From Nitrospinota bacterium (lineage in GTDB: Bacteria > JADFOP01): 25,187 nt of DNA. The notes under the pieces are model-generated. The model had not been told where the DNA came from. It did no database searches and saw only the letters and a program-made list of their open reading frames with translations. The stretch covers positions 1-25,187 of the forward strand of contig JADFOP010000034.1 in NCBI GenBank assembly GCA_022562795.1, read 5' to 3'. Both the position numbers and the translations under genes were made by a program. Position 1 is the stretch's first letter. Each line of letters starts with the position of its first letter. Positions 1 to 25,187 of this stretch are shown one piece after another.

Positions 1-1
1 T

Positions 2-382
2 ATCTTGCCGGTGACGGCGGGGACCACGGTAAACATCCTCAACAGCGACGATGTGCCGCACACCGCCTTCACCCCCTCGGAAGTGGGCGACAAGTTCGAT
101 AGTGGAATCATGGTCAAAGGCGATGCTCAAAGCTTCACCTTCAATAAGCCTGGGGTTATTCCCGTTCTGTGCGCCCTCCACCCGGAGATGGAGGCCTACA
201 TAGTAGTCTTGAAGAACCCTCTCTATGCGGTCTCCGACGAGAAGGGGAACTTCGAGTTTACGAACGTCTCGGCTGGGCCCCATCGTCTCTCCACCTGGCA
301 CAAGAAGCTCAAGACCAAGACCACGGATGTAGAGGTCCCCGACCAAGGGACGGTGGAGGTGACGTTCAAGCTGCGGCGCTAG
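2..382 (+). CDS. Cupredoxin-domain protein, 5'-truncated by window edge
   Basis: The open frame runs off the left edge, so the N-terminus and any signal peptide are missing. What remains is about 127 codons ending in TAG. It shows the type-1 copper pattern: a His in V-P-H-T-A-F near residue 20, then C-A-L-H-P-E-M near residue 57, which gives Cys, His (+3) and Met (+6) ligands. After the copper fold comes a short beta-rich carboxypeptidase-regulatory-like segment (G-N-F-E-F-T-N-V-S-A-G-P). This arrangement resembles plastocyanin-like proteins exported to the periplasm for electron transfer or copper binding; that location is inferred because the signal is not visible. A second exported protein with a similar regulatory-like domain starts 20 bases downstream, so the two are probably co-transcribed. 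The electron partner is unknown. Confidence 0.8.
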   Translation: MLPVTAGTTVNILNSDDVPHTAFTPSEVGDKFDSGIMVKGDAQSFTFNKPGVIPVLCALHPEMEAYIVVLKNPLYAVSDEKGNFEFTNVSAGPHRLSTWHKKLKTKTTDVEVPDQGTVEVTFKLRR

Positions 383-402
383 CTCCCACACAGGAGTGAG
401 AC

Positions 403-1302
403 ATGGCTTCATACCGAACTATCCTGAAAGTCATCCTCGTTGGGTGTTTGGTGATCGGCGGCAGCGTGCTTGTGGTGGCTGCCGCCGACTCCGCAGGCGA
501 TTCCAAGCGGCCGAGCGTCGAGGGCCAGGTGATGCGCTTAGATGCCGACTCGGTGGAGATTCTCATTCCCCAGGCCGCCGTCTCTTCGGTGGCGTTCGAC
601 TTCCAGAATCCATCAGAGACCTCCGACATCCTCACCCTGCGTGAGGGACACCTGGTACTCAAGGGTAGGATTGTAGAGGCCGCGGCCGAGACCCTCCTTG
701 TGCGTTTTCCCAAGGAGGCGCTGATGAAGATAGTGGTGGTCTATCCCCAGCCGACCACCCCAGGGGCGACCTCGGCAGTCAAAGCCGCCCCAGAACCTGT
801 TGCGCCCAGCGCCGGAGAGCCATTTGAATTTGCATCGGCGGCTGGTTACACTGGGGATGAAGCTCTTACAGCTCTTTCGCCCCTGCCAGGGCTTGGCCCT
901 AGGCAAGAAACCTCCCTGGAGCAGCAGGTCGAAACCGCCTTGGATTCCCGCCTCTACGGGAGGGTGGCCGGTGCCGTTGTCTGGGAGGGGCGACCGCTGG
1001 AGCGATGTGAAGTGAAGCTGAAACCCCTCGCCGAGGAGTGGGCACTTCTAGGCCTCTTTAATTCCTTCACAAAACGTGACGAAAATTCTCGCGTAGAGCG
1101 GGAGACTCTGACCGCCGTGACCGACGCTCAAGGCCAATTCGCCTTCCCACGAGTCCCGCCTGGCCCATACGATCTGTACTGGCGAACCCCTGGAAGCCTT
1201 TCGTGGATCCGCCGATTGAGCGCGGAACCCAGCTTGACGCTGACCCCGGGGAGGACCATCGCCTACCCCGTGATCGAGGCTCATGTTCGGACGGTTAATT
1301 AA
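403..1302 (+). CDS. Exported protein with carboxypeptidase-regulatory-like domain
   Basis: A 299-residue protein with ATG at 403 preceded by AGGAG at suitable spacing. Residues 1-28 form a clear signal peptide: a basic start, a hydrophobic stretch V-I-L-V-G-C-L-V-I-G-G, then an A-A-A-D cleavage region. Residues 36-110 are a beta-rich region I do not recognise. After a proline/alanine-rich linker (about 115-145), residues 185-275 look like a CarboxypepD_reg/Ig-like domain (G-R-V-A-G-A-V-V-W-E-G-R, then D-A-Q-G-Q-F-A-F and V-P-P-G-P-Y). It follows the cupredoxin gene closely and may be an exported structural or binding partner. The stop is TAA at 1300-1302, but the same frame stays open and protein-like to 1551, so this may be a shortened version of a longer protein. 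The specific function is unknown. Confidence 0.8.
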   Translation: MASYRTILKVILVGCLVIGGSVLVVAAADSAGDSKRPSVEGQVMRLDADSVEILIPQAAVSSVAFDFQNPSETSDILTLREGHLVLKGRIVEAAAETLLVRFPKEALMKIVVVYPQPTTPGATSAVKAAPEPVAPSAGEPFEFASAAGYTGDEALTALSPLPGLGPRQETSLEQQVETALDSRLYGRVAGAVVWEGRPLERCEVKLKPLAEEWALLGLFNSFTKRDENSRVERETLTAVTDAQGQFAFPRVPPGPYDLYWRTPGSLSWIRRLSAEPSLTLTPGRTIAYPVIEAHVRTVN

Positions 1303-1551
1303 GATTCTGGCATCAATCCCGAAAATGAAACTTTTGAGGGAGTCTATGAGGGCTTCCTCATCATCGAGACCAGAGAAGAAGACGGACACCACCTCCAGGT
1401 CTGTGCCAACTATAACAAGACGCTGTTCTTTGAATTCAAAGATGAAGAGACAGATTCTAAAGAGAACGTAGAGTCAGTCCCCAGCGCCACCTTTGAGACT
1501 TCCGGCACCTTTTCTGGGATTTCTAGGATTGCTCAATATGTCTCGGGTTGA
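1303..1551 (+). pseudogene. In-frame continuation of the 403 gene after a TAA; likely C-terminal remnant
   Basis: Directly after the TAA at 1300-1302 the same frame continues for 82 codons to a TGA at 1549-1551. Its residue mix is protein-like: G-F-L-I-I-E-T-R-E-E-D-G-H-H-L-Q-V, then L-F-F-E-F-K-D-E-E. There is no ATG, GTG or TTG in this frame after the stop and no ribosome binding site, so it is unlikely to be an independent gene. The simplest reading is that a nonsense mutation shortened a protein of about 382 residues; stop readthrough, a sequencing error or chance openness are alternatives. The third codon positions are less GC-rich than in neighbouring genes. The last 19 bases overlap the end of the convergent small gene on the other strand. 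Confidence 0.45.
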
Positions 1552-1703
1552 CTTCCACTTAAGGCTCCATCCCGCATTTCTCTTAAGAGTTTAGTGCTAT
1601 TAAGCTTAATTCCTTCCTTTTTTCTTAAACGTTGAGCCTCCTTGGCGATTTCATCGATTTCACGGGCGGCCCTTTCGATGGCCTCTCGTTCATTCTTAGT
1701 CAT
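1533..1703 (-). CDS. Small helical protein of unknown function (56 aa)
   Basis: A 56-residue protein that I do not assign to a family. It begins M-T-K-N-E-R-E-A-I-E-R-A-A-R-E-I and is strongly charged and helical, with E/R/K heptad-like spacing over residues 5-30. I chose the ATG at 1703 because GGGGAGG lies 7 bases upstream; the ATG at 1709 is almost on top of that Shine-Dalgarno. The open frame extends much further upstream, but that part is low-complexity and lacks a ribosome site. An extended -10 element is seen at 1731-1739 and a 16-bp palindrome at 1760-1775. Size and palindrome would suit a small autoregulated DNA-binding or antitoxin-like protein, but no partner gene adjoins it, so this is a guess. 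Confidence 0.55.
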   Translation of the reverse strand: MTKNEREAIERAAREIDEIAKEAQRLRKKEGIKLNSTKLLREMRDGALSGSQPETY

Positions 1704-1730
1704 GGTCATTCCTCCCCATCGGCTTTTCAG

Positions 1731-1739
1731 ATGATACCA
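1731..1739 (-). promoter_or_regulatory. Extended -10 promoter element for the 56-aa gene
   Basis: On the minus strand the sequence reads TGGTATCAT, a good extended -10 (TGnTATAAT). It lies about 30 bases upstream of the ATG at 1703. The hexamer at -35 (CTTCCA) is poor, as is usual when a TG extension is present. Confidence 0.4.
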
Positions 1740-1759
1740 CAGCCCCGGAATTATGGAAG

Positions 1760-1775
1760 TGGGAATCGATTCCCA
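1760..1775. promoter_or_regulatory. 16-bp perfect palindrome, candidate operator
   Basis: TGGGAATCGATTCCCA is a perfect 16-bp palindrome. It lies just upstream of the -35 region of the minus-strand small gene and about 40 bp upstream of the -35 of the scpA promoter. A dimeric repressor or activator could control either or both. No regulator was identified. Confidence 0.45.
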
Positions 1776-1814
1776 TGTGTGGACATTGGAGGACACGCTC
1801 GGCCCAAATCCGCC

Positions 1815-1844
1815 TTGACAAGCACTGGATGAGAAGGCGATAAT
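1815..1844 (+). promoter_or_regulatory. Sigma-70 promoter upstream of scpA
   Basis: TTGACA (1815-1820), an 18-base spacer, then GATAAT (1839-1844), which matches the -10 consensus at 5 of 6 positions. It lies about 90 bases before the scpA start and is well placed to drive the scpA-scpB-rluB run. Confidence 0.6.
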
Positions 1845-1932
1845 AGCGCAGGTGTTAAGCGCGCCTGCCCTTCGGCCTGGGAGGGAGTTTTTCGCTGCGG
1901 CCGCCGCGAGGCGACCGGCGGTGGTCCAGCCC

Positions 1933-2664
1933 ATGCCATACCAGGTCAACCTGCCCGTCTTTGAAGGCCCCTTAGATCTGCTCCTGCACCTCATTCGGGT
2001 CCATGAGATAGACATCTACGACATCCCAATCGCCCGACTGACGGCCGAGTACCTCGCCCACCTCGAGCTCATGAAGGCGCTCGACATAGATGTCGCCGGC
2101 GAGTGGATCGTCATGGCGGCAACCCTCGCCTACATCAAGAGCCGCACGCTCCTCCCTAGTCCTCCAGAGGCCGACGAGCTCGATGAGGAGGACCCGCGCC
2201 AAGAGCTAGTGGAAAAACTCCTGGAGTACCAGCGGGTCAAGGCCATGGCGATGGACCTTAAGGAGCGGGAGCTGGAGCAGCGGGAGGTCTACCTCCGGCC
2301 TCCGGCTGAGATTCCTGAGGATGAAGATGAAGAGATAATCCTCGACGTCACCCTCTTCGATCTCTTTGAAGCCTTCACGGCGCTCCTCGAGAAGCTGCCT
2401 GCCGACGAGGCCCTCGAGCTGGTTATCGTGGAGATGAGCGTGACCGAGAGGATTCACACCGTCCTTGAGCGTCTGGAGGGCAAGGGGCCGATAGCATTCG
2501 AGGGCCTGTTCGACGGGGCCGCCAGCCGATTGGAGGTCGTCGTTACTTTCTTGGCGCTCTTGGAGATGATGCGCCATAACTTAATCCTCGTTCAGCAACT
2601 CAAGCCCTCCGGCCCCTTCCGGGTGAGCCTGGCAGTGGCGGAGGAGGAGCCCGCATGGAGTTGA
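1933..2664 (+). CDS. scpA: Segregation and condensation protein A
   Basis: ScpA is the kleisin subunit that bridges SMC heads and, with ScpB, forms the bacterial condensin that organises and segregates the chromosome. The 243-residue product starts M-P-Y-Q-V-N-L-P-V-F-E-G-P-L-D-L-L-L-H-L, the hallmark N-terminal SMC-neck-binding segment. An acidic linker follows around residues 110-160, then a C-terminal winged-helix-type region ending R-H-N-L-I-L-V-Q-Q. I prefer the ATG at 1933 because the family signature starts there; an in-frame GTG at 1921 is possible, and the open frame further upstream is low-complexity. No strong Shine-Dalgarno is seen. It overlaps scpB by 10 bases, which suggests coupled translation of the two partners. 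Confidence 0.93.
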   Translation: MPYQVNLPVFEGPLDLLLHLIRVHEIDIYDIPIARLTAEYLAHLELMKALDIDVAGEWIVMAATLAYIKSRTLLPSPPEADELDEEDPRQELVEKLLEYQRVKAMAMDLKERELEQREVYLRPPAEIPEDEDEEIILDVTLFDLFEAFTALLEKLPADEALELVIVEMSVTERIHTVLERLEGKGPIAFEGLFDGAASRLEVVVTFLALLEMMRHNLILVQQLKPSGPFRVSLAVAEEEPAWS

Positions 2665-3290
2665 ACAAGCAGATTATCGAAGCGCTGCTTTTTGCGGCCG
2701 ACCAGCCGATAACCCTCGCTCAAATGGCCGAGCTCGGCCCTGAGGATGTGGAGAAGGCATCCCTGCGCGTGATGCTGGAAGAGCTCGCAGAGGACTACGA
2801 CGGACGAGGTGTTCAACTCAAGGAGGTTGCCGGGGGCTGGCAGCTCTCCACCCGGCCCGAGTATGGCGAATGGGTCCGGCGGATGCATCACGTCGAGTCC
2901 AGAGCGAAGCTCTCCAGGGCTGCTCTCGATACTCTGGCCATCGTCGTCTACCGCCAGCCAATAACGAAGACGGAGGTCGAGGCCCTGAGGGGCGTAGACT
3001 CCTCGGGAGTGTTAAAGACCCTCCTGGAGCGACGCCTCATCAAAATTCTAGGGCGAAAGCGGGTCGTTGGACGGCCCATTCTATACGGCTCCTCCCGCGA
3101 GTTCCTCCAATACTTTGGGCTGAGCGACCTCACCGACCTGCCGCGGCCCGAGGACTTGGACATGCCGCCAGAGGCAGCTCCCGCGGACGAGCAGGGCGAC
3201 CTCCTGGCGGCCCTGGAGGCGCCCGGCGAGGCTCAGGTGGTGGGGGACGGAGCTTTCGACCATGAGGAAGGGGCGACCCTGGAGGCCTGA
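2655..3290 (+). CDS. scpB: Segregation and condensation protein B
   Basis: ScpB dimerises, binds ScpA and completes the SMC-ScpAB condensin. The 211-residue product has two winged-helix domains: residues 1-85, starting M-E-L-N-K-Q-I-I-E-A-L-L-F-A-A, a typical ScpB start; and residues 85-165, with the strongly conserved A-L-D-T-L-A-I-V-V-Y-R-Q-P-I-T-K and the K-V-V-G-R-P-I-L-Y-G-type segment. The acidic tail (about 170-211) is variable in the family. ATG 2655 lies inside the end of scpA, after GGAGGAG. Its 3' end overlaps the next gene by 29 bases, so scpA, scpB and the pseudouridine synthase form a tightly packed operon. Confidence 0.93.
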   Translation: MELNKQIIEALLFAADQPITLAQMAELGPEDVEKASLRVMLEELAEDYDGRGVQLKEVAGGWQLSTRPEYGEWVRRMHHVESRAKLSRAALDTLAIVVYRQPITKTEVEALRGVDSSGVLKTLLERRLIKILGRKRVVGRPILYGSSREFLQYFGLSDLTDLPRPEDLDMPPEAAPADEQGDLLAALEAPGEAQVVGDGAFDHEEGATLEA

Positions 3291-4023
3291 GGGCCCCGTT
3301 CGTCTTCAGACCCTCCTGGCGCGGGCAGGCGTGGCCTCCCGCCGCCGGGCAGAGCGGATGATCGAGGCCGGCCGGGTGGCGGTCAACGACAGTGTCGTTC
3401 GCACTTTGGGAACAAAGGCCGACCCGGCCTGCGACTCAATTACCGTCGACGACAAACCACTGCCCCCCTTCGAGCCGCCCGTTTACTACCTCCTTCACAA
3501 GCCTGCGGGCTTCCTCTCGACGATGAAAGACCCCAGGGGGCGGCCTACGGTGGCCGATTTGCTAGAGGCCATCCCCCAGCGGGTCTACCCGGTCGGGAGG
3601 CTCGACGCCGACACCGAGGGCCTCCTGTTGGTCACCAACGACGGCGCCGCCGCCCAGGCGATACTCCACCCCAGCCACCAGGTGACGAAGACCTACAGTG
3701 CGCTGGTGGACGGGCATCCTTCTCGGGAGGCAATGGCTCGGCTCCGAGGTGGGGTGGAGCTGACCGACGGCCCGACGGCTCCGGCTCGGGCCCGTATCCT
3801 TAGGCGGCGGGGGGGCGAGACCTGGATCGAGCTTACACTAACAGAGGGGCGCAAGCATCAGGTAAAACGGATGTGCCGGGCGGTGGGCCACCCCGTGCGC
3901 CTGCTCCGTCGAACCGCGATCGCCTTCTTTACTCTGGAGGGGCTCGCTCCTGGGGAGACCCGCCGTCTGACACCTGCAGAGATCCGCCGCCTCCGAGCCC
4001 TCGGTTCGCCAACAAACGGTTGA
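3262..4023 (+). CDS. rluB: RsuA/RluB-family 23S rRNA pseudouridine synthase
   Basis: This enzyme isomerises specific uridines in rRNA to pseudouridine; RluB acts on U2605 of 23S rRNA in E. coli. The 253-residue product has an S4 RNA-binding domain at about 13-60 (R-L-Q-T-L-L-A-R-A-G-V-A-S-R-R). The catalytic core contains G-R-L-D-A-D-T-E-G-L-L-L at 112-123, in which Asp115 is the nucleophile. A later E-G-R-K-H-Q-V-K-R-M motif is also typical. The start overlaps the end of scpB by 29 bases, and the scpA-scpB-rluB order is common in bacteria. RluE or RsuA specificity cannot be excluded from sequence alone, but the context favours RluB. The C-terminus lacks the long basic tail seen in some members. 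Confidence 0.9.
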   Translation: MRKGRPWRPEGPVRLQTLLARAGVASRRRAERMIEAGRVAVNDSVVRTLGTKADPACDSITVDDKPLPPFEPPVYYLLHKPAGFLSTMKDPRGRPTVADLLEAIPQRVYPVGRLDADTEGLLLVTNDGAAAQAILHPSHQVTKTYSALVDGHPSREAMARLRGGVELTDGPTAPARARILRRRGGETWIELTLTEGRKHQVKRMCRAVGHPVRLLRRTAIAFFTLEGLAPGETRRLTPAEIRRLRALGSPTNG

Positions 4024-4025
4024 CC

Positions 4026-4048
4026 CTCCTAGGGTTTCGTGCTAGGAG
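4026..4048 (+). repeat. Hairpin just after rluB
   Basis: CTCCTAG, a 9-base loop and CTAGGAG form a perfect 7-bp stem three bases after the rluB stop. There is no U-tract, so it is not a standard terminator. It could protect the upstream RNA end or attenuate expression of the following gene. Confidence 0.3.
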
Positions 4049-4088
4049 TGCAACCTACCGACGACAGGATCATCCGAGGAGGCCACCC

Positions 4089-5273
4089 GTGGATCGGACC
4101 TACGCACAGCCCCGTCGTAGGCTGAAGGGCGTCCAGGTGGCGCTCGCCGCCCTGGCCATTGTGGTGGCGGCCGAGCCCGGGACCAGCTGGGCCCAGCGGG
4201 CGCGGCCGGAGGCCCTGCTGACCGCCGAGGGTGTGGGCGTCATCGTCAAGCGCAACCAGGCCCGCGCCCGCGATCAGGCGATCGTCAACGCCCTGCGCCG
4301 GTGCGTGGAGCAGTCCGTAGGCGACCTGGTTGACCCCGAACTCATCCTCGACAATTACCCGCTGGTGACCGCCGAGATTCTCGACCGGGCTGAAGACTAC
4401 ATCCGACGATACCGCATCTTCCACGAGGAGGCCGTCCCCGAGGCCCACCTTTACCGCGTAGCTATTCAGGCCACCGTTGCCAGGGGAAGCCTAAAAAGCG
4501 ATCTCCAGGCGATGGGGCTCTACCTGGAGCGGAGGGGCAAGCCCACGGTCATGGTTCTCATCGAGGAGGTCGCCGCGCCCGACGGGGGACGGCCTCCACC
4601 GGGCAACACCTCCCAGCGGACATTTCTCGATCACTTGCGAGGCCGAGGGTTTCCCGTCGCTGAAAGCCCGCCGGCCACCAACCCCAACGTGCTACAGGCC
4701 CTGGCCGGCAGCCCCCAGGCCGCCGCCGCCCTCGCCCAAGGCGCCGGTGCGGAAGTGGTCTTGCTCGGCAAAACCGTCGTACGCCGCATCAGCCTCTCTG
4801 GAGGTGCGCGCTCGCCCTCGTACCAAGCCACCATATCGGTGAGAGCCGTGGAGGCTGATGAGGGCCGAGTGGTGGTGACCGGGAGTGAGTCCGCCCTGGC
4901 TCTGCCCGGAGAATCAGGTACGTCGGAGGCCGTCATCCGGAAGGCCGGTGAAAGGCTGGCCGCCTTTATAGCCGAACAGCTACTAATCCACTGGCGGGTG
5001 GAGGAGACCGAGACCACCCAAATCGCGCTGGCCATCACGGGGACCTCGGTCGGCGATCTCGCTCAGTTCAAAGCAGTTCTTAGAAGCAATATCGCGGGAG
5101 TGCGCCAGCTTATCCAGCGGCGCTACAGCGAAGAAGGGGCGTTGGTCGAGGTCGGATACACGGGCAATGCCTCCGAGCTCGCTGAGTCCATCCGCCGGAC
5201 CCGCTTCGGGCTCTTCACCGTCCAGCTCGTCGGCGTCGGCCCCCAACGGCTTGATATCCAAATCCTCCCATAA
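4089..5273 (+). CDS. Exported FlgT-like protein of unknown function
   Basis: A 394-residue protein. I chose GTG 4089 because GAGGAGG sits 6 bases upstream and the product then begins with a classic signal peptide: basic R-R-R-L-K, a hydrophobic V-A-L-A-A-L-A-I-V-V-A-A run, and a T-S-W-A-Q cleavage site near residue 36. Residues 45-135 resemble the N-terminal domain of flagellar assembly protein T and related LPP20-type proteins: A-E-G-V-G-V-I-V, A-R-A-R-D-Q-A-I-V-N-A-L-R-R-C-V-E-Q-S-V-G, then a Y-R-V-A-I-Q-A-T-V strand. The C-terminal half alternates strands and helices. No flagellar gene adjoins it, so the role may be a periplasmic or outer-membrane-associated scaffold rather than flagellar. 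It lies between rluB and pgsA in the same run. The assignment rests on sequence pattern only. Confidence 0.7.
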   Translation: MDRTYAQPRRRLKGVQVALAALAIVVAAEPGTSWAQRARPEALLTAEGVGVIVKRNQARARDQAIVNALRRCVEQSVGDLVDPELILDNYPLVTAEILDRAEDYIRRYRIFHEEAVPEAHLYRVAIQATVARGSLKSDLQAMGLYLERRGKPTVMVLIEEVAAPDGGRPPPGNTSQRTFLDHLRGRGFPVAESPPATNPNVLQALAGSPQAAAALAQGAGAEVVLLGKTVVRRISLSGGARSPSYQATISVRAVEADEGRVVVTGSESALALPGESGTSEAVIRKAGERLAAFIAEQLLIHWRVEETETTQIALAITGTSVGDLAQFKAVLRSNIAGVRQLIQRRYSEEGALVEVGYTGNASELAESIRRTRFGLFTVQLVGVGPQRLDIQILP

Positions 5274-5290
5274 GGAAAGGCCCCGAGTCC

Positions 5291-5884
5291 GTGAACCTGC
5301 CAAACGGCATCACCCTGCTGCGAATCCTGGTTATCCCGTTCTTCGTCATGCTCCTCATCTACGGCATGGCCGGCTGGGCGTTGGGGGTTTTTATCCTGAC
5401 GGCCATCACCGACGCTATCGACGGCTACATCGCCAGGACGCGAAAGCAACGCACCCCCCTGGGGGAGGTTCTCGATCCTCTGGCGGATAAGTTGCTGCTG
5501 ACGACCGCCTTCATCACCCTCGCCTACCTCAGGATCCTCCCCGCATGGCTGGCTATCCTCGTCGTAAGCCGCGACGTCATTCTCGTTTTCGGCTCCCTCC
5601 TGCTCCACCTCATTACCGGCAGCCTGCGGATCGAGCCGACCATCATGGGAAAGGGGACTACGGTCACGCAGGTGCTGACGGTCTCATTCGCCCTCCTTGT
5701 GAACATAACCCACTGGGGAGGGTGGCCATTGTGGGCGTGTGTGTGGGCAACCGCCGTCTTGACGAGCCTCTCGGGCGTTCAATACATTTACCGGGGAATG
5801 ACCGGCGCACACAAGCCGGCCGAGCCCGAGCTAGTAGAGGAAATTGTGGACCATGAGCCTTACCATCCGGATTACCGTCGGTGA
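5291..5884 (+). CDS. pgsA: CDP-diacylglycerol-glycerol-3-phosphate 3-phosphatidyltransferase
   Basis: PgsA makes phosphatidylglycerol phosphate from CDP-diacylglycerol and glycerol-3-phosphate at the inner membrane, the committed step to phosphatidylglycerol and cardiolipin. The 197-residue product carries the complete CDP-alcohol phosphatidyltransferase motif D-x2-D-G-x2-A-R-x8-G-x3-D-x3-D, with Asp41, Asp44, Gly45, Ala48, Arg49, Gly58, Asp62 and Asp66. It starts N-L-P-N-G-I-T-L-L-R-I-L, typical of the family. Several membrane helices are evident (about 10-38, 70-110, 122-160). The start is GTG 5291, with AAGGAAAGG upstream at a somewhat long distance. The C-terminus ends in an acidic, His-containing cytoplasmic tail and overlaps the next gene by 32 bases. 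Confidence 0.9.
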   Translation: MNLPNGITLLRILVIPFFVMLLIYGMAGWALGVFILTAITDAIDGYIARTRKQRTPLGEVLDPLADKLLLTTAFITLAYLRILPAWLAILVVSRDVILVFGSLLLHLITGSLRIEPTIMGKGTTVTQVLTVSFALLVNITHWGGWPLWACVWATAVLTSLSGVQYIYRGMTGAHKPAEPELVEEIVDHEPYHPDYRR

Positions 5885-6227
5885 CTTGGTGCTGACGGCC
5901 AACCTCCACGATACCGAGACGGCACGGCGCATTTGGGAGGCATTGCCGCTGGAGGCCGACGGAAGCCTCTGGGGTGATGAAATTTACTTCGAGATTCCCG
6001 TTGAGATGGGCGAGGAGGACCCCCAGGCGGTGGTCGAGGTGGGAGACCTCGGCTACTGGCCCACCGGCCAGGCCTTCTGCCTCTTCTGGGGCCCCACGCC
6101 GGCGAGCGAGGGAGACGAGATTCGCCCCGCCAGCGCGGTCAACGTCTTCGGCCGTATCGTTGAAGACGCCCGTCTCCTCGGCAGCGCCACCACGACCCAC
6201 GTGAGGGTGGAAAGGGTGGAAGGCTGA
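5853..6227 (+). CDS. Cyclophilin-like domain protein (DUF369/PF04126 type)
   Basis: A 124-residue protein starting M-S-L-T-I-R-I-T-V-G-D-L-V-L-T-A-N-L, followed by D-T-E-T-A-R-R-I-W-E-A-L-P, W-G-D-E-I-Y-F-E-I-P and L-G-Y-W-P-T-G-Q-A-F-C-L-F-W-G-P-T-P. This is the typical pattern of the small cyclophilin-like barrel family found in bacteria and archaea, for which no clear enzymatic role is known. I favour ATG 5853; a TTG at 5844 is the alternative. It overlaps pgsA by 32 bases and is probably the last gene of the scpA-to-pgsA run. About 14 bases after its stop is a small GGGCT-CTTC-AGCCC hairpin (6241-6254) without a T-run, which could be a weak terminator. Confidence 0.75.
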   Translation: MSLTIRITVGDLVLTANLHDTETARRIWEALPLEADGSLWGDEIYFEIPVEMGEEDPQAVVEVGDLGYWPTGQAFCLFWGPTPASEGDEIRPASAVNVFGRIVEDARLLGSATTTHVRVERVEG

Positions 6228-6402
6228 AGAGGCCGGCAGCGGGCTCTTCAGCCCCCGCCTTCCTATACGGCAAGCTCCTCCTGGAGATGCGGGGAGGCCA
6301 CACCCTCGAAGGCCCTTGACTTTCCATCTCGGCACTGCAGCATTACTTTAATAGAAGACGTTTTTGTTCACGGCGCCCACCACGGCCGGAGATCCTCCCC
6401 CT

Positions 6403-9267
6403 ATGGAAGCTCGCATCGAAAAGATCGTAGAGGACCTCAAAGCGGTCGTTAGGGGCGAGGTCTACGGGGATGACCTCCACCGGGTCATGTACGCAACGGG
6501 GGCGTGCATCTTTGAGCAAAAACCCCTCGTCGTTGTCGTCCCTAGAGACCGCGACGACGTTGTCGCCGCCGTTGGCTACGCCGCCGCCGAGGACATCCCC
6601 CTGACCGCGCGCGGGGCCGCCTCGGGTAGGTGCGGCCAGGCCCTCGGCCCAGGCCTCATCCTCGATTTCTCAAAGTTCTTCCGCACGATCGGCCCTCTGG
6701 ATGAAGAGACCGGCCGCGTGACCGTCCAGCCCGGCGTCGTGCTCTCAGCGCTGAACAAGGCCCTTGCCCCTAACGGCCGCTTCTTCCCACCTGACCCCTC
6801 CAGCGGGAGCTTCTGCACCCTGGGAGGCATGATCGGCACAAACGCCTCGGGGCCCCGCTCGGTGAAGTACGGTATGACCCGCGACTGGCTGGAGTCGGTC
6901 GAGGCGGTGCTTGCCGACGGGACGGTCGTTCGCACCCGTCCTTTGCGCGCAGACAGCCCCGCATACGACGACCTGGCCTCAAGCGGCTCGCCGGAGGGGC
7001 TACTATACTCCGGGGTGCGGAAGATTTGCGCCTCCTACGCCCAGGCCCTTGAGGCCCGCCGTCCCACGGTGAAGAAAGACTCAATGGGCTACAACCTCTG
7101 GCGCACCATGGAGGGAGACGTCGTCGACCTCGCTCAGCTCCTGTGCGGCAGCGAGGGCACGCTGGCCTGCATCACCGAGGCCACCTTAAAGACCGCTCCC
7201 ATGCCGGCGCACACGGCTACGGCTCTCCTCTTTTGCGACTCGCTGGAGAAGGTGGGCGACGCAGTCCTCGCGCTCCTGGAGCACGGCCCCAGCATGTTGG
7301 AGATTATGGAGAAAGTCCTTCTGGAGACGGCCCGCAAGGAGGATAGGGCTCTCGATAAGCTCCTTCCGCCGGATGCGGAGATTACCTTCCTGGTGGAGGT
7401 TGAGGGCGAGAGCGCAAAGGCATGCAGGGAGGCCCTTGCGGATATCGAGGAGCGGCTGGTAGGCCAAACGCGCCTCGCCACAGGAATGGTCGCCCCCGCC
7501 GAGGCCGCCGAGCAGAAAAAACTCATTCAGGTTAGGAAGGCGAGCGCCTCCATTCTGAACCGAATCCACGGCGGCCGCAGGCCGGCGGCCTTCATAGAGG
7601 ACGCCGCCGTCCATCCCCAACTCCTGGCCAAATTCCTCATGGGCCTTAGGGAGATTTTCAGCGAGCTGGGGGTCGTCGCCCACATGTTCGGCCATGCCGG
7701 GAGCGGCAACATCCACGTCAACCCCCTTCTCAACATGAAAGATGCCGGGGAGGTGGCCCTCATGGAGGAGCTGGCCAGCCGGGCCCACGAGCTCACCCTC
7801 GCCCTCGGCGGCACGTTGAGCGCCGAGCACGGTGACGGGCTCGCCAGGACGGCATACCTCAAGGAGGCCATGGGGGAGCTCTACCCGGCGTTAGTGGAGG
7901 TCAAGGACCTCTTCGACCCTCGGCGCATTATGAACCCGGGCAAGATTATCGCCGACGAGCCCGTGCCCTTCACGACGCAACTTCGCTACGGCCCGGAGTA
8001 CAAGTGGGTGGAGACGGTGAGCGCCTTCGACACAGAAAAGCTGAGGCTGGAGGTTGAAAAGTGCCACGGCTGCGGGGCCTGCCGGGACTACTGCCCCGTG
8101 GCGGTGGCCACGGGGGATGAGCGTGCCAACGCCCGTTCCAAGGCAAACCTCCTTCGGGGCGTTATCTCGGGTGAGCTGGATAGCGGCGTGCTGGTGAGCG
8201 ACGAGTTCAAGGCGGTTATGGACCTCTGCGTCAACTGCCAGCTCTGTCTCACCCGCTGCCCCAGCAAGATCGACATTCCTGGCCTCTGTGTCGAAGCCCG
8301 AAGCCACTACGTGGCCGAGCGGGGCCAGTCGCTGCAAAACACCCTCCTTGGGGCCGCGGGATTTACATCTTGGCTTGGGAGCCTCACCGCGCCGCTCTCC
8401 AACTGGGCTAACCGGCTCGCTCCCCTACGGGCCTGCATGGAGATGGTCTCCGGCATCCACCGCAGGCGCAACCTCCCCGTCTTTCACCGAAAGACCTTCA
8501 ACGACTGGTTCCGCCGCCATCGCTCGGTGGGCCAAAAGACTGTGGTCTACTTCCCCGGCTGCTTCGGCGTCTACAACGACCCTGAGGGCGAGGCCCGCGC
8601 GGCCGTGGAGGTCCTCGAGGCCAACGGCTTCCAGGTGCTCGTGCCAGAGGTCAAGTGCTGCGGCATCGGAAAGCTCACCGTAGGGAGCAAGAAGGCCCTC
8701 GTACCCGAGGCGGCCTACAACGTCCGCCTGCTCTACGACTACGTCCGTCGGGGCTCCCACGTCCTCTTCTCAGCGCCCTCGTGCTGCCTGGCGGTGAAGC
8801 GGGACTACCCGGAGCTGCTCGGCACGAGGGAGGCCGAAGAGGTCGCCGAGGCCTGCTCGGACATCATTGAATTCCTCTGGCGCCTTTACGAAGAGGGGAA
8901 CCTCAACACCGACTTCGCCCCCGTGCCCCTGGTTGTAACCTACCACAACCCTTGCCACTCCGAGGCCCTCGGGGTGGTCGACCAGCCCGTCTCGCTCATG
9001 CGACTCATCCCGGGCGTGGAGGTGCGCGACCTGGGCGAGGATACCTGCTGCGGGATTGCCGGGACCTTCGGCTTCAAGACCCAGCACTACGACCAGGCCA
9101 TGGCGATGGGCGAGCCCCTCTTCGAGCACCTTCAGGCCACCGAGGCGCCGGTGGCGCTGACCACCTGCGGCACCTGCAAGCTCCAGATGGAGCACGCCAC
9201 CGACATGGAGGTCCTCCACCCTCTCGGGCTCCTGGCGCGGGCCTACGCAGGAACCGAGGGCCGATAA
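6403..9267 (+). CDS. FAD-linked oxidase / Fe-S / CCG-domain fusion dehydrogenase (GlcD-GlcF or YdiJ type)
   Basis: A 954-residue fusion likely to oxidise a 2-hydroxy acid (D-lactate, glycolate or D-2-hydroxyglutarate) and pass electrons through Fe-S clusters toward the quinone pool. Residues 30-200 form a PCMH-type FAD domain (P-L-T-A-R-G-A-A-S-G at about 66-75, G-G-M-I-G-T-N-A-S-G later). Residues 250-540 are the FAD-oxidase C-terminal domain, with H-M-F-G-H-A-G-S-G-N-I-H-V-N and E-H-G-D-G. Two 4Fe-4S motifs follow, C-x2-C-x2-C-x3-C-P from Cys554 and again from Cys609. Two CCG-type motifs sit at about 752 (C-C-G-I-G-K) and 882 (C-C-G-I-A-G). In many bacteria GlcD and GlcF are separate; here they are fused as in YdiJ. 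ATG 6403 has GGAG 11 bases upstream; a TTG at 6364 is less likely. The substrate cannot be told from sequence. Confidence 0.88.
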   Translation: MEARIEKIVEDLKAVVRGEVYGDDLHRVMYATGACIFEQKPLVVVVPRDRDDVVAAVGYAAAEDIPLTARGAASGRCGQALGPGLILDFSKFFRTIGPLDEETGRVTVQPGVVLSALNKALAPNGRFFPPDPSSGSFCTLGGMIGTNASGPRSVKYGMTRDWLESVEAVLADGTVVRTRPLRADSPAYDDLASSGSPEGLLYSGVRKICASYAQALEARRPTVKKDSMGYNLWRTMEGDVVDLAQLLCGSEGTLACITEATLKTAPMPAHTATALLFCDSLEKVGDAVLALLEHGPSMLEIMEKVLLETARKEDRALDKLLPPDAEITFLVEVEGESAKACREALADIEERLVGQTRLATGMVAPAEAAEQKKLIQVRKASASILNRIHGGRRPAAFIEDAAVHPQLLAKFLMGLREIFSELGVVAHMFGHAGSGNIHVNPLLNMKDAGEVALMEELASRAHELTLALGGTLSAEHGDGLARTAYLKEAMGELYPALVEVKDLFDPRRIMNPGKIIADEPVPFTTQLRYGPEYKWVETVSAFDTEKLRLEVEKCHGCGACRDYCPVAVATGDERANARSKANLLRGVISGELDSGVLVSDEFKAVMDLCVNCQLCLTRCPSKIDIPGLCVEARSHYVAERGQSLQNTLLGAAGFTSWLGSLTAPLSNWANRLAPLRACMEMVSGIHRRRNLPVFHRKTFNDWFRRHRSVGQKTVVYFPGCFGVYNDPEGEARAAVEVLEANGFQVLVPEVKCCGIGKLTVGSKKALVPEAAYNVRLLYDYVRRGSHVLFSAPSCCLAVKRDYPELLGTREAEEVAEACSDIIEFLWRLYEEGNLNTDFAPVPLVVTYHNPCHSEALGVVDQPVSLMRLIPGVEVRDLGEDTCCGIAGTFGFKTQHYDQAMAMGEPLFEHLQATEAPVALTTCGTCKLQMEHATDMEVLHPLGLLARAYAGTEGR

Positions 9268-9326
9268 CACCTCAACTGGTTCCCTACGAAAAACAATCGC
9301 GATGTAAGGAAGGGACGGGAGCTCGT

Positions 9327-10280
9327 CTACTCAAGCTCCGCAAAGGGCTCCGGCAGGGGGTAGCGAGGCGGGGGGTTTTTTAGAAAGGCCTCCAGCTCCT
9401 CCAGGGTCGGGATGCCCGCCCGGCCTCCCAGCTCCCGGCACTTGAGGGCCGCCGCCGCGTTGGCGAAATCGAGTCTTCGGCCCATAGGCCATCCGTTTAA
9501 AAGACCGTAGAGGTAGCCGGCGTGGAAGACGTCCCCGCACCCGGTGGTGTCCACCACGGGAACCTGAAAGCCACCCTTGGCCACAATCCCGTTCTCGTCT
9601 AGCGCCACGCAGCCTTCCCGGCCCATCGTCACACCGGCCACGGAGGGCCCGGCGGCCCGGATGGCTTCGAGACCCTCCCTGAGGTCCTCTAGGCCCGAGT
9701 AGGCCCGAACGAAGCCAGCGGTCCCGATGCAATGGTCGGTGGAGGCAACGATCTCCTGGGTCAGCGGTGAGATCTCCTCGGCGTCAAGGAGGACGGTCCG
9801 GCCACTCTTGCGGGCGGCCCGGGCTGCGCTCAAAGCCGCGGCGGCCTCGTGACCATCAATGAGGAGGGCGCGCCCCGAGGCTACGAGCTCGGCGGGGACG
9901 TCGGCGGGCGTGAGCTTGGCCTCTTCGGGACGGTGCCAGACGATGGTCCGCTCGCCGCTCGTCTCGTCGATCAAGATGGCGGCGCACTGGCTGGCCGCCC
10001 CGGAGGCGACAGAGACTGAGCTGGTGTCCACGCCCTCCCGCTCTAACTCACGGATGGTGAATTTCCCAAGCTCATCCCCGCCCACTTTGCCGACGTATGC
10101 GCACTTAAGCTTCCAGCGGCTCAAAGCCACCAGGGCCGTGGCGACCTGACCGCCGCCTGAGAGCCGAAAGCGGCTCATCTTGAGCTTGGTATCGAAGGCA
10201 GGCAGGTGGGGCACTACACAGAGGAAGTCAACGGCGTTAAGCCCCACACCGACTACATCCCAGCTTGGCTTAATACCCAT
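9327..10280 (-). CDS. PfkB-family carbohydrate (ribokinase-like) kinase
   Basis: This is a ribokinase-fold kinase that would phosphorylate a sugar or nucleoside using ATP. The 317-residue product begins W-D-V-V-G-V-G-L-N-A-V-D-F, the normal PfkB N-terminal strand. PfkB signature 1 follows at about 42-72 (S-G-G-G-Q-V-A-T-A-L...A-Y-V-G-K-V-G-G-D-E-L-G). Signature 2 is D-T-T-G-C-G-D-V-F-H-A-G, with the catalytic base Asp near residue 250. I prefer ATG 10280 because the domain starts there and GGAAGAAG lies upstream; ATG 10355 would add 25 residues of no clear character. The gene is convergent with the FAD/Fe-S fusion gene and divergent from the alpha/beta hydrolase. The substrate is unknown; ribokinase, fructokinase or adenosine-kinase-like activity are all possible. 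Confidence 0.85.
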   Translation of the reverse strand: MGIKPSWDVVGVGLNAVDFLCVVPHLPAFDTKLKMSRFRLSGGGQVATALVALSRWKLKCAYVGKVGGDELGKFTIRELEREGVDTSSVSVASGAASQCAAILIDETSGERTIVWHRPEEAKLTPADVPAELVASGRALLIDGHEAAAALSAARAARKSGRTVLLDAEEISPLTQEIVASTDHCIGTAGFVRAYSGLEDLREGLEAIRAAGPSVAGVTMGREGCVALDENGIVAKGGFQVPVVDTTGCGDVFHAGYLYGLLNGWPMGRRLDFANAAAALKCRELGGRAGIPTLEELEAFLKNPPPRYPLPEPFAELE

Positions 10281-10420
10281 AGCGGACGCTTCTTCCGAGG
10301 GCTTGGACACTCGAAGTCTACCAGAGCTGAAACGGGCGAGCAACGCTCCGGGCATGGCCAATTATTTTCTTTACACGATTGCGGGAAGGAGATAAATTAA
10401 ATGTAAGAGCAACACCAAGA

Positions 10421-10440
10421 GTTCCTACTTAGTTAGGAAC
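10421..10440. repeat. Perfect inverted repeat in pfkB/hydrolase intergenic region
   Basis: GTTCCTA, a 6-base loop and TAGGAAC form a 7-bp hairpin. It is the first of three structured elements in this divergent intergenic stretch and could be part of a leader RNA or an operator. Confidence 0.4.
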
Positions 10441-10448
10441 AAAAGGTC

Positions 10449-10501
10449 CCTCCCCGCTGAAAGGTTGCCAAGGGTGACTGCCGAAAGGCTAGGCGGGGAG
10501 G
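10449..10501. other. Candidate structured RNA with a three-way junction
   Basis: The outer arms CCTCCCCGC (10449-10457) and GCGGGGAGG (10493-10501) pair perfectly over 9 bp. Between them, read on the plus strand, are a hairpin GUUGCC-AAG-GGUGAC (10464-10478, two G-U wobbles) and a GCC-GAAA-GGC tetraloop hairpin (10480-10489). Together they give a compact three-way junction. I compared it by memory with common riboswitch consensus sequences and found no match. As plus-strand RNA it precedes the hydrolase promoter; as minus-strand RNA it would sit in the leader of the PfkB kinase gene. The strand is undecided, and the G-U pairs fit the plus strand better. Confidence 0.4.
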
Positions 10502-10520
10502 TCGCTTCTAAAAACTTATT

Positions 10521-10562
10521 AGATGTTTTAACCCATAGCCGAAAACTATATTACTAACATCT
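10521..10562. repeat. Interrupted hairpin AGATGTT...AACATCT
   Basis: AGATGTT (10521-10527) and AACATCT (10556-10562) are perfect inverted arms. An inner ATAG/CTAT pair (10535-10538 and 10546-10549) gives a two-tier stem. The region is AT-rich compared with the flanking genes. Confidence 0.35.
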
Positions 10563-10598
10563 CCTCTCAATTTAAGTGCTACCCCGTTCGAGGTGCCG

Positions 10599-10628
10599 TT
10601 GACAGCCGAGCGCCGGCTCCGCTAAACT
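10599..10628 (+). promoter_or_regulatory. Sigma-70 promoter for the alpha/beta hydrolase gene
   Basis: A consensus TTGACA (10599-10604), an 18-base spacer, then TAAACT (10623-10628), a 4 of 6 match to the -10. GAAGGAG at 10641-10647 and ATG at 10656 follow, which would give a short leader. Confidence 0.55.
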
Positions 10629-10655
10629 GACGGCCGCACCGAAGGAGCCCTCTCC

Positions 10656-11408
10656 ATGAAGCATTCGCCGTCGCCTCTCCGATGGGGCCTCGCCACCCTT
10701 GTTGTCGTTATCGTTGCCGTTGCCGTAAGCCTCGCCACGGCCGGGCCTTCCTCCAAGGAAGTGGTCCTGCGAGCCGTCGACGGGGTGGGAATCGCAGCAA
10801 CCTACTATCCCCCTAAGAGCCCCGGCCAAAAGCCGTCGGTCATCCTCCTCCACATGTTGAACCGCACACGTAGCGACTGGGCCGACTTCGCCCTCGCCCT
10901 GGCCCAGACGGACTACGCCGTCTTGGCGATCGATCTCAGGGGGCACGGGGAAAGCACGCGCGAGGTAGGCTCCTGGCGGGAGTTTACTCCGGCCGACTTT
11001 CGCGCGATGGTCAGGGACGTGGAGGCCGCCCATGAGTACCTGCAAGATACCCCAGAGGCCGATAGCGAGCGGCTTGCCGTCATCGGGGCGAGCATCGGGG
11101 CAAATGTGGCGCTCCTCTACGGCAGTCGGGACCCTTCGGTCAAGACCCTCGTGCTGCTCTCTCCGGGCCTTGATTATCGCGGGGTGACCACCGCCGAGGC
11201 CATGAAGACTTATGGGGGCCGGCCCGTCCTCATCGCCGCCAGCCGTGAGGATGCCTACAGCGCCCAAAGCAGTTCCACCTTGGACTCTCTCGCCCGCGGC
11301 CGCCACCGTCTCATCCTCTACAACGGCGCCGGCCACGGCACCCGCATGTTCCGGAAAGTTCCTGAGCTGAAGACCACCCTCCTGGAGTGGCTTGGCTCGA
11401 CCCTTTAG
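10656..11408 (+). CDS. Exported alpha/beta hydrolase
   Basis: A 250-residue serine hydrolase, probably exported or membrane-tethered: residues 9-29 are a hydrophobic V-V-V-I-V-A-V-A-V segment after a short basic start. The fold shows V-I-L-L-H-M-L-N-R in the oxyanion region, D-L-R-G-H-G-E-S at about 93-100, the nucleophile elbow G-A-S-I-G with Ser146, an acid in A-S-R-E-D-A near Asp199, and the catalytic His in G-A-G-H-G near residue 227. The triad is therefore complete. It has its own promoter and a good GAAGGAG ribosome site 8 bases before ATG. The substrate is unknown; esterase or dienelactone-hydrolase-like activity is possible. It is convergent with fur, with an inverted repeat between the two. 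Confidence 0.85.
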   Translation: MKHSPSPLRWGLATLVVVIVAVAVSLATAGPSSKEVVLRAVDGVGIAATYYPPKSPGQKPSVILLHMLNRTRSDWADFALALAQTDYAVLAIDLRGHGESTREVGSWREFTPADFRAMVRDVEAAHEYLQDTPEADSERLAVIGASIGANVALLYGSRDPSVKTLVLLSPGLDYRGVTTAEAMKTYGGRPVLIAASREDAYSAQSSSTLDSLARGRHRLILYNGAGHGTRMFRKVPELKTTLLEWLGSTL

Positions 11409-11417
11409 GTGGAAAAC

Positions 11418-11506
11418 CCCGCCTATCTGTAATCAGCCGTATTAGCCCGAGAAAGCCCGCCGAGTAGCGACGGTAGCGATTGAGACGGACCCGTTCAATA
11501 GGCGGG
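11418..11506. terminator. Long-range inverted repeat between convergent hydrolase and fur genes
   Basis: CCCGCCTAT (11418-11426) and ATAGGCGGG (11498-11506) are perfect 9-bp inverted arms about 71 bases apart, directly following both stop codons. On the minus strand the distal arm is followed by GTTTTCC. A long-looped, possibly bidirectional terminator is the likely role, but the loop is unusually long. Confidence 0.35.
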
Positions 11507-11935
11507 CTAGCCCTGACAGGCGGTGCAGAGCCCGTAGAGTTCAAGCCGATGGCTGAAGACGCGGAACCTCCTCTCCCGGCATACATCATTCAGAACGCGC
11601 TCGACCTCCGGGCTGAAAAACTCTGCAATGGCCCCACACCGGGTACAGACGAGATGATCGTGGTGCTCGTGCTCCAGAACGTGCTCGTAGCGGTGCCTCA
11701 CCTCTCCGAACTGCCGCCGCTGGGCCAGGCCACATTCCACCAGGAGGTTTAGGGTCCGATAAACAGTTGCGAGTCCTATGGAGGGGTTCTCGGCGCTCAC
11801 CGTCTGGTAGAGCTCCTCGGCGCTCACATGGCCCTCCGCCTCCAGGAAAGACCGGAGGATGACCTCCCGCTGGCGGGTGAGTTTCAGCTTGTTGCGGGCG
11901 ATGTAGTTTCGAAAGGTGTCGAAGGCACTCTGCAC
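11507..11935 (-). CDS. fur: Ferric uptake regulator family repressor
   Basis: A cytoplasmic metal-dependent repressor of 142 residues. The N-terminal winged helix (1-85) contains L-K-L-T-R-Q-R-E-V-I-L and S-I-G-L-A-T-V-Y-R-T-L, the DNA-recognition helix signature. The dimerisation and metal domain has H-E-H-H-D-H-L-V-C-T-R-C-G, and the structural zinc pairs are Cys97/Cys100 and Cys137/Cys140. H-D-H-L followed by C-x2-C matches Fur best; PerR or Zur are less likely but possible. The start is GTG 11935, with AGGAG about 6 bases upstream. A 7-1-7 Fur box overlaps its own promoter, which points to iron-dependent autorepression. It lies downstream of lipA but has its own promoter. Confidence 0.92.
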   Translation of the reverse strand: MQSAFDTFRNYIARNKLKLTRQREVILRSFLEAEGHVSAEELYQTVSAENPSIGLATVYRTLNLLVECGLAQRRQFGEVRHRYEHVLEHEHHDHLVCTRCGAIAEFFSPEVERVLNDVCRERRFRVFSHRLELYGLCTACQG

Positions 11936-11950
11936 GGGAGGCTCCTATCT

Positions 11951-11965
11951 TGAGAATCATTATCA
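11951..11965 (-). promoter_or_regulatory. Fur box (7-1-7)
   Basis: On the minus strand the site reads TGATAATGATTCTCA. It matches the 7-1-7 Fur consensus TGATAATnATTATCA at all but one defined position. It sits at and just downstream of the fur -10 element, an ideal place for repression. Confidence 0.75.
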
Positions 11966-11992
11966 TATATCCAAAGGTACCGGTGCTGTCAA
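11962..11992 (-). promoter_or_regulatory. fur promoter
   Basis: The minus strand shows TTGACA (11992-11987, a perfect -35), then TATATG at 17-base spacing or TATGAT at 19-base spacing. The Fur box overlaps the -10 end, consistent with autoregulation. Confidence 0.6.
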
Positions 11993-12139
11993 GCTTACGA
12001 GGGGCACGTCAGCGGAGCGAAGCGCCGGATGGGCTCGGTTCTCTGGGCTGTGGCGGGAAGGCTGGATTACGGAGGTGACCCTCTGGGCCAGCGGGCTCTA
12101 CGTTCAGTCCTCGAGATAACCTTGGGGCTGTCGATGGGG

Positions 12140-13054
12140 TTATTTCCTACTGAGGAAGCGGGGGTCGATCTGCCGCTCGGCATGGTAGGAGGAGCGGACC
12201 AGCGGCCCGCTCTCGACGTGGAGGAAACCCGCGGCCCGAGCTCGCTCCCCGATGGCCTCAAATACCTTCGGCGGGTAGTACGTCACCACCGGGGCGTGGT
12301 CGGTCGATGGGGCCAGGTACTGCCCGACGGTGAGGAGGTCGCAGCCGGCAGCCACCAGATCATCAAGGGTCACGTAGACCTCTTCAAGCCGCTCACCGAG
12401 CCCGAGCATGATGCCGCTCTTGGTGAGAATCTCCCCGTTGGCCCACGCTTTGACTCTTTGGATCAGCTCGAGGGAGCGGCCGTACTTTGCCTGGGGCCTT
12501 ACGGCCCGCTGGAGGCGGGCCACCGTCTCCACGTTATGATTGATGACGTCGGGGGCCGCCTCGACGACAGTCTTCAGGGCCCGAGGGTCGCCCTTGAAGT
12601 CGGGGATGAGCACTTCGATGCCGCAGAGAGGGGCGGCCCGGCGGATCTCGCGAATCGTCTGGGCGAAAATACCCGCCCCCCCGTCGGCCAGCTCGTCCCT
12701 GGCCACCGCAGTCACCACGACGAACCTGAGGCCCATGGTCACCACGCTCTCGGCTACCCGCTTGGGCTCGACCGGATCGACCCCGTTGGGACGGCCCGTT
12801 GTGATGGCGCAGAAGCTGCACCGGCGCGTACAGGTGTTGCCCAGGATAAGGAATGTCGCGGTGCCCGCCTCCCAACACTCCCCCATGTTCGGGCACCGGG
12901 CCTCCTCGCAAACGGTGTGGAGGCGCTTTTCCCTCATGAGGGCTTTTAGGCGACGGTAGTTGGGCCCACCCGGCATCCGGACCTTCAGCCACGGGGGACG
13001 GCGTCTCGAAGAGCGCTTATCGAACGACGTAGAATGACGTTGCGGGGGGGGCAT
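12140..13054 (-). CDS. lipA: Lipoyl synthase
   Basis: LipA is a radical-SAM enzyme that inserts two sulfurs into octanoyl groups on lipoyl domains such as that of PDH E2. The 304-residue product has the auxiliary-cluster cysteines C-x4-C-x5-C (Cys49, Cys54, Cys60), the radical-SAM motif C-x3-C-x2-C (Cys75, Cys79, Cys82) and the C-terminal R-S-S-Y whose serine binds the auxiliary cluster. I chose ATG 13054, which follows GGAGGCAGGAG; a TTG at 13069 overlaps that ribosome site. It is the last gene of pdhA-pdhB-pdhC-lipA, which fits its need to lipoylate the E2 made just upstream. No lipB is present in the window. Confidence 0.95.
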   Translation of the reverse strand: MPPPQRHSTSFDKRSSRRRPPWLKVRMPGGPNYRRLKALMREKRLHTVCEEARCPNMGECWEAGTATFLILGNTCTRRCSFCAITTGRPNGVDPVEPKRVAESVVTMGLRFVVVTAVARDELADGGAGIFAQTIREIRRAAPLCGIEVLIPDFKGDPRALKTVVEAAPDVINHNVETVARLQRAVRPQAKYGRSLELIQRVKAWANGEILTKSGIMLGLGERLEEVYVTLDDLVAAGCDLLTVGQYLAPSTDHAPVVTYYPPKVFEAIGERARAAGFLHVESGPLVRSSYHAERQIDPRFLSRK

Positions 13055-13085
13055 CGCTCCTGCCTCCAAATATTCTCCGGGTCGG

Positions 13086-14381
13086 TCAAAGAAGTAAAGA
13101 GACGGGATGTTCTAGTAGCTCCTTGAGCTCGTCCATGAAGGCAGCGGCCGCAGTGCCGTCGATGATGCGGTGGTCGCAGGCGAGCGTGAGGCTCATCACC
13201 TGGCCGACGCCCACACGACCGTCGTGAACGACGGGCCGCTCCTTGATGGTCCCTACCGCGAGGATAGCCCCCTCGGGGGGCGCAATGACGGCGCTGAACT
13301 GGTCCACGCCATACATCCCAAGGTTGGAGATAGTGAAGGTGGCCCCACTGTACTCCTCTGGCCGGAGCTTACGCTGTCGGCCCCGCGCAGCAAGGTCGGC
13401 CGTCTCAACGGCTATTTGAGTGAGGGCCTTCTCATTCGTCTCCCTGACGACGGGGATCACGAGCCCCTCCTCGGTGGAGACGACAACCCCGATGTGGGCC
13501 GCTCGGTAGCGCCGGATTACGTCGCCCTGGTAGGAGCTGTTGACCTCAGGGTGCTTGACGAGGGCGAGCCCACAGGCCTTGACGAGGAGGTCGGTCACCG
13601 TCACCTTGACGCCCCGAAGCCGCGCCAGGGACGCCTTTGCGTCCAAGGCCTGGCCCATCTCGACTTCGGATGTGACGTAGAAGTGGGGCACCGGGGCTTT
13701 GCTCTCGACGAGTCGCTGGGCGATGGTCTTTCGCATGCCCGTCATGGGAACCTCATCAAAGGGCTCTGCGGGCCGGGCCTCCGCCGGAGGTGGCGATGGA
13801 GCCGCGACGGGTGGAGCCTCAGCTGCAGGCGCCAGATGGGCGGCGTCCACGTCGCGCTTTATTATGCGCCCTCCGGGGCCCGTGCCCTGCACGGTGGCGA
13901 GGTCAAGCCCCATCTCGGCGGCCAATCGGCGGGCTACCGGGGAGACCTTCAGGCGACCGTCGGTCGGCGCCACCTCTGCCATGGGAGCCACCACCTCCTC
14001 AGCCACCTTCGTCGGTTCCGCTTTTACCTCCTCTTCGGGCGCAACCTCAGGCGGTGGAGGCGCTGGAGGGGCTGGAGCCTCTACGGCCACGGCCACCTTG
14101 GGCGCCGCCGCCAACTCGGCCAGGAGCTCACTTATGTCCTCGCCTTGAATTCCGGCGATGGCGATGGCCACGCCAACTGGAGCAACCTCTCCCTCTGGCA
14201 CCAGTATCTTATGGAGCACCCCGGTGCGATAGACCTCAAATTCGATGTCGGCCTTGTCGCTTTCGATCTCGGCTATGATTTCGCCTGCCTCGACCTCATC
14301 GCCTTCCTCTTTGAACCACTTTAGAATCCGGCCCTCCTCCATAGTGTCGCTCAATTGGGGCATGGTTATGGCGTAGGCCAT
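13086..14381 (-). CDS. pdhC: Dihydrolipoamide acetyltransferase (PDH E2)
   Basis: E2 is the core of the 2-oxoacid dehydrogenase complex and transfers the acyl group from lipoate to CoA. The 431-residue product has one lipoyl domain (1-80, lipoylated Lys43 in E-S-D-K-A-D). A long Ala/Pro/Glu-rich linker follows, then a peripheral-subunit-binding domain (V-S-P-V-A-R-R-L-A-A-E-M-G, then G-T-G-P-G-G-R-I). The C-terminal catalytic domain ends with the D-H-R-I-I-D-G motif holding the active-site His and Asp. ATG 14381 has AAAGGAA upstream; the in-frame GTG at 14396 is less likely. A single lipoyl domain is usual for heterotetrameric-E1 systems. Acetoin or branched-chain dehydrogenase E2 is an alternative, but the context with lipA suggests pyruvate. 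Confidence 0.9.
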   Translation of the reverse strand: MAYAITMPQLSDTMEEGRILKWFKEEGDEVEAGEIIAEIESDKADIEFEVYRTGVLHKILVPEGEVAPVGVAIAIAGIQGEDISELLAELAAAPKVAVAVEAPAPPAPPPPEVAPEEEVKAEPTKVAEEVVAPMAEVAPTDGRLKVSPVARRLAAEMGLDLATVQGTGPGGRIIKRDVDAAHLAPAAEAPPVAAPSPPPAEARPAEPFDEVPMTGMRKTIAQRLVESKAPVPHFYVTSEVEMGQALDAKASLARLRGVKVTVTDLLVKACGLALVKHPEVNSSYQGDVIRRYRAAHIGVVVSTEEGLVIPVVRETNEKALTQIAVETADLAARGRQRKLRPEEYSGATFTISNLGMYGVDQFSAVIAPPEGAILAVGTIKERPVVHDGRVGVGQVMSLTLACDHRIIDGTAAAAFMDELKELLEHPVSLLL

Positions 14382-14406
14382 GGGCGTTCCTTTCACGTCG
14401 CTCCCC

Positions 14407-15384
14407 CTAGAGGTAGCAGACGTCCTTTACCGCCTGGACGATCGCCTCAGGGTTCGGCAAGGAGAGGCTCTCTAGGCGCTTGTTATAGGGGATTGGCACG
14501 TCGGCCTGGGTGACCCTCCTAATGGGCGCATCGAGGTAGTCGAAGGCCTCCTCGTAGAGGGAGGAGGCAATCTGGGCTCCCACCCCGCAGAAGGCCCAGC
14601 CCTCCTCGACGACGACCGCCCGGTGGGTCTTTCGAACTGAGTCCGCGAGGGTCTCCACGTCCAGGGGCCTGAGGGTTCGGGGATCGATAAGCTCGACGTC
14701 AATTCCGTCCTGGTCCAGCAACTCGGCGGCCCTCAGCGCGTGGTGGACCACCGTGCTGTGGGCGATGACCGTCACATCGCGGCCTTCTTTCTTGACCTCG
14801 GCTTCGCCGATGGGGATTAGGTATTCGCCCTCGGGCACCTCGCCCTTGAGACCGTAGAGCCGCTCGCCCTCGATCATGATGACGGGGCTGTTGTCGCGGA
14901 TTGCGCTCTTGAGCAGGCCCTTAGCGTCTTTGGGGGTAGACGGCATAACCACCTTTAGGCCCGGGATGTTACAGTAGAATGACTCAAAGCATTGGGAGTG
15001 CTGTGCCGCCTTCTGGGCGGAGGCCCCCCCAGGGCCTCTAAGGACAAGGGGAATGGGGATTTGCCCGCCCGACATGTAGAGAATTTTAGCGGCCGCGTTG
15101 ACGATCTGGTCGATGGCCTGAAGTGAGAAGTTGAAGGTCATCATCTCGATGACCGGACGCATGCCCAACGTGGCGGCCCCGATACCGAAGCCTGTGAAGC
15201 CCCCTTCGGTAATAGGGGTGTCAATGACGCGCTTCTCGCCGAATTCCTCCAGCAAGCCTTGGGAAACTTTGTAGGGTCCCTGGTAGAAGCCCACATCCTC
15301 GCCTATGAGGAAGACGTTCTCGTCCCGCTCCATCTCCTCGCGGAGGGCTTCGTGTAGTGCCTCCCGATAGGTCTTGACTCCCAT
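14407..15384 (-). CDS. pdhB: Pyruvate dehydrogenase E1 beta subunit
   Basis: The beta half of the thiamine-diphosphate-dependent E1, which decarboxylates the 2-oxoacid and acylates E2. The 325-residue product starts V-K-T-Y-R-E-A-L-H-E-A-L-R-E-E-M, typical of the family. It contains L-I-G-E-D-V-G with the conserved glutamate region, D-T-P-I-T-E-G-G-F-T-G-F-G-I-G-A-A and the C-terminal transketolase domain (V-T-V-I-A-H-S-T-V-V, then V-V-V-E-E-G). It lies 34 bases after pdhA and 25 before pdhC, so it is co-transcribed. Length is normal (about 325). AcoB or BkdB function cannot be fully excluded. Confidence 0.92.
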   Translation of the reverse strand: MGVKTYREALHEALREEMERDENVFLIGEDVGFYQGPYKVSQGLLEEFGEKRVIDTPITEGGFTGFGIGAATLGMRPVIEMMTFNFSLQAIDQIVNAAAKILYMSGGQIPIPLVLRGPGGASAQKAAQHSQCFESFYCNIPGLKVVMPSTPKDAKGLLKSAIRDNSPVIMIEGERLYGLKGEVPEGEYLIPIGEAEVKKEGRDVTVIAHSTVVHHALRAAELLDQDGIDVELIDPRTLRPLDVETLADSVRKTHRAVVVEEGWAFCGVGAQIASSLYEEAFDYLDAPIRRVTQADVPIPYNKRLESLSLPNPEAIVQAVKDVCYL

Positions 15385-15418
15385 ATATGATGCTCCTCTC
15401 CCCGCCTGGAGGGATAAG

Positions 15419-16390
15419 TCAGGCGTATACGTCTGTGTAGAGCTCCTCGACGGCCGGCTCCTCGCTCTCTTCGGCGAAGGCCACGGATTCGTCGACCTCC
15501 CTCTCGACCCTTTCCTCTACCTCCTTGATTTGCTCATCCGTGAGCTCCCCGTCATCTTTGAGCTTACGCTCCAGCAGGAGGATTGGGTCGCGCTTGCGAT
15601 GTTCATCAACCTCCTCCTTGGTACGGTAGTGGGCCGGGTCAGCCATGGAATGGCCCTTAAACCGGTAGGTGCGCGCCTCCAAGAAGGTGGGGAGGCTATC
15701 GTTCCGGGCCCTCTCTACGGCCTCGCCGACCTTGAGCATGACCCGCATAATATCCATCCCGTCGAGCCAGTCGCATTCCATATCGTAGCCACGGCCCTTG
15801 AGGGAGATATCGTAGAGGGAGCTGACCCGCTCCATGGGGGTGCCCATCCCGTATCGGTTGTTCTCGCAGAGGAATATAACGGGAAGCTTCCAGAGGGCTG
15901 AGAGGTTGAGGGCCTCGTGGAAGGCGCCGTTGTTTACGGCTCCATCCCCGAAGAAGCAGACAACGACCGCGTCCTCGCCACGCTCTTTGATGGCGTGGGC
16001 CATACCGGCGGCGAGGGGGAGGTGGGCGGCCACAATGCCATGGCCGCCGTAGAAACGGTGCTCGACGCTGAACAGGTGCATGGAGCCGCCCTTGCCGCTG
16101 GAGCATCCGGTGGCCTTGCCGAAGAGCTCGGCCATAATGCTCTTGGCCGTAAGCCCTTTGACGAGGGCGTGGCCGTGCTCTCGATAGGCGCTTATCCAGT
16201 AATCCTCCGGCCGGCATACGCCGCCAACACCGGCGGCAACGGCCTCTTGACCGTTGTAGAGGTGGCAGAATCCGCCAATCTTGCCCTGTTGGTAGTGCTC
16301 GGCCGCCCGAAGCTCAAACTGGCGCATCAGGACCATCTGGTAATAGAGGTAACGTAATTTTTCTGGTTCCATCTTTTCGACGTCCACCAC
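15419..16390 (-). CDS. pdhA: Pyruvate dehydrogenase E1 alpha subunit
   Basis: The alpha half of E1, which binds thiamine diphosphate. The 323-residue product has the ThDP motif G-D-G-A-V-N-N-G-A-F-H-E-A at about 148-160, ending with E-N-N at 176-178. It also has S-S-G-K-G-G-S-M-H near residues 97-105 and phosphorylation-loop-type R-Y-G-M-G-T-P-M residues. Two consecutive GTG codons (16390 and 16387) follow AGGAGGAG closely; I use the first, and the second or ATG 16372 are alternatives. The acidic C-terminal tail (about 285-323) is longer than in many homologues. It is the first gene of the PDH operon. No convincing promoter was found in the AT-rich region upstream. Confidence 0.92.
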   Translation of the reverse strand: MVDVEKMEPEKLRYLYYQMVLMRQFELRAAEHYQQGKIGGFCHLYNGQEAVAAGVGGVCRPEDYWISAYREHGHALVKGLTAKSIMAELFGKATGCSSGKGGSMHLFSVEHRFYGGHGIVAAHLPLAAGMAHAIKERGEDAVVVCFFGDGAVNNGAFHEALNLSALWKLPVIFLCENNRYGMGTPMERVSSLYDISLKGRGYDMECDWLDGMDIMRVMLKVGEAVERARNDSLPTFLEARTYRFKGHSMADPAHYRTKEEVDEHRKRDPILLLERKLKDDGELTDEQIKEVEERVEREVDESVAFAEESEEPAVEELYTDVYA

Positions 16391-16655
16391 GCTCCTCCTT
16401 AAATTTGGACACCTCTCGGCCCGACCGCGCCTTCAAAAACGGCTTACCGAACCTTCTATTCCCTATATACGGGCGAGCTGAATAAAATTCCAGATTAAAG
16501 TTCGGGCGCCCTCAACCCTTGGCTTCCCTTTGTTGCCTGAATTTCTAAATCAACTAACGAAAATAGGGGTTTACTGGGTTTTTGGGGTTTGTTACTAGAC
16601 CAATATAGTTGTGGAAATATTCCTTCGGAGATCCAGAGATTCGGGAGGAGGCCGT
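16391..16655. other. AT-rich intergenic region upstream of pdhA
   Basis: About 265 bases between the kor/ferredoxin terminator and pdhA, more AT-rich than the genes. It must hold the pdh promoter on the minus strand. I see TATATA- and TTTAAT-like hexamers near 16463-16500 but no convincing -35 partner. No protein-like open frame is seen. Confidence 0.4.
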
Positions 16656-16699
16656 AAAAAACCTTCGGCGCCTGACCCTATAGGGAGAGGCGCCTAAGG
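16656..16699 (-). terminator. Strong intrinsic terminator after the ferredoxin gene
   Basis: On the minus strand the order is CCTT-A-GGCGCCT, then CCC-TATA-GGG, then AGGCGCC-G-AAGG, then TTTTTT. The stem is about 12 bp with one mismatch, followed at once by six T. It ends the korA-korB-ferredoxin transcripts and insulates the pdh operon. Confidence 0.8.
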
Positions 16700-16724
16700 A
16701 GACGTACAACAAAGAGCCGGTGGC

Positions 16725-17120
<396 letters not shown>

Positions 17121-17192
17121 TTAAGCCCTTGCAGCTTTAATCTCTTCGGCTCAATGTGTGGCATTTGTGGAATAACCCCTTCTTCCTATCTA

Positions 17193-17221
17193 ATGTTACG
17201 GAGCTTTCCGTAAGAAGTCAA
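17193..17221 (-). promoter_or_regulatory. Ferredoxin promoter with palindrome in the spacer
   Basis: The minus strand shows TTGACT (17221-17216), a 17-base spacer and TAACAT (17198-17193). A perfect inverted repeat TTACGGA-GCTT-TCCGTAA at 17196-17213 lies between and over these elements. It has no T-tract, so an operator is more likely than a terminator. Confidence 0.45.
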
Positions 17222-17233
17222 GCCCCCGACCGT

Positions 17234-18256
17234 TTAGTTCACCTCCCACGTATCGCCCGCTTTGAGGAGGGCTTCGAGGGAACCGGGGCCGATTTTCTCC
17301 TTGGCTCCGGCCACCTGGGCGTGAAGCTGTTCATGAAAGGTGATCCGCTCCACGGTCCGGAACACTCCGAGAGGAACCGGGAATTTTGTCTCATCGAGGC
17401 GAGATAGCGCGAATGCGATAGTCGCGTCGTCTGTGGTTTCGTCGTGGACTATAAGGTCCGACTCGCTTACGCCGTTTCCGAGCTCGACCACCTCGATGCT
17501 GGCCCCTACGAGCCTGAGGCCCTTTTCATGATTCTTGCCGAAGACCAGTGGCTTGCCATGCTCCAGATATACGACGTTATCGTCCCGCACCTCCTTGTCG
17601 GTCACGTGCTGGTAAGCACCATCGTAAAAAACGGGGCAATTCTGGAGAATTTGCACAAAGGCAGTCCCTCGGTGCTGACTCGCCCTGCGGAACGTCTCCT
17701 TCATGTGCTTGAGGTCGCGGTCCACTGTTCGCGCTACGAACGTCGCCTCTGATGCAAGGACGAGGCTCACCGGCTCGATGGGGTTGTCTATGGAGCCCCA
17801 GGGAGTGGAGGGGGTCTTCTGGCCCACCCGAGAGGTCGGGGAGTACTGTCCCTTGGTAAGACCGTAGATTCTATTGTCAAAAAGAAGGAGCTTAAAATCC
17901 ACGTTTCGCCGCATGGCGTGAATGAGGTGGTTGCCGCCGATGGAGAGGGCGTCGCCGTCTCCCGTTACGACCCATACGGAGAGCTCCGGGTTCGCGGCCT
18001 TGAGGCCGGTGGCTATCGCAGGGGCCCGGCCATGAATGGTGTGAAAGCCGTACGTGTTCATATAGTACGGAAAACGGGCCGCGCAACCAATACCCGAGAC
18101 GAAGGCGTACTTCTCCCGGGCCAGCCCCAGTTCGGGCAAGAGGCTTTGTACCTGGGCGAGGATGGCGTAGTCCCCGCAGCCCGGACACCAGCGAACGATC
18201 TGGTCCGAGGTGAAATCCTTCTTCGTTAGGCTGACGCTGCTCTCCTTGGCGCTCAT
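17234..18256 (-). CDS. korB: 2-oxoacid:ferredoxin oxidoreductase beta subunit
   Basis: The beta subunit carries thiamine diphosphate and a 4Fe-4S cluster. With KorA it converts a 2-oxoacid (2-oxoglutarate in KorAB) and CoA to acyl-CoA, CO2 and reduced ferredoxin. The 340-residue product has W-C-P-G-C-G-D-Y (Cys24, Cys27), G-I-G-C-A-A-R-F (Cys58), the ThDP motif V-V-T-G-D-G-D-A-L-S-I-G-G-N-H (about 96-110) and N-R-I-Y-G-L-T-K-G-Q. Its ATG overlaps the korA stop as ATGA, so translation is coupled. Pyruvate as substrate is possible, but the two-subunit layout and the S-I-G-G-N-H sequence match the Kor group. Confidence 0.93.
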   Translation of the reverse strand: MSAKESSVSLTKKDFTSDQIVRWCPGCGDYAILAQVQSLLPELGLAREKYAFVSGIGCAARFPYYMNTYGFHTIHGRAPAIATGLKAANPELSVWVVTGDGDALSIGGNHLIHAMRRNVDFKLLLFDNRIYGLTKGQYSPTSRVGQKTPSTPWGSIDNPIEPVSLVLASEATFVARTVDRDLKHMKETFRRASQHRGTAFVQILQNCPVFYDGAYQHVTDKEVRDDNVVYLEHGKPLVFGKNHEKGLRLVGASIEVVELGNGVSESDLIVHDETTDDATIAFALSRLDETKFPVPLGVFRTVERITFHEQLHAQVAGAKEKIGPGSLEALLKAGDTWEVN

Positions 18257-20124
18257 GAGGAAAGGACCTCCTCTATCTTGTCGAGGATTTCCGAAACCTT
18301 AAAGGGCTGACCCTGAATTTTGCCGTAGCAAATGGCGTCGACCAGGAACTCGGCCCGGATTAAGCGAACAAGCTGTCCCATGTTGAGCTCCGGGACGAGG
18401 ACTTTCTCATAGCGACTCAGGATATCGCCCAGATTTGGTGGAAATGGGTTGAGGTGGCGAAGATGGACCCGGGCCACCGATGCGCCACGAGCCAGTAAGG
18501 CTTCGACGGCTGTGGCGATAGCCCCGTAAGTGGAGCCCCACCCTACCACCAAGAGCTTGCCTTCCTCCGGCCCTGTCACCTCCAAAGGCGGTATGCTCTT
18601 GGCGATGCCTGCGATCTTCTCCGCCCGCAGGCGCACCATCTTTTCGTGGTTGATCGGGTCGTAGTTCACGTTGCCCGTTACGTCTTCCTTCTCGATACCA
18701 CCGATCCGATGCTCGAGGCCGGGGGTGCCTGGGCGCACCCAGGGCCGGGCAAGTGTCTCTGGGTTTCGGATATAGGGTTGAAAGCCTTCGGGGTCGGTCC
18801 GGAAGGTGACGGGAAATTTTGGCAAATCCTCGATCGCCGGGATGCGCCACGGCTCGGACCCGTTGCCGAGGTAGCCGTCGGTGAGCAAGACGACGGGCGT
18901 CATGTAAGTGGTCGCCAACCGAACGGCCTCGATGGCCATATCAAAACAATCCGAGGGGGAGATTGGGGCAATAACCGCGACAGGGGACTCGCTGTTGCGC
19001 CCGTAAAGAACCTGAAAGAGGTCGGCCTGCTCGGTCTTGGTGGGCAGTCCCGTCGAGGGGCCACCCCGCTGGACGTTGATGATGACAAGCGGCAATTCCA
19101 CCATAACAGCCAGTCCGATGGTCTCGGCCTTCAGAGTAAAGCCCGGCCCGCTGGTGCCCGTAACCCCGAGTGCCCCGGAGAAGGAGGCGCCGACGGCCGA
19201 CCCCACAGCGGCGATCTCGTCCTCCGCCTGGAAGGTAAGGACGTCGAAGTTCTTGTGGCGCGATAGCTCATGCAGGATGTCGCTGGCCGGGGTGATGGGG
19301 TAGGAGCCGTAAAAGAGCTGGAGGCCACTGAGCCGGCTTGCCGCAATGAGCCCGATAGCAAGGGCCTGGTTGCCCGTGATGTTTCGGTAGGTGCCAGGCT
19401 CGTAGACGGCCTCACGGATCTGGTACGAGGTGGGGAAGACCTCTGCCGTCTCACCGAAGTGGTAGCCGGCCCTAAGAGTCCGGCTGTTGGCCTCTATGAG
19501 GTCGCTCTTGCCGGCGAACTTCTCCTCGAGCCACTTGAGGGTAAGCTCAATGGGACGATTATACATCCAGTACATGAGGCCCAACGCGAAGAAGTTCTTG
19601 GACCGATCCACCGCGGTTACAGACAGCCCCATGTCGGCCAGCGCGACTTTCACCATCCGGGAAATATCGACAGGGATGACCTGGAAGCCTTTTAAGGAGC
19701 CGTCCTCCAAAGGATTGGAATCGTAGTCGGCCTTCTGAAGGTTTCGTTTTTCAAAGGTCGCGCTGTTGACGATAACAGTCCCGCCGGGCTTGAGGTCTTG
19801 AATGTTGGCCTTCAATGCCGCGGGATTAAACGCCACCAGCACGTCGGGCCTGTCGCCTGGGGTCAGAATCTTGTGATGGCTGAAATTGATCTGAAAAGCG
19901 CTTACCCCCGCCAAGGTGCCGACTGGGGCTCGAATCTCTGCTGGGAAATCGGGCAGGGTAGCTAGGTCGTTGCCTTGAAGTGCCGTGGTGATGGTGAACC
20001 GACTGCCGGTTAGCTGAATCCCGTCGCCCGAATCGCCAGCGAAGCGCACTATGGCGCTTTCCAACTCCTGGACGTCTTTCTTCGGTGGATCAGTTTTCTC
20101 TTTGTCTTGAGCCGACTCTGCCAT
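18253..20124 (-). CDS. korA: 2-oxoacid:ferredoxin oxidoreductase alpha subunit (gamma-alpha fused)
   Basis: A 623-residue fused subunit. The gamma-type domain at about 22-215 begins with F-A-G-D-S-G-D-G-I-Q-L-T-G. The pyrimidine-binding alpha domain starts near 245 with G-N-Q-A-L-A-I-G and includes Y-P-I-T-P-A-S-D (275-282) and a C-terminal transketolase-like domain (V-V-G-W-G-S-T-Y-G-A, then H-L-R-H-L-N-P-F-P). This is the KorA layout of aerobic, oxygen-tolerant 2-oxoglutarate:ferredoxin oxidoreductases. It is followed by korB with a 4-base overlap and then the ferredoxin. GGAGG lies about 13 bases before ATG 20124, somewhat far. The leader upstream is long and contains a two-stem inverted repeat. 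Confidence 0.93.
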   Translation of the reverse strand: MAESAQDKEKTDPPKKDVQELESAIVRFAGDSGDGIQLTGSRFTITTALQGNDLATLPDFPAEIRAPVGTLAGVSAFQINFSHHKILTPGDRPDVLVAFNPAALKANIQDLKPGGTVIVNSATFEKRNLQKADYDSNPLEDGSLKGFQVIPVDISRMVKVALADMGLSVTAVDRSKNFFALGLMYWMYNRPIELTLKWLEEKFAGKSDLIEANSRTLRAGYHFGETAEVFPTSYQIREAVYEPGTYRNITGNQALAIGLIAASRLSGLQLFYGSYPITPASDILHELSRHKNFDVLTFQAEDEIAAVGSAVGASFSGALGVTGTSGPGFTLKAETIGLAVMVELPLVIINVQRGGPSTGLPTKTEQADLFQVLYGRNSESPVAVIAPISPSDCFDMAIEAVRLATTYMTPVVLLTDGYLGNGSEPWRIPAIEDLPKFPVTFRTDPEGFQPYIRNPETLARPWVRPGTPGLEHRIGGIEKEDVTGNVNYDPINHEKMVRLRAEKIAGIAKSIPPLEVTGPEEGKLLVVGWGSTYGAIATAVEALLARGASVARVHLRHLNPFPPNLGDILSRYEKVLVPELNMGQLVRLIRAEFLVDAICYGKIQGQPFKVSEILDKIEEVLSS

Positions 20125-20186
20125 CTTTTGCCTACCGCCTCCTTCGGACGCAACCTACAGCGGGCCGAACCCTCGAAGTAAAACCA

Positions 20187-20252
20187 GTGATTTAAGACAC
20201 TAATCCCCGGCTCCCAGGCCCCACAGCAAATGGGGCGATTTTCTTAAATCAC
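20187..20252 (-). repeat. Two-stem inverted repeat in the korA leader
   Basis: GTGATTTAAG (20187-20196) and CTTAAATCAC (20243-20252) are perfect 10-bp inverted arms. Inside them GCCCCA (20218-20223) and TGGGGC (20231-20236) form a second 6-bp stem with a 7-base loop. It lies 63 bases upstream of korA and would be in its leader RNA, or the two arms may be paired binding sites for a regulator. Confidence 0.45.
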
Positions 20253-20307
20253 ATTTTTTCTTCGATCGGTGCCCTTTCGGGGGGAATGTCCTTTCTTAAT
20301 CCGTCCT

Positions 20308-20347
20308 ATTCTATTTTAAAATTGGCATTTCCTAAAGTAAATGTCAA
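20308..20347 (-). promoter_or_regulatory. Candidate korA promoter
   Basis: The minus strand shows TTTACT (20341-20336) and TAAAAT (20318-20313) at 17-base spacing, with an overlapping TAGAAT (20313-20308). A TTGACA (20347-20342) lies just upstream but is too far from these -10 elements. It predicts a leader of roughly 180 bases. Confidence 0.35.
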
Positions 20348-20571
20348 GAGGTTTTCTAGAAATTCCCCGCCTTTTCCCTTGAGTTGAAAGGGCTTGGGAG
20401 GACCTTGAGACGACCCCACGGTGTTTTATTTTCGATTGAACTTGAAACAATTCCTCCCCCTGACGTAACCTCCCAGCCCGGCCCTACATCCCAAAGAGAG
20501 TTTATCTTACGGCTCTTTACAGAAGGGGGCTGCATGGATACAAATTTCAAATCCCGTTTGTGGAGCCTCCC

Positions 20572-21120
20572 CTACGCCCCCTCTCTGGAGCCAGGACCTC
20601 TATGTAATGGCCGGGGGGGAAGATTGTAAACCTCTTCAGGAAAATGGTCGACGATGTGGTCTACGATGTCCTTAACCGAAACGATGCCCACCGGTTCGTG
20701 CTCATCGTTGACCAGAGGAATGTGCCGATAGCCACCAATATGCATGAAGTGGAGGGCGAAAGCCACAGTATCGTCGGGCCGGAGGCACTCGGGATCGGAG
20801 GTCATAATATCCTCGAGGTGGACGGCCGTCGGGTCTAGCCCGATGACCAGCACCTTCTGGATGATGTCCCGCTCCGAACAAATTCCGGCGACCTTCCCGT
20901 CTCGGACCACCAGAATGCACCCTACATGGTGTTGGCCCATGCGGGCGGCCGCATCAGCGACAAGCTCCGTCGGCTCAGCGGCTAGGGGCTCTGGAGTGCG
21001 GAGCTTGAGGTTCCTGAGGGGCTCGAGCAGAGTATCAGACCCTAAGGGCTTATGTCCTTTTGGGACCTCCCTGTATTGCCGAAACTCTTCTTCCATCTCG
21101 ATGTGGTCTGGGTCAATCAT
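20572..21120 (-). CDS. CBS-domain pair protein
   Basis: A 182-residue cytoplasmic protein with two CBS domains. Residues 40-95 contain A-D-A-A-A-R-M-G-Q-H-H-V-G-C-I-L-V-V and G-I-C-S-E-R-D-I-I-Q-K-V-L. Residues 105-160 contain V-A-F-A-L-H-F-M-H-I-G-G-Y-R-H-I-P-L-V and G-I-V-S-V-K-D-I-V-D-H-I. Such pairs bind adenosine nucleotides and act as energy sensors, often controlling another enzyme. No effector domain is attached, so the target is unknown. The first 30 residues are acidic and variable. It is transcribed toward the kor operon and is divergent from the YyaL-type gene. Confidence 0.88.
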   Translation of the reverse strand: MIDPDHIEMEEEFRQYREVPKGHKPLGSDTLLEPLRNLKLRTPEPLAAEPTELVADAAARMGQHHVGCILVVRDGKVAGICSERDIIQKVLVIGLDPTAVHLEDIMTSDPECLRPDDTVAFALHFMHIGGYRHIPLVNDEHEPVGIVSVKDIVDHIVDHFPEEVYNLPPRPLHRGPGSREGA

Positions 21121-21329
21121 GGCCTTTATCTAGGTATCGGATTTCGTCTAGGGAAGAAAGAAATATCTTTGGAAAAGATAATAGGGGTGAGGAGAGCTAC
21201 TTGCAACCAGGAAATCGGCGACAAAGGGGGGCGGCAAGGCAAAGACGACCCTTATTTCAAGGGACCGAAGCTCCCCATACTGACACGCCAACATCAATCC
21301 GGCGCGCCGCTGCGACGGCCCCTCCTCTG

Positions 21330-21358
21330 TTGACGACTCCAATAAGCCCCCCCATACT
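21330..21358 (+). promoter_or_regulatory. Promoter candidate for the YyaL-type gene
   Basis: TTGACG (21330-21335), a 17-base spacer, then CATACT (21353-21358), about 50 bases before the start codon. The -10 is a 4 of 6 match. Confidence 0.4.
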
Positions 21359-21409
21359 GTTTATCATAACCCCTAACCGTACCGTCCATATCAGTATCGG
21401 GAGGAGATG

Positions 21410-23512
21410 ATGAGCCGGGAGAGCCGGTTGGCGAATGAGGCCAGCGCCTACTTGCGAAGCGCCACCCACCAGCCTGTGGAATGGCGCCCGTGGGGGGAGG
21501 AAGCCTTCGCCGAGGCGGCCTCGCAGGGCAAGCCCATTCTCCTGGATATCGGCGCCGTCTGGTGCCACTGGTGCCACGTCATGGACGGCGAGAGCTACGA
21601 GGACGAAGAGACGGCCGCCCTCATCAACGACCGCTTTATCGCCGTCAAGGTCGACCGGGACGAGCGGCCCGATGTGGACGTGCGCTACCAGAAGGCGGTA
21701 AGCGCCCTTACGGGCCAGGGCGGCTGGCCGCTGACGGCCTTTCTCACCCCTGAGGGTGATGTTTTTTACGGCGGGACCTACTTTCCCCCCGAGGACCGCC
21801 ACGGGCGTCCCAGCTTCAAAAGCGTCCTCAGGCAGGTTAGCGACCACTACAATAACCAGCAGGCGTCGGTCCTGCAGAACGCCCAGCGCATCGCCCAGGT
21901 CATGGAAGAGAAGACCTTCGCCCAGGCTACCCCCGGCGCCATCACCGACGAGCTCCTCGCAGGCGCCGTCACTCAAATGATGAGCGAGTTCGACCCGACC
22001 CACGGCGGCTTCGGCCGCGCGCCCAAGTTTCCGCACCCCGGGGCCCTGGAGCTGCTGCTTCGCAGGGCCCACCTCGCCCGCGACGGAAACGCAATGGCGG
22101 TGGTAGTAAAGACCCTCACAGGCATGGGCGCCGGTGGCATCTACGACCATTTGGCCGGCGGCTTCCACCGCTACTCGACCGACGAGCGATGGTGCGTGCC
22201 CCACTTCGAGAAGATGGCCTACGACAACGCCGAGCTGTTGCGAGTATACGTGCAGGCCTGGCAGGCGACCCGCGAGCCACTTCTCGAGGAGGTGGCCACC
22301 GGCATCATCCATTGGGTCGACGAGGTGGCGAGCGACCCGGCGGCGGGCGGCTTCTACGCGAGCCAGGACGCCGATGTGGGCCTCCACGACGACGGGGACT
22401 ACTTCACCTGGACGGTGGAAGAGCTCCAAGAGGTCCTCGACGGGGCCGACGAGCGCATCTTGGCGCTCCACTACAACATCTACGAGCGGGGCGAGATGCA
22501 CCACAACACCGCCAAGAACGTCCTCTTCCGCGACTTCTCGGCCGAGGAGATAGCCGAGCGGCTCTCGCTAGAGCCCGACGATGTGCGGGCCAGAATCGCC
22601 TCCGGGAAAAAGGCCCTTGTACAAGCACGCGACAAGAGGCCCACCCCTTTCGTCGACCCCACCCTCTACGTCAACTGGAACGGGATGATGGCCACCGCCT
22701 ACCTTGAGGCCGCCGCGGGCCTGGGAAGGGACGATTGCCGGGCGATGGCCGTCAAGACCCTGGAGCGGCTCTGGAGCGAGGATCTCACCGACGGCGAGGG
22801 CTTCCGCCACCGCGGCGGCGGCGACGGGGAGGCGCCGGGTGGGATGCTCGACGACCAGGTCCAGATGACCCGGGCGTTCCTCGCGGCCCACCAGGTCGAG
22901 GCCGAGCCGGTCTGGCTCGAGCGGGCCGAGACCGTGATGAAGATCATCCTCGATAATTACTGGGACGATGCCGGGGGCGGTCTTTTTGATACGGCCATCG
23001 GCCGCCGAGCAGAGGGGGGGCTCCGCTACCGCCACAAACCCATCCAGGACTCCCCTACCCCGGCGGCGAACGCCCTGGCCGCCCAGGCCTTAGGCCGGCT
23101 CCACGCGATCACCGGCAAGCTCCTCTATAAACACAAGTCGGAGGAAATTCTTAAAACCTTCGCCGAAGTCACGAAGAGCTCCGGCCTCTACGCGGCTAGC
23201 TACTTCCTCGCCCTGGATGAATTTTTGCACCCCTCCGCCCACGCCGTCATTTTAGGGCCCCGTGACGACGAACGGACCCGGGAGCTCTACAATGCGGCTT
23301 TGGGCGCATTCCGGCCCGGCAAGCTGCTCACGCTTCTCGAGCCCTCCGAAGCCTCCGACCACCCGGCGCTTCCCGAGCCGGCCCGGGCCATGGTGGCGGC
23401 TTACGCCGGAGAGCCCACGGCGTACATCTGCGCGGGGCTCGCCTGCGCCCAGCCAACGAGCGACCCGGCCGAGGTCGCCTCCACCGTGACGAGCTTCGGC
23501 CTGGGAACGTAA
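21410..23512 (+). CDS. DUF255 / YyaL-type thioredoxin-fold protein
   Basis: A 700-residue member of the widespread YyaL/spermatogenesis-associated-protein-20 family. Residues 1-160 form the thioredoxin-like DUF255 domain: N-E-A-S-A-Y-L-R-S-A-T-H-Q-P-V-E-W, the active-site-like W-C-H-W-C-H (Cys52, Cys55), and V-D-R-D-E-R-P-D-V-D, all hallmarks. The remainder is an alpha/alpha toroid (six-hairpin glycosidase-like), with G-G-I-Y-D-H-L-A-G-G-F-H-R-Y-S-T-D and V-P-H-F-E-K-M. The biochemical role is not settled; redox or sugar-related activity has been proposed. GGGAGGAG just upstream fits the second of two adjacent ATG codons (21410) better than the first (21407). Full length for the family. Its stop codon overlaps the T-tract of a minus-strand terminator. 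Confidence 0.9.
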   Translation: MSRESRLANEASAYLRSATHQPVEWRPWGEEAFAEAASQGKPILLDIGAVWCHWCHVMDGESYEDEETAALINDRFIAVKVDRDERPDVDVRYQKAVSALTGQGGWPLTAFLTPEGDVFYGGTYFPPEDRHGRPSFKSVLRQVSDHYNNQQASVLQNAQRIAQVMEEKTFAQATPGAITDELLAGAVTQMMSEFDPTHGGFGRAPKFPHPGALELLLRRAHLARDGNAMAVVVKTLTGMGAGGIYDHLAGGFHRYSTDERWCVPHFEKMAYDNAELLRVYVQAWQATREPLLEEVATGIIHWVDEVASDPAAGGFYASQDADVGLHDDGDYFTWTVEELQEVLDGADERILALHYNIYERGEMHHNTAKNVLFRDFSAEEIAERLSLEPDDVRARIASGKKALVQARDKRPTPFVDPTLYVNWNGMMATAYLEAAAGLGRDDCRAMAVKTLERLWSEDLTDGEGFRHRGGGDGEAPGGMLDDQVQMTRAFLAAHQVEAEPVWLERAETVMKIILDNYWDDAGGGLFDTAIGRRAEGGLRYRHKPIQDSPTPAANALAAQALGRLHAITGKLLYKHKSEEILKTFAEVTKSSGLYAASYFLALDEFLHPSAHAVILGPRDDERTRELYNAALGAFRPGKLLTLLEPSEASDHPALPEPARAMVAAYAGEPTAYICAGLACAQPTSDPAEVASTVTSFGLGT

Positions 23513-23548
23513 AAAAGCCCCCGACCTCCTCATCGGGGAAGTCGGGGG
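23511..23548 (-). terminator. Intrinsic terminator for the minus-strand selenoprotein transcript
   Basis: On the minus strand CCCCCGAC, a 15-base loop, GTCGGGGG, then C and TTTTTT. The 8-bp GC stem and T6 make a strong terminator. The plus-strand side has no T-run after the stem, so it mainly serves a minus-strand transcript, namely the gene at 23644-23853. Confidence 0.75.
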
Positions 23549-23568
23549 GGTTACTCCGGGTGTCTGCC

Positions 23569-23629
23569 GGCGTAGCGGGGCCAGGACATCCCACCGGCTC
23601 AACAGTTTCTACGCCCCGCGCCGCGGGGC
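23569..23629 (-). repeat. Structured 3' region between the selenoprotein gene and its terminator
   Basis: GGCGTAG (23569-23575) and CTACGCC (23609-23615) are perfect inverted arms. Overlapping them, GCCCCGCGCCGCGGGGC at 23613-23629 is a near-perfect palindrome that can fold as an alternative hairpin. It is probably a structured 3' untranslated region. I looked for tRNA-Sec features here and found none. Confidence 0.35.
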
Positions 23630-23643
23630 TCTGCTTACACCCC

Positions 23644-23853
23644 TCAGGTGCCGCCGTATCCTACGATGGCCCGGCCATCTTCGACGATGGTTGGGACCTC
23701 CCTAACCCCGCCGTTGGCCTGAAGCATCTCCTGTAGCTTGGCAGGCTCGGCCCTCACGTTGTAGTAGGTTACCGGCCCCTTCTGCTTGTACGCATCCAGC
23801 GCATCGTCTGTATAGGGTCAGCCGGGTTTCCCGTAGATAATGACATCGCCCAT
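23644..23853 (-). CDS. Glutaredoxin-like selenoprotein (in-frame UGA read as selenocysteine)
   Basis: A 69-residue protein if the TGA at 23820-23818 (codon 12) is read as selenocysteine. It begins M-G-D-V-I-I-Y-G-K-P-G, then the active site U-P-Y-T (12-15) where glutaredoxins have C-P-Y-C. Later come the T-Y-Y-N-V strand (29-33), V-P-T-I-V (53-57) with the cis-proline, and the terminal G-Y-G-G-T (65-69). This is the entire small glutaredoxin fold; the usual resolving Cys is replaced by Thr and no Cys remains. ATG 23853 has AAAGGAG 7 bases upstream. A SECIS-like hairpin follows the UGA, and the gene has its own promoter and terminator. Glutaredoxin-like selenoproteins are known in bacteria. 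A pseudogene with a nonsense codon exactly at the catalytic site is the alternative. Likely role: thiol or peroxide redox chemistry in the cytoplasm. Confidence 0.82.
23789..23803 (-). promoter_or_regulatory. Bacterial SECIS-like hairpin
   Basis: In the minus-strand RNA, UGCGC-UGGAU-GCGUA forms a 5-bp stem (one G-U pair) with a 5-base loop. The loop has G at its second position, 21 bases after the UGA. This fits the bacterial SECIS model (apical loop of 3-14 nt with an early G, roughly 16-37 nt after UGA). A lower CCCU/AGGG pairing right after the UGA could extend it. Confidence 0.65.
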
Positions 23854-23860
23854 CCTGCAT

Positions 23861-23867
23861 CTCCTTT
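23861..23867 (-). promoter_or_regulatory. Ribosome binding site of the selenoprotein gene
   Basis: AAAGGAG on the minus strand, 7 bases before ATG 23853. It decides this start over the two other nearby ATG codons, which are out of frame or too far downstream. Confidence 0.7.
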
Positions 23868-23895
23868 CAAAAGAATACCGCAGGAATTTCTCGTT

Positions 23896-23925
23896 CTAAT
23901 ATTGGCCTTCTTCATGGGAAGTCAA
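23896..23925 (-). promoter_or_regulatory. Promoter of the selenoprotein gene
   Basis: The minus strand shows TTGACT (23925-23920), an 18-base spacer and TATTAG (23901-23896). It lies about 45 bases before the start codon and after the MBL gene, which indicates a separate, monocistronic transcript. Confidence 0.5.
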
Positions 23926-23975
23926 GGGCTGCGGCAACCGCGCCGTCGTGCCAACGCCCGCCTTTCCCATACCCC

Positions 23976-24725
23976 TTACACCGTCAGGGTCATCAGGTCC
24001 TCGGCGATGGTGACGGGGCCGCCGTACTCCTTCTTACAAGGCCCGACGAGGTCCGCGCCCTCGCATACGGGGTAGAAGTGGACCAGCGCCAGGGCCTTCG
24101 CCTCGGACTCCGCGGCGATACGCCCGCAGAGGGTGGGCGAGAGGTGGACCTCTACCTTCAGCTCATCGGGGGTGGCGCATTCCAGGATCAGCAGATCGCT
24201 GCCGCGCGCGAGCCGAACAATCGCCTCGCAGTAGTCGGTATCGCCCGAGTAGGTGAGGCTCACGCCGTCGGCCTCGATACGGTAGGCGAGGCTCGAGGGG
24301 TGGTGGACGACGGGGGCAGCCTGTACGGACCAGCCATCCCCTTCCACCGGCTCGCCGCCGATCTCCTCTACGTCGATATCGAAATCGGTGGCCTCGACCC
24401 ACGGGTGGTAGGCGGCCTGGAGGCCCCGGAAGAAGGCCTCAAAACCCGGCCCGCCGTAGAGCCTCAAGGGGCCGGTTCTCAGAGCCTCTGGGTTTTTCGA
24501 GGCGAATACCAGCGGGACCAGGTCGGCCACGTGGTCCGGGTGGATGTGGGTGTAGAAGAAGTGTTCGACGTCGTTGATGTAGAGGCCCGTCGAGACTAGC
24601 TGGCGGAGCACCCCTGGCCCGGTGTCGAAGACCAGTGGCTCGCCCGCGGCCCGAACGAGCAGGCTCGTCGGCGCCCTTATCACCGAAGGGATGGCGGTTC
24701 CCGTCCCGAGAAAGGTGACCTCCAT
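23976..24725 (-). CDS. MBL-fold metallo-hydrolase (RNase Z-like)
   Basis: A 249-residue metallo-beta-lactamase-fold hydrolase. It starts M-E-V-T-F-L-G-T-G-T-A-I-P, typical of the RNase Z/ElaC-like branch. It contains the metal-binding H-x-H-x-D-H (His60, His62, Asp64, His65), a V-V-H-H-P segment near residue 140, S-G-D-T-D-Y with the bridging Asp, and a late V-H-F-Y-P histidine. The long exosite of true tRNase Z is not evident, so it may instead hydrolyse a phosphodiester or thioester; the substrate is unknown. It starts 3 bases after the stop of the alcohol dehydrogenase gene, so the two are co-transcribed. Confidence 0.87.
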   Translation of the reverse strand: MEVTFLGTGTAIPSVIRAPTSLLVRAAGEPLVFDTGPGVLRQLVSTGLYINDVEHFFYTHIHPDHVADLVPLVFASKNPEALRTGPLRLYGGPGFEAFFRGLQAAYHPWVEATDFDIDVEEIGGEPVEGDGWSVQAAPVVHHPSSLAYRIEADGVSLTYSGDTDYCEAIVRLARGSDLLILECATPDELKVEVHLSPTLCGRIAAESEAKALALVHFYPVCEGADLVGPCKKEYGGPVTIAEDLMTLTV

Positions 24726-24728
24726 CGT

Positions 24729-25187
24729 CTACGTCACCAGAACGGCCTTGCCGATGACGGCCCTGGCGCTCAACGCCTCCTGGGCCGCCCGGGCCTCCTC
24801 GAGGGGGTATGTGGCGTGGATGACGGGCTCAAGGCGGCCTTCGTCAACGAGCTTAAGGATGGTGGCCAGCTCCGAGCGCGTCCCGCCGGTCGAGCCGATG
24901 AGGTGGTGCTGCTGGAGGAAGAGGTTCCAGATGTTGAGGGTCGCCTCGCCCCCCGTATGCGCCCCGCAGGTAACGATCCGCCCGCCCCGGCTCAAGCTGG
25001 CCACAGCGTCATCCCATACCGCCTGGCCCACCATCTCGCAGACGACATCGGCCCCCTTCCCGTCGGTGGCCTCGCGGACGGCCTCGGCGATGTTTTCCCT
25101 CGTATGGTTGATTACGACATCCGCCCCGAGCTCGCGGGCCCTGGCGAGCTTCTCATCCGTCGAGGCGACCGCCACGAACCGCGCTCC
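24729..25187 (-). CDS. Zinc-type alcohol dehydrogenase / quinone oxidoreductase, 5'-truncated by window edge
   Basis: The C-terminal 152 residues or so of a medium-chain dehydrogenase/reductase; the gene continues beyond the right edge and the N-terminal catalytic domain is not seen. The visible part starts G-A-R-F-V-A-V-A-S-T-D-E-K, the second strand of the NAD(P)-binding Rossmann fold. It continues L-G-A-D-V-V-I-N-H, G-A-D-V-V-C-E-M-V-G and G-G-R-I-V-T-C-G-A-H-T-G-G, and ends with V-I-G-K-A-V-L-V-T. It oxidises an alcohol or reduces an enone or quinone using NAD(P); which one cannot be told. It is the upstream partner of the MBL-fold gene. Confidence 0.88.
   Translation of the reverse strand, partial: GARFVAVASTDEKLARARELGADVVINHTRENIAEAVREATDGKGADVVCEMVGQAVWDDAVASLSRGGRIVTCGAHTGGEATLNIWNLFLQQHHLIGSTGGTRSELATILKLVDEGRLEPVIHATYPLEEARAAQEALSARAVIGKAVLVT

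Follow-up and report, generated by a model that had tools for sequence, protein, structure and literature searches.

A glutaredoxin-like gene of a Nitrospinota bacterium with two probable selenocysteine codons, assigned to UXX-star selenoprotein family 1

The window, which here means the whole stretch of 25,187 nucleotides that was analysed, carries on its minus strand a short gene that very probably encodes a double-selenocysteine member of UXX-star selenoprotein family 1, with selenocysteine (Sec) at residues 12 and 70. The preliminary description of this DNA had recognized the first of the two residues, and its one-Sec reading is corrected here to two; the case shows how a selenoprotein's final UGA may be misread as a stop codon. 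Membership of the family is firm; that the UGAs are decoded in the organism itself is an inference. The family is already curated by NCBI, and the protein is therefore a further example of a described kind and not a new kind of protein.

Reading frame, family and predicted fold

The frame opens with the ATG at 23853 and reads MGDVIIYGKPG-U-PYTDDALDAYKQKGPVTYYNVRAEPAKLQEMLQANGGVREVPTIVEDGRAIVGYGGT when the TGA at codon 12 is taken as a residue. Reading through a second in-frame TGA at codon 70 adds U-G-V, after which a TAA is reached (Table 1). The start codon, the UGA at codon 12 within G-K-P-G-U-P-Y-T, the V-P-T-I motif, the threonine at the resolving position and the lack of Cys anywhere in the protein had all been described before and are seen in this frame. 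The earlier reading, however, had taken the TGA at codon 70 as the stop and so arrived at 69 residues with one Sec. This TGA is a conserved Sec codon. Because the gene runs on to the TAA, the product has 72 residues, two Secs and no Cys. The proposal of a chemistry based only on selenium remains valid in this longer reading, but with two seleniums and not one.

The flanking elements that had been pointed out are present as well. The ribosome-binding site and the strong intrinsic terminator are readily recognized, while the promoter is there but only as a weak match. A search of the region against Rfam gave no family above its gathering score. A DUF255/thioredoxin-domain (Thioredox_DsbH) gene at 21407-23512 of the plus strand converges on the selenoprotein gene, and its end adjoins the terminator of the latter.

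Table 1. Features of the selenoprotein gene (positions in the window).
Feature	Position	Strand	Basis or remark
Whole gene, 72-residue UXX-star family 1 selenoprotein (probable), two in-frame UGA, ATG to TAA	23635-23853	-	NF041114 match
UGA codon 12, Sec (probable) replacing the catalytic Cys, U-P-Y-T	23818-23820	-	Relatives: UGA 55/80, Cys 25/80
UGA codon 70, second Sec (probable), G-G-T-U-G-V-stop	23644-23646	-	Relatives: UGA 76/80, Cys 1/80
True stop, TAA	23635-23637	-	Reading frame
Ribosome-binding site AAAGGAG, ATG 7 nt downstream	23861-23867	-	Sequence
Promoter-like TTGACT-16-AATATT	23898-23925	-	Weak, 9/12 match
Strong intrinsic terminator, 12-bp stem then CTTTTTT	23518-23548	-	Sequence
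SECIS-type hairpin for U70, GCCCCGC-GGC-GCGGGGC, UGA+18..34	23613-23629	-	Same position in family, stems covary
Candidate SECIS hairpin for U12, TGCGC-TGGAT-GCGTA, UGA+18..32, loop UGA+23..27	23789-23803	-	Weak alone

For the model searches the 72-residue sequence was used as the query, with Cys written for Sec. The NCBIfam model NF041114, named 'UXX-star selenoprotein family 1', is matched over its full length (positions 1-70 of 70) with 101 bits against a cut-off of 72 (3e-29), and its parent model NF041212 (Uxx-star family) with 77.6 bits against 66. Leaving out the last two residues of the query lowers these scores to 97 and 74.6 bits, respectively. At the C-terminus the probable Sec is followed by two residues and then the stop, which is the family criterion as we read it from the name UXX-star. 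Uxx-star families 2 and 3 stay far under their cut-offs (41.5 versus 100 and 35.4 versus 97), as does the glutaredoxin 3 model TIGR02181 (30.1 versus 90 bits), and the Pfam Glutaredoxin model is passed (1.3e-8). A chance match to a glutaredoxin-like family is thereby excluded by a wide margin. Since NCBI curates NF041114, the expectation that automated annotation would miss such a gene is only partly true.

An AlphaFold model built from 23 relatives has a mean pLDDT of 91.8 and adopts a glutaredoxin fold, and the solved structures that match it best in Foldseek are glutaredoxins. The protein is thus predicted to have a minimal glutaredoxin fold of the order beta-alpha-beta-alpha-beta-beta, and the modelled chain stops where ordinary glutaredoxins continue into a C-terminal helix.

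The two selenocysteine sites and their hairpins

Among the 386 genomes that were sampled, 21 pass the NF041114 cut-off, and in most of these the frame holds two TGA codons. A scan of named genomes, made with an alignment of closer relatives, yielded 80 loci, which span Methylomirabilota, Acidobacteria, Deltaproteobacteria, Planctomycetota, Nitrospirota, Zixibacteria and others. At site 1, corresponding to codon 12, these loci have either UGA (55) or Cys (25), the two states that had been proposed as a check on homologues, and the earlier assignment as a glutaredoxin-like selenoprotein with a U-P-Y-T motif is well supported by them. Of the two scan patterns used, the first specified Cys at site 1 and the second omitted both sites, and therefore the share of UGA at site 1 is, if anything, underestimated.

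Site 2, corresponding to codon 70, is UGA in 76 of the 80 loci; Cys, Ser and Gly occur once each and one locus has no clear tail. Because UGA is found at 76 loci here against 55 at site 1, the C-terminal Sec is the better conserved of the two. In some relatives, for example L091 and L120, UGA is confined to site 2 and site 1 is Cys, which shows that site 2 is retained independently of site 1.

UGA-free members were found in three genomes (G007, G155 and G294); these have a CPHT motif, with GYTGD at the C-terminus or close to it, and the genomes are without selA. Two loci may be natural non-Sec versions: L152 (2508-2735) has Cys at both the C-terminal site and the active site, and L153 (4001-4228) combines a C-terminal Ser with an active-site Cys. 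In the 85%-complete assembly of the same-genus genome G001, no orthologue of the window's gene is seen. In 35 of the 80 loci (L121, L123, L126, L128 and others) the terminating stop after U-X-X is itself UGA, 9 nt past the Sec UGA. With only two codons between the UGAs, the family provides a clean natural test of the minimum spacing between a SECIS-directed and a terminating UGA.

The convincing SECIS is the hairpin after the second UGA and not that after the first. Among the relatives, the best hairpin within 45 nt after the site-2 UGA has a mean energy of -11.0 kcal/mol compared with -4.0 kcal/mol for shuffled sequence, and it beats its own shuffles in 99% of 76 cases. The centre of its loop lies at a median of UGA+23.5 (interquartile range 22.5-25.0), whereas the loop position in shuffled sequence is scattered (5th-95th percentile 11.5-40). 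When the inner stems are aligned on the loop, the pairs CG, GC, AT and TA are all encountered among the relatives, which is covariation, and the loops frequently start with GG or contain GU. The percentage of pairing is inflated because the hairpins were chosen by maximizing pairing, and the fair tests are the constant distance and the difference in energy. In the window, the U70 hairpin is located wholly past the TAA and taken alone does not go beyond GC-rich shuffles (z = -0.95), so that its weight rests on the family.

For site 1 the signal in the relatives is weak (-3.8 versus -3.2 for shuffled sequence), with hairpins slightly stronger in relatives with UGA than in those with Cys (p = 0.026). 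A SECIS-like loop had been proposed after the first UGA of the window's gene, and it is indeed in the right position, but its stability is not above that of shuffles (z = -0.06).

Possible function of the selenocysteine pair

In the mechanism that we propose, the selenolate of U12 would attack a disulfide, a peroxide or a similar oxidised substrate. Thr15 occupies the place of the resolving Cys, and U70 would take over the role of this missing residue of the CxxC pair by resolving the intermediate, which would give a diselenide or, in relatives with Cys12, a selenenylsulfide. A thiol or a thioredoxin-like partner could then reduce the U12-U70 bond. The second UGA would be recoded through the SECIS hairpin located past the stop codon. 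That U12 and U70 form such a pair of nucleophile and resolving residue we hold with about even confidence. The complete reading, a Cys-free enzyme of glutaredoxin fold that acts through an intramolecular U12-U70 diselenide and in which the SECIS of the C-terminal Sec lies wholly past the stop, is offered more tentatively. Five of the 80 loci are CPYC relatives that retain the terminal Sec with their resolving Cys intact. Either U70 must then have a role beyond that of a substitute for the resolving Cys, or it reacts with a different partner, and the idea of resolution as its sole role is weakened.

Diselenide catalysis could be tested directly on a glutaredoxin that has two Secs and no Cys. 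If the diselenide reading is true, the protein would in effect be a small, self-contained counterpart of the selenium tail of mammalian thioredoxin reductase.

Metal binding has been suggested for the UXX-star family in a review (PMC13188914), and the two Secs may in that case coordinate a metal or metalloid (mercury, arsenic, copper) in a carrier or detoxification factor and not in a thiol-disulfide enzyme. The retention of site 2 even next to a complete CxxC pair would fit such a function, as would the presence, at lower rank, of the arsenic metallochaperone ArsD among the Foldseek matches. On the other hand, the glutaredoxin active-site motif and the cis-proline are conserved among the aligned relatives, no metal-resistance gene adjoins the window's gene, and gene-neighbourhood clustering found no partner common to the window and the relatives, the latter being a weak result with open frames that include shadow frames. 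We consider a metal-binding role the main alternative to the redox pair, although the less likely of the two, and a function other than a redox pair or metal/metalloid binding unlikely.

Decoding in the host genome and comparison with known systems

The assembly of the host genome (G000) comprises 2.15 Mb in 84 contigs and is 97.1% complete. The sel genes that had been named as a check are found in part: the genome has selC and a selD with its own UGA, while neither selA nor selB was found in the draft assembly, which is the main weakness of the case. The tRNA-Sec (selC) scores 77.6 bits and has the anticodon TCA. The selD gene (L057, C27:1-672) is cut by the contig end, and its active site, SHGGG-U-ACK, includes an in-frame UGA. 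Three further glutaredoxin-like genes with UGA are located on contigs C32 (L033/L053), C46 (L054) and C13 (L055), with the motifs UPHC, USSC and UPYC, and for two of the three the same-genus genome G001 has a counterpart that retains the UGA. For the pair L031/L033, most of the differences after the UGA fall at the third codon position (9, against 1 at the first and 2 at the second).

Absence of selA and selB from a draft of 84 contigs does not amount to absence from the organism. In both class relatives, G002 and the same-genus G001, selA-selB adjoin scpA on its upstream side. The window contains scpA at 1852-2664, and the upstream segment 1-1851 holds unrelated genes and not selA-selB. A location of the two genes in the gap beside the truncated selD is unsupported, as in G001 no selA is seen downstream of selD on a 3.7-kb contig. 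The absence may reflect an assembly gap, relocation of the two genes or their loss. Elsewhere among the genomes examined, all 20 with UGA forms of the protein carry selA, against one of 12 without (Fisher test, 9e-8), an association that becomes 7e-7 when the host genome is counted as an exception.

A loss of the Sec machinery from the lineage, with selA and selB gone, would leave the gene as a recent relic translated only to codon 11. The absence of both genes from the assembly and the occupation by other genes of the site where the relatives have them would agree with this, but the tRNA-Sec, the selD with its UGA and the four glutaredoxin-like genes with UGA are all still there and free of frameshifts, and the SECIS hairpin is still present in the window's gene, which together make a relic very unlikely. 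A sequencing error or a reassignment of UGA to Trp or Gly, either of which would abolish the stops, has a negligible probability, given that both UGAs fall on columns with UGA or else mainly Cys in the relatives and never Trp, and reassignment was rejected because TGA is the normal stop of eight of the 22 plausible genes in the window.

The double selenoprotein reading places the protein closest to family 1 (NF041114), with which it shares the full-length match over the cut-off, an equal length, the C-terminal U-X-X-stop and the order of motifs. The difference is one of detail only, the window protein being divergent, with 32-56% identity to the aligned relatives. Of the wider group, the cut-off of the parent model NF041212 is passed, whereas those of families 2 and 3 are not. 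Glutaredoxin 3 (TIGR02181; Escherichia coli Grx3, PDB entries 1fov and 3grx) has the same fold, with Foldseek TM scores of 0.70-0.76, and the same active-site position, but the window protein is without the resolving Cys and the C-terminal helix and ends in U-X-X. A selenoprotein glutaredoxin with a UxxC motif has been verified experimentally (cited in PMC13188914). In both proteins the catalytic residue of a glutaredoxin fold would be Sec, but where that protein has UxxC and one Sec, the window protein has UxxT and a second, C-terminal Sec.
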